Shown: in pieces, positions 1 through 64,000 of the stretch
How the letters are laid out: each line of letters starts with the position of its first letter
Numbering within the stretch: the first letter of the stretch is position 1
Assembly (NCBI RefSeq): GCF_007289895.1
Contig: NZ_CP041660.1
Span: 248,001-312,000, forward strand
Direction: 5' to 3'
Source: Catenovulum sediminis
GTDB lineage: Bacteria > Pseudomonadota > Gammaproteobacteria > Enterobacterales > Alteromonadaceae
DNA: 64,000 bases
The notes under the pieces: generated by a model
Databases searched by the model: none
The model's input: only the letters and a program-made list of their open reading frames with translations
Told to the model about the DNA's origin: nothing
Program-made: the position numbers and the translations under genes

Positions 1-256
1 CATCAACACTTAGTGCGGCAAAGATTTCTTTTGCCCGGTTTTGATCATGCAGAGCAATCGATAAAGCAAACCCTTTAAACGCATCAGCAGGGCTACAACC
101 ATCAGATGCCATAATGATAGAATCCCCTAACTTAAAGCTTGCATGCATAATCTTATTTTCATAACCTGCCGGCACCATATCTTCTGGCATCGGCTCTGGG
201 CTTTCGCTAAAACGCATCATCATTTCCATTTCGATGCCCAATGCCTGTTGATAAAA
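1..256 (-). pseudogene. VOC-family (PhnB/glyoxalase-like) gene, lacking its 5' part
   Basis: The minus strand reads FYQQALGIEMEMMMRFSES, then PEPMPEDMVPAG and IMHASFKLGDSIIMASDG, which is typical of PhnB-like proteins of the vicinal-oxygen-chelate superfamily. The 3' end lies beyond the left edge. Family members normally carry about 20 residues with the first beta strand before the FYQ motif. Here an in-frame TAG lies at 271-269, only four codons before that motif, and no frame in 257-330 supplies the missing piece. The remaining candidate starts (TTG at 241, ATG at 229) fall inside the conserved fold. I infer a 5'-truncated, probably non-functional gene. A short product from ATG 229 cannot be excluded. 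Confidence 0.6.
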
Positions 257-392
257 AGATAAAGTTGACTAAAAAGCAGCCAGCAGAATGCAACTAAAAC
301 TATAGCAAATCGTATTAAATTTACTGTTTAAGTTTGAAGACTTTTTTAAGACAGGGTTACAATAGCGAAAAAAAGAGAGTACCAGCGTCTTT

Positions 393-1049
393 ATGCAAAA
401 ATTTATTTACACACCACCAGCTGGCATACCAGAGATCCTGCACCAAGATAAAGATATTATTATTATCAACAAACCGTCTGGCTTGCTGTCTAACCCCGGA
501 CGGGCAGAAGAAACACATGACTGCGCACTCAGTCGCTTACAATCCATATGTCCGCACACCATTTTGGTACATCGGCTAGATTGTGAAACCTCTGGCATTA
601 TGGTGTTTGCGAAAAACAAAAAAGCCGAGGTGTCGCTTAAAAAGCAATTTGAAGCAAGACAAACACATAAAGTGTATATTGCTGAAATCAATGGTATACC
701 AAACACCAATAGCGGCACCATTAGTTGGCCATTGATAGCAGATAAATCTAATGTTCCGCTACAAAAAGTAGATTTAGAAAATGGTAAACCCGCCTCGACA
801 GATTATCGGCTCCTGATTAACAAAGCGCGTTCATCTATTATCGAACTCACCCCAAAAACGGGCCGCACCCATCAACTGAGAGTGCATATGCATCATTGGG
901 GGCATACCATTTTAGGGGATAATTTTTATGGCGAGGACATAATCAGGCAAAGCGCATCGCGCCTGAGACTGCATGCGTTATCGTTAGCTTTTACACATCC
1001 TTACACTGCTAAGTTATGTAGTTTCTACGCACCTGCTGAGTTCATTTAA
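393..1049 (+). CDS. rluA: RluA-type rRNA/tRNA pseudouridine synthase
   Basis: 218 residues, the size of E. coli RluA, which converts U746 of 23S rRNA and U32 of several tRNAs to pseudouridine. The catalytic block HRLDCETSG (residues 60-68, Asp63 the expected nucleophile) is intact. NKPSGLLSNPGR near residue 27 and GRTHQLRVHMHHWGH with LGDNFYG near the C-terminus also match RluA closely. There is no S4 domain, which separates it from RluB/E/F and RluC/D forms. It stands alone, between the truncated VOC gene and a convergent aspartoacylase gene. The RluA subtype is inferred from overall similarity; the synthase family is secure. Confidence 0.9.
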   Translation: MQKFIYTPPAGIPEILHQDKDIIIINKPSGLLSNPGRAEETHDCALSRLQSICPHTILVHRLDCETSGIMVFAKNKKAEVSLKKQFEARQTHKVYIAEINGIPNTNSGTISWPLIADKSNVPLQKVDLENGKPASTDYRLLINKARSSIIELTPKTGRTHQLRVHMHHWGHTILGDNFYGEDIIRQSASRLRLHALSLAFTHPYTAKLCSFYAPAEFI

Positions 1050-1059
1050 AAACCCGAGC

Positions 1060-1095
1060 TAAACATGCCGGCATCATCATGCTTGGGCATGTTTA
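1060..1095. terminator. Inverted repeat between convergent rluA and aspartoacylase genes
   Basis: Ten-base arms TAAACATGCC (1060-1069) and GGCATGTTTA (1086-1095) are perfectly complementary around a 16-nt loop. The element lies 10 nt after the rluA stop and before the 3' end of the convergent gene, so it could end transcription both ways. Neither side has a strong T-tract, which weakens the case for an intrinsic terminator. Confidence 0.4.
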
Positions 1096-1181
1096 ATTTA
1101 AGACCTGTGATTTACTTCAGAACATAAATTAAGCGCAGCCAATGTTAAGGTATTTGGTTGTCACTTTATTTTATAAACAGT

Positions 1182-2069
1182 TCATTTTGTAGACAATGTT
1201 GCTTTTTCCATCAGAGAAGTGGCCAAATTATTGTCATAATAAGCCGCTTCATTAACAAAAGCCGTGTACACCGTTTTATCGCCGTCATATAAAATGGCTT
1301 CACCATCAAACTTCATAAATAACGGATCACCCGGATTCAGCTGTGCAAAATCACTGTCTTGTACATGTTTATGAACCATACCTATGCGCTCACCCTGCTC
1401 GTCTACCGGTAAAGTCAGACTTTTTATAAATCTAAACACTTCTACTGATTCCGGCAATTCAGGTAAAGCATCCTGATTAAACAATTCAACAAAATCTAAG
1501 ATGATCTGTGTTAACTGTTCGCTTTGTTCAAAAACATCATGTCTCAATACAGATTGAGGCACCGGCCCAACCTCAACAATGACACCATATTTACCGACAG
1601 TACATAACAAATGGTGCTCTTCATTCGCCCGGCTATCTTCATCACAAAACACAATGGCTTCTGGCATTTGTTGTTTTACATAAGCCGCTAACAAATTATA
1701 GAAGCGCCCTTTTTGCGGTATCAGTACGGTCGGCCCCATATTGCTGGTTGTTGTATGTAAATCAATAATTAAATCTGTCTTGGGATTACCTTTAGGGCCC
1801 AAAATTTGATTTATCACTTTTGCCCGATTTTCTTCGTATGATCCTAATTCAGGGTTTTCCAAATCTTTTTGTGCAAACTGGCGATTTAAGTCTTCATCTA
1901 CATACCGGCGATTTATCTCGTATGCTTTTGGATTGCCTTGCAATAAACCAGTCGAAAAGCTTTCCCGGCTAATTAACGAAAGGTCTTTTTGCCATTTTTT
2001 CATCAGGTATACACCTGTGATTTCATTGCCGTGTGTGCCACACACAATTGCTACATTTTTAATCGACAT
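1182..2069 (-). CDS. Aspartoacylase (AstE/AspA family zinc deacylase)
   Basis: 295 residues. The product should hydrolyse N-acetyl-L-aspartate or a related N-acyl amino acid to acetate and the free amino acid, in the cytosol. The zinc-site motif GTHGNE (residues 11-16; ligands His13 and Glu16) and the third ligand in IIDLHTTTS (His105) are present, as are the substrate-binding DEDLNR segment (58-63) and the catalytic glutamate in VIVEVGP near residue 167. Length and motifs fit aspartoacylase (ACY2) better than succinylglutamate desuccinylase AstE, which would normally sit in an ast operon; none is seen here. The gene is monocistronic and convergent with rluA. Confidence 0.85.
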   Translation of the reverse strand: MSIKNVAIVCGTHGNEITGVYLMKKWQKDLSLISRESFSTGLLQGNPKAYEINRRYVDEDLNRQFAQKDLENPELGSYEENRAKVINQILGPKGNPKTDLIIDLHTTTSNMGPTVLIPQKGRFYNLLAAYVKQQMPEAIVFCDEDSRANEEHHLLCTVGKYGVIVEVGPVPQSVLRHDVFEQSEQLTQIILDFVELFNQDALPELPESVEVFRFIKSLTLPVDEQGERIGMVHKHVQDSDFAQLNPGDPLFMKFDGEAILYDGDKTVYTAFVNEAAYYDNNLATSLMEKATLSTK

Positions 2070-2265
2070 AACTACTTTGCCTTTGTTAATTCTAATCTTC
2101 TTTAAATTTAGCAGAATAAGCAGAAAGGTTTTAATTACTTAAAAGCATATATTAGCAGATTAGATTTTGAGAAAAACCAATCTTCATTGGCAACCTATTT
2201 GCATAATCATCGCTATCTTCCTGTGATACATGCAAAAACGTCAATATTTTGTAGAGGTGTTAAAA

Positions 2266-2493
2266 ATGATTTCAAACATAAACAACAGCAACAACTCAAT
2301 TGTAAATACACAATACGCGAATACGAACAACAATACAGAGGCATCAGCTTCTAAAAACAGCCAGAGTGTAATAACGGCAACAGAAGCGACTAAATTGGCA
2401 AATAATATTGCTCAATTTAACTCGGCGGAATTACTTGCGAGCGTCTCAACAACTAAAATTAATCTGTCGCAAGCATTATCCTTGGTGGATTAA
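2266..2493 (+). CDS. Small Ser/Asn-rich protein of unknown function
   Basis: 75 residues starting MISNINNSNN. I prefer the ATG at 2266 over the upstream in-frame ATG at 2230, because AGAGGTG sits 7-8 nt before 2266. The first half is polar and rich in Asn, Ser and Thr. The second half (ATEATKLANNIAQFNS onward) looks helical. No signal peptide, membrane segment or known domain is visible. It ends 42 nt before the large PilZ gene on the same strand, so the two are probably co-transcribed. I do not recognise a family. Confidence 0.55.
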   Translation: MISNINNSNNSIVNTQYANTNNNTEASASKNSQSVITATEATKLANNIAQFNSAELLASVSTTKINLSQALSLVD

Positions 2494-2535
2494 GAACCTT
2501 ATGATAATGTTTGGTTTTAGACTTGTACTCATTCG

Positions 2536-4974
2536 ATGTATGCAATGCAAAAAAACAACATCAAAATTGATAAAAAAACACAAAATATTATCGATACCTT
2601 AGTTCGGGTTTACAAAAAACCAAGCTTTAGCGCTGAGTTTGACCACCTGACCGCAAGTCTGAATACACAAAAAAAATTCTTTATTAAACAAGAACTCGCA
2701 CGCCTGTTTAAGCCGTTTGAGCGGACCATAGACATGTCCCGCGAATCCAAATATAAAGTCACTGAATTTAGCTGGAACGGCAAGCGCTTTTTTCTAGATG
2801 ATATCGGGCGCAGAATATTTCTGCTTGAACTAGACAAATTTGGTGAACAATATACCGCAGGGGTATTTGAAGCAGTAAACAATGCAGAAATATATGCTCG
2901 CTTTGAAAAACAGTTTTTATACGAGCAAAAAATTAAAGAGTTTGAAGTACAGATCACCGAACTGGGCCGCACCACTAAAAGACTTGAAGAACGCTTATAC
3001 TGCGCTAAACCGATAAAAATAATACGCCAAGCTGGTGAGCCTATCGATGCGGTCACCTCAAACATCTCACGCAGTGGTTGTTTATTAAGGGTAAAACCCT
3101 ATGCCATTCTGCAACAAAATGAAATTTTCGAAATAGATTTTAACGCTTTAACCAGCCAGTTCGCTTTTGATAAACAGCCAAAAGCCTGTTATCAAGTCAA
3201 ATTTTTATCTCCGACGCCCGACAAAGATGGCGCTCAGCGCGTCGGTGTGCAGCTGATAGATAAAAATTACGAATGGACTCAGTTTCTAGACAAATATGTG
3301 CTGGAAAATCGCTCTTCGTTTAAAGTCGATATAACCAACGCCAAAGATTTGGCGGAAACTAGGTTATTAGAAGATCATTTACTGGAAACCAGCAATTGGT
3401 TGATGGTATTTGCCAACGCAGACGAAAATAAACTAAAGCAGCTAAAATACGTTTTAACAAACCCGGCGAACAAAAACCAACACGATTTTTTTGTCGACGG
3501 GCAAAACATAAACCGACTGAATGGCGTTTTACTTCGCTTGTGGCCGCAGCTGACAGAAAAGTCAACGCCAATTGTGGTTGTCCGGTTTGAACAAAAAGGT
3601 GAAATTCACTTTCTGGCAGCGACGTTAAAACAACTAATAGACAATGATTTACTCAAAGCCTTTTGTTTATTTGCCAATAAAAAAGGTCTGCTACAGCTAT
3701 TTATGCTGCGTAAACAAAGCATAGATCAAAGGCAATTAGATGAAATTAAATTTAATTGGTTTAAAAGCGCAAAAGAAGCAGATCAGGCTTTGCAACCGCT
3801 GACCGAAATTAATCAAATTATCAGTCTGTACCCTTTAGATCAGCAAATATCTGCTTTTGAACTCTTCGGCGAACATACACTGAAGCCAGATGACCTCAAA
3901 AAATTATCCGCGTTTCGTTGTCCAAGTATTAAAAACCATGTTATCGGGCATTTTGATATTCGCCCCAAATGTGCCCGCCAAGAAATGCGGTATTTTTACT
4001 CAACAGCTGTAACCTTAACAATACCGGAAAACAAACAAGCCATTAATGGAAATTTAATAGATTTATCTGTCAGCGGCTTAAGTGTGCAATTACCTGCTCA
4101 ATTACCCGCTCAATTGCCTGCTATAGCTGACACACTTGAAGTGGCAAAAGTGCTCGCCGTTACCATTCCCAAATTTGACCAATTTGGTGAACGCAACGCA
4201 ATTCATAATGCATTTTATAAAATTGTGGGTATCAACAGACGCTCTAAAACTCTGCACTTTCAAGTATATAATAGTGATAAAAGCGATTTAATTCGCCACT
4301 TTATGCGCCAACTTATACAAAATAATAGAGCTAAACTGAATATCAACGATCAATATGACAAGTTTGTTATTTTACAAAAAGCGCTGTGCGTTGCTTTCAT
4401 CACAAATTATCCGTCGATCGCATTTGGTATCAGCAAAAGCCCTAAGAAAATTTTTGAAGTCTCGCGCTTATTAACGGCAGACTTTAATAGCGTCGAGCTG
4501 GCCAGCTTACAAAAACTCCAGTCGCCCATTCAAAACCAGCACATTTCGGTTTTTCAATTGATTTATGATGATAAACGTAACCCACCCTATTTACGCTCAA
4601 TAAGCCGCTTTGTTCGTAACAAAGAATCTTGTGATGATGAGGTTGCGTTTCAACTTATTCCCAACAGAGTGGATATTGCCAAACAAGCACGCGCAGGTGC
4701 TAACCCCAGACTACAAAATCAGTTTATCCGCAAGGCGCTGCAAACTGACACATTGAAAGTATTTAATCTTAAAATTCAGCCGGTTGCACACAACAGCACA
4801 CAGGCCATAGAAGAGCAGCTTGCTTACGTCAGTCGCTACAATAGACATCAGGCTGAAAACATCAAAAGTTTTGCGAGTAAATTAACCGGTATTTTGGAAG
4901 TGTTAGACAACCAAGCGTTTTGGCAAACACTTGGCTCGTACGATATCAATCAAAAAGATAAGGCTAAAAACTAA
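2536..4974 (+). CDS. Large PilZ-domain protein (predicted c-di-GMP effector)
   Basis: 812 residues, no signal peptide or membrane segment. PilZ domains bind cyclic di-GMP through an RxxxR motif and a later D/NxSxxG motif. Near residue 480 the protein has RQEMR, followed near residue 510 by DLSVSGLSV, a complete PilZ signature. A second, weaker PilZ-like stretch near residue 175 has SNISRSGCLL but no clear RxxxR. The remainder is unassigned. An insertion QLPAQLPAQLPA in the second PilZ domain comes from a short tandem repeat at about 4086-4123. No good ribosome site precedes the ATG at 2536; ATG 2545 is an alternative. The role is inferred to be c-di-GMP sensing, possibly linked to surface behaviour; the target is unknown. 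Confidence 0.75.
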   Translation: MYAMQKNNIKIDKKTQNIIDTLVRVYKKPSFSAEFDHLTASLNTQKKFFIKQELARLFKPFERTIDMSRESKYKVTEFSWNGKRFFLDDIGRRIFLLELDKFGEQYTAGVFEAVNNAEIYARFEKQFLYEQKIKEFEVQITELGRTTKRLEERLYCAKPIKIIRQAGEPIDAVTSNISRSGCLLRVKPYAILQQNEIFEIDFNALTSQFAFDKQPKACYQVKFLSPTPDKDGAQRVGVQLIDKNYEWTQFLDKYVLENRSSFKVDITNAKDLAETRLLEDHLLETSNWLMVFANADENKLKQLKYVLTNPANKNQHDFFVDGQNINRLNGVLLRLWPQLTEKSTPIVVVRFEQKGEIHFLAATLKQLIDNDLLKAFCLFANKKGLLQLFMLRKQSIDQRQLDEIKFNWFKSAKEADQALQPLTEINQIISLYPLDQQISAFELFGEHTLKPDDLKKLSAFRCPSIKNHVIGHFDIRPKCARQEMRYFYSTAVTLTIPENKQAINGNLIDLSVSGLSVQLPAQLPAQLPAIADTLEVAKVLAVTIPKFDQFGERNAIHNAFYKIVGINRRSKTLHFQVYNSDKSDLIRHFMRQLIQNNRAKLNINDQYDKFVILQKALCVAFITNYPSIAFGISKSPKKIFEVSRLLTADFNSVELASLQKLQSPIQNQHISVFQLIYDDKRNPPYLRSISRFVRNKESCDDEVAFQLIPNRVDIAKQARAGANPRLQNQFIRKALQTDTLKVFNLKIQPVAHNSTQAIEEQLAYVSRYNRHQAENIKSFASKLTGILEVLDNQAFWQTLGSYDINQKDKAKN

Positions 4975-4976
4975 GT

Positions 4977-5351
4977 TTACGGGCTCACTAGGGTAAGGCC
5001 TAATTCTTTCCAGCGACGAAAGCCACCGTCCAAATTAATGCAGTTCTTATAACCCATTTTAACCAAATTATCAGTCGCTAATGCAGAGCGGAAACCACCG
5101 CCGCAATATAAAACAAAAGTGGTTTCGGTATCTGGGAATTTAGCCTGTATATCGCGTTCTATCACGCCTTTTCCCATGTACACAGCATCAGGCAGATGGC
5201 CTGCAGCCCATTCATCTTGTTCGCGTACATCCACCAAAATAAAAGACTCTCCAGAATCTTTCATTTTCAGCATGGTTTCTATATCTATTTCACGAATACG
5301 GCTGCGAGCATCATTAACTAATTTTAAAAATGCCTGATTATGTTGACTCAT
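4977..5351 (-). CDS. Single-domain rhodanese-like sulfurtransferase
   Basis: 124 residues from the ATG at 5351, which has AGGG five bases upstream; a longer reading would run into glnB. Rhodanese-fold motifs are present: ILVDVREQDEWAAGHLPDA and the active-site loop CGGGFRSA with the catalytic Cys83. The enzyme should carry a persulfide on this cysteine. The acceptor is unknown. It starts 16 nt after the glnB stop, so it is the last gene of a nadE-glnB-rhodanese unit. Confidence 0.85.
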   Translation of the reverse strand: MSQHNQAFLKLVNDARSRIREIDIETMLKMKDSGESFILVDVREQDEWAAGHLPDAVYMGKGVIERDIQAKFPDTETTFVLYCGGGFRSALATDNLVKMGYKNCINLDGGFRRWKELGLTLVSP

Positions 5352-5367
5352 AGTTGCCCTACGATTA

Positions 5368-7325
<1,958 letters not shown>

Positions 7326-7425
7326 AACACGGCCAAATAATTTGAAAGTTCTGGGAATGAGTGAATGATATACCTAAGTTGGGGTAAAATATACGATTTG
7401 GCTTTATTTTGGTTATAAATAGTAA

Positions 7426-7453
7426 GAAAAACGGCCCTTTATACAGAGCCGTC
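7426..7453 (-). terminator. Intrinsic terminator after the DUF4250 gene
   Basis: Read on the minus strand, ACGGC and GCCGT form a stem around a 12-nt loop and are followed directly by TTTTTCTT. It lies about 30 nt past the stop of the small gene at 7481-7678 and separates it from nadE. Confidence 0.65.
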
Positions 7454-7480
7454 TTGTGCTTTTAAAACTACAATCCAAGC

Positions 7481-7678
7481 TTACAAATCAGGACTAAACT
7501 GATTAATTTCAGGTTCGTAGTGGTAGCCAATCCGTGCCAATTTATCTTCCAGCATAAACTCGTCTACCTCCATTAAACAGGCCAAGCTATGTAAATCACG
7601 ACATTCATGCCGCAGATGATCATTTACAATACCCAGCAATATATTTGGATCCATAAAAACAGCTTTATGTAAATCCAT
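7481..7678 (-). CDS. DUF4250-family small protein
   Basis: 65 residues. MDPNILLGIVNDHLRHECRD and the C-terminal KLARIGYHY fit the DUF4250 family as I remember it: small, helical, cytosolic, function unknown. A GAGGGCG-type ribosome site precedes the start. It is followed by its own terminator and appears monocistronic. Confidence 0.7.
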   Translation of the reverse strand: MDLHKAVFMDPNILLGIVNDHLRHECRDLHSLACLMEVDEFMLEDKLARIGYHYEPEINQFSPDL

Positions 7679-7889
7679 CTCGCCCTCCGACTTCTTGTCT
7701 AAAATTACTCAATAAACTCACTTCATGTTATTAAAGCTATCTGTTGCGTGTACGCAAGCCGACCAGTAGGCCACTCTAGCAATAATAAACTTAGCTGGGC
7801 TTCATCAGAAATTCCAAATCATGACTAAAATCCTGTTTGAGCAAAAGGTCCATTCGTAAATTTTGCTGAACATACAAAAATTGATAAAA

Positions 7890-7934
7890 ATCCACTAAAC
7901 CCACTAAATCCACTAAATCCACTAAATCCACTAT
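7890..7934. repeat. Five copies of a 9-bp tandem repeat upstream of dnaB
   Basis: The unit TCCACTAAA is repeated about five times, with one variant ending AAC, and ends about 60 nt before the dnaB start. The rest of the gap 7679-7996 holds no gene I can support. A minus-strand reading frame through the repeat encodes only a (VDL)n-type run and has no family likeness. Copy number is likely to vary between strains and may affect the dnaB 5' region. Confidence 0.75.
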
Positions 7935-7996
7935 ATAACGACGCGTCAGTTTGCGGCATAATAGCCTTTCGAGTTTCAAGCAGACAAAGAAGTACA

Positions 7997-9400
7997 ATGG
8001 CACAGAATATTACTTGGCAAGCAAAAAAACCGACTCAATCTGTAGAAGATATAAAGTCAGCTCCACACTCCGCCGAAGCGGAACAATCCGTTGTTGGGGG
8101 CCTGCTACTCGACAATGAAGCTTGGGACAGAGTCGCAGAACGAGTGGTCGCACAAGATTTTTATCACCATGCTAACCGTACTATTTTTCAGCATATGGCA
8201 AAATTGGTTGAAGTACACAAACCAATTGATTTGATTACGCTTTCTGAGTCGCTCGAACAAGAAAAATTATTGGAAGATGTAGGCGGTTTTGCCTATTTAG
8301 CTGAAATAGCCGATAACACCCCGAGCGCAGCCAATATAACGGCATATGCGGATATCGTCAGAGAACGCGCCGTTATTCGCGAAATGATAGCGGTTGCCAA
8401 TGAAATCGCAGAAGCCGGTTACGATCCACAAGGCCGAACCAGTAGCGAACTACTCGATTTAGCCGAAAGCCGGGTTTTTAAAATAGCAGAACAAAGAGCG
8501 AATGCGAATGAAGGCCCAAAACAGTTAAAAGATGTTTTAGCAACGACGATCACCCGCATCGAAGATGCGATGAAAAATGGTGCAGATGGTGTAACTGGGG
8601 TGACCACCGGTTTTACCGATCTAAACGACATGACATCAGGTTTACAACCATCTGATTTAATTATTGTGGCAGCGCGGCCATCAATGGGTAAAACCACCTT
8701 TGCGATGAACCTGTGTGAAAATGCGGCAATGTCGTTTGATAAAGCGGTACTGGTGTTTAGTTTAGAGATGCCGGCTGAGCAGATAATGATGAGGATGCTT
8801 GCCTCACTGAGCCGAGTAAACCAAACCAGTATTCGTACCGGTAAACTGGAAGATGACGATTGGGCGCGAATTTCTTCAACCATGGCTTTGCTGGCAGAAA
8901 AAAACAATATCTACATTGATGATTCATCGGGTTTGACGCCAACCGAAGTGCGCTCACGTGCAAGACGCGTAGCGCGCGATCACAAGGGTGGAATCGGTCT
9001 AATCATGGTCGATTACCTGCAATTAATGCAAGTCCCCGGCTTATCCGAAAACCGAACCTTGGAAATCGCTGAAATATCTCGCTCGTTAAAAGCCTTAGCG
9101 AAAGAGCTACAAGTGCCCGTTGTTGCGCTTTCTCAGCTTAACCGGAGTTTGGAACAACGTGCCGATAAAAGACCTGTTAACTCTGATTTGCGTGAATCTG
9201 GCTCTATCGAGCAGGATGCGGATTTAATCATGTTTATTTATCGTGACGAAGTGTATTACCCAGAATCAGAGCGTAAAGGCGTTGCAGAGATCATTATCGG
9301 CAAACAACGTAACGGCCCGATTGGGCACGTTGACGTTGCGTTTCTGGGTCAGTTTTCGCGCTTTGATAACCTTGCACGGCCTGATTATCAAGGATATTAA
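7997..9400 (+). CDS. dnaB: Replicative DNA helicase DnaB
   Basis: 467 residues, the usual DnaB length. The N-terminal domain starts near PHSAEAEQSVVGGLLLD. The RecA-like helicase domain has Walker A in AARPSMGKTT (about residues 230-240), Walker B in LIMVDYLQLM, and the SQLNRSLEQR and DLRESGSIEQDADLI motifs. It forms the hexameric ring that unwinds the chromosomal fork. AAGAAG lies just upstream of the ATG. In E. coli it is directly followed by alr; here three minus-strand genes intervene. No intein is present. Confidence 0.96.
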   Translation: MAQNITWQAKKPTQSVEDIKSAPHSAEAEQSVVGGLLLDNEAWDRVAERVVAQDFYHHANRTIFQHMAKLVEVHKPIDLITLSESLEQEKLLEDVGGFAYLAEIADNTPSAANITAYADIVRERAVIREMIAVANEIAEAGYDPQGRTSSELLDLAESRVFKIAEQRANANEGPKQLKDVLATTITRIEDAMKNGADGVTGVTTGFTDLNDMTSGLQPSDLIIVAARPSMGKTTFAMNLCENAAMSFDKAVLVFSLEMPAEQIMMRMLASLSRVNQTSIRTGKLEDDDWARISSTMALLAEKNNIYIDDSSGLTPTEVRSRARRVARDHKGGIGLIMVDYLQLMQVPGLSENRTLEIAEISRSLKALAKELQVPVVALSQLNRSLEQRADKRPVNSDLRESGSIEQDADLIMFIYRDEVYYPESERKGVAEIIIGKQRNGPIGHVDVAFLGQFSRFDNLARPDYQGY

Positions 9401-9411
9401 AATAGCGCAGT

Positions 9412-11127
9412 TTACCTAAGTACTGCGTTTAAACCTGTGGGTGTACCTGTTTTAACAAATTCATGTACATTCACCGCAGGCTCTAACATGGCTTGCCGGC
9501 CCCAAATGTAACTCTGTTCTTCAACAATCACTTTATAGGCTTTGTTTAATGCCATCGCGCGCTGAAGATCCGGCTCTAGCAAAATACTGATATCCCGATT
9601 AAGCTCAGTTATAGCTTGCTGATTTAACACGCCATCTTGCGTGTAAAATTTATCATAAACCTGCTGGTTACTGCGAAACTCATCACCCCAGCGATTGTGC
9701 TGTAAATAAGTGGTGTATTCATAACGACCATCTGCCATTTTCGGCTCTGGTGTGCCTTTAAACCCTTTTTCAGACCAGTGATACCAGCCGTTTTTAAAAT
9801 GATTGTTGGCAAACTTTCTAGGCAGCGCAAAACTACCATCGGTTGTTGCACTGGTACCTGAATGGCAACCGATACAAAATGCCGTTTCTTCGTAGGTTTG
9901 TGGTCTGAGTTGCCCTTGAGCATCTTCGATAAAACCCTGCAATTTCCAGCCCATTCCAGAGTACAAACCGCGCTCACTATCGCCTTTAAAGGTTCTTAAA
10001 CGCTCTGGAAAATCGTGTTTTTCTTTTATCTCGCTCAGCGCATAATTACTTAATTGTGCATAATTATTCCAGCTAATCTTCTTGCTATAGCGTACCTCTT
10101 TAATGCGCGCCGACATTTGCATCTCACCGCGTTCATTGCTATCTAAATAACGTACTGTATGTAAAAACTCAGTGCCATTTGGATACAAACCCGCTGCCAT
10201 GTTAATCTTGCCTTGCTGAAATAAAAGACGCGCCTGCCCTACATAAGACATCAGTTTATTTTCTTTTGGCGCCCAGTCGTATACGATCTGTGTTGCGATA
10301 TTTAACTGACCGTCTTTATTTAAATCAACTTGGTATTGTTGTTCGTCAACCGCACTAATATCGATGGCTTGCTCTTTTATCATACTTTCCACTATGGCCA
10401 AGTTCAGACGATAAACATTCTGATCAAATTCACCTTGTTCGTTATGTCTAAATGCTTCAGGCAAACGAATCAGCACATCATCGGTCGAACCATTGGTTGG
10501 GAAAAATGCTCCCGCAAACGGCGCATAGGCAAACACCCGCCAACCGGTAAACTCACCTTGCAAATTTCTATCAAACCCCAGTTCATCAAAATTAAAATAG
10601 ACATCTGGCATAAAGCCATTCCACTTGCCATCTTTATTAACATCCCATTGTTCAGGTAATTGTTGTAACTGGCGGGCAAGTATAATTTCACCATTTTTAT
10701 CCAGATAATTTGAAACTTTTACATAATCGCGTATTTGTTGATCAGATATTTTCGATATTTGCGGTGAAAAATCACGAAACAAATTTTTCCAACGGTTGGT
10801 TTGCGTATATTCAGCCGTAAAGCCGTACTCTAATTGTAAATCAGTATCATTGAAAAAATTTGGCCGTTTACCATTTGCATGGCAAACAAAACACGGATTA
10901 TGCCCCTGCCCGCTTTCGTCTTGTGTTTTGGTATAACATTGCGGTGGTATGTAAGCCGCTTCGTTGTACATGGTTTTGGCGCGCGCAAAAGTTTGTTTAC
11001 CTAAAGCAGCTTCTAACATTTGCGTGATTTGTGTTTGTTCACTGTTTTTTTTATCTGCTGGCTCACATCCGGTTAAACCGAGTAACACGATAAAAGTGAG
11101 CGGCAATAAGCATAAAAATCGATTCAT
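9412..11127 (-). CDS. Lipoprotein with two c-type heme motifs (CxxCH)
   Basis: 571 residues. The N-terminus MNRFLCLLPLTFIVLLGLTGC is a lipoprotein signal with lipobox LTGC, so the protein should be anchored by its lipidated cysteine. Two heme-attachment motifs are seen: CFVCH near residue 75 and CIGCH near residue 420. Two short acidic stretches, DVNKDGKWNG and DLNKDGQLN, look like EF-hand or dockerin-type calcium loops. I cannot name the family. It may be a diheme redox protein. It is the third gene of the minus-strand cluster between dnaB and alr but follows a terminator, so it likely has its own promoter in 11128-11200. Confidence 0.7.
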   Translation of the reverse strand: MNRFLCLLPLTFIVLLGLTGCEPADKKNSEQTQITQMLEAALGKQTFARAKTMYNEAAYIPPQCYTKTQDESGQGHNPCFVCHANGKRPNFFNDTDLQLEYGFTAEYTQTNRWKNLFRDFSPQISKISDQQIRDYVKVSNYLDKNGEIILARQLQQLPEQWDVNKDGKWNGFMPDVYFNFDELGFDRNLQGEFTGWRVFAYAPFAGAFFPTNGSTDDVLIRLPEAFRHNEQGEFDQNVYRLNLAIVESMIKEQAIDISAVDEQQYQVDLNKDGQLNIATQIVYDWAPKENKLMSYVGQARLLFQQGKINMAAGLYPNGTEFLHTVRYLDSNERGEMQMSARIKEVRYSKKISWNNYAQLSNYALSEIKEKHDFPERLRTFKGDSERGLYSGMGWKLQGFIEDAQGQLRPQTYEETAFCIGCHSGTSATTDGSFALPRKFANNHFKNGWYHWSEKGFKGTPEPKMADGRYEYTTYLQHNRWGDEFRSNQQVYDKFYTQDGVLNQQAITELNRDISILLEPDLQRAMALNKAYKVIVEEQSYIWGRQAMLEPAVNVHEFVKTGTPTGLNAVLR

Positions 11128-11196
11128 GTGCGTAACTTCTGTATAAAAATACGAAAAATCAATTTACAAAATGAAGATGTAAAAAAGATGAAATAA

Positions 11197-11227
11197 CAGA
11201 AAAGAGAAGCCGAAGCTTCTCTTTTTA
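11197..11227 (-). terminator. Strong terminator after the PhoX-like gene
   Basis: Perfect 8-bp stem AGAGAAGC/GCTTCTCT closed by a TTCG tetraloop on the minus strand and followed by TTTTC. It lies about 50 nt after the stop of the gene at 11277. On the plus strand the same hairpin is also followed by a T-run, so it may work both ways. Confidence 0.8.
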
Positions 11228-11276
11228 TTCAAATAACGAACTTAATCGTTCGTTAGCCTGTTGTTAATTTTGGTTG

Positions 11277-13112
11277 TTAATCTTGGTTGTTAAAACGAAA
11301 CGGACCGACATAACCCACTTCAGATTCCATATCGCTTTCACGGCCTTCTGGGTGCTGTGCAACAGCCGTTAAATAACCAAAACCATTAATGTCTTTGTAC
11401 CAGAACGGTGACGTAGTCTCAGCATCTAATGGTGCAGTGTAAATACGCGTTAATTCGCCATTGTCCAAGTTATAAGACCAAATCATGTTGTTGATGTGCG
11501 CACTGGTATCTTCACCAATAATCAAGCTGTTTGAATCTTCTAGATAAGCCACATTATCAGGTGAAGCAATTGAATTGACATCACAGCTATTACCGGCATA
11601 CGTATCACCGTCGGCATAATCTGCCGGAATACCTGCAACTAAACCTTTCATGTTTTGTGCAACATAATCAGACCCCATGTTGCTGTCAGCCGCAACATCT
11701 AGCTCGTACACAACACCACACGGGTTGTCGTCAACTGCTATATGGTTATAACCGCCGGTTTCACTCGAACTGCCATCTTCCATGCCGCGTGCCACTTCAG
11801 ACATTGCCAGATATAACTTTTTATCTTTCGCATTGTAAGTAATGCCTTCTTCTTTACGAAACTCAGTTGTCGCGCCCATATATGCAGAGAAGCGGCGGGT
11901 TTCTAAACGAGAGGCAATTTTTTCGTCTTTTTCATCAATAACAGAATCTTGGTTAATATCTTTTAACTTAATACATTCATGATAAGCAGATGTACTAATA
12001 GATTTGTAACCATCCGCACACTGATCATTTTCGTCTGGGTCAACAAAATCGAAAATATCGGTTAAATGCGGCTTTTTCGCAACTTCAGCGCGAATTTCAT
12101 CATTGGTAGCATGGCCTAAATCAATCCATTCTAAGTTTGCTTCACCAAAGTTTTCTTTAGATGTTTGTACCCATTTTGCCGCATATAAAGTACCTGCAGA
12201 TAAATCTGTTGGCTGGTCTGCAACAAACATATATAAACCAACATTGGTACCGTCATCTGTTAAATATACAGTACGGTTATCCGGCATGACGTAAGCCAAC
12301 TCATGTGACATACGGCCCATGCTGTAATGTTTAGTATATTCAGCTTCACCTTGACTGTTAATCTGAACTTCTGGCGTCCAACCGTAATAATATGGGCTTG
12401 CCATGGTTAAGTCGCCCTTCCAGTACGGCGCGATTGCATCGTAATAGAAATTACCGGTTTTACCATCGTCACCCACCGTTAAGTCACCACTTGGCTCATA
12501 TTCTTCCGAACCTAGATGAGACTGCCAAGGTGTCGTTTGACCAGCACAGTGTACCCAGCCACCAAATTCATCTTTTTGGCTTACAAATTCTAATGTGCCT
12601 TCAACAGGTGACAAATGACCGTATTCATCTTGCGCTAATTCCTGTACATAGATTGACCCAATTTGACACTCAAATTGTGAAACCATGTATAAAGTGCCAT
12701 TTTTTTGCAAGATACTATTGAAGTCTAAACCCGATCCAACACCGGCATTGGTACCATTACAAATATAATCACTGCCATCTTCAAAGGTGATTACTTCATC
12801 CATATAGTCTTTGGATAAGCCAAAGATTTCACCCGTTTGTGTATCTTCGTAGGCAGTTGCCATAATGCGGTTATAAGCAATAGATTGAATTTGCCCATTA
12901 ACGACTACTTCGCGACTGGCTCTCACCTGTTGCTGAGCATCTAAAGACAGCGGTACTGAAATTTCAGCAAACTCAACCTGAGTCACCGGATTTTCAGTGG
13001 GTGCAGAATCGTCGTCATCATCGTTAAAATCTAAGTCAACTGAACAACCCGTTAACGCGATACCTAATGCTGCTGAAACCAAGCTCAATTTAAATATGTT
13101 ATCTGTTTTCAT
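11277..13112 (-). CDS. PhoX-like (DUF839) secreted phosphatase, lipoprotein
   Basis: 611 residues. Signal with lipobox ALTGC (Cys near residue 23), then an acidic linker with DDDDD. Motifs typical of the PhoX/DUF839 beta-propeller family are present: GGWVHCAGQTTPW with a nearby SEEYE, AYVMPDNRTVYLTDDG, ITYNAKDKKLYLAMSEVARG and a late NMIWSYNLDNGEL. PhoX enzymes are calcium- and iron-dependent phosphomonoesterases expressed under phosphate starvation. The Cys and Glu residues fit the metal-site region as I recall it. It lies 30 nt after the upstream endonuclease/phosphatase-fold gene, so the two form an operon. Substrate not proven. Confidence 0.8.
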   Translation of the reverse strand: MKTDNIFKLSLVSAALGIALTGCSVDLDFNDDDDDSAPTENPVTQVEFAEISVPLSLDAQQQVRASREVVVNGQIQSIAYNRIMATAYEDTQTGEIFGLSKDYMDEVITFEDGSDYICNGTNAGVGSGLDFNSILQKNGTLYMVSQFECQIGSIYVQELAQDEYGHLSPVEGTLEFVSQKDEFGGWVHCAGQTTPWQSHLGSEEYEPSGDLTVGDDGKTGNFYYDAIAPYWKGDLTMASPYYYGWTPEVQINSQGEAEYTKHYSMGRMSHELAYVMPDNRTVYLTDDGTNVGLYMFVADQPTDLSAGTLYAAKWVQTSKENFGEANLEWIDLGHATNDEIRAEVAKKPHLTDIFDFVDPDENDQCADGYKSISTSAYHECIKLKDINQDSVIDEKDEKIASRLETRRFSAYMGATTEFRKEEGITYNAKDKKLYLAMSEVARGMEDGSSSETGGYNHIAVDDNPCGVVYELDVAADSNMGSDYVAQNMKGLVAGIPADYADGDTYAGNSCDVNSIASPDNVAYLEDSNSLIIGEDTSAHINNMIWSYNLDNGELTRIYTAPLDAETTSPFWYKDINGFGYLTAVAQHPEGRESDMESEVGYVGPFRFNNQD

Positions 13113-13142
13113 TTTATTCTCCGTAGGAACTAAATATCTAAC

Positions 13143-15275
13143 CTAGACTTTCGCCTTGAATTGACGAAATAACGCCAACGCAAAGCCTGCGATAATGATT
13201 AGCCAATTAGCTGAACCACCCTCAATCACAAAATCATCATCGTCATCTGATTCAGCAACCTCGTTTGTTTCTGTGACGTCTAGATCTAACCATACTAATC
13301 TGTGGTCGGATGATGCTGCGCGCGATGCAACTAATGGATATAAATCCTGATCTTCTGTTGGCCAGAAGACATTACCCTGCTCTACTTGCAAACCCGATTT
13401 AGAGGCTAATACGTAATCTGCACGCATTTTCCATGAGGCCGTGTGATAAGCCGCCAAGCGGTTATCTGGATCATTTGCAACACCACCTTCAGATGCTGGG
13501 GTAAAGTCGCTATAAATAGATGGGTGTCGTAAAAGCAGATCAATCGTGCCCGGATATGCATCACCTTCTATAGAAGCATTTAAATCACCTGCGATCACAA
13601 ATCGAACGCCGGCTGGTAAGCCACCTGTTTCGCCTTCATCATCGTAGATATAAGCAGAATGCGCTGGTGCAACATAATCTGCCCAAAAACGGATTTCATC
13701 ATGGTTGCGTGTACCATTGCGATCTTCTTCACCATCAAAAGTAGGTGGTGTTGGGTGGCTTGCCAGTATATGAACTACCTCGCCATTTATGCTAACGGGT
13801 ACATCCCAATGTGATTTTGAAGATAATCTAAATGCGTTGGTTTCTGCTTCGTTGTACCAATTTTCACCCGTTTCAGGATCGACAGGCATTAAATTACCCG
13901 GCATGTCTTTCCATAAGAATTTTTGGAAAGTACGTACATCTTCTTCAACAATTGGATAGCGTGACAAAAGCACCATGCCGTAATGACCAGGGAAACGGCC
14001 GAAACCAAATGCATCATTCATGTAACTATCAAAATTGCCATCATTGTTTAAATCAAATGCAGTGGGCTCACCGGTATTTGAAGGGGCGACAAAATAATAT
14101 GGATAATCAATCGACTGAGCATCATCTGCCTGAGCAATATTCAAATACTGGCTGATAAACATTTGCACACCCGAATTTTCATCCGCGATATAATCAAACT
14201 CGTTTAATAAAACAATATCGGGTCTGACACGCTGGATAATTTCAGCAATATTTTGAATTTGTGCATTATCACCAGCCGCTAATTCGTCTACTAAAATTTG
14301 CGATTGAGGTGTTGCGTTATCATCTGAGGGGTAGTTTGTAGCTTCCATACTGACATTAAAGGACGCTACACGGATATGTGAATCATCCATTTTGCTTTTA
14401 ACAATATAAGGAGTTGGCGGTTCGTCTTCAACGATCACATCTTCTTCAACCTTCACACCTTGCTGCAAAGTGATGCTATTCACAGCATTCGCGTCTGCAA
14501 CGGTTAATGAAACAACAAAATCGCCATTAGAGCTATAGGCGTGCTCAACTTCGGCTCCTGTTGCAGTTGTACCATCTCCAAAATCCCAGCTAAATGTGTA
14601 AGGTGCGCCTGCACCACTATAAGCAGTTGCTTTAAATTCAGTATCTTGTGCAAGTTTCAGCTCTGTGTTTTGCGCGGTCATTGCAGCTACAAGCGGTAAA
14701 TCAATGTTGCTGCCTTGTACATCAACCACAACATCATCAATATACCAAGCGCCATTATCGCCGTCGGCGTCAGCTTGCGTCATATAGTGAAACGCTAAAT
14801 AAACAGATTCGCCTTTATATGCATCTAAACTAATGTCACCTGATTCGACAAAATCAGAGCCATCTGAACCCTGCCCGTCTTGCGGTAAAACGGCCGTTAA
14901 TTCGGTCCAGGTTGCGGTGGATGGATCGGTTCCGGCAACATAATCGCTCGATGCTTTAACCTTTAGATTCATGCCATCAAAACGAACGCGTGATTTAAAA
15001 GTTAAAGTCGCAGAATCAATTGTCGTCTGCGTTAAATCAATTGCGGGAGAGATAAACCAGTCATCACTATCAGTGGAGCCTTTGTGTCCATTCATTGCAG
15101 CAGTGCTGGTACCATTAAAAGTATCGTTAAACCAGTTTTTATCACTGGCTTGACTATAAGGTGTAAACTGACCGTCTAAGCCAATTGAAAAGTCTTCCTG
15201 AAATACAGTTGCAGCTTGCGCGACTGGAATCAATGCGAATGCACATAATCCAGCTAACAATTTTTTAGTAATCAT
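13143..15275 (-). CDS. Secreted PKD + endonuclease/exonuclease/phosphatase protein with C-terminal anchor
   Basis: 710 residues from ATG 15275, which is preceded by GGGGAC and opens a clear signal peptide (MITKKLLAGLCAFALIPVAQ then A). Domains in order: a choice-of-anchor-J-like beta-sandwich (about 25-190), a PKD domain (FSWDFGDGT, about 205-285), and an endonuclease/exonuclease/phosphatase domain (about 300-670) with LLNEFDY, HILASHPTPP, VIAGDLNA and ASSDHRLVW. The tail has an acidic run, GGSAN, a hydrophobic segment and RQFKAKV, which looks like a GlyGly-CTERM-type sorting signal. It probably cleaves extracellular phosphodiesters or nucleic acid. First gene of an operon with the PhoX-like gene. 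Confidence 0.8.
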   Translation of the reverse strand: MITKKLLAGLCAFALIPVAQAATVFQEDFSIGLDGQFTPYSQASDKNWFNDTFNGTSTAAMNGHKGSTDSDDWFISPAIDLTQTTIDSATLTFKSRVRFDGMNLKVKASSDYVAGTDPSTATWTELTAVLPQDGQGSDGSDFVESGDISLDAYKGESVYLAFHYMTQADADGDNGAWYIDDVVVDVQGSNIDLPLVAAMTAQNTELKLAQDTEFKATAYSGAGAPYTFSWDFGDGTTATGAEVEHAYSSNGDFVVSLTVADANAVNSITLQQGVKVEEDVIVEDEPPTPYIVKSKMDDSHIRVASFNVSMEATNYPSDDNATPQSQILVDELAAGDNAQIQNIAEIIQRVRPDIVLLNEFDYIADENSGVQMFISQYLNIAQADDAQSIDYPYYFVAPSNTGEPTAFDLNNDGNFDSYMNDAFGFGRFPGHYGMVLLSRYPIVEEDVRTFQKFLWKDMPGNLMPVDPETGENWYNEAETNAFRLSSKSHWDVPVSINGEVVHILASHPTPPTFDGEEDRNGTRNHDEIRFWADYVAPAHSAYIYDDEGETGGLPAGVRFVIAGDLNASIEGDAYPGTIDLLLRHPSIYSDFTPASEGGVANDPDNRLAAYHTASWKMRADYVLASKSGLQVEQGNVFWPTEDQDLYPLVASRAASSDHRLVWLDLDVTETNEVAESDDDDDFVIEGGSANWLIIIAGFALALFRQFKAKV

Positions 15276-15341
15276 TTTGTCCCCGTCCAGAGTCATTAAA
15301 ATAATTGGAATATAACTGGTCGGATAAGTTAGATTTAAATA

Positions 15342-15359
15342 GTGACTATAAAGTGACTG
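15342..15359 (-). promoter_or_regulatory. Candidate Pho box upstream of the secreted phosphatase operon
   Basis: On the minus strand CAGTCAC and TAGTCAC are direct 7-mers separated by TTTA, an 11-bp period. The PhoB box is two CTGTCAT-like heptamers with a 4-bp AT-rich spacer, so the architecture and the GTCA core fit. It lies about 70 nt before the start at 15275. No PhoB gene is in view. Confidence 0.5.
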
Positions 15360-15506
15360 CCAGGTTAAGGTTTTTATTCAAATTAATGACAATTGTATAA
15401 TAACCAGCCAACTCAAGTATTTAGCACATTTTATAATGGTGTTAAATTTGCCGGATATTTATTCCGGTGTTAGCATTTAGAGGCAGCCCAGAACAGAGAC
15501 CATGAA

Positions 15507-16598
15507 ATGAAAACAGCCGTTGCTGAAATTAATTTGTCAGCACTTAACCACAACCTGAATGTCGTGATAAAACACTGCCCAAACAGCAAAATACTGGCGG
15601 TTTGTAAAGCAAATGGTTATGGGCACGGTATTGTTGAAGTTGCAACGGCGCTCAATGCAGCAAATGCGTATGGTGTGGCGCGACTTGAAGAGGCAATCGA
15701 ACTGAGAAATGCCGGTATCACAAAGCCCATTGTATTACTTGAAGGCTTTTTTAATACACAAGACATAGCGTTAATTGCAAAACATAAAATAACAATTTGT
15801 TTGCAAAACCATTGGCAACTCTCTCAGCTAGAACAAGCCCAAATAAAACCAAGTGAACCCCTTTGGTTAAAAGTCGACTCGGGTATGACTCGTTTAGGTT
15901 TTTATCATCACGAAGTCGAACAAGCCTTAAGCCGCTTAGAAAAACTAAATTACACTATTTCTGAAACCGTATTATCTAGCCATTTTGCTTGTGCCGACGA
16001 ACTAGACAATCCGCTCACTAACAGCCAATTAAAACGCTTTAACGAGATCTTAGCCACACATTCTAAACAAAAGGCGTTACAAGCCTCTATGGCTAACTCA
16101 GCTGCCGTATTAACCTTACCCGAAGCGCATTTTGACTGGGTTAGGCCGGGTATTATGTTATATGGCATATCCCCGATGCTCTATTCGCACGCCGATGAAT
16201 ATCAGTTAAAACCGGTCATGACCTTAAAAAGCAAGCTTATCTCTGTCAAAAAAGTACCCGCAGGTACTTATATCGGCTATGGTGCTCGCTGGCTAACTCA
16301 GGCTGAAACTCATATTGGTGTTGTGGCTATCGGTTACGGTGACGGTTATCCCAGACATGCTAAAGATGGCACGCCGGTTTATATCAATGGCCGCATTGTA
16401 CCTTTAGTGGGCCGCGTCTCGATGGATATGATAACCGTAGATTTAGGGCAAGATTGTCAGGATAAAGTAGGTGATGCAGTTACTTTGTGGGGCGAAAACT
16501 TGCCCATTGAATTGGTTGCCGAAAACTCAGATACCATAGCGTACGAGCTGGTTTGTCAAATAACGCAGCGTGTCGAAAAACATTACATCAATCAATAA
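15507..16598 (+). CDS. alr: Alanine racemase
   Basis: 363 residues. PLP-binding motif [11 protein letters not shown] with Lys34, and the second catalytic base Tyr in YIGYGARW near residue 255. It supplies D-alanine for peptidoglycan. The start at 15507 overlaps a two-codon frame ATGAAATGA that begins at 15502, whose stop shares bases with the alr ATG. No strong purine-rich ribosome site precedes it. Followed after 14 nt by a YaiI-family gene. Whether this is the biosynthetic Alr or the catabolic DadX form cannot be settled from sequence alone; the closeness to dnaB favours Alr. Confidence 0.94.
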
Positions 16599-16612
16599 TA
16601 ACAGGAAACGAA

Positions 16613-17059
16613 ATGAATATATGGGTGGACGCCGATGCATGTCCGGTTGCAATAAAAGAGATATTATTTCGCGCAGCGCGTCGCACCGGTGTGCAACTGA
16701 CGTTATTGGCCAATCATAGAATTGCAGTGCCGCCTTCACCGAATATTCGCTTTTATCAGGTTTCATCCGGCTTTGATGTCGCCGATGACGAAATTGTAAA
16801 ACGTGTCAACGAAGGCGATTTAGTTATAACGGCCGATATTCCGCTCGCCGATGAAGTTATCAGCAAAAAAGCCTTAGTGTTAACGCCCAGAGGCGAAGCC
16901 CTAACAAAAGAAAATATAAAAGCTAAACTCAATATCAGAGACTTTATGGACACCATGCGCTCAAGTGGTGTACAAACTGGCGGGCCGCCGGCGCTCAACG
17001 CAGCTGATAAAAAAGCGTTTGCTGATAAATTAGATCAATGGTTGGCCAAGCACAAGTAA
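16613..17059 (+). CDS. YaiI/YqxD (UPF0178, DUF188) family protein
   Basis: 148 residues from ATG 16613, preceded by AGGAAACGAA; an upstream in-frame ATG lies inside alr and is not used. [31 protein letters not shown] and the C-terminal TGGPPALN motif are diagnostic of the UPF0178 family, which has a PIN-like fold. No function is established to my knowledge. It is probably translated from the alr transcript. Confidence 0.9.
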
Positions 17060-17067
17060 ACAGCGAG

Positions 17068-17313
17068 TTACGGCCAACTGCCCCACGGGCTATCGTTTTT
17101 ATGAAAGGTTTCTATATAAAGCTGCTCGACTTTTGCGCGCGCCCAAGGCGTGCGACGTAAAAACTTTAAACTCGATTTAATACTAGGATCTTTTTTAAAG
17201 CAATTAATATCAACACAAGCACTCATCCCTTGCCAGCCAATTTCAGCTTCTAATTTTCGCAAAATGTCTTCGAGCTTAACGCCGTGTAATGGATCTCTGT
17301 GGGCAAACGCCAT
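17068..17313 (-). CDS. VF530-family small DNA-binding protein
   Basis: 81 residues. DPLHGVKLEDILRKLEAEIGW, INCFKKDPSIKSSLKFLRRTPWAR and VEQLYI match the VF530 family (DUF2132), small helical proteins annotated as DNA-binding from a structure of the Vibrio fischeri member. The stop is only 8 nt from the end of the convergent YaiI-family gene, with no obvious terminator between them. Confidence 0.85.
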   Translation of the reverse strand: MAFAHRDPLHGVKLEDILRKLEAEIGWQGMSACVDINCFKKDPSIKSSLKFLRRTPWARAKVEQLYIETFHKNDSPWGSWP

Positions 17314-17376
17314 AAATTAAATCTCTGCAAACCGATATCAATAACAGGCCAAAGTTTAGCACGATAGATAACAAGG

Positions 17377-17928
17377 CTAAAACGAAAAACCTTCAGGATA
17401 AAAGTGATAACCGTCAAAATCACCTTTGCTTAAATGAATGCCGCGACTGCGCGCGATTGCATAAAACAAAGTTAAGTGAAAAAACATATTAGGCAAAATA
17501 TACTGCTGAATAAATTTACTTTGTGGCAAAGACACTGTGTTTTGCCCGGCAGTGTCATGCAAAATGGGTTCGCCCTGCTTTAATTCACCCAGCGCTGGTT
17601 TACTAAGCAAAGGCTCAGCGAATTCTAATGCTTTAATATAAGCCACGGTTTGGCTGATTTGCTGTTGCAAACCGGCAAAACTGACATCCTGATTATCAAA
17701 ATAAATCACCTCGCGTCCAGCCAACCGGCAACAGCCTCGCAAAGCGAAGTTACAGGTAATACGCACCTGCACATGCAGCGCAAACATATCGTCTGCTAAT
17801 TTAGCCGCTAATATGGTGTGTTCACTTTGGTTACTTGATTTTTGAAGCTCTGTTTTAATTTTTAACAGCATTTTATCTAATTGCTGTAAATAGCGCAGGC
17901 AAAGCGCTTGTGTCTGTTTTGCAAGCAT
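17377..17928 (-). CDS. DUF1993-family protein
   Basis: 183 residues. LADDMFALHVQVRITCNFALRG, a central FAGLQQQISQTVAYI and the C-terminal ILPNMFFHLTLFYAIAR fit the DUF1993 family, a helical DinB-like fold with no firm function. No signal peptide. It begins 8 nt after arfB on the same strand and is likely co-transcribed with it. Confidence 0.75.
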   Translation of the reverse strand: MLAKQTQALCLRYLQQLDKMLLKIKTELQKSSNQSEHTILAAKLADDMFALHVQVRITCNFALRGCCRLAGREVIYFDNQDVSFAGLQQQISQTVAYIKALEFAEPLLSKPALGELKQGEPILHDTAGQNTVSLPQSKFIQQYILPNMFFHLTLFYAIARSRGIHLSKGDFDGYHFYPEGFSF

Positions 17929-17936
17929 AGAAGGCT

Positions 17937-18353
17937 CTAATAATCGGTTTTACTGCGGCGCATTGCTTTAACCGCCCCACGCTGCTTTTTATGTTCAACA
18001 CGGCGCTTTTGACTGGCACGCGTGGGTTTAGTGGCGATACGCTTTTTTTGTACCGCAGTGGCTTTTTGAATCAGCTCAACAAACTGCTGCTGCGCCTGTA
18101 AACGATTATCTTCCTGACTACGTGTACTTTGGCTTTTAATAATAATTTTGCCACTTTTGGTAATGCGGTGATCGGCCAAATTCAATAAACGTGATTTATA
18201 AAAATCAGGCAACGAAGAGGCTTTGATATCAAAGATCAATTGAGCCGCGGTTGAAGTTTTATTAACGTGTTGCCCGCCCGGACCGCTGGCACGTATAAAT
18301 TGCCATTCGATTTCGTTTTCAGGTATCAACACTTTATTGGATATTTTTAGCAT
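17937..18353 (-). CDS. arfB: Alternative ribosome-rescue peptidyl-tRNA hydrolase ArfB (YaeJ)
   Basis: 138 residues. The GGQ motif (RASGPGGQHVNKTST, Gly26-Gly27-Gln28) is intact. The basic C-terminal tail, rich in Lys and Arg (KKRIATKPTRASQKRR onward), is what threads into the empty mRNA channel in this family. The protein releases nascent peptide from ribosomes stalled without a stop codon. It is too short for RF1 or RF2. The start codon lies at the edge of a perfect inverted repeat (18349-18384), described separately. First gene of an arfB-DUF1993 pair. Confidence 0.93.
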   Translation of the reverse strand: MLKISNKVLIPENEIEWQFIRASGPGGQHVNKTSTAAQLIFDIKASSLPDFYKSRLLNLADHRITKSGKIIIKSQSTRSQEDNRLQAQQQFVELIQKATAVQKKRIATKPTRASQKRRVEHKKQRGAVKAMRRSKTDY

Positions 18354-18389
18354 AAGTCTGAATCTAGAGATTCAGACTTATGCTGTCAA
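18349..18389 (-). promoter_or_regulatory. Perfect 16-bp inverted repeat covering arfB start and a sigma-70-like promoter
   Basis: Arms 18349-18364 and 18369-18384 are perfectly complementary around a 4-nt loop. The arfB ATG (18353-18351) is inside the inner-strand arm. On the minus strand TTGACA at 18389-18384 and TAGATT at 18366-18361 are spaced by 17 nt and resemble -35 and -10 boxes. If used, the transcript would begin almost at the ATG and be leaderless. If transcription starts further upstream, the AUG would sit in a stable hairpin with no visible Shine-Dalgarno sequence. Confidence 0.6.
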
Positions 18390-18623
18390 CTTAAAAAGCA
18401 GCATAGCTTAAAACAAATACTATGCGCTTTTAAACTGAGCAAAGTTTTTGCTTGAAACATTTTGATAAGAAGCCTAATTAAAAACCGGTTTAGTGAGCAA
18501 AAAATCGTCGAAAATAACGAATTTACACTTTCTTTACGTTAGAGAGGGTCGCCTTTATCTATTATTCGTGGTGACTTTATCGTATTATTTAATGCCTCGG
18601 AGTTAGAGTTAACCGTTTACACC

Positions 18624-19379
18624 ATGTTAAATACTGAAAAAAGCAAACTAAAAAGTGCCCGCTACACCGCCCCAGCGCTAGAAAAAGGGCTAGATATAAT
18701 AGAGTTATTAGCGAGACAGCACGAAGGATTGCGCCTTAAAGATATTGCAGCCAATTTAGGTAAATCTGTTTCAGAAATATTTCGTATGGTGACTGTGTTA
18801 GAAGGCAGAGAATACTTAAAGTTTGATCCACTGACAGACCGTTATAGTTTGTCACTCAAACTATTTGAAATTGCCAGTCAAAACACACCGGTTGAGCGCG
18901 TGACGCGCGCAGCAGCTTCGGAAATGGACCAACTCAGTAAACAGATTAATCAATCTTGTTATTTAACAACCCGCTACGAAAATGAAAGTATTGTTTTGCT
19001 GCATAAAGACGGCCCTATGGATGCAGTTATTTCAGTTCGTTTAGGGGCCAAACGCCCGTTGACAGATTCAAGCTCAGGGCATGTGTTTTTAGCCCATGCA
19101 GTAGATGATTCAATAGAACACAGCGCAGGCTTTACTGCCCAACTTAAAGCCATAAAAGAGCAAGGTTATGCCTTGACTGCCAGTACACTGTTATCTGGCG
19201 TTGAAGAAATAGCCTTTCCGATTTTTGACAAAGAAGAAAAAATTACCGCGTGTTTGGTTATCAGTTATTTAAATTACCTAAACGATGCAACACAAGACAA
19301 ACTTGCAGCGATAAACTTAGCAAAAGAGGCGGCTGCGCGTATTAGTAAACGGCTGGGCATGCCACAAAAATCAAATTGA
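18624..19379 (+). CDS. IclR-family transcriptional regulator
   Basis: 251 residues. N-terminal winged helix (ALEKGLDIIELLARQHEGLRLKDIAANLGKSVSEIFRMV, about residues 19-85) followed by the IclR effector-binding domain with SGHVFLAHA and GVEEIAFPIFD. IclR proteins usually repress or activate catabolic genes in response to a small organic ligand. The following gene is 60 nt downstream on the same strand but unrelated in type, so the target and ligand cannot be read from context. Confidence 0.88.
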   Translation: MLNTEKSKLKSARYTAPALEKGLDIIELLARQHEGLRLKDIAANLGKSVSEIFRMVTVLEGREYLKFDPLTDRYSLSLKLFEIASQNTPVERVTRAAASEMDQLSKQINQSCYLTTRYENESIVLLHKDGPMDAVISVRLGAKRPLTDSSSGHVFLAHAVDDSIEHSAGFTAQLKAIKEQGYALTASTLLSGVEEIAFPIFDKEEKITACLVISYLNYLNDATQDKLAAINLAKEAAARISKRLGMPQKSN

Positions 19380-19440
19380 ATTAACTGACAAAATACCCCA
19401 CTATAGTTGAAATATTTGAATATAACTAAAATGGGTAAAA

Positions 19441-20073
19441 ATGGGCGTAAAGCTAGAAGTTAATTCAGTACTCTGTACCGAGCAAAAATATGAGTTAAAA
19501 GTGGGTAAACTTTACCCGTTTAATATCCCCGGTAACCGCTTTTTTTCTAACGAAACCCCTATTTGGTTAACCAACCTCAACTGGTTGCCGCTTGCAGAAA
19601 TTAGCATCATTTCACAAACACTTGAAAACAACGGTTTAACTGGCCGCTTTAGAGTAGATTATTTATATCAAGGTGACGAACAGCAAACTTTAGCCAACAT
19701 TTTTAGCCGTATGTATGTTGGTTTAAATGATCCTTTCATCTATTTGATAGCGAGTGAAGCAGAGTATCAAGCAAGCCAAATAAGTGGCCAAATTATCAGA
19801 GACAGTTTGCAAGCAGAAGGGTTTATTCACGCTTCACCTAAAAGCCAGCTAAACCGTGTAGCAAATAAGTTTTATAAAAATACCCAATCACCCCTTATAT
19901 TAGTGGTAGACAAAACAAAAATAACCTCCCCAGTAAAATGGGAGCCAGCGAAAGGCGGTTTATACCCGCACATATACGGGCCGTTAAATATTGATGCGGT
20001 TGTAAAAACAGAAGCAATCGCGCTTAACGAGTCTGGCGAATTTTTCATTGATGCACATAGCAGGATCCTCTAA
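19441..20073 (+). CDS. Two-domain protein: DUF2584-like N-terminus and DUF952 C-terminus
   Basis: 210 residues. The C-terminal half (about 120-205) has FIHASPKSQLNRVANKFY, LILVVDKTKI, KWEPAKGGLYPHIYGPLN, typical of DUF952, a small fold related to ADP-ribosyl cyclase-like or glutathione S-transferase-adjacent proteins of unknown role. The first 100 residues (MGVKLEVNSVLCTEQ, LYPFNIPGNRFF, ISQTLENNGLTGRFRVDYLYQG) resemble DUF2584 from memory. The stop TAA overlaps the next ATG by one base (TAATG at 20071), so translation with the oxidoreductase is coupled. Function unknown. Confidence 0.65.
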   Translation: MGVKLEVNSVLCTEQKYELKVGKLYPFNIPGNRFFSNETPIWLTNLNWLPLAEISIISQTLENNGLTGRFRVDYLYQGDEQQTLANIFSRMYVGLNDPFIYLIASEAEYQASQISGQIIRDSLQAEGFIHASPKSQLNRVANKFYKNTQSPLILVVDKTKITSPVKWEPAKGGLYPHIYGPLNIDAVVKTEAIALNESGEFFIDAHSRIL

Positions 20074-21110
20074 TGTCATATTCCCCGATAAAAACAGCCA
20101 TAGTAGGCTATGGCTTTTCAGCCAAAACCTTTCATTTGCCATTTATTACAACCCTACCAGAACTATCGCTTTGCGCGATTAGTAGCAGCCAGCAACAGTT
20201 AGTGACGACCGAACAACCGCAAGCCAAGTATTTTGCCAGTGCCGAAGCTATGCTAGAACAAAGTGATGCCGAGCTGGTGATAATAACGGCCCCCAATAAT
20301 GTGCATTTTAAACTGGCCAAATTAGCGCTTGAAAACGGCAAACACGTTATTGTAGAAAAACCCTTTGTGCTAGATGTGGCAGACGGTGAAACACTGGTTA
20401 AACTGGCAAAAGATAAAGGTTTAAAACTCAGTGTATTTCATAACCGCAGATGGGATGGCGATTTTTTAACGATACAAAAATTAATTGCCGACCATAAAAT
20501 TGGTGAAATTAAACATTTTGAAGCGCATTTTGATCGTTTTCGTCCAACCGTACGTGACAGATGGCGTGAACAATCAACCGAAGGAGGTGGCATTTTATTT
20601 GATTTAGGCCCGCATTTGCTTGATCAGGCATTGCAGTTATTTGGTAAACCCACTGCAATAACCGCCCAGTGCCGCAGCATGCGACCTAACTCTAAAAATG
20701 TCGACTATTTTAATATTATGCTGCACTACCCTGATTTTTACGCCCAATTACATGCCAATTTGTACAGCTGCGAACCCAACATTCGGTTTAATATTTTGGG
20801 CAGCGAAGGCAAATATCAAAAATTTGGTCTAGACCCACAAGAAGATTATTTAAAAGCCGGCATTATGCCAGATAAAGCCGAATGGGCAGACGAAACGCCA
20901 GAAATGTACGGCACCGTGTATAAAGAAGGACAAGCCGCAGAAGTAATACAAACCGAACGCGGCGGCTACCAACACTACTTTAAAACCATGGCCGACGCCA
21001 TCCGTTTAAATAAAAACGAACCGGTAACCGCCGAGCAAGCACTGGAAAATATAAAACTAATAGAACTTGCCATAAAAAGCAGCGAACAAGGCAAAACCTT
21101 AACCGTATAA
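20073..21110 (+). CDS. Gfo/Idh/MocA-family NAD(P)-dependent oxidoreductase
   Basis: 345 residues. N-terminal Rossmann fold with TAIVGYGFSAKTFHLPFI (about 8-26). EKPF, the conserved catalytic lysine motif, appears in VIVEKPFVLD near residue 95, and GGGILFDLGPHLLDQAL near residue 170 holds the family's conserved histidine. It resembles E. coli YdgJ, so a sugar or polyol is the likely substrate. Coupled by one-base overlap to the DUF952 gene. It ends directly before the repeat-rich stretch. Confidence 0.85.
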   Translation: MSYSPIKTAIVGYGFSAKTFHLPFITTLPELSLCAISSSQQQLVTTEQPQAKYFASAEAMLEQSDAELVIITAPNNVHFKLAKLALENGKHVIVEKPFVLDVADGETLVKLAKDKGLKLSVFHNRRWDGDFLTIQKLIADHKIGEIKHFEAHFDRFRPTVRDRWREQSTEGGGILFDLGPHLLDQALQLFGKPTAITAQCRSMRPNSKNVDYFNIMLHYPDFYAQLHANLYSCEPNIRFNILGSEGKYQKFGLDPQEDYLKAGIMPDKAEWADETPEMYGTVYKEGQAAEVIQTERGGYQHYFKTMADAIRLNKNEPVTAEQALENIKLIELAIKSSEQGKTLTV

Positions 21111-21182
21111 AAACAAAACAACACCGCGACTTACCCCCAAAATGTAAGTCGCAGCTTCAATCCAACAAAAAACACAACACTC

Positions 21183-21370
21183 AACTTGAAACTCGAACCT
21201 TAAAACTTGAAACTCGAAACTTGAAATTCGCCACTCGAAACTCGAAACTCGAAACTCGAAACTTGAAACTTGAAACTCGAAACTCGAAACTTGAAACTCG
21301 AAACTCGAAACTCGAAACTTGAAACTCGTAACTTGAAACTCAAAACTCAAAACTCGTAACTTGAAACTCG
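21183..21370. repeat. Heptamer tandem array 1 (GAAACTY)
   Basis: About 27 head-to-tail copies of GAAACTC or GAAACTT with a few variants. It begins with GAACCTTAAAACTTGAAAC-type sequence and ends in ACTCGTACCTAAAATG, running straight into a hairpin element. C and T alternate irregularly at position 7. Confidence 0.9.
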
Positions 21371-21407
21371 TACCTAAAATGTAGGTCGCGGCTTCAGCCC
21401 GACAAAA
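21371..21407. repeat. Hairpin element, copy 2
   Basis: TACCTAAAATGTAGG then GTCGCGGC-TTCA-GCCCGAC and AAAA. The arms pair over seven bases with one bulged C around a TTCA loop. The same sequence recurs at 21854-21891, and a degenerate copy lies at 21133-21170. It resembles REP-like intergenic palindromes of marine gammaproteobacteria. Confidence 0.8.
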
Positions 21408-21573
21408 TCTCCCAACAAACACCCATTCCTACAACCTCAGCCTCATAACTTGAAACTTATAACTCGCTACTCTAATCTCATCGCCCGCTGCTCGCTGCTC
21501 TCAACTCAACCCCCGTTCACGTTAATATTCATTTATCACACAGACACGCGTAAATATATCCCTATAGCTTTAC

Positions 21574-21591
21574 CGCAGCATCCATGCTGCG
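21574..21591. repeat. REP-like palindrome CGCAGCAT-CC-ATGCTGCG
   Basis: Perfect 8-bp inverted repeat with a 2-nt centre. Together with flanking sequence (minus strand: GGTAAAGCTATAGGGATAT and GCGTGTCTGTGTGA) it looks like a dispersed element I recall from Alteromonas and Pseudoalteromonas intergenic regions. No T-tract follows on either strand, so it is not an intrinsic terminator. Confidence 0.6.
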
Positions 21592-21658
21592 AAAGTCTGC
21601 TTAGATAAACTGAACATCAACCCTCACTCAAATCCTGCACACTTGCACTTAAAACATA

Positions 21659-21853
21659 CAACTCGAACCTTAAAACTTAAAACTCGAAACTCGTAACTTG
21701 AAACTCGAAACTTGAAACTTGAAACTTGAAACTTGAAACTTGAAACTCGAAACTTGAAACTTGAAACTTGAAACTCGAAACTTGAAACTTGAAACTTGAA
21801 ACTTGAAACTTGAAACTCGAAACTTGAAACTTGAAACTTGAAACTTGAAATTC
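21659..21853. repeat. Heptamer tandem array 2 (GAAACTY)
   Basis: About 27 copies, mostly GAAACTT with GAAACTC at intervals. It opens with AACTCGAACCTTAAAACTT and closes with TTCGTACCTAAAATG, the same boundaries as array 1. The composite unit (array plus hairpin) is thus present twice, about 480 bp apart, in the same orientation. Confidence 0.9.
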
Positions 21854-21891
21854 GTACCTAAAATGTAGGTCGCGGCTTCAGCCCGACAAAA
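21854..21891. repeat. Hairpin element, copy 3
   Basis: Identical to copy 2 through the stem (GTAGGTCGCGGCTTCAGCC core) and again directly abutting the end of a heptamer array. Confidence 0.8.
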
Positions 21892-21951
21892 CAAGTGTCG
21901 CTAAAATCTGACAGCGCACACTCTAATTATGGACTGCGCCTAAACTAAACA

Positions 21952-21979
21952 TTTCTAAGCTGCCTGTGCGGCAGTGAAC
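21952..21979 (-). CRISPR. Solitary type I-F CRISPR repeat, no array and no cas genes
   Basis: Read on the minus strand, these 28 nt start GTTCACTGCC, have the palindromic core CTGCCGCACAGGCAG and end CTTAGAAA. Length, hairpin and both ends equal the type I-F (Cas6f-processed) repeat as I remember it from Vibrio, Shewanella and enterobacteria. The usual 32-nt spacing reveals no second good copy on either side. At 21919-21892 a 28-nt window keeps 7 of the first 10 repeat bases, which is weak. So this is one isolated repeat, either a relic or a repurposed unit. Confidence 0.6.
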
Positions 21980-22095
21980 CCAATAATGCAATTATTAATA
22001 CGCCTTTTTAGAATTGGCTGCGTGAAAAAACACCAGCAACAACATTAACTTAATTTAAATATTAAATTTACATTATGAACTTTTACAAACAAGTG

Positions 22096-22112
22096 GTATA
22101 CATAATGTATAC
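22096..22112. promoter_or_regulatory. 17-bp perfect palindrome, candidate operator for the HD-GYP-like gene
   Basis: GTATACAT-A-ATGTATAC is perfectly symmetric and ends 34 nt before the GTG start. TTTACA at 22082-22087 could be the -35 box, with the -10 box falling within the palindrome, a usual place for repressor binding. The regulator is unknown. Confidence 0.55.
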
Positions 22113-22146
22113 TTTTCTCAGAGCTATTTAGAGGTACTCTGATATC

Positions 22147-23484
22147 GTGACAAAAAATTTAGAATCGTCTGATTTACACCAACATTACGCGACACACTTA
22201 GGGAATGTCACTAAAGATAATCAGATTATTGCTACGGGGGATATACGCAACACTGCGGGCGTGCTCGTTGCGGCCAAAAATACGCGAATTAACCAACAAA
22301 TCGCTGAAAAAATAGCGCGCCATAAACTGTTGATCCCTTTAGAGCAACAAATTGCCCTAGAAAAAACCTGTAAAGTTGAGCAAGAGCTCTTTGCATTGCC
22401 GTCTCACCCTGAGGTGAAAGTTTTGATTGAAAACGGTGTTGGTGTCGAGCAATTCCAAAATCACGGCAAGGCGCTAAAGTACTATCCGTTGTTATTACAA
22501 AAATTAACGGTGCTGAAAGCAAGCTATCCTGAAATATATAAAAAAGCGGTAATGGGTGCATACGTTGCGCTGTTGATCAGTTTAGAACGCAATTTAGATG
22601 TTAAAACAAGCAGTAATATATTTATCGCAACCTTGGTACGTGATATTGGTCTGTTACATATCGAGCCTAAAATTGTTATGGGCACTGGTGTTTTATCTGC
22701 CCAAGACTGGTTAATGTTACAAGGCCATGTGTCGATAGGTTATCACTATGTAAGGTTAGAAAATAATATTCCAAACGTGATCCCTAGGGCGATTTTTGAG
22801 CATCATGAAAGGTGCGATGGTTTTGGTTACCCTAAGCAAAAATTTGAGCATCAGTTGTCTTTAGAAGGGCAAGTGGTTGCTTTTGCCGACAGCTTTATAG
22901 GGATGTTTTATAAATATATTTTCGCTTTAAAATACCCGTTTAAGGCGCTGTTACCGATAATGCAGTTTAACGCTGGTGCACATGGTATAGAAAATACCGA
23001 TGCGTGCATTCGCTTATTTGGTAAGTTGGTTAAGTCTTATAAGCGTATTCACAGTAACCAAGAGTTAGCTGTTTTGTCGGCTAAAATTCCGCTACGCCAT
23101 AAACATATTAACGAGTGGTTTGTGCAAGCTGAAATACTCAATGCGGGCCTGTCTTCGGTCTATTCTGGGGCCGCAATAGTACGTTCTACTGAGCGGATTA
23201 GTTGGTTAAGACGTTTGCTGACACGTTCTGGTATTGACGATAACCGTTTTGTTAATTGGCTTAAAGAAGTTGATTTTCAATCAATATCAGACAAGGAGGT
23301 AGAAGAAATTGAGCAATATGCACTGATGTTAAATGAAATGTCTTGGCATCTAAATGAGCTACGTAAAGTTTTTTCTTTAATCATCACTCATTTACAAGGG
23401 CCTGAGGAACAAGTGTCAGAATACAAAGATATATATAGGATCTTAAAAGCGATGATGGGACATTTTAAAGCGGATTTACTCTAG
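22147..23484 (+). CDS. HD-GYP-like protein with degenerate HD motif (RDIG)
   Basis: 445 residues from a GTG start with AGAGGT 10 nt upstream. The C-terminal part carries EHHERCDGFGYP near residue 220, the GYP signature of c-di-GMP phosphodiesterases of the HD-GYP type. The HD position reads ATLVRDIGLLHIE, so the metal-binding His is Arg and the following Lys is Leu. The N-terminal 100 residues (DIRNTAGVLVAAKNTRINQ) look like the DUF3391-like/PliZ region often ahead of HD-GYP domains. There is a helical C-terminal extension. Inferred: a c-di-GMP binding or weakly active protein rather than a normal phosphodiesterase. Confidence 0.75.
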   Translation: MTKNLESSDLHQHYATHLGNVTKDNQIIATGDIRNTAGVLVAAKNTRINQQIAEKIARHKLLIPLEQQIALEKTCKVEQELFALPSHPEVKVLIENGVGVEQFQNHGKALKYYPLLLQKLTVLKASYPEIYKKAVMGAYVALLISLERNLDVKTSSNIFIATLVRDIGLLHIEPKIVMGTGVLSAQDWLMLQGHVSIGYHYVRLENNIPNVIPRAIFEHHERCDGFGYPKQKFEHQLSLEGQVVAFADSFIGMFYKYIFALKYPFKALLPIMQFNAGAHGIENTDACIRLFGKLVKSYKRIHSNQELAVLSAKIPLRHKHINEWFVQAEILNAGLSSVYSGAAIVRSTERISWLRRLLTRSGIDDNRFVNWLKEVDFQSISDKEVEEIEQYALMLNEMSWHLNELRKVFSLIITHLQGPEEQVSEYKDIYRILKAMMGHFKADLL

Positions 23485-23584
23485 CTCTATTACTAGCTTT
23501 ATTACTATCTTTAAATTACACCCGCTTTGCTAACGATAAACGCTAAGCTATTTAACGGGTGTATGTGTAAAGTGTTCGCTTGTT

Positions 23585-24394
23585 TTACAGGTTTGGTAAA
23601 TTACGGGCGTAAAATATTTCCTGTGTTTCTTGCTGTAGTTTGCGTTTCGCGTCTTCTAATTCGCTGTCGCCTAAATCCTCTACGCCTGTACCAAACAAGT
23701 GTCGGCTGACGTCAAAGTCTTTTAGTACCATTTTGGTGTGGAAGATATTTTCTTGATATACATTCACATCAATCATGTTGTACAGCTGGTGTATATCTTC
23801 TGACATGTAATTTTGAATCGAGTTAATATCATGATCGATATAGTGTTTTACACCATTTACGTCACGCGTAAACCCACGGACACGATAGTCTATGGTGACA
23901 ACGTCTGAGTCAAAAGAGTGAATTAAGAAATTTAACGCTTTTAGTGGCGAGATAATGCCGCAGGTAGACACTTCTATATCAACCCTAAATGTACTGATGC
24001 CATTTTCTGGATGGCTTTCTGGATAGGTGTGCACACAGATGTGGCTTTTATCCAAATGCGCTACAACTGAATCTGGCAGTGGCCCCGGCGTTTCGTTGTT
24101 GTCATATTGATTTGCGTTTAGTACCGGTTCTTCACTAATCAATATTGTAACACTGGCCCCTTGAGGCTCGTAATCTTGACGCGCTATGTTAAGTACATTT
24201 GCACCAATAATATCGACAACTTCACGTAATATATCGGTTAAACGATCGGCATTATACTGCTCATCGATATATTCGATGTATTCGCTTCTGTGTTTATCTA
24301 ATTTCGCCCAGCTAATATCATATATTGAGAAGCTTAGGCTTTTAGTTAAATTATTGAAGCCGTGTAGTTTGATTTTTTGTGCAGGTTGTGTCAA
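23585..24394 (-). CDS. speD: S-adenosylmethionine decarboxylase proenzyme (gammaproteobacterial class)
   Basis: 269 residues, the size of E. coli SpeD. The self-processing site [13 protein letters not shown] is intact: cleavage before Ser117 makes the pyruvoyl group. [17 protein letters not shown] and [24 protein letters not shown] also match. It yields decarboxylated SAM for spermidine synthesis. No speE is adjacent, unlike in E. coli. Upstream on the same strand, after 68 nt, lies the DUF3802 gene. The 3' end is convergent with the HD-GYP-like gene. Confidence 0.95.
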
Positions 24395-24462
24395 TGCGAG
24401 TGCACTCCATGGTTTAAAATTTCGCGTATTCTAGTGAAATTTTGCTTTGATAAAAAGCAATA

Positions 24463-24804
24463 TTATTTGATAAATGCCGAGTCAAACAGATTTTTTATCA
24501 ATCCGGCAAATTCAACAACAAACGCTTCTTGCGCTTTAGTCGCCGGTTGATCGAGTCGTCTGGATAAAAACTCTTCTAAATCAGTCACGATTGCGTCGGC
24601 TTCGCGCACCACGTCAAGGCGTGTGTCTTGATCTAAGCCATCGTGCTGCGCAAAAAATGACATAATCTTTTGCGCGATATGTTCTTCAATTAGATCACGT
24701 ACAGATTTATCTATCGTTTGTTCACTGCTATCCGGCTGGAATAAATCCAAATTTTCGGTGAAATAGGATACCAGTTCGATATAAGCCTGCGATTCTGTGA
24801 CCAT
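24463..24804 (-). CDS. DUF3802-family protein
   Basis: 113 residues, acidic and helical, no signal peptide. MVTESQAYIELVSYFTENLDLF, IAQKIMSFFAQH and VVREADAIVTDLEEFL fit the DUF3802 family, which I know only from Alteromonadales and relatives. Function unknown. It lies between the patB-like gene (86 nt upstream) and speD (68 nt downstream). Confidence 0.65.
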   Translation of the reverse strand: MVTESQAYIELVSYFTENLDLFQPDSSEQTIDKSVRDLIEEHIAQKIMSFFAQHDGLDQDTRLDVVREADAIVTDLEEFLSRRLDQPATKAQEAFVVEFAGLIKNLFDSAFIK

Positions 24805-24890
24805 GTGACCCTCTGCTACTACTTTTAAGTTGGTGTTGGTTATTCGCTGATTATTGTAACGAATAACCTGTATATCACAACTTAAACTAT

Positions 24891-26033
24891 TTATAGTGCG
24901 CTATGCGCTTTTTTAATTCTGCGCACCGCTTCTTCTAACTGTGCTTTGGCGCATGCAAAGTTGATGCGTGCAAATTTAGGTTCACCAAAGTCTCTGCCCG
25001 GTGATGGGCCTACACCTGCATGCTCAAAGAATTCTTGCACATCTTCTACCGGTAGTTCTGAGCAGTCAATCCATGCTAAAAAGGTTGCTTCTGCTTTTAC
25101 CATTTTCATGCCTTTTAAGGCATTAATTTCTTGATATAAGTAGTCGCGATTTTCTTTTAAATAGGCTAGCAGTGCTTTATGCCATTTATCCCCATGTTTA
25201 AAAGCGGCTTCTGTTGCGACGAGGCCTAATACTTGTACCCAGGGTACGATGCCCATTGCTGCATTTCTAAATTGCATGCGAACGCGGCTATCTGGAATAA
25301 CGGCAAATGATGCGCCTAAACCTGCAATGTTAAATGTTTTACTTGGCGCCATTAGGCTGATGGCTTTGCCGGATATCTCTTGCAATGAGGGCGCTGGAAT
25401 ATGTTTAACGCCCGGCTCTAAGATGAGATCACAATGAATTTCGTCTGAGCATAGTATGACATTGTGGCGTAAACATATTTCGGCAACATGCTTAAGTTCG
25501 CTTTCTGTCATCACTGAACCGCATGGGTTCATTGGATTGCACATGATAAATAGTTTAGTTTTCGGATCAGCTGCTTGCTTTTCTAGCTCGGCCATATCCA
25601 GCTTCCAAACGCCGTTTTCGAGTACACTTGGAATATCAACCCGCTCACATTGGTTAAGCGATGGCGCTTTTAATAAGGGTGGATAGTTGGGTACTTGAAT
25701 CAGTATTTTATCACCTGGTTGACAATAGGCTTTACAGGCTACGTTGAATGCGGGGACTACGCCTGGTGTCCAGACTATCCAGTCGGGCAAAATGTGCCAG
25801 TTATGTTCTTTTGCAATCCACTCACAGGTTGCCTGATTCAGTGATTCGTAAGGCAGTGTGTAGCCCAGTATGCCGTGGTCACACCTTTCTTTGATTGCAT
25901 CGATAATTTCTTGCGGCGGCTGAAATTCGGCATCGGCAACCCACATTGGGATAATGTCCTGATCTTGATATTTATCCCATTTAAATGAATGAGTTGGTTT
26001 TCTGTCTATAATTTTGTCAAAGTCAAAAGACAT
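24891..26033 (-). CDS. MalY/PatB-type aminotransferase, putative C-S lyase
   Basis: 380 residues, fold type I PLP enzyme. IIPMWVADAEFQPPQEI, NPMNPCGSV, ILCSDEIHCDL (PLP-binding Asp) and APSKTFNIAGL (PLP lysine) match MalY/PatB, which cleave cystathionine or cysteine to pyruvate, ammonia and a thiol. A plain transaminase is less likely given the IPMWVAD opening. It begins 24 nt after lapD on the same strand and so may be the tail of the adhesin operon by read-through. Confidence 0.85.
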   Translation of the reverse strand: MSFDFDKIIDRKPTHSFKWDKYQDQDIIPMWVADAEFQPPQEIIDAIKERCDHGILGYTLPYESLNQATCEWIAKEHNWHILPDWIVWTPGVVPAFNVACKAYCQPGDKILIQVPNYPPLLKAPSLNQCERVDIPSVLENGVWKLDMAELEKQAADPKTKLFIMCNPMNPCGSVMTESELKHVAEICLRHNVILCSDEIHCDLILEPGVKHIPAPSLQEISGKAISLMAPSKTFNIAGLGASFAVIPDSRVRMQFRNAAMGIVPWVQVLGLVATEAAFKHGDKWHKALLAYLKENRDYLYQEINALKGMKMVKAEATFLAWIDCSELPVEDVQEFFEHAGVGPSPGRDFGEPKFARINFACAKAQLEEAVRRIKKAHSAL

Positions 26034-26057
26034 TTTTTTCTTCGCCTCTAATTTCTT

Positions 26058-28004
26058 TTACTGGCTTATTTCAAAGTGTTCTGGTTTGTAAATAAACCCT
26101 TGATAGCCATCAAAATGATATTCTTTTAAGATTTCCAGTTGGGCTTCATTTTCTACCCGAGTTGCAATTACCGCAACGTCTAAGTTGTGAATGGTAGTAC
26201 ATAATGAGCCAACAAAATAGGCGTCATCTTTGTTGCTGAGCGCCATTTGTGTATATGCATGGTCGATTTTAACGTAATTTGGATGAATTGACTGCAAATA
26301 ACTTAACGATGAAAAATTACGACCGACTCTGTCTACACCAAATTGAATGCCCATATTTGTAAACTGATAACACAAGTTTTCGATACGCTCTCGGTTATAG
26401 ATGACACTTTCTTCACTGAATTCAAAACAGATGTGCGCGGCTAAGTGTGAGTTAGCACGTATAATATCAATTAACCATAAGATGAAATTTTCATCTTTTA
26501 GCGCACTGGCTGTCAGGTTGATGGCATAAGATTTATCTGGGTGTTTGTTGATATGTGCAAAGATGGTTTCGATGACTTTTTTATCAAATACTTGGCCAAG
26601 TTCATATTCATCTAAGACAGATATAAATGATGCTGCATTAATTGAACCTAAATCTTTTAATTTTAACTGCGCAAATGCTTCAAAATGCAATGTATCTTGT
26701 GGTTTATTAAATTCAATGACAGGTTGCCTAGAAAAGCCTAGGTTAGCGTTGTTAATTGCGCCTAATATTTTATCGCGTAACTCGGTTTTAACTAAGGTAC
26801 TGGCGGTATTTTCTTTGTTCTGTTGCACGATATTAATGTGCTTGGCACTTTGCCTTGCTTGTTGCAAGGCTGAATCAACCATACCCATTAGTTTGGTAGC
26901 TTCAGTTTTTTCTTTAACGACCACGGTGCCAATATAGAATATTGGCTCGTCATAAAACTGTTTGGTAAAGTGTGGTGATTCTAACGTTTGTTGCAATTGT
27001 TCTAATTTATACTCAATTGCTTGTAAGTCAGCGCCTTGTACTAATACTGCAAATTCATTCACTGATAATCGGCAGGCTACGTGACCATTGTCGGGGTTAA
27101 ACACATTTAATAGCCGTTGTGCTGCGGCTTTTACTACGTCATCTCTTTGTGTGAATCCATCGCGTTTTTTAATAGTCTCCAACCCATTGAGTTCGAGCAG
27201 TAGTACTGAGCCATGCGCTGATTCTTCTAACCATGCATTGAGCTGTCGATTAAAAAACGAGCGATTCCCTAGCCCTGTGGTGGGATCTTGAAACGCTTGT
27301 TGTTTCAGTTTGTCGTGTAATCTTGCTTCTTCTTGAAATTGTTCTTTTAGTTTTTCTGTCATTTTGTTGATGGCTTCGGTGACTTGCTTAAGCTCTTTTG
27401 TTGCGGGCAGTTCTAGTGCATTACCGAATTTTCTTTCTTGAATTTCTTGTGCTTTTTTCTGTATTTTTCTAAGCGGCCCCAACAAGACTCGAATACCAAA
27501 GCCAGTAAAAATAATTACCGCAATCGATAAACAGAAAATCCATATAAACATGGCGGTGAATGCTTCCCATAATTGTTTATATGCAAATCCGGGGTGTCCT
27601 TTTATTTTAAGTGTACCTGCTTGCATCCAGCCGTCTGTGATTGTGGTTTCTTGTTGTGGGATATTTAATAAATCTAAGTTGATAAACCATTCTGGCACAC
27701 CTGCAATACGTACCGGATTTTTTCTTGATATGGTTTTTTCATCTACAAAGGTTTCCAACTCAATAGATTCATAAAATCCACCATCAAAATAAGTATTGAT
27801 GGTAGATTCAATCATCACTTTGTCATCACTTTGTAAATGCGGTTGCAGCGCCATACTTAATGACGTAGACGTGTTATTTAAGTCTGACTCTAATTGGTTC
27901 GCTAAGTAGTTTCGTGTAGAGTTAAATTCTAACCACAAAACACCTACTAAGTTCAGCGAAAAGCAGACTATTATCATCAGCAGAATTTGTCGAAACAAAG
28001 TCAT
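26058..28004 (-). CDS. lapD: LapD-like c-di-GMP receptor (degenerate GGDEF and EAL)
   Basis: 648 residues. Membrane segment at 5-25, a periplasmic LapD/MoxY-type domain to about 150, a second membrane segment (about 150-172), HAMP, GGDEF, EAL. The GGDEF site reads SVNEF (RLSVNEFAVLV) and the EAL site reads FEAFAQL, so neither diguanylate cyclase nor phosphodiesterase activity is expected. This is the LapD pattern: the EAL domain binds c-di-GMP and the periplasmic domain then sequesters LapG. It lies 14 nt after lapG, the last core gene of the locus. Confidence 0.92.
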   Translation of the reverse strand: MTLFRQILLMIIVCFSLNLVGVLWLEFNSTRNYLANQLESDLNNTSTSLSMALQPHLQSDDKVMIESTINTYFDGGFYESIELETFVDEKTISRKNPVRIAGVPEWFINLDLLNIPQQETTITDGWMQAGTLKIKGHPGFAYKQLWEAFTAMFIWIFCLSIAVIIFTGFGIRVLLGPLRKIQKKAQEIQERKFGNALELPATKELKQVTEAINKMTEKLKEQFQEEARLHDKLKQQAFQDPTTGLGNRSFFNRQLNAWLEESAHGSVLLLELNGLETIKKRDGFTQRDDVVKAAAQRLLNVFNPDNGHVACRLSVNEFAVLVQGADLQAIEYKLEQLQQTLESPHFTKQFYDEPIFYIGTVVVKEKTEATKLMGMVDSALQQARQSAKHINIVQQNKENTASTLVKTELRDKILGAINNANLGFSRQPVIEFNKPQDTLHFEAFAQLKLKDLGSINAASFISVLDEYELGQVFDKKVIETIFAHINKHPDKSYAINLTASALKDENFILWLIDIIRANSHLAAHICFEFSEESVIYNRERIENLCYQFTNMGIQFGVDRVGRNFSSLSYLQSIHPNYVKIDHAYTQMALSNKDDAYFVGSLCTTIHNLDVAVIATRVENEAQLEILKEYHFDGYQGFIYKPEHFEISQ

Positions 28005-28018
28005 AATATCACCTGGTA

Positions 28019-28675
28019 CTATTTAAATTCAGTTAATTGGTAGCGTTTACTGAGGTTATCCCAGTGGTCTAAACGCTCAGAACTGCCAACAAGTTGCCCT
28101 TTTCCTTTTTGTTTATTAAGCCACAGTTGTTGACCATTAAAAGAGAAAATGGGGATTAAATCTCTTCGTTTTATCGCCGGTTTAATCTCGCCGTCTAAGT
28201 TGTCTAATATCAAAGGCATGGATTTTGGAGTTTCATAGTAAGCTAATACCATATGAAATTGATTTAACCTGACTGCTTTTACGTAGGTTAGGCGCAATTT
28301 GTCTATCGGCACGCCTAACTCTAATAAAGTAAAATATTTGGCGATTGTAAAGTCTTCGCAGTCTCCGCCTTTGCGCCCAATAAATTCTAGTGGGGTGGCC
28401 CAGTAGTCTTCTTGTTTCCACATGATTTGGTCGTCAACAAAATCAAATAAATTGAAAAAAAGATTGACTTTTTTCAATTTATCTTTGTCTGACAGATGTT
28501 GGTTATTCTCTACAATATTGCGCCATGCATTAGCTCGTTTGCCGGCATCTTCGCCGTATTTTTGCACAACGTGTTGTATTAATTTGGCCGTATTGAGCTG
28601 CTCAGCAGCCCATACTGATATGAGGGTTAGAATGATAAAGCTGGCGGTAATTAATTTACCAGCCAAGCGCTTCAT
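28019..28675 (-). CDS. lapG: LapG periplasmic cysteine protease (BTLCP family)
   Basis: 218 residues with an N-terminal signal (MKRLAGKLITASFIILTLIS, then VWA). The bacterial transglutaminase-like protease triad is intact: Cys106 (GGDCEDF), His141 (FHMVLAYY) and Asp158 (LDNLDG). An adjacent acidic run fits the calcium site known in LapG. It should cut LapA at its TAAG site and free the adhesin from the cell. The start overlaps the end of the OmpA-like gene by 20 nt. Confidence 0.93.
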   Translation of the reverse strand: MKRLAGKLITASFIILTLISVWAAEQLNTAKLIQHVVQKYGEDAGKRANAWRNIVENNQHLSDKDKLKKVNLFFNLFDFVDDQIMWKQEDYWATPLEFIGRKGGDCEDFTIAKYFTLLELGVPIDKLRLTYVKAVRLNQFHMVLAYYETPKSMPLILDNLDGEIKPAIKRRDLIPIFSFNGQQLWLNKQKGKGQLVGSSERLDHWDNLSKRYQLTEFK

Positions 28676-29684
28676 AATTGTCAGAATTTTCAGTTTCCAT
28701 TTCGCTGTTTTGCGCTTCCATAATGTAGATGTGCCACTTGAGTTCTGCTTCGGTGACTAAACTTTGTGCTACAAGTTCGACTCTTCCGTCGTCATCATTT
28801 TGCGTATTTGCTTGTGCACTTTCCTGATAAATCATTTCAACTCTACGATTTAATCTTTGCGCTTCTTCTGTTTCATCAATCACCAAAGGCATTTCTTCGC
28901 CCATTGCTGTTGCGTCGATTGCGTCTTTCTGAATTTGGTATTTTGCGGTTAAGTAGCCAATGAGTGCTTGTGAGCGTTGCTCGCTTAATGCTTGGTTGTA
29001 GTCATTTTCGCCGTGCATTGATGCGTGACCACTCAGATATAATTTACCTGTGCCCTTGCTTTTATATGCGTTTATAAACTCGCTTATTTTTTGCTGATCT
29101 AGCGCGTTTAACTTGGCACTGTCATTGTCAAAATAGACAATGAATACTTTGTCACTGGGCGTTTCTACCGTATTTTCTGCACTGATGGTTTTTAATGTTT
29201 CACCTGCTTGTTGTATTGATATTTTGCTAAATAAATTCGGGTATTCTTTTTGAATAAGTGACAATATTAACTGGCTTCTTTGGATGTAGTGAACATTATT
29301 TTTCTGCTCGTTTTTTATCACGATTGACCATTTGTAATCTGGGTTTAAGCTTGATAAAAAGTCATGTGCAGCACTGAGTGAAACCTCACCCCATTTCGCT
29401 TCTTGATACTGAAAATATAAGCGGGTCTGATGTTCTTTTAAGTTATCTACCAGTGTTGAGCAACCATAGTTGTCTACTTGGTGCCCGACTTTAGTGTCAG
29501 CACACATTTCGCGTGCTTTTATCACGCCGTCTAAATCACTGTCGTTTAGTCGTTGGTAACTGGATTTAGAGATGTTTTGCCATTCAGGCCGATCTCTATA
29601 GGATTCAAGATTTAATACACTGCATGCATTTAAAACAATAAACAGGCTTGATGTAGCAATTAATTTTAGTAGCTTAGTTTGCAT
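28656..29684 (-). CDS. OmpA-family lipoprotein of the Lap/Bpf locus
   Basis: 342 residues. Lipoprotein signal ending LNAC (Cys near residue 21). The C-terminal OmpA-like peptidoglycan-binding domain has VYFDNDSAKLNALDQQKISEF, LYLSGHASMHGENDYNQALSEQRSQALIGYL and RLNRRVEMIY. The middle (DLDGVIKAREMCADT, YGCSTL) resembles the short TSP3-like calcium stretch before many OmpA domains. Shewanella bpf loci have an OmpA-domain gene in this same position as I recall. Its role there is unclear; it may tie the exporter to the cell wall. Overlaps lapE by 11 nt. Confidence 0.88.
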   Translation of the reverse strand: MQTKLLKLIATSSLFIVLNACSVLNLESYRDRPEWQNISKSSYQRLNDSDLDGVIKAREMCADTKVGHQVDNYGCSTLVDNLKEHQTRLYFQYQEAKWGEVSLSAAHDFLSSLNPDYKWSIVIKNEQKNNVHYIQRSQLILSLIQKEYPNLFSKISIQQAGETLKTISAENTVETPSDKVFIVYFDNDSAKLNALDQQKISEFINAYKSKGTGKLYLSGHASMHGENDYNQALSEQRSQALIGYLTAKYQIQKDAIDATAMGEEMPLVIDETEEAQRLNRRVEMIYQESAQANTQNDDDGRVELVAQSLVTEAELKWHIYIMEAQNSEMETENSDNYEALGW

Positions 29685-31008
29685 TTCGCGCGACCTGCCA
29701 ATACTCTTGAGGGTTTATTTCCAGTGCTTCTAATAAGCGCCCCATTGCGTTTAATACACGATATTGTGCCGTTATATAGGATGCTTCGGCATTGACATAA
29801 GATTTTCTGGCTTCAAATAGTTCGTTTTCAGTATCCAGTAAGTCGAGCAAAGTTCTGCGCCCCAAATCAAATTGCTTTTTATATGCTTGTTGCGTAATGT
29901 AACTTTGCTCTACATGAATTCGCAAAAATTCTAGCTGTTGCTGTATTGAGGTCATCGCATTCCAAGATAATTTGGCCCCTTCTAATACTTGCCTCTCGGC
30001 TTGGTGACGAATTTCTTTTGCTTGTTCTATTTGATATGCAGCGTTGAGCTCTGCGTGCCGGTCTGTTCCGCCTCGAAACAGGTTATAAGTTACTACGATA
30101 TCTGCTCGGGTTTCATCACGAAATGCATTGTCTGATCCTCGGTCATCCACTTTTGATTTTGATACTTCAAATGTAACTCGCGGATAATAGGCCGCTTTTG
30201 CGGTTTTCAACTGAGCCTGTGTTGCTGCTATATCTGCTTTTGCTAGATAAAGCGTTGGGTGTTGTTCTTTTGATTGATTTAACAAATCACCCAAGCTAGT
30301 AGGTATTTTTACTTGATTGACTTTAGGTACAATAATTTCATCTGCAGACTCGCCAATAATTGCTTTGTATTGCGCTAAGACGTCTTGCAAATTATTTTCT
30401 GCAGCAAGCGCGCTGGCATGTGCTCGGGCCAGTCGCCCTGACGCTTGCGACAATTCTGAATTAGAGCCTAACCCACTATCTGCTCGCATTTTTATTTGTT
30501 CATATATTTCCTGATGTGAAGCCAGGTTTTTCTCTGCCAGCGTTTTTAATTGCCGTTCCCGATATACTGCTAAATATGCAGATACTGCATCTAATGCTTT
30601 ATTTTCAGCCGTTTCTTTTAGCGCATAATATTCAGAGCGCATTTCCTGTTCGGTGCGCTTAACTTCATTGCGGGTAAAAAAGCCATCGAATAAGACTTGC
30701 TCTAAACTGATACTATATTCAATTGGTTTTGTTTGTTCATCTTCAATACCGGCTCGTGATTCTGGTGTGTTTTGCCTACCCTGCCCAATATTTGCGCGGG
30801 CATTTATATTTGGATACCAAGCACCTTTACTACCTTTATGTTGGTGGTAAGCAGAGCGATATCTATTGTAAGCGGCTTTTAGTTCTGGATTCGTATTAAA
30901 AGCCGTTGCTACAGCTTCTTCAACCGACTTTGCATAACTAACAGAAAAACTGATAATCCAAATATTGATAGCCAACAAAATATGTGTGCGCATATTCAAT
31001 TTTTTCAA
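29674..31008 (-). CDS. lapE: TolC-family outer-membrane channel of the adhesin exporter (LapE/AggA)
   Basis: 444 residues with a signal peptide (HILLAINIWIISFSVSYA). Two TolC-type repeats of long amphipathic helices are visible: SVEEAVATAFNTNPELKAAYNRYRS starts the first and LYLAKADIAATQAQLKTAKAAYYP the second. I choose the TTG at 31008 because GGGGAAG lies 8 nt before it; the first ATG (30993) is 23 nt away from that site. It would form the outer-membrane tunnel with LapB and LapC. Confidence 0.9.
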   Translation of the reverse strand: MKKLNMRTHILLAINIWIISFSVSYAKSVEEAVATAFNTNPELKAAYNRYRSAYHQHKGSKGAWYPNINARANIGQGRQNTPESRAGIEDEQTKPIEYSISLEQVLFDGFFTRNEVKRTEQEMRSEYYALKETAENKALDAVSAYLAVYRERQLKTLAEKNLASHQEIYEQIKMRADSGLGSNSELSQASGRLARAHASALAAENNLQDVLAQYKAIIGESADEIIVPKVNQVKIPTSLGDLLNQSKEQHPTLYLAKADIAATQAQLKTAKAAYYPRVTFEVSKSKVDDRGSDNAFRDETRADIVVTYNLFRGGTDRHAELNAAYQIEQAKEIRHQAERQVLEGAKLSWNAMTSIQQQLEFLRIHVEQSYITQQAYKKQFDLGRRTLLDLLDTENELFEARKSYVNAEASYITAQYRVLNAMGRLLEALEINPQEYWQVARNAN

Positions 31009-31047
31009 TTGTGACGCTTCCCCAATTCTTTTTTTTGCATTTAATTA

Positions 31048-32415
31048 TTATCTTTCGCGCATTGCATTTTGCTTAGCCCTAACGATTGGCTTAAGTATAT
31101 AATCTAACACGGTTTTCTTACCAGTTAAAACATCAACTGTTGCTGTCATTCCCGGAATTATAGGTAATGGGTTGTCTTTGCTATCGTAATAACTATCTTC
31201 TGTTCGTACCCTGATGAGATAAAAGCTGTTTTCTTTCTCATCTTGTATAGTATCGGCACTGATATGCTCTACTGTACCTTTTAATCCACCATAAATCGCG
31301 AAGTCATATGCGGTTAATTTTATCACGGCAGGCAAGCCCGGTCGCAAAAATGCGATATCTTTAGGTAAAATTTTTGCTTCTACTAATAAACTATCCGCCA
31401 TCGGTACTATTTCTAACAAATCCATACCTGGCTGTATTACACCGCCAATCGTATTAATGTTAATAGTTTTAATAGTACCTTTGACAGGTGAATAAACGCT
31501 CGTTCGTGTTAACCTGTCTTGCGATGATACCAAAGCCTCGTCTAGTGATGAAAGTTCTGTTTCAGCTTTCGATAGCTCTTTTTGCACTTCACTTCTGAAT
31601 TTAAGAATAACTTCTTTTCGTTTATTTAGCGATTCTTCTATTTCTGCACGAATTTTAGGCTTGAGTAATCTATTGCTTTCAAGCTCTCCTTTTACATCAT
31701 TCGCTGCGCGTTCTAGTTTAATAAGTTCAACTTCTGAAACCACGCCTCTGTTTGCCAATGGACGGGTTAAATCCAATTCTTTTCTGACTAAGTTGTAGCT
31801 TCTTTCGGCATGATCTATTTTTGACTCTAATTCAGCGAGTTGTTGTTTTTTCTGTGTAACTTGCTGTTCTAGTATGCTCACCTGATTTTCTAAATTTCTA
31901 ATTCGCTCGTTATATAGTGCTTTTTGCCTGCTAACGACTTCGGGGTTGGTTTGCATAATATCGCCAAATTGCAATACTTTGACCTGAACGGCATATTGAT
32001 TACTTAAGCCACTTTCAACTTGGATACTTTCAAGCTCAGTTCTTAGGCGAATAATTTCAGCTCGCAAGCTATAGGCTAACGCTTCTTGTTCTCGGTACTC
32101 TGATAAAAATCGTGTTTCATCGATACTAATGAGTTTTTCGCCTGCTTCTACTACATCACCTTCTTTTACAAAAATTTCTTTTAGTATCCCACCTTCTAAA
32201 TTCTGAATGACTTGCACTTGTTGCGAGGGTATCACTTTGCCAAGGCCAACTGTGACTTCATCCAGCTTTGCAAATGCCGCCCAAACAATAATGGTTGTTA
32301 TAAACAATGCAACAATGTAAATGACTCTGCGGCTGGCATTGGGTGTCTTAGTTAAAAGTGCTGCGTTTAAGTTGTTAATATATGGGATTTCTGATTCTGG
32401 TATTTTTTTTGTCAT
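31048..32415 (-). CDS. lapC: HlyD-family membrane fusion protein of the adhesin exporter (LapC)
   Basis: 455 residues. Short cytoplasmic N-terminus, one membrane helix (VIYIVALFITTIIVWAAF, about 32-50), a lipoyl half-motif (IQNLEGGILKEIFVKEGDVVEAGEKL), long coiled coil (about 150-300), the second lipoyl half (YSPVKGTIKTININTIGGVI) and the C-terminal beta domain ending PGMTATVDVLTGKKTVLDYI, the usual HlyD family signature. It bridges LapB and LapE. Five nt separate it from lapB. Confidence 0.93.
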   Translation of the reverse strand: MTKKIPESEIPYINNLNAALLTKTPNASRRVIYIVALFITTIIVWAAFAKLDEVTVGLGKVIPSQQVQVIQNLEGGILKEIFVKEGDVVEAGEKLISIDETRFLSEYREQEALAYSLRAEIIRLRTELESIQVESGLSNQYAVQVKVLQFGDIMQTNPEVVSRQKALYNERIRNLENQVSILEQQVTQKKQQLAELESKIDHAERSYNLVRKELDLTRPLANRGVVSEVELIKLERAANDVKGELESNRLLKPKIRAEIEESLNKRKEVILKFRSEVQKELSKAETELSSLDEALVSSQDRLTRTSVYSPVKGTIKTININTIGGVIQPGMDLLEIVPMADSLLVEAKILPKDIAFLRPGLPAVIKLTAYDFAIYGGLKGTVEHISADTIQDEKENSFYLIRVRTEDSYYDSKDNPLPIIPGMTATVDVLTGKKTVLDYILKPIVRAKQNAMRER

Positions 32416-32420
32416 TGCAT

Positions 32421-34577
32421 TTATGCCTGTGGGTATTTAACTTGCCCGCATCTGAGCTGCTGTAAAACCTGATCGCGTGCACCATCTGCAACTATTTGTC
32501 CGCGTTCCATCACAATAACCCGGTCAACCAATTCCAACATAGATATTTTGTGTGTTATTAAAATAAATGTTTTATCTTGTGCTAATACGGCTAACTTTTG
32601 CTTCACTTGTTGTTCTGAGTAATTATCCATGTTTGAGGTTGGTTCATCCAAAATCAGTACTGGCGGGTTGAATAATAATGCACGAGCCAGCGCTACAGCC
32701 TGCCTCTGCCCGCCTGATAAATACGCACCTTTTTCGCCGACTTGCCTGTCTAGCCCATCTGGGTCAACATTGGTAAAACTGGTCACGCCTGCAAGGCGCG
32801 CTGCTCTTAATATTCGTTCATCTTCGACATGCGGTACACCCAGTGTAATGTTGTCTCGGATAGAGCCATAGAATAGGTTAATATCTTGCGGTAAACAGCC
32901 AATTTTTGTTCGTAAATCGGCAGGACTTATTTGGTTGATATCAATTCCATCTAAGCGGATGGCTCCGTCTTTTGCCTGATAAAAACCTAACAAAAGCTTT
33001 TCTATAGTCGATTTACCAGCACCAATTCTTCCAATGATTGCAACTTTTTCTTTCTCTTTGATGTTAAAACTGATGTTTTTAAGCACTTTGTTGTCGGCTT
33101 CTGGATAAGCAAATGAAACTTGGTTAAATTCTATGTTGCCGTCAAAATAGGGTCTGTGAAGGTATTTTTCTAATGATTCATCCGGCAGTTGCATAATGTC
33201 ATCAAGCGTTTTTAATGCTGATTCTGCTTGATTGTATCGCGTTGCCAATAAAGAGATTTGTGTAAATGGCTGCATCACTCGATTGCTCAACATCACCGCG
33301 GCAATCAAAGCCCCCATGCTAATATCGCCTTCGCTAATTAAAAATACACCGACGACAACAACCAGAACGGAAGCCAATTGTGTCAAAAAGCCGCTCACTG
33401 AGCCGACTGTAGTCGCCAGCTTTTTAATGCCGATATTCCAACTTGAGATATTGCCGATAAGCTCTTCCCATTTTTGTTGGAATTGACTTTCTGCGCTATT
33501 AAGTTTTAGTGTTTCTATACCACTTAATGTTTCAATTAAGTGTGCATTTTTCATTGTGCTGTATCGACTGCCTTCTTCGACGAGTTGCCGCATTTTGTGT
33601 TTTATCCATGCTGAATAAGTCAGCATTATGATAATCGCAACAATTGGAACTATCGCGATAGGGCCTGCAATTAATGCGACAACCGTGATAATAATTATTG
33701 AAAATGGTATATCAATCAATGTGGCTATGGTCGCTGAAGTAATAAAGTCTCGTATTGAATCGAACTCTTGAATATTTCTAGCAAATGCACCGACAGATTG
33801 TGGTCTTGATGCCATGTTCATGCGTAGGGTTTTTTCAAATAATCTGCTGGATAGAATAACGTCAGATTTTTTGGCTGCCAGATCTAATAAATAGGAACGT
33901 GTCTGCTTTAGTATAAAATCAAAAACCATAACGATAATCATACCTATGGTCAGTACCCATAAGGTATCAATGGCAGAGTTAGGTACGACTCTATCGTACA
34001 CATTCATAACAAATAATGGTGTGCTGACCGCAAATAGATTGATGAAAAACGCAGCGATTAACGCGTCTTTATAAATAGGAAGATTATCTTTTAAGGTGCT
34101 CCAAAACCAATGCCCTTTGTTTGTTTTTAGAACTTCTGGCGATCTTTCGTCAAACCTGTAGCGCTTTTTAACCAGAAAGCAAAAACCGGTATAAATCTCT
34201 GCGAGCTCTTGCAGCGGTATTTCATCAAAGCCATCGGTTAGTTCAGGCCATGCTATTTTTGCTGTGTCTCCGTCAATTGATATTAAGGTACAGTTTCTAT
34301 TCTCAGTTAGTAATAGTATGCACGGCAGTAGTAACTTAGAAATGTTTTCTAGGCTTTTTTTTACCAATTTTGCATCTAACCCTGCTCGACTGGCAGCTCT
34401 GGGTAATAGCTCTGGCGTTAATTTACCATCAATGAGCGGTAAACCGGCTCCCATTACTTGAGCTGAAAACGGGGTACCATGATATTTACTTAAAAAAGCC
34501 AAACTCCCTAACAAGGGATCTGTATGTTCAGCGGCTAATTGCAGCGATTCTTGTAATCGGTCTCTTTGCTCAGACAT
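32421..34577 (-). CDS. lapB: Type I secretion ABC transporter with C39-like domain (LapB)
   Basis: 718 residues. N-terminal C39-like domain (about 10-130) in which the position of the peptidase cysteine is not Cys (LLGSLAFLSKYHG), so it should recognise but not cut the substrate. Six-helix permease (about 165-450), then the ATPase with Walker A GRIGAGKST, signature LSGGQRQAVALARAL and Walker B PVLILDEPTS. It energises export of LapA. The gene follows lapA after a 57-nt gap that holds a 9-bp hairpin. Confidence 0.94.
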   Translation of the reverse strand: MSEQRDRLQESLQLAAEHTDPLLGSLAFLSKYHGTPFSAQVMGAGLPLIDGKLTPELLPRAASRAGLDAKLVKKSLENISKLLLPCILLLTENRNCTLISIDGDTAKIAWPELTDGFDEIPLQELAEIYTGFCFLVKKRYRFDERSPEVLKTNKGHWFWSTLKDNLPIYKDALIAAFFINLFAVSTPLFVMNVYDRVVPNSAIDTLWVLTIGMIIVMVFDFILKQTRSYLLDLAAKKSDVILSSRLFEKTLRMNMASRPQSVGAFARNIQEFDSIRDFITSATIATLIDIPFSIIIITVVALIAGPIAIVPIVAIIIMLTYSAWIKHKMRQLVEEGSRYSTMKNAHLIETLSGIETLKLNSAESQFQQKWEELIGNISSWNIGIKKLATTVGSVSGFLTQLASVLVVVVGVFLISEGDISMGALIAAVMLSNRVMQPFTQISLLATRYNQAESALKTLDDIMQLPDESLEKYLHRPYFDGNIEFNQVSFAYPEADNKVLKNISFNIKEKEKVAIIGRIGAGKSTIEKLLLGFYQAKDGAIRLDGIDINQISPADLRTKIGCLPQDINLFYGSIRDNITLGVPHVEDERILRAARLAGVTSFTNVDPDGLDRQVGEKGAYLSGGQRQAVALARALLFNPPVLILDEPTSNMDNYSEQQVKQKLAVLAQDKTFILITHKISMLELVDRVIVMERGQIVADGARDQVLQQLRCGQVKYPQA

Positions 34578-34606
34578 AGTTATATTTATTTTTTTCTTAT
34601 GTTGTA

Positions 34607-34628
34607 CGGGCTAACATGTGTTAGCCCG
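34607..34628 (-). promoter_or_regulatory. Hairpin between lapA and lapB
   Basis: CGGGCTAAC and GTTAGCCCG are perfectly complementary with a 4-nt loop, starting 6 nt past the lapA stop. On the mRNA strand it is followed by TACAACATAAG, not by U's, so it is not a standard terminator. It may protect the 3' end of the long lapA message or mark a processing point. On the other strand it is followed by GATTTTATT. Confidence 0.65.
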
Positions 34629-34634
34629 ATTTTA

Positions 34635-37600
34635 TTAGTTGTCCGTATTTAATTGATTATCTTCCATCAATTTGCGGATGATGTCTGCATCTGTACCAGT
34701 GGTACCTGCACTGAGATCTGTATTTTCCAACACGATTTTCATATCTGTTTTATTTTCGTCGTTTTCATCTTCGGCGAATTCACCCTCTTTTGACACTGAG
34801 ATAACAGTATCACCATCGACCACTTCGAAATTCAGATATGCATCCAGATTGCTATCATTTTCACCTTCTAACAAGTCTGATAAATCCAGTACATCTCCTT
34901 GTTGGTTCACTTCCCCTGTTATCGCACGTTCTGTCACTTCGAAATCAGAGATATAGTCGGTTGCTACAGTTGGATTATTGCTTATGTTTGAGAAACCCAG
35001 TTCTTGGTCATCGCCAGCCAGCCACACAAACATATCGCTTCCACTGCCACCCGTCATATAGTCGCCGTTGTAAAGACTACCTGCTAATGATGAATCGCCA
35101 TTACCATTGCTACCACCTATAATGATATCATCACCACTACCACCGGTTATTTGATCTGCACCTTTACCACCAACCAGTACAGCACCTTCTGCTGCATTGT
35201 ATGCGGTGTAACCTGCAGCTGTAACTTGGCCTATACCACTGTAAAAATCAAACCCTGCATTTTGCAACTCTGTCGCATTGAAAGTGTGTAACCCATTCAA
35301 TGCATCTGCATCGGCTGGATCTTTATACGATCCAGCTTGAGTAACAGTATATCCCCACCACGCGACCGCAATGATGTCGTCACCGCCAAAACCATACACA
35401 GGTTGACCTGTCAGTTCAGGCAATGTATCCGTTTTACCATTGATATCGATACTGAGTGTCGCGGTAGAAACATCCCCGTCGTTATCTTTAATAAGATAGG
35501 TAAATGTTTCTACTAACTTTTCGCCATTATTCAATGCCTGAACCGCGGCATTTGAATTGTCTAGTACGTAATTGTATGTACCATTTGCATTCATCACTAA
35601 AGAACCATACAAACCTGTGATATTAGTTCCGACGTTTCCTTCTTGGACAACACCTACACCTTGCTTAACTCCGGCTACTGGCTGACTAACATCAAAGCTT
35701 ATGTCATCATTGTCCAGAACATTACCAGCAACTTGTATTTGGCTTATATCACTGGCTAGTGTTCCGTTTAACTCATTAATAGATGTCGTATCGTCAAGCG
35801 CTTCAGGCACAGATTCAGCCGATGTCGCCGGGAATTGAGTTCTAACAATTAAATCTGATGAAACGCTATCACCATCTGCGTCTGCGACTTTTATGGTAAA
35901 GCTTTCAGTTAACAGCCATTCAGTGCCTTGGTTTTGTATCGATATTTTGCTCCATGCTGGGTTTTCTGCATTTGCATTTTCTTTGTTCGTAAATGGCACT
36001 TGGTAGTCGTAATTGCCGGTTGCGAAATTAAAAGTTAATGTTCCGCCATTTTGAGTATCTACTTCTAATACGCTGTTTTCTACGTCGGCATGTGTAGCTG
36101 TATATTCAACCCCATCAACCGTTATTGATTCAATTTCACCTGGGCTGTCTGCACCATAATCTATTACTCCAATATTGCCTTGAGAAGCCTGCACCGCACC
36201 CGATGAACCACTTGTAATTGTTGCAAGCATGGCCTGAGCCAGTCCTATCGCTGTAGTCACTGATACCACGTTATCTGCTGCAACAAAATTACCACTTTCA
36301 TCTTTTATCGTTTGCGTTGGCGCTCCAACCATATTGAGATATTCGTAAGTGACCGAGTTACCTATACCGATCACTTCAACATCAATATTGTTTTCTTCTA
36401 TAAAATTCTTCCAAGTCGCTTGGTAGTTTGTTATAGCTGAAATATTATCTTGACCTTCACCCGAACCATACGGATTACCATCCGATATAAAGTACACTTT
36501 TGTTGGGGCTTCTTGCGGCACTGAGTAACCATCTACCAAGGCTTTTAACGGATCATCATAGTCTGTGACGCCCGAAGCATTTAAATTGTTTAATGAATTA
36601 ATTGCAGACTCTGTGTTTGTCCAACCTTGCTCTGTCGCATTTGATGAGAATGGGATTAGTTTTACTGATACATTTCCCATCGCTGAGTAGGTATTTAATA
36701 ATTGTTCGATACCGTCTATAGAGGCTGCGAGGCCCGTTGTACCATCGAATGCGTCATCCATCGAACCTGAGATATCCAGCACAATTACGATATTGTGATC
36801 CAATAACTCAAATTTAGATATTGCTGGCTGGCTGATTGTTAAGCTTGGTGTGTCGTCAACAATATTCACATTTAAAGTTTCATTCGCAGTTTGCAACAAT
36901 GAGTTTGTTACTTGAATGCTTATGCTTTCAGTGATACTGCTCCCATTACCATGATCAACAGCGTTGTTAAGTTGATAACTATAACCCACTTCACCGGTTA
37001 AAGCGTTGTATGAGTTTAATGTTATTTGCCCGTTATCTGTTTCTATAACTATCGGCTGAATTAATACTGAAGCTAACTGAGCGGCACTGACGTTTGTGCC
37101 AGCAACAGACAGACTCGATAACGCAGCTTCGGATGATATTGTAAAGGTGCCCGTTGCAATTTGACTGTTACTTTGATCGGTTAACCCTTGCTCGTTAACC
37201 GTGATGTGACCGACATCTTCGCTATTTTCATCGTTTACGTTAATATCTGGGCCTTGTGGTAATTCTACTTGAATTGTTTCCGGCAATGTGAGTGACTCGT
37301 AATTACCACCGGTGTAGCTTTGCACGCCTATATTAAAGGTGTTTCCTTGATTAATTAACGGTACAGATATATTAATTTCTTTTTCTGTTTCACCAGCAGA
37401 AATTGTCACTTGCGCACCATTGGTTAATGTTAAATTCAAGTCACTTTCTGGTGCATTATCAAGGGTTAGCGTCAGTGTAATATTGCCTTGTGCAAAGTTT
37501 CCAGTATCTACTTTAAGCGTCAATTGAGTCACATCTTGATCATCAGTTACTGTCGTGGTAACAGAGCTGGAGCCGACCACTAGGTTTTCGAAGTTACCGC

Positions 37601-40600
37601 CAGTAATATTGAAGCTTTGATCTTCTAATTGTGCAATACCCGCAGTCACCGCATCCGCGCCGATATAAACATCGTCGCCAGCCGTAACGTTAATAGTGCC
37701 AGATGTACTACCCGCCTCAATCGTAATACTTTGACCATTGGTTAAACCAATTGTCATGTCAGTTTCAGCAGCATGGCTTAAGGTTGCGGTATAGGAGATG
37801 GTGCCGCCTTCCAATACGCTAGAAGTGGCTGATAGATTCAGGGTAACATCGGTATCCACATCTGAAACGGTCGTGGTCACAGAGCTAGTTTCAATAACCA
37901 AGTTTTCGAAATTGCCGCCTGTGATATTGAAACCTTCTTCTGATTGCGCAATACCTGCAGTCACCGCATCTGCGCCAACATACACATCATCGCTAGCTGT
38001 CACATTAACCGTACCAGATGTGCTACCCGCCTCAATCGTAATACTTTGCCCATTGGTTAAGCCAATCGTCATTTCAGTTTCGGCAGCATGGCTTAAAGTT
38101 GCGGTATAAGTGATGGAGCCACCTTCCAATACGCTGGAAGTGGCTGATAGATTTAAGGTGACGTCTGTGTCGGCATCTGAAACGGTCGTGGTTACCGAGC
38201 TAGTTTCAACTACTAAGTTTTCGAAATTACCGCCGGTAATATTGAAGCTTTGATCTTCTAATTGTGCAATACCCGCAGTCACCGCATCCGCGCCGATATA
38301 AACATCGTCGCCAGCCGTAACGTTAATAGTGCCAGATGTACTACCCGCTTCAATCGTAATACTTTGACCATTGGTTAAAGCAATCGTCATTTCCGTTTCG
38401 GCAGCATGACTTAAGGTTGCGGTATAAGTAATAGTACCGCCTTCTAATACGCTCGTGGTAGCAGATAAATTTAAGGTGACGTCTGTATCGACATCAGATA
38501 CCGATGTGATTACCGAGCTGGTTTCAACAACCAAATTCTCGAAATTGCCGCCGGTGATATTGAAGCTTTGATCTTCTAATTGTGCGATACCTGCAGTCAC
38601 CGCATCCGCACCGACATAGACATCATCGCTAGCTGTCACATTAACCGTACCAGATGTGCTACCCGCTGCAATCGTTATGCTTTGACCATTGGTTAAACCA
38701 ATCGTCATTTCAGTTTCGGCGGCATGGCTGAGCACTGCGGTATAAGTAATGGTACCGCCTTCCGATACGCTAGATGTCGCTGATAGATTTAAGGTGACGT
38801 CTGTATCGACATCAGATACCGATGTGGTTACCGAGCTGGTTTCAACAACTAAATTCTCGAAATTGCCGCCGGTAATATTGAAGCTTTGATCTTCTAATTG
38901 TGCAATACCTGCAGTGACCGCATCTGCGCCGATATAAACATCATCGCTGGCTGTCACATTAACCGCACCAGAGGTACTACCCGCTGCAATCGTAATGCTT
39001 TGACCATTGGTTAAGCCAATCGTCATGTCAGTTTCGGCGGCATGGCTTAAGGTTGCGGTATAGGAGATGGTGCCGCCTTCCAATACGCTAGAAGTGGCTG
39101 ATAGATTTAAAGTGACGTCTGTGTCGGCATCAGATACAGATGTGGTTACTGAGCTGGTGCCAACAACCAAGTTTTCGAAATTGCCGCCGGTAATATTGAA
39201 GCTTTGATCTTCTAATTGTGCAATACCTGCAGTGACCGCATCCGCACCAACATACACATCATCGCTAGCTGTCACATTAACCGTGCCTGATGTGCTACCC
39301 GCCTCAATCGTAATACTTTGACCATTGGTTAAAGCAATCGTCATGTCAGTTTCGGCTGCATGGCTTAAGGTTGCGGTATAGGAGATGGTGCCGCCTTCTA
39401 ATACGCTAGATGTCGCCGATAGATTCAGGGTAACGTCTGTGTCGGCATCAGAAACCGATGTGGTTACTGAGCTGGTTTCAACAACTAAATTCTCGAAATT
39501 ACCGCCGGTAATGTTGAAGCCTTCTTCTAATTGCGCAATACCCGCAGTCACCGCATCCGCACCAACATACACATCATCGCTGGCTGTCACATTAACCGCA
39601 CCAGAGGTACTACCCGCTGCAATCGTAATGCTTTGACCATTGGTTAAGCCAATCGTCATGTCAGTTTCGGCGGCATGGCTTAAGGTTGCGGTATAGGAGA
39701 TGGTGCCGCCTTCCAATACGCTAGAAGTGGCTGATAGATTTAAAGTGACGTCTGTGTCGGCATCAGATACAGATGTGGTTACTGAGCTGGTGCCAACAAC
39801 CAAGTTTTCGAAATTGCCGCCGGTAATATTGAAGCTTTGATCTTCTAATTGTGCAATACCTGCAGTGACCGCATCCGCACCAACATACACATCATCGCTA
39901 GCTGTCACATTAACCGTGCCTGATGTGCTACCCGCCTCAATCGTAATACTTTGACCATTGGTTAAAGCAATTGTCATGTCAGTTTCGGCTGCATGACTTA
40001 AGGTTGCGGTATAAGTAATAATACCGCCTTCTAGTACGCTGCTTGTCGCTGATAAATTTAAGGTGACGTCTGTGTCAACATCAGATACTGATGTGGTTGC
40101 AGAGCTGGTTTCAACAACTAAATTCTCGAAATTACCGCCGGTAATGTTGAAGCCTTCTTCTAATTGTGCAATACCTGCAGTCACCGCATCTGCGCCGATA
40201 TAAACATCATCGCTAGCGGTCACATTAACTGTGCCAGATGTGCTACCCGCTGCAATCGTAATATTTTGGCCATTGGTTAAAGCAATCGTCATGTCAGTCT
40301 CGGCTGCATGGCTTAAGGTTGCGGTATAAGTAATAGTACCGCCTTCCAATACGCTAGAAGTGGCTGATAAATTCAGGGTCACATCAGTGTCAACATCTGA
40401 AACGGTCGTGGTTGCATTTGAAGTACCCACCACTAGGTTCTCGAAATTGCCGCCTGTGATATCAAAATTTTCATCTTCAAGCAGTGCAATGCCAGCCGTA
40501 ACCGCATCCGCGCCTACATAGACATCATCGCTAGCTGTCACATTAACCGTGCCTGATGTGCTACCCGCTGCAATCGTAATATTTTGGCCATTGGTTAAAG

Positions 40601-43600
40601 CAATTGTCATGTCAGTTTCGGCAGCATGGCTTAAGGTTGCGGTATAAGTGATGGTGCCGCCTTCTAATACGCTGGAAGTGGCTGATAAATTCAGGGTCAC
40701 ATCAGTGTCAACATCTGAAACGGTCGTGGTTGCACTTGAAGTACCCACCACTAGGTTTTCGAAGTTGCCGCCTGTGATCGCAGGTTGCTGCTGTTGATCA
40801 ACAGCTATTGAAGCCGTAATCGCATCAGCGCCGATATAAACATCATCACCAGCCGTAACATTAACCGTACCTGAGGTACTACCCGCTGCAATCGTAATAC
40901 TTTGACCATTGGTTAAACCAATTGTCATTTCAGTTTCGGCTGCATGACTTAAGGTTGCGGTATAGGTGATGGTGCCGCCTTCTAATACGCTGGAAGTGGC
41001 CGATAAATTCAGGGTAACATCTGTATCGGCATCAGATACCGATGTGGATACCGAGCTAGTTTCAACGACTAGGTTTTCGAAATTGCCGCCTGTGATATCA
41101 AAATTTTCATCTTCAAGCAGTGCAATGCCAGCCGTAACCGCATCCGCGCCAACATACGCATCATCGCTAGCTGTCACATTAACTGCGCCAGAGGCACTAC
41201 CCGCTGCAATCGTAATGCTTTGGCCATTAGTTAAAGCAATTGTCATGTCAGTTTCGGCTGCATGACTTAAGGTTGCGGTATAAGTAATAATACCGCCTTC
41301 TAGTACGCTGCTTGTCGCTGATAAATTTAAGGTGACGTCTGTGTCAACATCAGATACTGATGTGGTTGCAGAGCTGGTTTCAACAACTAAATTCTCGAAA
41401 TTACCGCCGGTAATGTTGAAGCCTTCTTCTAATTGTGCAATACCTGCAGTCACCGCATCTGCGCCGATATAAACATCATCGCTAGCGGTCACATTAACTG
41501 TGCCAGATGTGCTACCCGCTGCAATCGTAATATTTTGCCCATTGGTTAAAGCAATTGTCATGTCAGTTTCGGCAGCATGGCTTAAGGTTGCGGTATAAGT
41601 AATAGTACCGCCTTCCAATACGCTAGAAGTGGCTGATAAATTCAGGGTCACATCAGTGTCAACATCTGAAACGGTCGTGGTTGCATTTGAAGTACCCACC
41701 ACTAGGTTCTCGAAATTGCCGCCTGTGATATCAAAATTTTCATCTTCAAGCAGTGCAATGCCAGCCGTAACCGCATCCGCGCCAACATAGACATCATCGC
41801 TAGCTGTCACATTAACCGTGCCTGAGGTACTACCCGCTGCAATCGTAATACTTTGACCATTGGTTAAACCAATTGTCATTTCAGTTTCGGCTGCATGACT
41901 TAAGGTTGCGGTATAGGTGATGGTGCCGCCTTCTAATACGCTGGAAGTGGCCGATAAATTCAGGGTAACATCTGTATCGGCATCAGATACCGATGTGGAT
42001 ACCGAGCTAGTTTCAACGACTAGGTTTTCGAAATTGCCGCCTGTGATATCAAAATTTTCATCTTCAAGCAGTGCAATGCCAGCCGTAACCGCATCCGCGC
42101 CAACATACGCATCATCGCTAGCTGTCACATTAACTGCGCCAGAGGCACTACCCGCTGCAATCGTAATGCTTTGGCCATTAGTTAAAGCAATTGTCATGTC
42201 AGTTTCGGCTGCATGACTTAAGGTTGCGGTATAAGTAATAATACCGCCTTCTAGTACGCTGCTTGTCGCTGATAAATTTAAGGTGACGTCTGTGTCAACA
42301 TCAGATACTGATGTGGTTGCAGAGCTGGTTTCAACAACTAAATTCTCGAAATTACCGCCGGTAATGTTGAAGCCTTCTTCTAATTGTGCAATACCTGCAG
42401 TCACCGCATCTGCGCCGATATAAACATCATCGCTAGCGGTCACATTAACTGTGCCAGATGTGCTACCCGCTGCAATCGTAATATTTTGGCCATTGGTTAA
42501 AGCAATTGTCATGTCAGTTTCGGCAGCATGGCTTAAGGTTGCGGTATAAGTGATGGTGCCGCCTTCTAATACGCTGGAAGTGGCTGATAAATTCAGGGTC
42601 ACATCAGTGTCAACATCTGAAACGGTCGTGGTTGCACTTGAAGTACCCACCACTAGGTTTTCGAAGTTGCCGCCTGTGATCGCAGGTTGCTGCTGTTGAT
42701 CAACAGCTATTGAAGCCGTAATCGCATCAGCGCCGATATAAACATCATCACCAGCCGTAACATTAACCGTACCTGAGGTACTACCCGCTGCAATCGTAAT
42801 ACTTTGACCATTGGTTAAACCAATTGTCATTTCAGTTTCGGCTGCATGGCTTAAGGTTGCGGTATAAGTAATAGTACCGCCTTCCAATACGCTAGAAGTG
42901 GCTGATAAATTCAGGGTCACATCAGTGTCAACATCTGAAACGGTCGTGGTTGCATTTGAAGTACCCACCACTAGGTTCTCGAAATTGCCGCCTGTGATAT
43001 CAAAATTTTCATCTTCAAGCAGTGCAATGCCAGCCGTAACCGCATCCGCGCCAACATACGCATCATCGCTAGCTGTCACATTAACTGCGCCAGAGGCACT
43101 ACCCGCTGCAATCGTAATGCTTTGGCCATTAGTTAAAGCAATTGTCATGTCAGTTTCGGCTGCATGACTTAAGGTTGCGGTATAAGTAATAATACCGCCT
43201 TCTAGTACGCTGCTTGTCGCTGATAAATTTAAGGTGACGTCTGTGTCGGCATCAGATACCGATGTTGTTACCGAGCTGGTTTCAACTACTAGGTTTTCGA
43301 AATTGCCGCCGGTAATGTTGAAGCCTTCTTCTAATTGTGCAATACCTGCAGTCACCGCATCTGCGCCGATATAAACATCATCGCTAGCGGTCACATTAAC
43401 TGTGCCAGATGTGCTACCCGCTGCAATCGTAATATTTTGGCCATTGGTTAAAGCAATTGTCATGTCAGTTTCGGCAGCATGGCTTAAGGTTGCGGTATAA
43501 GTGATGGTGCCGCCTTCTAATACGCTGGAAGTGGCTGATAAATTCAGGGTCACATCAGTGTCAACATCTGAAACGGTCGTGGTTGCACTTGAAGTACCCA

Positions 43601-46600
43601 CCACTAGGTTTTCGAAGTTGCCGCCTGTGATCGCAGGTTGCTGCTGTTGATCAACAGCTATTGAAGCCGTAATCGCATCAGCGCCGATATAAACATCATC
43701 ACCAGCCGTAACATTAACCGTACCTGAGGTACTACCCGCTGCAATCGTAATACTTTGACCATTGGTTAAACCAATTGTCATTTCAGTTTCGGCTGCATGG
43801 CTTAAGGTTGCGGTATAAGTAATAGTACCGCCTTCCAATACGCTAGAAGTGGCTGATAAATTCAGGGTCACATCAGTGTCAACATCTGAAACGGTCGTGG
43901 TTGCATTTGAAGTACCCACCACTAGGTTCTCGAAATTGCCGCCTGTGATATCAAAATTTTCATCTTCAAGCAGTGCAATGCCAGCCGTAACCGCATCCGC
44001 GCCAACATACGCATCATCGCTAGCTGTCACATTAACTGCGCCAGAGGCACTACCCGCTGCAATCGTAATGCTTTGGCCATTAGTTAAAGCAATTGTCATG
44101 TCAGTTTCGGCTGCATGACTTAAGGTTGCGGTATAAGTAATAATACCGCCTTCTAGTACGCTGCTTGTCGCTGATAAATTTAAGGTGACGTCTGTGTCGG
44201 CATCAGATACCGATGTTGTTACCGAGCTGGTTTCAACTACTAGGTTTTCGAAATTGCCGCCTGTGATCGCAGGTTGCTGCTGTTGATCAACGGCGATTGA
44301 AGCTGTTATAGCATCCGCACCAACATACACATCATCGCTAGCCGTAACGTTAACCGTGCCAGAGGTACTACCCGCCTCAATCGTAATACTTTGACCATTG
44401 GTTAAAGCAATCGTCATTTCAGTTTCAGCTGCATGGCTTAAGGTTGCGGTGTAGGTGATGATGCCGCCTTCTAATACGCTAGAAGTGGCTGATAAATTTA
44501 AGGTGACGTCTGTGTCGACATCTGAAACGGTCGTGGTAACAGAGCTAGTTTCAATAACCAAGTTTTCGAAATTGCCGCCTGTGATCGCAGGTTGCTGCTG
44601 TTGATCAACGGCAATACTCGCAGTCACAGAATCTGCGCCGATATAAACATCATCGCCAGCCGAAACGTTAACCGTACCCGAAGTACTACCCGCCTCAATC
44701 GTAATACTTTGACCATTGGTTAAACCAATCGTCATGTCAGTTTCGGCTGCATGGCTTAAGGTTGCGGTATAGGAGATGGTGCCGCCTTCCAATACGCTAG
44801 AAGTGGCCGATAGATTCAAGGTCACATCAGTGTCGGCATCCGAAACTGTCGTGGTTACCGAGCTAGTTTCAATAACCAAGTTTTCGAAATTACCGCCGGT
44901 AATATTGAAGCTTTGATCTTCTAATTGTGCGATAGCTGCAGTGACCGCATCTGCGCCGATATAAACATCATCGCTAGCTGTCACATTAACCGTACCAGAG
45001 GTACTACCCGCAGCAATCGTAATGCTTTGGCCATTAGTTAAAGCAATCGTCATTTCAGTTTCGGCTGCATGACTTAAGGTTGCGGTATAAGTAATAATAC
45101 CGCCTTCTAGTACGCTGCTTGTCGCTGATAAATTTAAGGTGACGTCTGTGTCGGCATCTGAAACGGTCGTGGTTACACTTGAAGTACCCACCACTAGGTT
45201 TTCGAAGTTGCCGCCTGTGATCGCAGGTTGCTGTTGTTGATCAACAGCGATTGAAGCTGTAATAGCATCTGCGCCGATATAAACATCATCGCTGGCTGTC
45301 ACATTAACTGTGCCAGATGTGCTACCCGCTGCAATCGTAATATTTTGGCCATTGGTTAAAGCAATCGTCATGTCAGTTTCGGCTGCATGGCTTAAGGTTG
45401 CGGTATAAGTAATAGTACCGCCTTCTAATACGCTGCTTGTCGCTGATAAATTCAGGGTCACATCAGTGTCGGCATCTGAAACGGTCGTGGTTGCACTTGA
45501 AGTACCCACCACTAGGTTTTCGAAGTTGCCGCCAGTGATCGCAGGTTGCTGCTGTTGATCAACGGCGATTGAAGCTGTTATAGCATCCGCACCAACATAC
45601 ACATCATCGCTAGCCGTAACGTTAACCGTGCCAGAAGTACTACCCGCCTCAATCGTAATGCTTTGGCCATTGGTTAAACCAATTGTCATGTCAGTTTCAG
45701 CTGCATGGCTTAAGGTTGCGGTATAGGAGATGGTGCCGCCTTCTAATACGCTGGAAGTGGCTGATAGATTTAAGGTGACGTCTGTATCGACATCTGAAAC
45801 GGTCGTGGTTGCACTTGAAGTACCCACCACTAGGTTTTCGAAGTTGCCGCCTGTGATCGCAGGTTGCTGCTGTTGATCAACGGCGATTGAAGCTGTTATA
45901 GCATCCGCACCAACATACACATCATCGCTAGCCGTAACGTTAACCGTGCCAGAAGTACTACCCGCCTCAATCGTAATGCTTTGGCCATTGGTTAAACCAA
46001 TTGTCATGTCAGTTTCAGCTGCATGGCTTAAGGTTGCGGTATAGGAGATGGTGCCGCCTTCCAATACGCTAGAAGTGGCCGATAGATTCAGGGTCACATC
46101 AGTGTCAGCATCAGATACGGTTGTTGTCACAGAGCTGGTGCCAACAACTAAATTCTCGAAATTTCCGCCTGTAATATTGAAACCTTCTTCTGATTGCACA
46201 ATACCCGCAGTCACCGCATCTGCGCCAACATAGACATCATCTGCCGCGGTTACGTTAACCGTACCAGATGTGCTACCCGCTGCAATCGTTATGCTTTGAC
46301 CATTGGTTAAAGCAATCGTCATTTCTGTTTCGGCTGCATGGCTTAAGGTTGCGGTATAGGAGATGGTGCCGCCTTCTAATACGCTCGTGGTGGCTGATAG
46401 ATTTAAGGTGACATCTGTATCGGCATCAGATACCGATGTGGTTACCGAGCTAGTTTCAACGACTAGGTTTTCGAAATTGCCGCCTGTAATATTGAAACCT
46501 TCTTCTGATTGCACAATACCCGCAGTCACCGCATCTGCGCCGATATAGACATCATCGCTAGCAGTCACATTAACCGTACCAGATGTGCTACCCGCCTCAA

Positions 46601-49600
46601 TCGTAATGCTTTGACCATTGGTTAAACCAATCGTCATTTCAGTTTCAGCTGCATGGCTTAAGGTTGCGGTATAAGTAATAGTACCGCCTTCTAATACGCT
46701 AGAAGTGGCTGATAGATTCAGGGTCACATCAGTGTCAACATCTGAAACGCTCGTGGTTGCACTTGAAGTACCGACAACTAAATTCTCGAAATTTCCGCCG
46801 GTAATGTTGAAGCTTTGATCTTCTAATTGTGCAATACCTGCAGTCACCGCATCTGCACCGACATACACATCATCGCTAGCTGTCACATTAACCGTACCAG
46901 ATGTGCTACCCGCCTCAATCGTAATGCTTTGCCCATTGGTTAACGCAATTGTCATTTCCGTTTCGGCAGCATGGCTTAAGGTTGCGGTATAAGTAATAGT
47001 ACCGCCTTCTAACACGCTAGAAGTTGCCGATAAATTCAGGGTCACATCAGTGTCAACATCTGAAACGCTCGTGGTTGCACTTGAAGTACCCACCACTAGG
47101 TTTTCGAAATTGCCGCCGGTAATATTAAAACCTTCTTCTGATTGCGCAATACCCGTAGTCACCGCATCCGCACCGACATAAACATCATCGCTAGCTGTCA
47201 CATTAACCGTACCAGATGTGCTACCCGCCTCAATCGTAATACTTTGACCATTGGTTAAACCAATTGTCATGTCAGTTTCAGCTGCATGACTTAAGGTTGC
47301 GGTATAAGTAATAATACCACCTTCTAATACGCTAGAAGTGGCCGATAAATTCAGGGTGACGTCTGTATCGACATCAGATACCGATGTGGTTACCGAGCTG
47401 GTTTCAACAACCAAATTCTCGAAATTGCCGCCGGTAATGTTGAAGCTTTGATCTTCTAATTGTGCAATACCTGCAGTCACCGCATCTGCGCCAACATACA
47501 CATCATCTGCAGCGGTTACGTTAACCGTACCAGATGTGCTACCCGCTGCAATCGTTATCCTTTGACCATTGGTTAAACCAATCGTCATTTCAGTTTCGGC
47601 AGCATGGCTTAAGGTTGCGGTATAGGAGATGGTACCACCTTCTAGTACGCTAGAAGTTGCCGATAAATTCAGGGTCACATCAGTGTCGGCATCTGAAACG
47701 CTCGTGGTTACACTTGCAGTACCCACCACTAGGTTCTCGAAATTGCCGCCAGTAATATTAAAACCTTCTTCTGATTGCGCAATACCTGCAGTCACCGCAT
47801 CGGCGCCAACATACACATCATCGCTAGCCGTCACATTAACCGTACCCGAAGTACTACCCGCTGCAATCGTTATGCTTTGACCGTTGGTTAAGCCAATCGT
47901 CATTTCAGTTTCAGCTGCATGGCTTAAGGTTGCAGTATAGGTAATAGTGCCGCCTTCTAATACGCTCGTGGTGGCTGATAAATTTAAGGTGACGTCTGTG
48001 TCGGCATCTGAAACGGTCGTGGTTGTACTTGAAATACCCACCACTAGGTTTTCGAAATTGCCGCCCGTGATATCAAAATTTTCATCTTCAAGCACTGCAA
48101 TACCTGCAGTCACCGCATCCGCGCCAACATAGACATCATCGCTAGCTGTCACATTAACCGTGCCTGATGTGCTACCCGCTGCAATCGTAATATTTTGGCC
48201 ATTGGTTAAGCCAATGGTCATGTCAGTTTCAGCTGCATGGCTTAAGGTTGCGGTATAAGTAATAATACCGCCTTCTAATACGCTAGAAGTGGCTGATAGA
48301 TTCAGGGTCACATCAGTGTCAACATCTGAAACGCTCGTGGTTGCACTTGAAGTACCGACAACTAAATTCTCGAAATTTCCGCCGGTAATGTTGAAGCTTT
48401 GATCTTCTAATTGTGCAATACCTGCAGTCACCGCATCTGCACCGACATACACATCATCGCTAGCTGTCACATTAACCGTACCAGATGTGCTACCCGCCTC
48501 AATCGTAATGCTTTGCCCATTGGTTAACGCAATTGTCATTTCCGTTTCGGCAGCATGGCTTAAGGTTGCGGTATAAGTAATAGTACCGCCTTCTAACACG
48601 CTAGAAGTTGCCGATAAATTCAGGGTCACATCAGTGTCAACATCTGAAACGGTCGTGGTTGCACTTGAAGTACCCACCACTAGGTTTTCGAAATTGCCGC
48701 CGGTAATATTAAAACCTTCTTCTGATTGCGCAATACCCGTAGTCACCGCATCCGCACCGACATAAACATCATCGCTAGCTGTCACATTAACCGTACCAGA
48801 TGTGCTACCCGCCTCAATCGTAATACTTTGACCATTGGTTAAACCAATTGTCATGTCAGTTTCAGCTGCATGACTTAAGGTTGCGGTATAGGAGATGGTG
48901 CCGCCTTCTAATACGCTCGTGGTGGCTGATAGATTTAAGGTGACATCTGTATCGGCATCAGATACCGATGTGGTTACCGAGCTAGTTTCAACGACTAGGT
49001 TTTCGAAATTGCCGCCTGTAATATTGAAGCCTTCTTCTAATTGCACAATACCCGCAGTCACCGCATCTGCGCCGATATAAACATCATCGCTAGCAGTCAC
49101 ATTAACCGTACCAGATGTGCTACCCGCCTCAATCGTAATGCTTTGACCATTGGTTAAAGCAATTGTCATTTCAGTTTCGGCAGCATGGCTTAAGGTTGCG
49201 GTATAGGAGATGGTACCACCTTCTAGTACGCTAGAAGTTGCCGATAAATTCAGGGTCACATCAGTGTCGGCATCTGAAACGCTCGTGGTTACACTTGCAG
49301 TACCCACCACTAGGTTCTCGAAATTGCCGCCAGTAATATTAAAACCTTCTTCTGATTGCGCAATACCTGCAGTCACCGCATCGGCGCCAACATACACATC
49401 ATCGCTAGCCGTCACATTAACCGTACCAGAGGTGCTACCCGCCTCAATCGTAATGCTTTGACCATTGGTTAAGCCAATCGTCATGTCAGTTTCGGCTGCA
49501 TGGCTTAAGGTTGCGGTATAGGAGATGGTGCCGCCTTCTAATACGCTCGTGGTGGCTGATAGATTTAAGGTGACATCTGTATCGGCATCAGATACCGATG

Positions 49601-52600
49601 TGGTTACCGAGCTAGTTTCAACGACTAGGTTTTCGAAATTGCCGCCTGTGATCGCAGGTTGCTGCTGTTGATCAACGGCGATTGAAGCTGTTATAGCATC
49701 CGCACCAACATACACATCATCGCTAGCCGTAACGTTAACCGTGCCAGAGGTACTACCCGCCTCAATCGTAATACTTTGACCATTGGTTAAAGCAATCGTC
49801 ATTTCAGTTTCAGCTGCATGGCTTAAGGTTGCGGTGTAGGTGATGATGCCGCCTTCTAATACGCTAGAAGTGGCTGATAAATTTAAGGTGACGTCTGTGT
49901 CGACATCTGAAACGGTCGTGGTAACAGAGCTAGTTTCAATAACCAAGTTTTCGAAATTGCCGCCTGTGATCGCAGGTTGCTGCTGTTGATCAACGGCAAT
50001 ACTCGCAGTCACAGAATCTGCGCCGATATAAACATCATCGCCAGCCGAAACGTTAACCGTACCCGAAGTACTACCCGCCTCAATCGTAATACTTTGACCA
50101 TTGGTTAAACCAATTGTCATGTCAGTTTCGGCTGCATGGCTTAAAGTCGCGGTATAGGTGATGGTGCCGCCTTCTAATACGCTGGAAGTGGCCGATAAAT
50201 TCAGGCTAACATCGGTATTGGCATCCGAAACGGTCGTGGTAACAGAGCTAGTTTCAATAACCAAGTTTTCGAAATTGCCGCCAGTAATATTGAAACCTTC
50301 TTCTGATTGCGCAATACCCGCAGTCACCGCATCTGCGCCCACATACACATCATCGCTAGCTGTCACATTAACCGTACCAGAGGTACTACCCGCTGCAATC
50401 GTAATGCTTTGACCATTGGTTAAACCAATTGTCATGTCAGTTTCGGCGGCATGGCTTAAGGTTGCGGTATAAGTAATGGTGCCGCCTTCTAATACGCTGG
50501 AAGTGGCTGATAGATTTAAAGTGACGTCTGTATCGGAATCTGAAACGCTCGTGGTTACCGAGCTGGTTTCAACTACTAGATTTTCGAAATTGCCGCCGGT
50601 GATATCAAAATTTTCATCTTCAAGCAGTGCAATACCTGCAGTCACCGCATCCGCGCCGATATAAACATCATCTGCAGCAGTCACATTAACACTACCAGAT
50701 GTACTACCCGCTGCAATCGTAATACTTTGACCATTGGTTAAAGCAATTGTCATTTCAGTTTCGGCTGCATGGCTTAAAGTTGCGGTATAGGCGATGGTGC
50801 CGCCTTCTAATACGCTAGAAGTGGCTGATAGATTTAAGGTGACGTCTGTTTCGGAATCCGAAACGGTCGTGGTTGCACTTGAAGTACCCACCACTAGGTT
50901 TTCAAAATTGCCGCCTGTGATCGCAGGTTGCTGCTGTTGATCAACGGCAATACTCGCAGTCACCGCATCTGCACCAACATACACATCATCGCTAGCTGTC
51001 ACATTAACCGTACCAGATGTGCTACCCGCTGCAATCGTAATACTTTGACCATTGGTTAAGCCAATCGTCATTTCAGTTTCGGCAGCATGGCTTAAGGTTG
51101 CGGTATAGGAGATGGTGCCGCCTTCTAATACGCTAGAAGTTGCCGATAAATTCAGGGTCACAGCAGTGTCGACATCTGAAACGGTCGTGGTTGCACTTGA
51201 AGTACCCACCACTAGGTTCTCGAAATTGCCGCCGGTAATATTGAAGCTTTGATCTTCTAATTGTGCAATACCTGCAGTCACTGCATCTGCGCCCACATAC
51301 ACATCATCGCTAGCCGTAACGTTAACCGTGCCAGAGGTACTACCCGCCTCAATCGTAATGCTTTGGCCATTGGTTAAACCAATTGTCATGTCAGTTTCGG
51401 CGGCATGGCTTAAGGTTGCGGTATAAGTAATGGTGCCGCCTTCCAATACGCTAGAAGTGGCTGATAGATTTAAAGTGACGTCTGTATCGGAATCTGAAAC
51501 GCTCGTGGTTACCGAGCTGGTTTCAACAACTAAATTCTCGAAATTACCGCCGGTAATGTTGAAGCCTTCTTCTAATTGTGCAATACCTGCAGTCACCGCA
51601 TCTGCGCCGATATAAACATCATCGCTAGCGGTCACATTAACTGTGCCAGATGTGCTACCCGCTGCAATCGTAATATTTTGCCCATTGGTTAAAGCAATTG
51701 TCATGTCAGTTTCGGCAGCATGGCTTAAGGTTGCGGTATAGGAGATGGTGCCGCCTTCCAATACGCTAGAAGTGGCTGATAGATTTAAGGTGACGTCTGT
51801 ATCCACATCTGAAACTGTCGTGGTTGCACTTGAAGTACCCACCACTAGGTTTTCGAAATTGCCGCCGGTGATATCAAAATTTTCATCTTCAAGCAGTGCG
51901 ATGCCGGCAGTAACTGCATCTGCACCGACATAGACATCATCGCTGGCTGTCACATTAACCGTACCAGAGGTACTACCCGCTGCAATCGTTATGCTTTGAC
52001 CATTAGTTAAGCCAATCGTCATTTCAGTTTCGGCTGCATGGCTTAAGGTTGCGGTATAGGAGATGGTGCCGCCTTCTAATACGCTGGAAGTGGCCGATAA
52101 ATTCAGGCTAACATCGGTATTGGCATCCGAAACGGTCGTTGTCACAGAGCTGTTTTCAACAACTAAATTCTCGAAGTTGCCGCCGGTAATATTGAAGCTT
52201 TGATCTTCTAATTGTGCAATACCTGCAGTCACCGCATCTGCACCGATATAAACATCATCGCTAGCCGTAACGTTAACCGTGCCAGAAGTGCTACCCGCTG
52301 CAATCGTAATGCTTTGACCGTTGGTTAAACCAATCGTCATGTCAGTTTCGGCAGCATGACTTAAAGTCGCGGTATAGGTGATGGTGCCGCCTTCCAATAC
52401 GCTGGAAGTGGCCGATAGATTCAGGGTGACGTCGGTATCCACATCCGAAACGGTCGTGGTTACCGAGCTAGTTTCAACTACTAGGTTTTCGAAATTGCCG
52501 CCGGTGATCGCAGGTTGCTGCTGTTGATCAACAGCGATTGAAGCTGTAATCGCATCTGCGCCGATATAAACATCGTCGCTAGCAGTCACATTAACCGTAC

Positions 52601-55600
52601 CAGAGGTACTACCCGCTTCAATCGTAATACTTTGACCATTGGTTAAGCCAATCGTCATGTCAGTTTCGGCCGCATGGCTTAAGGTTGCGGTATAAGTAAT
52701 GGTGCCACCTTCTAATACGCTAGAAGTGGCTGATAGATTTAAGGTGACGTCTGTATCGACATCTGAAACGGTCGTGGTTGCACTTGAAGTACCCACCACC
52801 AGGTTCTCGAAATTGCCGCCGGTAATATTGAAGCTTTGATCTTCTAATTGTGCAATACCTGCAGTCACCGCATCTGCACCGATATAAACATCATCGCTAG
52901 CCGTAACGTTAACCGTGCCAGAAGTGCTACCCGCTGCAATCGTAATGCTTTGACCGTTGGTTAAACCAATCGTCATGTCAGTTTCGGCAGCATGACTTAA
53001 AGTCGCGGTATAGGTGATGGTGCCGCCTTCCAATACGCTGGAAGTGGCCGATAGATTCAGGGTGACGTCGGTATCCACATCGGATACTGATGTGGTTACC
53101 GAGCTGGTGCCGACCACTAAGTTTTCGAAATTACCGCCTGTGATCGCAGGTTGCTGCTGTTGGTCAACAGCTATTGAAGCTGTAATAGCATCCGCGCCGA
53201 TATAAACATCGTCGCTAGCTGTCACATTAACTGTGCCAGATGTGCTACCCGCTGCAATGTTAATACTTTGACCATTGGTTAAGCCAATCGTCATTTCAGT
53301 TTCAGCTGCATGGCTTAAGGTTGCGGTATAAGTAATGGTGCCGCCTTCCAATACGCTAGAAGTGGCTGATAGATTTAAGGTGACGTCTGTGTCGGCATCA
53401 GATACCGATGTTGTTACCGAGCTGGTTTCAACTACTAGATTTTCGAAGTTACCGCCTGTGATATCAAAATTTTCATCTTCAAGCTGTGCAATACCTGCAG
53501 TCACCGCATCTGCGCCGATATAAACATTATCTGCCGCAGTCACATTAACCGTACCAGATGTGCTACCCGCCTCAATCGTAATACTTTGACCATTAGTTAA
53601 GCCAATCGTCATTTCTGTTTCGGCTGCATGGCTTAAGGTTGCGGTATAGGTGATGGTGCCGCCTTCTAATACGCTGCTTGTCGCTGATAGATTTAAGGTG
53701 ACATCTGTATCGACATCAGATACCGATGTGGTTACCGAGCTGGTTTCAACAACTAAATTCTCGAAATTACCGCCGGTAATGTTGAAGCCTTCTTCTAATT
53801 GTGCAATACCTGCAGTCACCGCATCTGCGCCGATATAAACATCATCGCTAGCGGTCACATTAACTGTGCCAGATGTGCTACCCGCTGCAATCGTAATATT
53901 TTGGCCATTGGTTAAAGCAATTGTCATGTCAGTTTCGGCAGCATGGCTTAAGGTTGCGGTATAAGTGATGGTGCCGCCTTCTAATACGCTGGAAGTGGCT
54001 GATAAATTCAGGGTCACATCAGTGTCAACATCTGAAACGGTCGTGGTTGCATTTGAAGTACCCACCACTAGGTTCTCGAAATTGCCGCCTGTGATATCAA
54101 AATTTTCATCTTCAAGCAGTGCAATGCCAGCCGTAACCGCATCCGCGCCAACATAGACATCATCGCTAGCTGTCACATTAACCGTGCCTGATGTGCTACC
54201 CGCTGCAATCGTAATATTTTGGCCATTGGTTAAGCCAATGGTCATGTCAGTTTCAGCTGCATGGCTTAAGGTTGCGGTATAAGTAATAGTACCGCCTTCT
54301 AATACGCTAGAAGTGGCTGATAAATTCAGGGTCACATCAGTGTCAAAATCTGAAACGGTCGTGGTTGCACTTGAAGTACCCACCACTAGGTTCTCGAAAT
54401 TGCCGCCGGTAATGTTGAAGCTTTGATCTTCTAATTGTGCAATACCCGCAGTCACAGCATCCGCACCAACATACACATCATCGTCAACATTAACAGCTAT
54501 TTCACCAAAGCTTTGACCTGCCAAAATAGTGATAGACTGCCCATTAGTTAATTGAACTGTAATATCGCTATCAGTGACTGCATTTAAGCTGGCCGTATAA
54601 ATAATAGTGCCGCCTTCAAAGACACTGGATGTCGCAGATAAATTTAATTCAACCGTATCAACCGAATCATTGACCACTGTTCTTGCAGAACCATTAGCAA
54701 CCTGAACCTGCTCAAAAGAGCCGCCACTTAAACTGTCTTCCAAAATATTTACAACAACATCTTCTGACTGCGCACTGTCGACTGAAGTAGTTACACTACC
54801 CTCAAGGGCTCCAGACGCAACCGTCACAATTTCGCCATTAGATAATTCAACAGAAAAATCAGATCGCGCTGCATGACTCAATGAAACCGTATAAACAATG
54901 CTTCCGCCTGCCTCTACCGTTTCGGTCGCAGTTAAATTTAGAGAAACAGTATCAATGGTATCCGATACAACTGTTGTCACAGTGTTTGTATCTACGGCTA
55001 AATTTTCAAAATTACCGCCAGATACAGAATCAGCAATGATAGAAGCAGTTATCTCTCCCGCATCAAGATAAACATCATCTTGTGTATCAAGGGTAATGCT
55101 AGCTTGCGTCAACCCGGCAGCAATCGTCATCACTTGACCATTAGATAATGAAAACGTCACATCTGTCTGTGCAGGTTCGCTCAGTGTCGCTGTATATTCA
55201 ATGCTTTCACCTTCTGTCACTGCCGCTGTTGCATTTAACGACAAAGATACAGTATCAATAGCGTCTACAATTCGAGTAGAAACAAAATCGCTATCAATTG
55301 ATAAATCTTCAAAGTTTCCGCCAATGACTGAGGCTGCATCAATTGCGACATTTATTACTTGTTCACCCAAATAAACATCATTCGATGTTTCAACAACAAC
55401 ACTACTTTCAGTTTCTCCCGCTGGAATAACAATAGTTGTGCCATTTGTCAGAGATAAAGTGACTTCTGATCCTGCTGGTGAAGACAAAGTAGCCGTGTAG
55501 ATAATACCTGCGCCTTCAGTCACACTAGAGTTAGCTGATAAACTTAATGTTGTCGTATCTGCTACATCAGAAACGACCGTCGCAACGGCTTCTGTAGAGA

Positions 55601-57806
55601 TGTCTAAATTTTCAAAATTTCCACCTGTGACTGAATCAATGTCTATTTGCGATAGAATAGTCTTTGCATCTGCAATGGGTGTATTTTGTGTTGAGACAAT
55701 AACACTACCTTGTGTATCACCGGCTACAATAGTGATTGACTCACCGGTCGTTAAGCTCAGCGTAACATCGGTTTCAGCAGGATTGGACAAAGTTGCGACG
55801 TAAAGAATATCTCCACCTTCGTTCACATTCTCTGTTGCCTGTAACCTTAAAGTAGTGGTGTCAGTTGTATCCTGAACCACTGTAGTTGCTGATGTTGAAT
55901 CAGTCACAAGTCGCTCAAAATTGCCACCAACAACATCAACTATTGAATTACTAATAACAAAACTATCTAGGTATACATCTTCATCAGGTGCAACATTCAA
56001 TGTGACTGAGCCACTGGTATTTCCTGCTGCTATCGTGATCTGGCTGCCATTAGCCAATGTCGCAATTACATCAGTTTGTGCTGGGTTTGATAAAGTTGCT
56101 GTATAAACAATTTCTCCGCCACTTTCAGTAAGCGAATCAGTTGCCTGTAACGAAATAACGGTCTCATCAATCGTATCCGCTACATTCAACGACATAGGCG
56201 CAGAATCAACCACCAAATTATCAAAACTGCCACCCGTAACACTTTGAATAGAGTTTTCTATAACGCGCTGGTCTACATAAACATTATTATCTGCTGCGAC
56301 AGGTACTGTAATTGAAGAGGTTAATTGCCCCGCGCCGATAACAATTGTTTCACCGCCATCCAAGGTAACTGTGATGTCTGCTTGGCTGGCTTGAGATAAC
56401 GACGCGGTATAAGTAATAGCGCCACCGGCTTCCGAGAGCTCGCCACTCATATCAACAGACAAAACTGCGGCATTGTCACCTCGAGCGACCAACACAACGG
56501 CCTCACTTTTCGATGTCAATTCACCATCAGTTGCACTGACTGTTAAATTAAGGCTTGTTAAGTTTAACTCATCATTTTGAATTGCATCAACACCAACCTG
56601 GGTTAATACAACCTGATTTCCTTGAATCGTAAAATAACCTAATTCGTTATTTAATAAACTGACAGTAACAAAATCACCATCCGGATCTGATACCGAAATA
56701 TTTGCAATGACTTGCCCTGCAAAACTATTATTTTCAGAAATATTGTTCGTTCTAAGTTCAATCTCCGGCGCTTCGTTAATTTCAACTGTGACGGTGCCTG
56801 AAGCACTACTGGAATTACCCGCTAAGTCAAAAAACTCAGCTGTAACAACATGTCCCTGTTCGGCAAGCTCAGCGACTTGGTTATCAGCTAACGTCCAACT
56901 GCCATCCCCGTTATTAACAGCTTGAAATTGTTGGCCATTAATAGAAACCACAACTAAAGCTTCGGGATCATCGACTGTCCCTGTTATTTCAGGTGTAACA
57001 TCATCCGTTACTTGATCATTGACAGTACCGGTAGGTACAACTGTATCTGCAGTAATAGAAGCAGTTATACTGGATTGGTTACCACTGGCATCAGTAAAAG
57101 TCACCTCTATTTGATTATTACCTTCTTGCAAAGAAAAGCCAGATTCGAAGCTAAATGTACCATCACCATTATTTAAAACATTAACAGGCTGTCCATTAAC
57201 AGTCGCGGTAATGGTTGCGGAAGCATCATCTACCGTGCCTGTCAAAGTAGGTGTCAGGGTATTGGTAACTAAATCATCAAAAGCACCACTCGGTGCTGTT
57301 GAGTCCAGCAAGAATTCAGAAACTGGCTGTGGTGGAGTAAAAGTAAACTCTTGTTGTGTATTTGACTGATTAGAACCGGTAGAAAAACCTGCATTAGCAA
57401 TTGTTTGCTGGTCGTTCCTCTCAATTGATGTCACTGACGCGCCACCTTCGGAGCTGTTACTGCCCCCTGCTGCCGTCGCTGCTACTTGGCTTAAATCCCC
57501 TTCTTCAACCGCTTGTTGAATTTGTTCAATTTCATCCCCTGTCGTATCTTGTTCATCTCCTTGTTCTACTACCTCGCCATCAACTTGAATGACTTGTTCA
57601 GAACTATCAGATGCGACTATTTCTTCTTCTTCACCATTAGGTTTAATAAATTTAATTTTAGCACCGGCTTCTAATACCAAAATTTGCCCAGCGACCAAAG
57701 ATTCACCTACTGCAACAGGAATAAGCTCACCATTGACAGATTTATAAACAACGCCTTGAATATCAGAAACCCTTCCTGAATCTTTTAATACTACTTCGCT
57801 AGCCAT
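34635..57806 (-). CDS. lapA: Giant LapA/BpfA-type RTX adhesin, 7,723 residues
   Basis: One uninterrupted frame of 23.2 kb. Residues 1-110 form the retention module (SGRVSDIQGVVYKSVNGELIP) that plugs the outer-membrane pore. The LapG site TAAG is at 111-114. Two Bap-like Ig domains and a cadherin-like domain follow (about 170-450), then seven diverged Ig-like repeats (about 450-1150), about 53 near-identical ones (about 1150-6755), and a tail with a VWA domain (IVIVLDISGSM, near 7000, intact MIDAS DxSxS), a VCBS-like stretch, RTX nonapeptides (GGKGADQITGGSGDD, near 7545) and an acidic T1SS C-terminus. It is exported by LapBCE and mediates surface attachment and biofilm. GGGG precedes the ATG. 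Confidence 0.95.
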   Translation of the reverse strand: MASEVVLKDSGRVSDIQGVVYKSVNGELIPVAVGESLVAGQILVLEAGAKIKFIKPNGEEEEIVASDSSEQVIQVDGEVVEQGDEQDTTGDEIEQIQQAVEEGDLSQVAATAAGGSNSSEGGASVTSIERNDQQTIANAGFSTGSNQSNTQQEFTFTPPQPVSEFLLDSTAPSGAFDDLVTNTLTPTLTGTVDDASATITATVNGQPVNVLNNGDGTFSFESGFSLQEGNNQIEVTFTDASGNQSSITASITADTVVPTGTVNDQVTDDVTPEITGTVDDPEALVVVSINGQQFQAVNNGDGSWTLADNQVAELAEQGHVVTAEFFDLAGNSSSASGTVTVEINEAPEIELRTNNISENNSFAGQVIANISVSDPDGDFVTVSLLNNELGYFTIQGNQVVLTQVGVDAIQNDELNLTSLNLTVSATDGELTSKSEAVVLVARGDNAAVLSVDMSGELSEAGGAITYTASLSQASQADITVTLDGGETIVIGAGQLTSSITVPVAADNNVYVDQRVIENSIQSVTGGSFDNLVVDSAPMSLNVADTIDETVISLQATDSLTESGGEIVYTATLSNPAQTDVIATLANGSQITIAAGNTSGSVTLNVAPDEDVYLDSFVISNSIVDVVGGNFERLVTDSTSATTVVQDTTDTTTLRLQATENVNEGGDILYVATLSNPAETDVTLSLTTGESITIVAGDTQGSVIVSTQNTPIADAKTILSQIDIDSVTGGNFENLDISTEAVATVVSDVADTTTLSLSANSSVTEGAGIIYTATLSSPAGSEVTLSLTNGTTIVIPAGETESSVVVETSNDVYLGEQVINVAIDAASVIGGNFEDLSIDSDFVSTRIVDAIDTVSLSLNATAAVTEGESIEYTATLSEPAQTDVTFSLSNGQVMTIAAGLTQASITLDTQDDVYLDAGEITASIIADSVSGGNFENLAVDTNTVTTVVSDTIDTVSLNLTATETVEAGGSIVYTVSLSHAARSDFSVELSNGEIVTVASGALEGSVTTSVDSAQSEDVVVNILEDSLSGGSFEQVQVANGSARTVVNDSVDTVELNLSATSSVFEGGTIIYTASLNAVTDSDITVQLTNGQSITILAGQSFGEIAVNVDDDVYVGADAVTAGIAQLEDQSFNITGGNFENLVVGTSSATTTVSDFDTDVTLNLSATSSVLEGGTITYTATLSHAAETDMTIGLTNGQNITIAAGSTSGTVNVTASDDVYVGADAVTAGIALLEDENFDITGGNFENLVVGTSNATTTVSDVDTDVTLNLSATSSVLEGGTITYTATLSHAAETDMTIALTNGQNITIAAGSTSGTVNVTASDDVYIGADAVTAGIAQLEEGFNITGGNFENLVVETSSVTTSVSDVDTDVTLNLSATSSVLEGGTITYTATLSHAAETEMTIGLTNGQSITIEAGSTSGTVNVTAADNVYIGADAVTAGIAQLEDENFDITGGNFENLVVETSSVTTSVSDADTDVTLNLSATSSVLEGGTITYTATLSHAAETEMTIGLTNGQSINIAAGSTSGTVNVTASDDVYIGADAITASIAVDQQQQPAITGGNFENLVVGTSSVTTSVSDVDTDVTLNLSATSSVLEGGTITYTATLSHAAETDMTIGLTNGQSITIAAGSTSGTVNVTASDDVYIGADAVTAGIAQLEDQSFNITGGNFENLVVGTSSATTTVSDVDTDVTLNLSATSSVLEGGTITYTATLSHAAETDMTIGLTNGQSITIEAGSTSGTVNVTASDDVYIGADAITASIAVDQQQQPAITGGNFENLVVETSSVTTTVSDVDTDVTLNLSATSSVLEGGTITYTATLSHAAETDMTIGLTNGQSITIAAGSTSGTVNVTASDDVYIGADAVTAGIAQLEDQSFNITGGNFENLVVENSSVTTTVSDANTDVSLNLSATSSVLEGGTISYTATLSHAAETEMTIGLTNGQSITIAAGSTSGTVNVTASDDVYVGADAVTAGIALLEDENFDITGGNFENLVVGTSSATTTVSDVDTDVTLNLSATSSVLEGGTISYTATLSHAAETDMTIALTNGQNITIAAGSTSGTVNVTASDDVYIGADAVTAGIAQLEEGFNITGGNFENLVVETSSVTTSVSDSDTDVTLNLSATSSVLEGGTITYTATLSHAAETDMTIGLTNGQSITIEAGSTSGTVNVTASDDVYVGADAVTAGIAQLEDQSFNITGGNFENLVVGTSSATTTVSDVDTAVTLNLSATSSVLEGGTISYTATLSHAAETEMTIGLTNGQSITIAAGSTSGTVNVTASDDVYVGADAVTASIAVDQQQQPAITGGNFENLVVGTSSATTTVSDSETDVTLNLSATSSVLEGGTIAYTATLSHAAETEMTIALTNGQSITIAAGSTSGSVNVTAADDVYIGADAVTAGIALLEDENFDITGGNFENLVVETSSVTTSVSDSDTDVTLNLSATSSVLEGGTITYTATLSHAAETDMTIGLTNGQSITIAAGSTSGTVNVTASDDVYVGADAVTAGIAQSEEGFNITGGNFENLVIETSSVTTTVSDANTDVSLNLSATSSVLEGGTITYTATLSHAAETDMTIGLTNGQSITIEAGSTSGTVNVSAGDDVYIGADSVTASIAVDQQQQPAITGGNFENLVIETSSVTTTVSDVDTDVTLNLSATSSVLEGGIITYTATLSHAAETEMTIALTNGQSITIEAGSTSGTVNVTASDDVYVGADAITASIAVDQQQQPAITGGNFENLVVETSSVTTSVSDADTDVTLNLSATTSVLEGGTISYTATLSHAAETDMTIGLTNGQSITIEAGSTSGTVNVTASDDVYVGADAVTAGIAQSEEGFNITGGNFENLVVGTASVTTSVSDADTDVTLNLSATSSVLEGGTISYTATLSHAAETEMTIALTNGQSITIEAGSTSGTVNVTASDDVYIGADAVTAGIVQLEEGFNITGGNFENLVVETSSVTTSVSDADTDVTLNLSATTSVLEGGTISYTATLSHAAETDMTIGLTNGQSITIEAGSTSGTVNVTASDDVYVGADAVTTGIAQSEEGFNITGGNFENLVVGTSSATTTVSDVDTDVTLNLSATSSVLEGGTITYTATLSHAAETEMTIALTNGQSITIEAGSTSGTVNVTASDDVYVGADAVTAGIAQLEDQSFNITGGNFENLVVGTSSATTSVSDVDTDVTLNLSATSSVLEGGIITYTATLSHAAETDMTIGLTNGQNITIAAGSTSGTVNVTASDDVYVGADAVTAGIAVLEDENFDITGGNFENLVVGISSTTTTVSDADTDVTLNLSATTSVLEGGTITYTATLSHAAETEMTIGLTNGQSITIAAGSTSGTVNVTASDDVYVGADAVTAGIAQSEEGFNITGGNFENLVVGTASVTTSVSDADTDVTLNLSATSSVLEGGTISYTATLSHAAETEMTIGLTNGQRITIAAGSTSGTVNVTAADDVYVGADAVTAGIAQLEDQSFNITGGNFENLVVETSSVTTSVSDVDTDVTLNLSATSSVLEGGIITYTATLSHAAETDMTIGLTNGQSITIEAGSTSGTVNVTASDDVYVGADAVTTGIAQSEEGFNITGGNFENLVVGTSSATTSVSDVDTDVTLNLSATSSVLEGGTITYTATLSHAAETEMTIALTNGQSITIEAGSTSGTVNVTASDDVYVGADAVTAGIAQLEDQSFNITGGNFENLVVGTSSATTSVSDVDTDVTLNLSATSSVLEGGTITYTATLSHAAETEMTIGLTNGQSITIEAGSTSGTVNVTASDDVYIGADAVTAGIVQSEEGFNITGGNFENLVVETSSVTTSVSDADTDVTLNLSATTSVLEGGTISYTATLSHAAETEMTIALTNGQSITIAAGSTSGTVNVTAADDVYVGADAVTAGIVQSEEGFNITGGNFENLVVGTSSVTTTVSDADTDVTLNLSATSSVLEGGTISYTATLSHAAETDMTIGLTNGQSITIEAGSTSGTVNVTASDDVYVGADAITASIAVDQQQQPAITGGNFENLVVGTSSATTTVSDVDTDVTLNLSATSSVLEGGTISYTATLSHAAETDMTIGLTNGQSITIEAGSTSGTVNVTASDDVYVGADAITASIAVDQQQQPAITGGNFENLVVGTSSATTTVSDADTDVTLNLSATSSVLEGGTITYTATLSHAAETDMTIALTNGQNITIAAGSTSGTVNVTASDDVYIGADAITASIAVDQQQQPAITGGNFENLVVGTSSVTTTVSDADTDVTLNLSATSSVLEGGIITYTATLSHAAETEMTIALTNGQSITIAAGSTSGTVNVTASDDVYIGADAVTAAIAQLEDQSFNITGGNFENLVIETSSVTTTVSDADTDVTLNLSATSSVLEGGTISYTATLSHAAETDMTIGLTNGQSITIEAGSTSGTVNVSAGDDVYIGADSVTASIAVDQQQQPAITGGNFENLVIETSSVTTTVSDVDTDVTLNLSATSSVLEGGIITYTATLSHAAETEMTIALTNGQSITIEAGSTSGTVNVTASDDVYVGADAITASIAVDQQQQPAITGGNFENLVVETSSVTTSVSDADTDVTLNLSATSSVLEGGIITYTATLSHAAETDMTIALTNGQSITIAAGSASGAVNVTASDDAYVGADAVTAGIALLEDENFDITGGNFENLVVGTSNATTTVSDVDTDVTLNLSATSSVLEGGTITYTATLSHAAETEMTIGLTNGQSITIAAGSTSGTVNVTAGDDVYIGADAITASIAVDQQQQPAITGGNFENLVVGTSSATTTVSDVDTDVTLNLSATSSVLEGGTITYTATLSHAAETDMTIALTNGQNITIAAGSTSGTVNVTASDDVYIGADAVTAGIAQLEEGFNITGGNFENLVVETSSVTTSVSDADTDVTLNLSATSSVLEGGIITYTATLSHAAETDMTIALTNGQSITIAAGSASGAVNVTASDDAYVGADAVTAGIALLEDENFDITGGNFENLVVGTSNATTTVSDVDTDVTLNLSATSSVLEGGTITYTATLSHAAETEMTIGLTNGQSITIAAGSTSGTVNVTAGDDVYIGADAITASIAVDQQQQPAITGGNFENLVVGTSSATTTVSDVDTDVTLNLSATSSVLEGGTITYTATLSHAAETDMTIALTNGQNITIAAGSTSGTVNVTASDDVYIGADAVTAGIAQLEEGFNITGGNFENLVVETSSATTSVSDVDTDVTLNLSATSSVLEGGIITYTATLSHAAETDMTIALTNGQSITIAAGSASGAVNVTASDDAYVGADAVTAGIALLEDENFDITGGNFENLVVETSSVSTSVSDADTDVTLNLSATSSVLEGGTITYTATLSHAAETEMTIGLTNGQSITIAAGSTSGTVNVTASDDVYVGADAVTAGIALLEDENFDITGGNFENLVVGTSNATTTVSDVDTDVTLNLSATSSVLEGGTITYTATLSHAAETDMTIALTNGQNITIAAGSTSGTVNVTASDDVYIGADAVTAGIAQLEEGFNITGGNFENLVVETSSATTSVSDVDTDVTLNLSATSSVLEGGIITYTATLSHAAETDMTIALTNGQSITIAAGSASGAVNVTASDDAYVGADAVTAGIALLEDENFDITGGNFENLVVETSSVSTSVSDADTDVTLNLSATSSVLEGGTITYTATLSHAAETEMTIGLTNGQSITIAAGSTSGTVNVTAGDDVYIGADAITASIAVDQQQQPAITGGNFENLVVGTSSATTTVSDVDTDVTLNLSATSSVLEGGTITYTATLSHAAETDMTIALTNGQNITIAAGSTSGTVNVTASDDVYVGADAVTAGIALLEDENFDITGGNFENLVVGTSNATTTVSDVDTDVTLNLSATSSVLEGGTITYTATLSHAAETDMTIALTNGQNITIAAGSTSGTVNVTASDDVYIGADAVTAGIAQLEEGFNITGGNFENLVVETSSATTSVSDVDTDVTLNLSATSSVLEGGIITYTATLSHAAETDMTIALTNGQSITIEAGSTSGTVNVTASDDVYVGADAVTAGIAQLEDQSFNITGGNFENLVVGTSSVTTSVSDADTDVTLNLSATSSVLEGGTISYTATLSHAAETDMTIGLTNGQSITIAAGSTSGAVNVTASDDVYVGADAVTAGIAQLEEGFNITGGNFENLVVETSSVTTSVSDADTDVTLNLSATSSVLEGGTISYTATLSHAAETDMTIALTNGQSITIEAGSTSGTVNVTASDDVYVGADAVTAGIAQLEDQSFNITGGNFENLVVGTSSVTTSVSDADTDVTLNLSATSSVLEGGTISYTATLSHAAETDMTIGLTNGQSITIAAGSTSGAVNVTASDDVYIGADAVTAGIAQLEDQSFNITGGNFENLVVETSSVTTSVSDVDTDVTLNLSATSSVSEGGTITYTAVLSHAAETEMTIGLTNGQSITIAAGSTSGTVNVTASDDVYVGADAVTAGIAQLEDQSFNITGGNFENLVVETSSVITSVSDVDTDVTLNLSATTSVLEGGTITYTATLSHAAETEMTIALTNGQSITIEAGSTSGTINVTAGDDVYIGADAVTAGIAQLEDQSFNITGGNFENLVVETSSVTTTVSDADTDVTLNLSATSSVLEGGSITYTATLSHAAETEMTIGLTNGQSITIEAGSTSGTVNVTASDDVYVGADAVTAGIAQSEEGFNITGGNFENLVIETSSVTTTVSDVDTDVTLNLSATSSVLEGGTISYTATLSHAAETDMTIGLTNGQSITIEAGSTSGTINVTAGDDVYIGADAVTAGIAQLEDQSFNITGGNFENLVVGSSSVTTTVTDDQDVTQLTLKVDTGNFAQGNITLTLTLDNAPESDLNLTLTNGAQVTISAGETEKEINISVPLINQGNTFNIGVQSYTGGNYESLTLPETIQVELPQGPDINVNDENSEDVGHITVNEQGLTDQSNSQIATGTFTISSEAALSSLSVAGTNVSAAQLASVLIQPIVIETDNGQITLNSYNALTGEVGYSYQLNNAVDHGNGSSITESISIQVTNSLLQTANETLNVNIVDDTPSLTISQPAISKFELLDHNIVIVLDISGSMDDAFDGTTGLAASIDGIEQLLNTYSAMGNVSVKLIPFSSNATEQGWTNTESAINSLNNLNASGVTDYDDPLKALVDGYSVPQEAPTKVYFISDGNPYGSGEGQDNISAITNYQATWKNFIEENNIDVEVIGIGNSVTYEYLNMVGAPTQTIKDESGNFVAADNVVSVTTAIGLAQAMLATITSGSSGAVQASQGNIGVIDYGADSPGEIESITVDGVEYTATHADVENSVLEVDTQNGGTLTFNFATGNYDYQVPFTNKENANAENPAWSKISIQNQGTEWLLTESFTIKVADADGDSVSSDLIVRTQFPATSAESVPEALDDTTSINELNGTLASDISQIQVAGNVLDNDDISFDVSQPVAGVKQGVGVVQEGNVGTNITGLYGSLVMNANGTYNYVLDNSNAAVQALNNGEKLVETFTYLIKDNDGDVSTATLSIDINGKTDTLPELTGQPVYGFGGDDIIAVAWWGYTVTQAGSYKDPADADALNGLHTFNATELQNAGFDFYSGIGQVTAAGYTAYNAAEGAVLVGGKGADQITGGSGDDIIIGGSNGNGDSSLAGSLYNGDYMTGGSGSDMFVWLAGDDQELGFSNISNNPTVATDYISDFEVTERAITGEVNQQGDVLDLSDLLEGENDSNLDAYLNFEVVDGDTVISVSKEGEFAEDENDENKTDMKIVLENTDLSAGTTGTDADIIRKLMEDNQLNTDN
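37525..54345 (-). repeat. About 53 tandem near-identical 315/318-bp units in lapA
   Basis: Each unit encodes 105 or 106 residues beginning TDVTLNLSATSSVLEGG and containing ATLSHAAETDMTIGLTNGQ and ITGGNFENLVV. One surface segment before ITGG comes in four exchangeable types: QLEDQSFN, LLEDENFD, QLEEGFN (one residue shorter) and VDQQQQPA. Other sites alternate between a few residues (TITY/TISY/IITY, D/E before MTI, GL/AL, IAAG/IEAG). Variant combinations are shuffled along the array. Confidence 0.95.
40055..44180 (-). repeat. Higher-order repeat: four copies of a three-unit 951-bp block
   Basis: The rare variant with GSASGAVNVTASDDAYVG recurs in units 33, 36, 39 and 42 counted from the adhesin N-terminus, always three units apart. 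Blocks made of 318+318+315 bp give the 951-bp period. Neighbouring blocks are nearly identical at the DNA level, for example 40966 against 41917 and 42898 against 43849. Confidence 0.8.
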
Positions 57807-58211
57807 TTATTACCCCAAAATCTCAGCCGCCAAAACTGACACAAATATCAGTTAAGATATGATATTGAGTCTAGCTTAGGCATAATTTTTTTTAAACTAT
57901 AATACGTCATTTATATGCCACTTAAACCTATATTTGTTAAGGAATCGACACATTTTTGACCAAACGTCAACCCATTTACAATTTAAGTGAAAAACCATTT
58001 GATGTTTGTCGTGACTAAAGATGTTCAGATTAAGAACACTTTGCTATAATGCGCGTCCGCTTAGTCATGCAACAAAAAATTTAGGCCATATAACAATCAG
58101 GTCTTGCATTCTATGCATTTATGAATATGCTGACTAACCCTTAATTGGGGATACATACCCCGTTGTGATTTCGAATAGTTTGAATAGGTTGAAGAGGGAG
58201 TAATAAACTCT
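57807..58211. other. Divergent intergenic region between lapA and asnB
   Basis: 405 nt without a gene. Near lapA there is a small inverted repeat, AACTGA (57834-57839) and TCAGTT (57848-57853), 28-47 nt before the lapA start. TGCTATAAT at 58042-58050 is an extended -10 box directed at asnB, leaving a leader of about 150 nt. The leader contains GGGG-ATACATA-CCCC (58147-58161). No clear lapA promoter could be picked. Confidence 0.6.
58042..58050 (+). promoter_or_regulatory. Extended -10 promoter element for asnB
   Basis: TGCTATAAT has a perfect TATAAT with the TGn extension. No good -35 is seen 17 nt upstream, which is common for extended -10 promoters. Confidence 0.5.
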
Positions 58212-59888
58212 ATGTGCTCAATTTTTGGTATTCTCGATCTGAAAACAGATCGAGCAGAATTAAGACAGCAAGCTTTAGAGCTGTCTAAAACAATGCGACA
58301 CCGTGGTCCAGATTGGTCTGGTATCTATGCTGGTGAAAATGCAATCTTAGCTCACGAACGTTTGGCTATTGTCGATGTAGACAATGGCGCACAGCCACTC
58401 TTCAACCAAAATCGAAATCACATCTTGGCTGTCAACGGTGAAATATATAATCACAAAGAGCTGGAAGCAGGCTTAAGCATCGATTACAAATTTCAAACTA
58501 AGTCTGACTGTGAAGTTATTTTGGCTAAGTATGAAGAAAAAGGCATTAGCTTTATCGATGAGCTTAAAGGCATGTTTGCATTTATTCTTTATGATGAAGC
58601 AAAAAATGAATACTTAATTGCTCGCGACCATATTGGGATCATACCTTTATATATGGGTTGGGATGAGCATGGTAACTTTTATGTTGCTTCAGAAATGAAA
58701 GCTTTAGTTCCGGCTTGTCATTCAATTAAAGAGTTCCCTCCTGGGCATTATTTACACAGTGCAACTGGTGAGCTGACAAAATATTACCAGCGTGATTGGA
58801 TGAGCTATGATGCGGTTAAAGATAACAAAGCCGACGCGAAAGATATCAATGCAGCATTAGAAAAAGCCGTTAAAACACATTTAATGTCTGATGTGCCTTA
58901 CGGCGTATTACTTTCAGGTGGTTTAGACTCGTCTGTGATTTCTGCTATTACACAAAAATTTGCAGAAAAACGTATCGAAGATAATGACCAGACTGACGCT
59001 TGGTGGCCTAAATTACACTCATTTGCGGTAGGACTTGAGGGTGCACCCGATTTAATTGCCGCCAAAAAAGTTGCAGATGCAATTGGTACCGTTCACCACG
59101 AAATTCATTACACAGTGCAAGATGGTATTGATGCCGTTCGCGACGTTATATACCATTTAGAAACTTATGATGTTACAACGATTCGCGCCTCCACCCCTAT
59201 GTACCTAATGGCACGTAAAATTAAAGCTATGGGTATTAAGATGGTATTATCAGGTGAAGGTGCAGACGAAGTATTTGGTGGTTATTTATATTTCCACAAA
59301 GCACCAAACGCTAAAGAATTCCATGAAGAAACATTACGTAAGTTAAACAAACTACACATGTTTGATTGTGCACGCGCAAACAAAGCGATGTCTGCTTGGG
59401 GTGTTGAATCACGCGTACCTTTCTTAGATAAAGACTTCCTAGATATTGCCATGTCTATTAATCCAGAAGCGAAGATGTGTCGTGATGGTAAAATTGAGAA
59501 GAATATTCTACGTGAAGCCTTTGATGGTTATTTACCTGAAGAAGTTTTATGGCGTCAAAAAGAACAATTTAGTGACGGTGTAGGTTATAGTTGGATTGAT
59601 AGCTTAAAAGAGCATGCTGCTGCGCAAGTATCGGATGATCAATTGGCAAATGCTGATCATAGATATCCGCACAACGCACCAGACACTAAAGAAGCGTATT
59701 ATTACCGTAGTATTTTCGAAGAATTCTTCCCACATGCAAGCTGTGCCGAATGTGTTCCAGGCGGTAAATCTGTTGCATGTAGTACACCTGAAGCGTTAGC
59801 TTGGGATGAAAGCTTTAGTAAAATGGCTGATCCTTCGGGTCGCGCGGTTGCTTCTGTGCATAACGAAGCCTATGAGAAAAAGAATTAA
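58212..59888 (+). CDS. asnB: Asparagine synthase B, glutamine-hydrolysing
   Basis: 558 residues. The mature N-terminal nucleophile Cys2 is in place (MCSIFGIL), followed by the class II glutaminase with RGPDWSGIY, LAHERLAIVD and AVNGEIYNH. The synthetase domain has the PP-loop LLSGGLDSSVISA near residue 235 and LSGEGADEVFGGYLYFH. It makes asparagine from aspartate, glutamine and ATP. Length matches E. coli AsnB (554). GAGGGAG precedes the ATG. Monocistronic with a strong terminator. Confidence 0.96.
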   Translation: MCSIFGILDLKTDRAELRQQALELSKTMRHRGPDWSGIYAGENAILAHERLAIVDVDNGAQPLFNQNRNHILAVNGEIYNHKELEAGLSIDYKFQTKSDCEVILAKYEEKGISFIDELKGMFAFILYDEAKNEYLIARDHIGIIPLYMGWDEHGNFYVASEMKALVPACHSIKEFPPGHYLHSATGELTKYYQRDWMSYDAVKDNKADAKDINAALEKAVKTHLMSDVPYGVLLSGGLDSSVISAITQKFAEKRIEDNDQTDAWWPKLHSFAVGLEGAPDLIAAKKVADAIGTVHHEIHYTVQDGIDAVRDVIYHLETYDVTTIRASTPMYLMARKIKAMGIKMVLSGEGADEVFGGYLYFHKAPNAKEFHEETLRKLNKLHMFDCARANKAMSAWGVESRVPFLDKDFLDIAMSINPEAKMCRDGKIEKNILREAFDGYLPEEVLWRQKEQFSDGVGYSWIDSLKEHAAAQVSDDQLANADHRYPHNAPDTKEAYYYRSIFEEFFPHASCAECVPGGKSVACSTPEALAWDESFSKMADPSGRAVASVHNEAYEKKN

Positions 59889-59921
59889 ATACAAAAAACT
59901 ATACTATAGTTAATTGAATAT

Positions 59922-59951
59922 AAAAGCCTCCAATAAAATGGGGGCTTTTTT
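59922..59951 (+). terminator. Intrinsic terminator after asnB, probably bidirectional
   Basis: AAGCCTCC and GGGGGCTT pair (one G-T wobble) around AATAAAAT, followed by TTTTTT on the plus strand. On the minus strand the stem is followed by TTTTATAT, so it can also end the lepB-acpS operon. Confidence 0.85.
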
Positions 59952-60013
59952 ATAGATTGTATTATCAATTATATTGGTACTTTCAGAATTTACTAGACTT
60001 CTATAAATAAGTT

Positions 60014-60388
60014 CTAAGCACTGATACTTTCAAAAATCACAGTCGCGGTCGCATATTGTTTTTCATCTGAAATAGAAATATGCACGTTAACATTGCTTCC
60101 CAGTCTTTCTGCAGCTTTACCAAATAACTGTAATACCGGAGCGCCACTGGGTAAGTTACTGATAACAAAATCGTGAAACGTCACACCAGCCGCAATCCCC
60201 GTTCCAAGCGCCTTAGCTGCAGCTTCTTTTGCCGCCCAGCGTTTGGCTAAATACCGATGAGGTTGTTTATTTTGCTGAAAAGCACTTAGCTCCTCAGCCG
60301 TTAATACTCGTTTTGCAATAGCATTTAGATTGACTGTATCGAATCGGCTGATTTCGACAATATCTGTACCAATGCCAATTATTGCCAT
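60014..60388 (-). CDS. acpS: Holo-[acyl-carrier-protein] synthase
   Basis: 124 residues. IGIGTDIVEISRF (metal ligand Asp9) and KRWAAKEAAAKALGTG (metal ligand Glu) are the AcpS signatures. It transfers phosphopantetheine from CoA to apo-ACP. Its ATG follows directly on the pdxJ stop. Last gene of the operon. Confidence 0.95.
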   Translation of the reverse strand: MAIIGIGTDIVEISRFDTVNLNAIAKRVLTAEELSAFQQNKQPHRYLAKRWAAKEAAAKALGTGIAAGVTFHDFVISNLPSGAPVLQLFGKAAERLGSNVNVHISISDEKQYATATVIFESISA

Positions 60389-61120
60389 TTAACCACGTGC
60401 CTCTATCATTAACTGGCGCATATCTCTAACCGCTTTTTCCAAACCATCAATAGCAGCGCGTGCTATTATCGCATGTCCGATATTAAGCTCTATCATTTGC
60501 GGAATGGCGGCAATAGGCTTCACGTTATGATAATTTAATCCATGTCCCGCATTGACTTTAATACCTATCGAATCAGCAAATTTAGCTGCTTGACGTATCC
60601 TTTCTAGCTCTTCTTCAGCTTCGGCTTCAGTTTTAGCATCTGCATAGCCCCCCGTATGAATTTCAATGTAAGGTGCATTCGTCTTGCGAGCCGCTTCAAT
60701 TTGGTTTTTATCCGCATCAATGAACAAAGATACCTGCGTGCCGACAGCACTAATTCGCTCTACGGCATCTATAATTTTATCCAACTGCCCCGCAACATCT
60801 AACCCACCTTCAGTGGTAAGTTCCTCTCGTTTTTCCGGCACTAAGCAACAAAATTCTGGTTTAAGTCGCTCAGCCAACTGAATCATTTCTTCTGTTACAG
60901 CCATTTCTAAATTGAGCCGAGTTGTCACTGTTTTTGCTAATATTTCAACATCTCGATCTTGAATATGCCGTCTATCTTCGCGTAAATGCACAGTTATGCC
61001 AGCAGCCCCAGCATGCTCCGCCACTGCGGCAGCGTGAACTGGGTCTGGAAAACTCGTACCTCGAGCCTGTCGAATGGTTGCGATATGATCTATATTGACG
61101 CCTAAAAAAATCTCTTTCAT
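60389..61120 (-). CDS. pdxJ: Pyridoxine 5'-phosphate synthase
   Basis: 243 residues, TIM barrel. [33 protein letters not shown] and the late [12 protein letters not shown] are PdxJ hallmarks. It condenses 1-deoxyxylulose 5-phosphate with 3-amino-2-oxopropyl phosphate in vitamin B6 synthesis. Two nt separate it from recO. Confidence 0.96.
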
Positions 61121-61122
61121 AC

Positions 61123-61797
61123 TTATTTTCTCTTAAATAAATCTCTGCTTTTTATACGATTCTTTCCAACTAACTGTTCAATCCACCAACGCATCAATAC
61201 CTTAGTACTGCGCAAACATTGTGGGTCAGAAAAATCTCGCAAAGCAATTTGTTTTATGTGCTTACCTAAAACAGCAGGCGCTCCGAGTTTAGCTTGCCGA
61301 AACCAGCCTGCTGTATGGTCAAAATAATACAGTTGATCATCCCTCAAACTCTGCTGGCTTTCAACATCCGCTGCAAAATCGGGTATGACGCCTAACTCAG
61401 AAAGTACTTCTAATTCATAGTTTCTAAGCGCTGTCTGCAGACTTGAAGGTGTACAAGATAGCGTGGATAGACACTCAATATAAGCGGGAAAGATTGCCTG
61501 AGTCGTTGCGACTTTTGCAAGTAATTTGCAAGTAATTTCGTTAATATACAGAGCACTGTATAAAACTTCTGCGGTTAAATTATCAAACCGTTCTTTTAAC
61601 TCCAATTGACGGATAAAATATAACTCATTCTGGCCACCGGCCAATGAAATCCAATACACATTAAATAATGTTAACGGTTCAGCATTTTTTGACTTTCGAT
61701 AAAAAATACTGATACGACCATCTTCTTCCGTTAACAAATCACAAATAAATGAATTTTCGCGGTACGGACGACTATGAAGTAAAACCGCTTGCTGCAT
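61123..61797 (-). CDS. recO: DNA repair protein RecO
   Basis: 224 residues. N-terminal OB fold ([28 protein letters not shown]) and a helical C-terminal domain ([15 protein letters not shown]). It helps load RecA on SSB-coated DNA in the RecFOR pathway. The four-cysteine zinc finger present in some RecO proteins is absent, as in E. coli. Five nt after era. Confidence 0.92.
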
Positions 61798-61802
61798 ATA
61801 CG

Positions 61803-62708
61803 TTAAAATGCGTCATCGCCATAACCCAAACTACGCAGAGCTCTATCGTCATCTGCCCAGCCGGATTTAACTTTTACAAAAAGCTCTAAAAATATACGAC
61901 AGCCTAGCATTTTCTCGGCATCTAAGCGCGCATCTCGCCCGATGGTTTTGATTTTTTCTCCACCCTTACCGATTACAATTCTTTTTTGTGCATCACGAGC
62001 AACCAAAATCGCAGCGTGTATTTTAAGTACGCCATTAGGTTGCGTTTCATATTTTTCAATTTCCACCGCAGTGTCATAAGGCAATTCGTCGCCAGTGTTA
62101 CGCATAACTTTTTCACGAATCAGCTCACTGATCATAAATCGAGACGAGCGGTCAGTGAAGTAGTCTTCAGGAAAGTAAAATTCACAAGGCTCTAAACTCG
62201 CTTTGACAAATTTTTCGACCGTATCAACATGATCACCTTTAGTCGCAGAAATAGGAATAATATCCTTAAAATCATGCTGCGCTGACAAAAATTGCAAGTG
62301 CGGTAATAAACTCTCTTTATCTTTTACATTGTCCACTTTATTAATTAACAGCACGCACGGTACACCAGCTTGTTTGATGCGTTTAAGCACCATTTCATCA
62401 TCTTTTTCCCAATGCGTACCTTCAACTAGAAACAATACTAAAGAAACGTCACCTAGAGAGCTGTGCGCGGCACGGTTCATTAAGCGATTGATTGCGCGCT
62501 TCTCATCAGAATGAAGTCCTGGGGTATCAATATAAACAGTTTGATATTTACCTTCTGTATGGATACCCAATACCCTGTGACGTGTGGTTTGTGGTTTGCG
62601 CGAAGTTATACTCACTTTTTGACCGACAATACGGTTAATCAGTGTCGATTTTCCGACATTCGGTCGGCCTACTATTGCGACAAACCCGCAATATGTATCT
62701 GGATTCAT
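61803..62708 (-). CDS. era: GTPase Era
   Basis: 301 residues. G1 GRPNVGKST (about 14-22), G3 DTPGLHS, G4 NKVD, then the KH domain with [22 protein letters not shown]. It assists 16S rRNA maturation and 30S assembly. Starts 8 nt after rnc in the conserved rnc-era-recO order. Confidence 0.96.
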
Positions 62709-62716
62709 GAAAATAC

Positions 62717-63385
62717 CTAAGAGGTTAATTGATTTAGCATAGCTCGAGCAGCTTCCTGCTCCGCCTTACGACGACTAGAACCTTTTCCCAAGGTACTGGA
62801 TTCATCGTCAATAATGCAACTGACGGTAAACGTCTGTTTATGATCTTTGCCCGTTATTTCTTCAACTTGATAAACTGGCAATTCTTGCTTGCGCCCTTGT
62901 AGCCATTCTTGCAACTGTGTTTTTGCATCTTTTTGCGATTGGCCAGGTTTTAAAGTTTCTAAGCGGCTTCTGTACCAAGTTAATATTAAATCTTTTATGG
63001 TGTCCATATTAGAGTCTAGGTATACGGCACCGATTATTGCTTCCACCGCATCTTCCAATATAGAATTTCGACGATGGCCACCACTTTTTAACTCACCTGG
63101 ACCGAGCACTAAATAATCGCTTATTTTAAAATTTTGCGCCAACTCAACTAAGGTTTCACCGCGCACTAATGTCGAACGCATGCGGCTTAAATCACCCTCT
63201 TTGCATTTTGGGAATTGTGCATACAACTTCTCGGCGATGACAAAACTCAAAACCGAGTCCCCTAAAAATTCAAGGCGCTCATTATGTACACTTTTAGCAC
63301 TTCTGTGAGTTAACGCTTGTTCAAGTAAATTAATATCATTAAACGTATAGCCTAGCGTTTTGCTTAAACGCTCCAAATTATTCAT
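62717..63385 (-). CDS. rnc: Ribonuclease III
   Basis: 222 residues from ATG 63385, the normal RNase III start ([15 protein letters not shown]); the longer in-frame reading runs deep into lepB. Catalytic signature [12 protein letters not shown] (Glu39, Asp43) and the second metal pair in [12 protein letters not shown], then a dsRNA-binding domain ([11 protein letters not shown] to the C-terminus with [14 protein letters not shown]). It processes rRNA precursors and structured mRNAs. The start overlaps the lepB stop by 8 nt, so translation is coupled. Confidence 0.95.
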
Positions 63386-64000
63386 CTTTAGGCTCAACTT
63401 CACTGCCACCTTCAATTTTACCAATTCGATCAAATCTAACTTTGGTTGGAACCCAAGTTGGTAACCAATCGTCTTCGTCTCTGCCAAATTCAAAGCTCAT
63501 CCAAACAAAAACGGCTTCACCCACTAAATTTTCTTCTGGTACAAATCCCCAATAACGACTGTCTTGTGAGTTGTCTCTATTATCACCCAATACAAAGTAA
63601 TGCCCAGCTGGCACAATCCATTCATCACGATTGTAGGTAGAACTTTGTTTAAAGTACTGAGCTGTCATATCTGGAATACGGAAGTTTAACAAGACATCAT
63701 GTTTGACGCCGCCCAAATCTTCAACATAACGATCTAATGAATATGGACCGTGCTGGAACTCGCCACGTTTGATCAGTTGTTTTTCCATTTCCTGATACTT
63801 TTCTTCACAAGCGGCTTCACCTTGACATGCCGGCATTACATATAAGTATTTCCGGCGATATATGATACGGTCACCCGGCAAACCAACCACCCGCTTGATG
63901 TAATCTAATTGTGGGTTGTCAGGAAATTTAAAGACCGCAATATCGCCGCGTTCTGGCTTATTCGTTTCCATCAAGATTTCATTGGCAATTGGATTGCGAA
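63378..64000 (-). CDS. lepB: Signal peptidase I, N-terminal part beyond the window
   Basis: The reading frame is open to the right edge and starts [21 protein letters not shown] in register with E. coli LepB, so the true start is outside. The internal ATG at 63974 is not the start. Seen are the box with the catalytic lysine ([14 protein letters not shown]), and the late boxes [26 protein letters not shown]. The catalytic serine and the two membrane segments lie outside. It cleaves signal peptides on the outer face of the inner membrane. First visible gene of the lepB-rnc-era-recO-pdxJ-acpS operon. Confidence 0.94.

Follow-up and report, generated by a model that had tools for sequence, protein, structure and literature searches.

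Type I-F CRISPR repeats that stand alone have been described in mobile elements and, as a remnant, in E. coli. The sections of PMC10651486 that deal with the former define solitary repeat units (SRUs) and describe RacrIF1, which acts on Cas6f and Cas7f; according to the same sections, SRUs are located in mobile elements, in many cases with a predicted promoter immediately upstream, and approximately 90% of the prophages and viruses that bear them infect hosts with CRISPR-Cas systems. The repeat that we analyze here, from Catenovulum sediminis (Alteromonadaceae), resembles the SRUs and RacrIF1 of phages in being a single intergenic I-F repeat without cas genes, but we found no mobile element, predicted promoter or CRISPR-Cas host to go with it.

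In E. coli, the I-F remnant is located between clpA and infA, and the loss of the I-F cas genes is recounted in the portion of PMC8616872 concerned with it. Using the 161-nt region of one strain (L297, from a record labelled plasmid) as a megablast query, we observed a match in 5347 of 5426 complete genomes, with 4746 covering at least 80% of the region and 3183 of these 4746 doing so at only 80-90% identity, figures that count the region and not the repeats. The E. coli remnant resembles our locus, as we interpret the latter, in being an I-F repeat left between housekeeping genes after cas loss, and 27 of its 28 bases agree with ours, but it comes with a 32-nt spacer and a second, degenerate repeat, and ours has neither. 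Two further comparisons come from the same family. The I-F locus of the congener G001 also shares 27 of 28 repeat bases, but it has a cas operon, a leader and 51 repeats, none of which accompanies our repeat. In G263, there is, as here, one perfect 28-mer with no leader detected and no Cas7f found, although G263 keeps a cas1 fragment that shows the origin of its repeat and our locus does not. Among the matches listed from the open literature, judged by titles and abstract openings, no paper interprets a lone I-F repeat on a chromosome as a relic.

Our analysis indicates that the repeat is probably the inert relic of a lost I-F locus. The window, i.e., the whole stretch of DNA that was analyzed (64,000 nucleotides, G000:C1:248001-312000), is part of a genome of 4.87 Mb in 2 contigs with a completeness of 100, and contains the following features:

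20073-21110, plus strand: Gfo/Idh/MocA oxidoreductase gene, flanking (Pfam PF02894, PF22725, PF01408).
21183-21370, no strand assigned: 7-bp tandem repeat AACTCGA, approximately 27 copies, in the same intergenic region as the CRISPR repeat.
21660-21850, no strand assigned: 7-bp tandem repeat AACTTGA, approximately 27 copies, in the same intergenic region.
21854-21892, with a second copy at 21370-21408, no strand assigned: short palindromic sequence, found by eye, its core motif at two sites in the window.
21920-21951, minus strand: 32 nt at the spacer position, with no second repeat after it and no convincing target.
21952-21979, minus strand: solitary type I-F CRISPR repeat, 28 nt (Rfam CRISPR-DR4; stem CTGCC/GGCAG, loop GCACA).
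21980-22146, minus strand: leader position, intergenic and upstream of the divergent HD-domain gene; no I-F leader detected (profile score -3.1 bits).
22147-23484, plus strand: HD-domain (HD_5) gene, flanking (Pfam PF13487).

The initial annotation had described an isolated type I-F repeat with a CTGCC/GGCAG stem, and this is confirmed. Read on the minus strand (21979-21952), the sequence is GTTCACTGCCGCACAGGCAGCTTAGAAA; it matches CRISPR-DR4 (RF01317) over model positions 1-28 of 28 with a score of 50.1 bits (cut-off, 35 bits; E = 7.9e-9), which identifies it as a type I-F repeat, and it is the only Rfam match above the gathering threshold in the window. The caveat raised at the outset, that the 28 nt might differ at several bases from any I-F repeat, does not apply, as they are identical at 28 of 28 positions to the repeats of arrays in many genomes. 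The stem is perfect and the fold is -8.6 kcal/mol, equalled by 6 of 200 shuffles, while the folding of the 60-nt unit of repeat plus putative guide does not exceed that of shuffles (52 of 200 as good). No further copy with up to three mismatches is present in the whole window (0 of 100 shuffles contained one), and no second or degenerate repeat was found within 300 nt on each side, where the best 28-nt match is 14/28, a value reached by 77 of 100 shuffles. With a single match in the genome and no degenerate second copy, this is not a CRISPR array, i.e., two or more repeats at a spacing of approximately 60 nt; by our own test, rather than SRUFinder, it does have the form of an SRU, being solitary, intergenic and free of any partial repeat within 100 bp.

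The repeat is located within a 1.04-kb intergenic region between the oxidoreductase gene and the HD-domain gene, 167 bp upstream of the start codon of the latter. In the same region, the two 7-bp tandem arrays are each followed by the same short palindrome. The window contains 41 ORFs that are 110 aa or longer, of which 31 were scanned with Pfam and 10 with PHROGs. Thirty of the 31 belong to ordinary chromosomal Pfam families (the exception, 9412-11127, has none), and 4 of the 10 have PHROGs matches, to a transcriptional regulator, an S-adenosylmethionine decarboxylase and two families of unknown function, one of these last two ORFs being an EAL/GGDEF protein by Pfam. Neither scan detected transposase, integrase or phage-structural families, and ARAGORN detected no tRNA in the window; as judged from the 31 of 41 ORFs scanned with Pfam, the repeat is not located in a phage, prophage or plasmid. 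Its flanks have no match in phage or plasmid records, and their best match among the loci that we fetched has an E-value of 0.18.

The initial annotation also saw no cas gene nearby, in agreement with our finding that the proteins of the six-gene I-F cas operon of G001 give no tblastn match in the window at E <= 1. The genes of this operon carry names that we presume from their order, except for Cas6f, which was identified with Pfam. A search of the whole genome for cas genes and for arrays of the same repeat, which had been suggested as a check, extends this result for Cas6f, Cas1 and Cas7f. The window repeat is the only RF01317 match across the 4.87 Mb, and there are no matches to Cas6f (PF09618), using a search that recovers the Cas6f of G001; to Cas1 (PF01867), using a search that recovers Cas1 in 9 of 14 control genomes; or to Cas7f, using the Cas7f of G001 as a query that recovers its own gene.

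Among the eight genomes of the genus, two contain Cas6f. In G001, it is part of a full I-F-type cas operon with a leader and 51 RF01317 matches. In G005, it is accompanied, over the 5 kb that we read, by short repeats that have diverged strongly, a system that we take from its appearance to be a Tn7-like I-F3 system; an origin of the window repeat from such a transposon was considered and rejected, since the repeats of G005 are far from it in sequence. Across the family, RF01317 matches at E <= 1e-4 are present in 55 of 295 genomes, 52 of them above the cut-off, in a survey with strict filters and 24 candidates scored per genome, so that weak matches may escape and the counts per genome are minima. 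Exactly one match was found in seven genomes (G000, the genome under study, and G034, G067, G120, G182, G217 and G263), and the latter six still had one each when rechecked with 150 candidates. One of the seven, G182, contains Cas7f and has its repeat at a contig end; the matches of G034 (32.5 bits) and G217 (31.4 bits) are below the cut-off, and inspection by eye suggests that a second, degenerate copy may be present in G067 and G034. A single repeat above the cut-off without Cas7f thus occurs in 4 of 295 family genomes (G000, G067, G120 and G263), and the concern that the palindrome might be common at intergenic sites in genomes without I-F systems is not borne out. In G263, the only RF01317 match (L254, C1 4400579-4400606) is a perfect repeat located 4 nt after codons 1-134 of a truncated I-F cas1 that is 85% identical to cas1 of G001; we found no Cas7f in this genome and detected no leader at the repeat, which is a deletion scar of an I-F locus.

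Examination of the flanking genes in the genus demonstrated that SpeD, DUF3802 and an aminotransferase occur together in all eight species, with no HD gene within 1.5 kb of them in the other seven; in these seven, the HD gene has only weak matches and no homologue at E <= 1e-30. Homologues of the oxidoreductase are present in six of the seven (47-54% identity, with uncertain orthology) and are located on a different contig from SpeD or 0.5 Mb away from it, and the only other match to a neighbor of the window repeat in the stretches around them is a 33% identical IclR-type protein in G004. Since the two sides of the locus do not occur side by side in the other seven species, the genus offers no comparable site. 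The neighbors of the window repeat were also not found beside I-F repeats in the 246 other loci that we fetched, where the only match is a distant Gfo/Idh homologue (29% identity) at L134.

Among GTDB genomes, the exact 28-mer is present in at least 118 stretches, of which 90 contain more than three repeat-like copies and 28 contain three or fewer, with 15 of these 28 containing one, counting copies with up to nine mismatches. Leaders were analyzed with a profile built on 110 nt upstream of 42 arrays, with the stretches of 42 others held out; all 84 were taken mechanically and some are not true leaders. Of the held-out stretches, 29 of 42 scored 12.7-55.6 bits and the other 13 scored 5.0 or less or were unreported, and the best of 90 controls (30 shuffles and 60 random window pieces) scored 1.7. 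With this profile, the 150 nt upstream of the window repeat scored -3.1 bits, inside the control range, i.e., the leader of an array was not detected, and a diverged leader is still conceivable because the sensitivity of the profile is only 29/42. Seven of 19 solitary-repeat loci scored at least 15.7 bits and the other 12 had no reported match above the controls. Among the 15 single-copy stretches, seven are leader-positive (L148, L161, L191, L227, L160, L181 and L217); in L160, L181 and L217, the contig begins with the repeat, and these three may be cut arrays.

The other eight are leader-negative (L146, L155, L167, L201, L214, L219, L221 and L224), and in four of these (L146, L167, L201 and L224) the repeat is no more than approximately 220 nt from the end of the stretch examined. 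L201 and L214 have a degenerate copy (15/28 and 17/28, respectively) exactly 60 nt upstream and are decayed arrays. The leaderless single repeats are located beside genes encoding an S1-domain protein and SpoU in L155, glycerol-3-phosphate dehydrogenase and SecB in L201, and an Rnf/Nqr subunit and UvrB in L221; the families of the nearest ORFs are ornithine cyclodeaminase in L146, Fic in L214, an NAD-binding oxidoreductase and UvrB in L219, and Cas1 and Cas5 in L224. In a further stretch, L190, there is a 20/28 copy at +49, and its three scanned ORFs have no Pfam family and one weak PHROGs match of unknown function.

The initial annotation offered several readings of the repeat, and the best supported of these is the relic of an array. 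An RNA anti-CRISPR (Racr) would be an SRU left by a mobile element, with a short transcript that would be bound and cut by Cas6f and would nucleate a useless Cas7f filament. The repeat has the sequence and hairpin of a Cas6f substrate and is intergenic, solitary and undecayed, and the exact 28-mer occurs in 16 viral stretches; in two of these, the viral contigs L089 and L094, a single copy is located in the interior next to terminase and RusA-like genes, as expected of SRUs. These points must be set against the absence of mobile-element families from the 31 Pfam-scanned and 10 PHROGs-scanned ORFs, the flanks without phage or plasmid matches, and a simple consensus scan of 21600-22300 that found no sigma-70-like promoter, with 1.8 expected in shuffles (one weak site resembling a terminator was found on the minus strand at 21916-21899, with 0.5 expected). 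In addition, the SRU carriers covered by the relevant sections of PMC10651486 mostly infect CRISPR-Cas hosts, whereas Cas1, Cas6f and Cas7f were not found here. A Racr-like unit or Cas6f decoy, as originally proposed, thus gained no positive support from mobile-element families, promoter or cognate Cas, and we consider the Racr reading unlikely. The palindrome could instead be kept as an ordinary DNA or RNA hairpin upstream of the HD gene (an operator, an mRNA hairpin or a processing site) that is now unrelated to CRISPR, as its distance of 167 bp from the start codon, its perfect stem and its undecayed sequence would allow. This is also doubtful, in that agreement with the I-F repeat extends beyond the stem to the loop, the 5′ end (GTTCA) and the 3′ tail (CTTAGAAA), and no repeat with up to seven mismatches is present within approximately 1.5 kb on either side of the 11 family HD homologues that we fetched.

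Two further readings are less probable still. In a one-repeat mini-CRISPR, the 32 nt at 21951-21920 would direct an I-F complex that enters the cell, perhaps serving as an anti-cas guardian in the manner of the E. coli orphan arrays. Bases 1-20 of this putative guide have an exact match in one viral contig (L293), in an apparent DNA polymerase gene by eye. The match ends at base 20, with 3 of the 12 remaining bases in agreement, and is preceded by GG rather than the CC expected of an I-F PAM; one chance 20-mer is unsurprising in so large a collection, and we rejected L293 as a target. The guide has no target in its own genome or in seven congeners, where only the repeat has matches elsewhere, no match in phage or plasmid records, and none in the fetched loci, many of which contain cas genes (best E 0.8). 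With repeat and guide together as the query, there was no match among phage records, and the 24 plasmid records that matched each covered less than 80% of it. Guide bases 13-32 have no viral match, and neither do the 24 nt that precede the repeat, which we considered as a potential last spacer. The 32-nt flank, which the first reading proposed to compare with genomic and phage sequences, thus has no convincing target, and its suggestion of a repurposed guide found no positive support, with no cognate Cas found either. With no second repeat and no leader detected in addition, the mini-CRISPR is highly improbable. We also regard as very unlikely a host-owned chromosomal RNA decoy, in which the perfect repeat, transcribed from a non-standard promoter, would poison I-F Cas complexes arriving on plasmids or transposons, i.e., a guardian without a spacer; if transcribed and active, the window repeat would be a host-borne CRISPR blocker.

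The relic is the simplest reading, because I-F repeats are frequent in the family, no Cas1, Cas6f or Cas7f was found, and G263 shows such a scar. An ancestor, or an acquired DNA segment, would have possessed a type I-F CRISPR-Cas locus such as is frequent in Alteromonadaceae, and deletion and rearrangement would have taken the cas genes, the leader and the other repeats, so that a single 28-bp repeat remained in an intergenic region rich in repeats. With neither Cas6f nor Cas7f found in the cell, this repeat should do nothing, while any transcript would still form the Cas6f-binding hairpin. The leaderless, perfect single repeats beside housekeeping genes (L155, L201 and L221) and the E. coli remnant support the relic, as do the occurrence of the exact 28-mer mostly in multi-repeat stretches (90 of the at least 118 listed), the full locus of G001, the ordinary chromosomal families of the window ORFs, and the fact that the two sides of the locus do not occur together elsewhere in the genus. 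Several observations argue against it. A neutral 28-mer should change, and this one is undecayed at 28 of 28 positions, which means that either the loss was recent or the repeat has been retained for a reason; no cas fragment, leader, trailer or degenerate repeat is located beside it, unlike in G263, L201 and L214; and its neighbors are absent from beside the I-F repeats of the 246 other fetched loci. We infer the deletion event itself, together with the former presence of a full I-F locus here and the lack of a present function for the repeat. A perfect, leaderless, solitary I-F repeat can be the remnant of a lost I-F locus, of which G263 is one such scar, and searches for RNA anti-CRISPRs therefore need mobile-element context and a promoter as well.

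Our survey also identified other unusual single repeats. In the viral contigs L093 and L094, a two-repeat mini-array (2425-2513) and a single repeat (position 233), respectively, are flanked by near-identical direct repeats of approximately 25-30 nt, as if inserted, as seen by eye. The conjugative IncC plasmid pKAZ1 (L296) contains one I-F repeat at 1501-1528 with one mismatch and no second copy in 3 kb, and is a candidate plasmid SRU. Single I-F repeats are also present just past apparent arrays of other types in L219 (position 491), L224 (position 122) and L272 (position 1501); we take these arrays to be I-C or I-E from the look of their repeat sequences.

The single repeat of L272 is the head of an element of approximately 135 bp, which begins with an I-F repeat whose last bases are changed, followed by a conserved GAAGTGAGGTCATGG motif. 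Copies are present in L059 (15487-15780), L129, L135, L143, L162, L163, L205, L259 and L272; they are located within I-F arrays, or at their ends, in Pseudoalteromonas, a Shewanella and Alteromonadaceae, and after an apparent I-C array in G217. One copy searched against Rfam gave no match beyond the repeat heads, and searches of plasmids, phages and, with an exact 26-mer, viral contigs gave none. We rejected this element as the origin of the window repeat, as the window does not contain its downstream sequence.

Elsewhere in the window, a giant protein of 7723 aa (34635-57806, minus strand) contains 62 LapA-domain stretches and a von Willebrand A domain, and is underlain by a 318-bp tandem repeat in 53 copies. 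It adjoins ABC, HlyD, outer-membrane efflux, OmpA, C93 peptidase and LapD-type EAL/GGDEF genes (26058-57806, minus strand), and this region probably encodes a Lap-type adhesin with its secretion and release genes.
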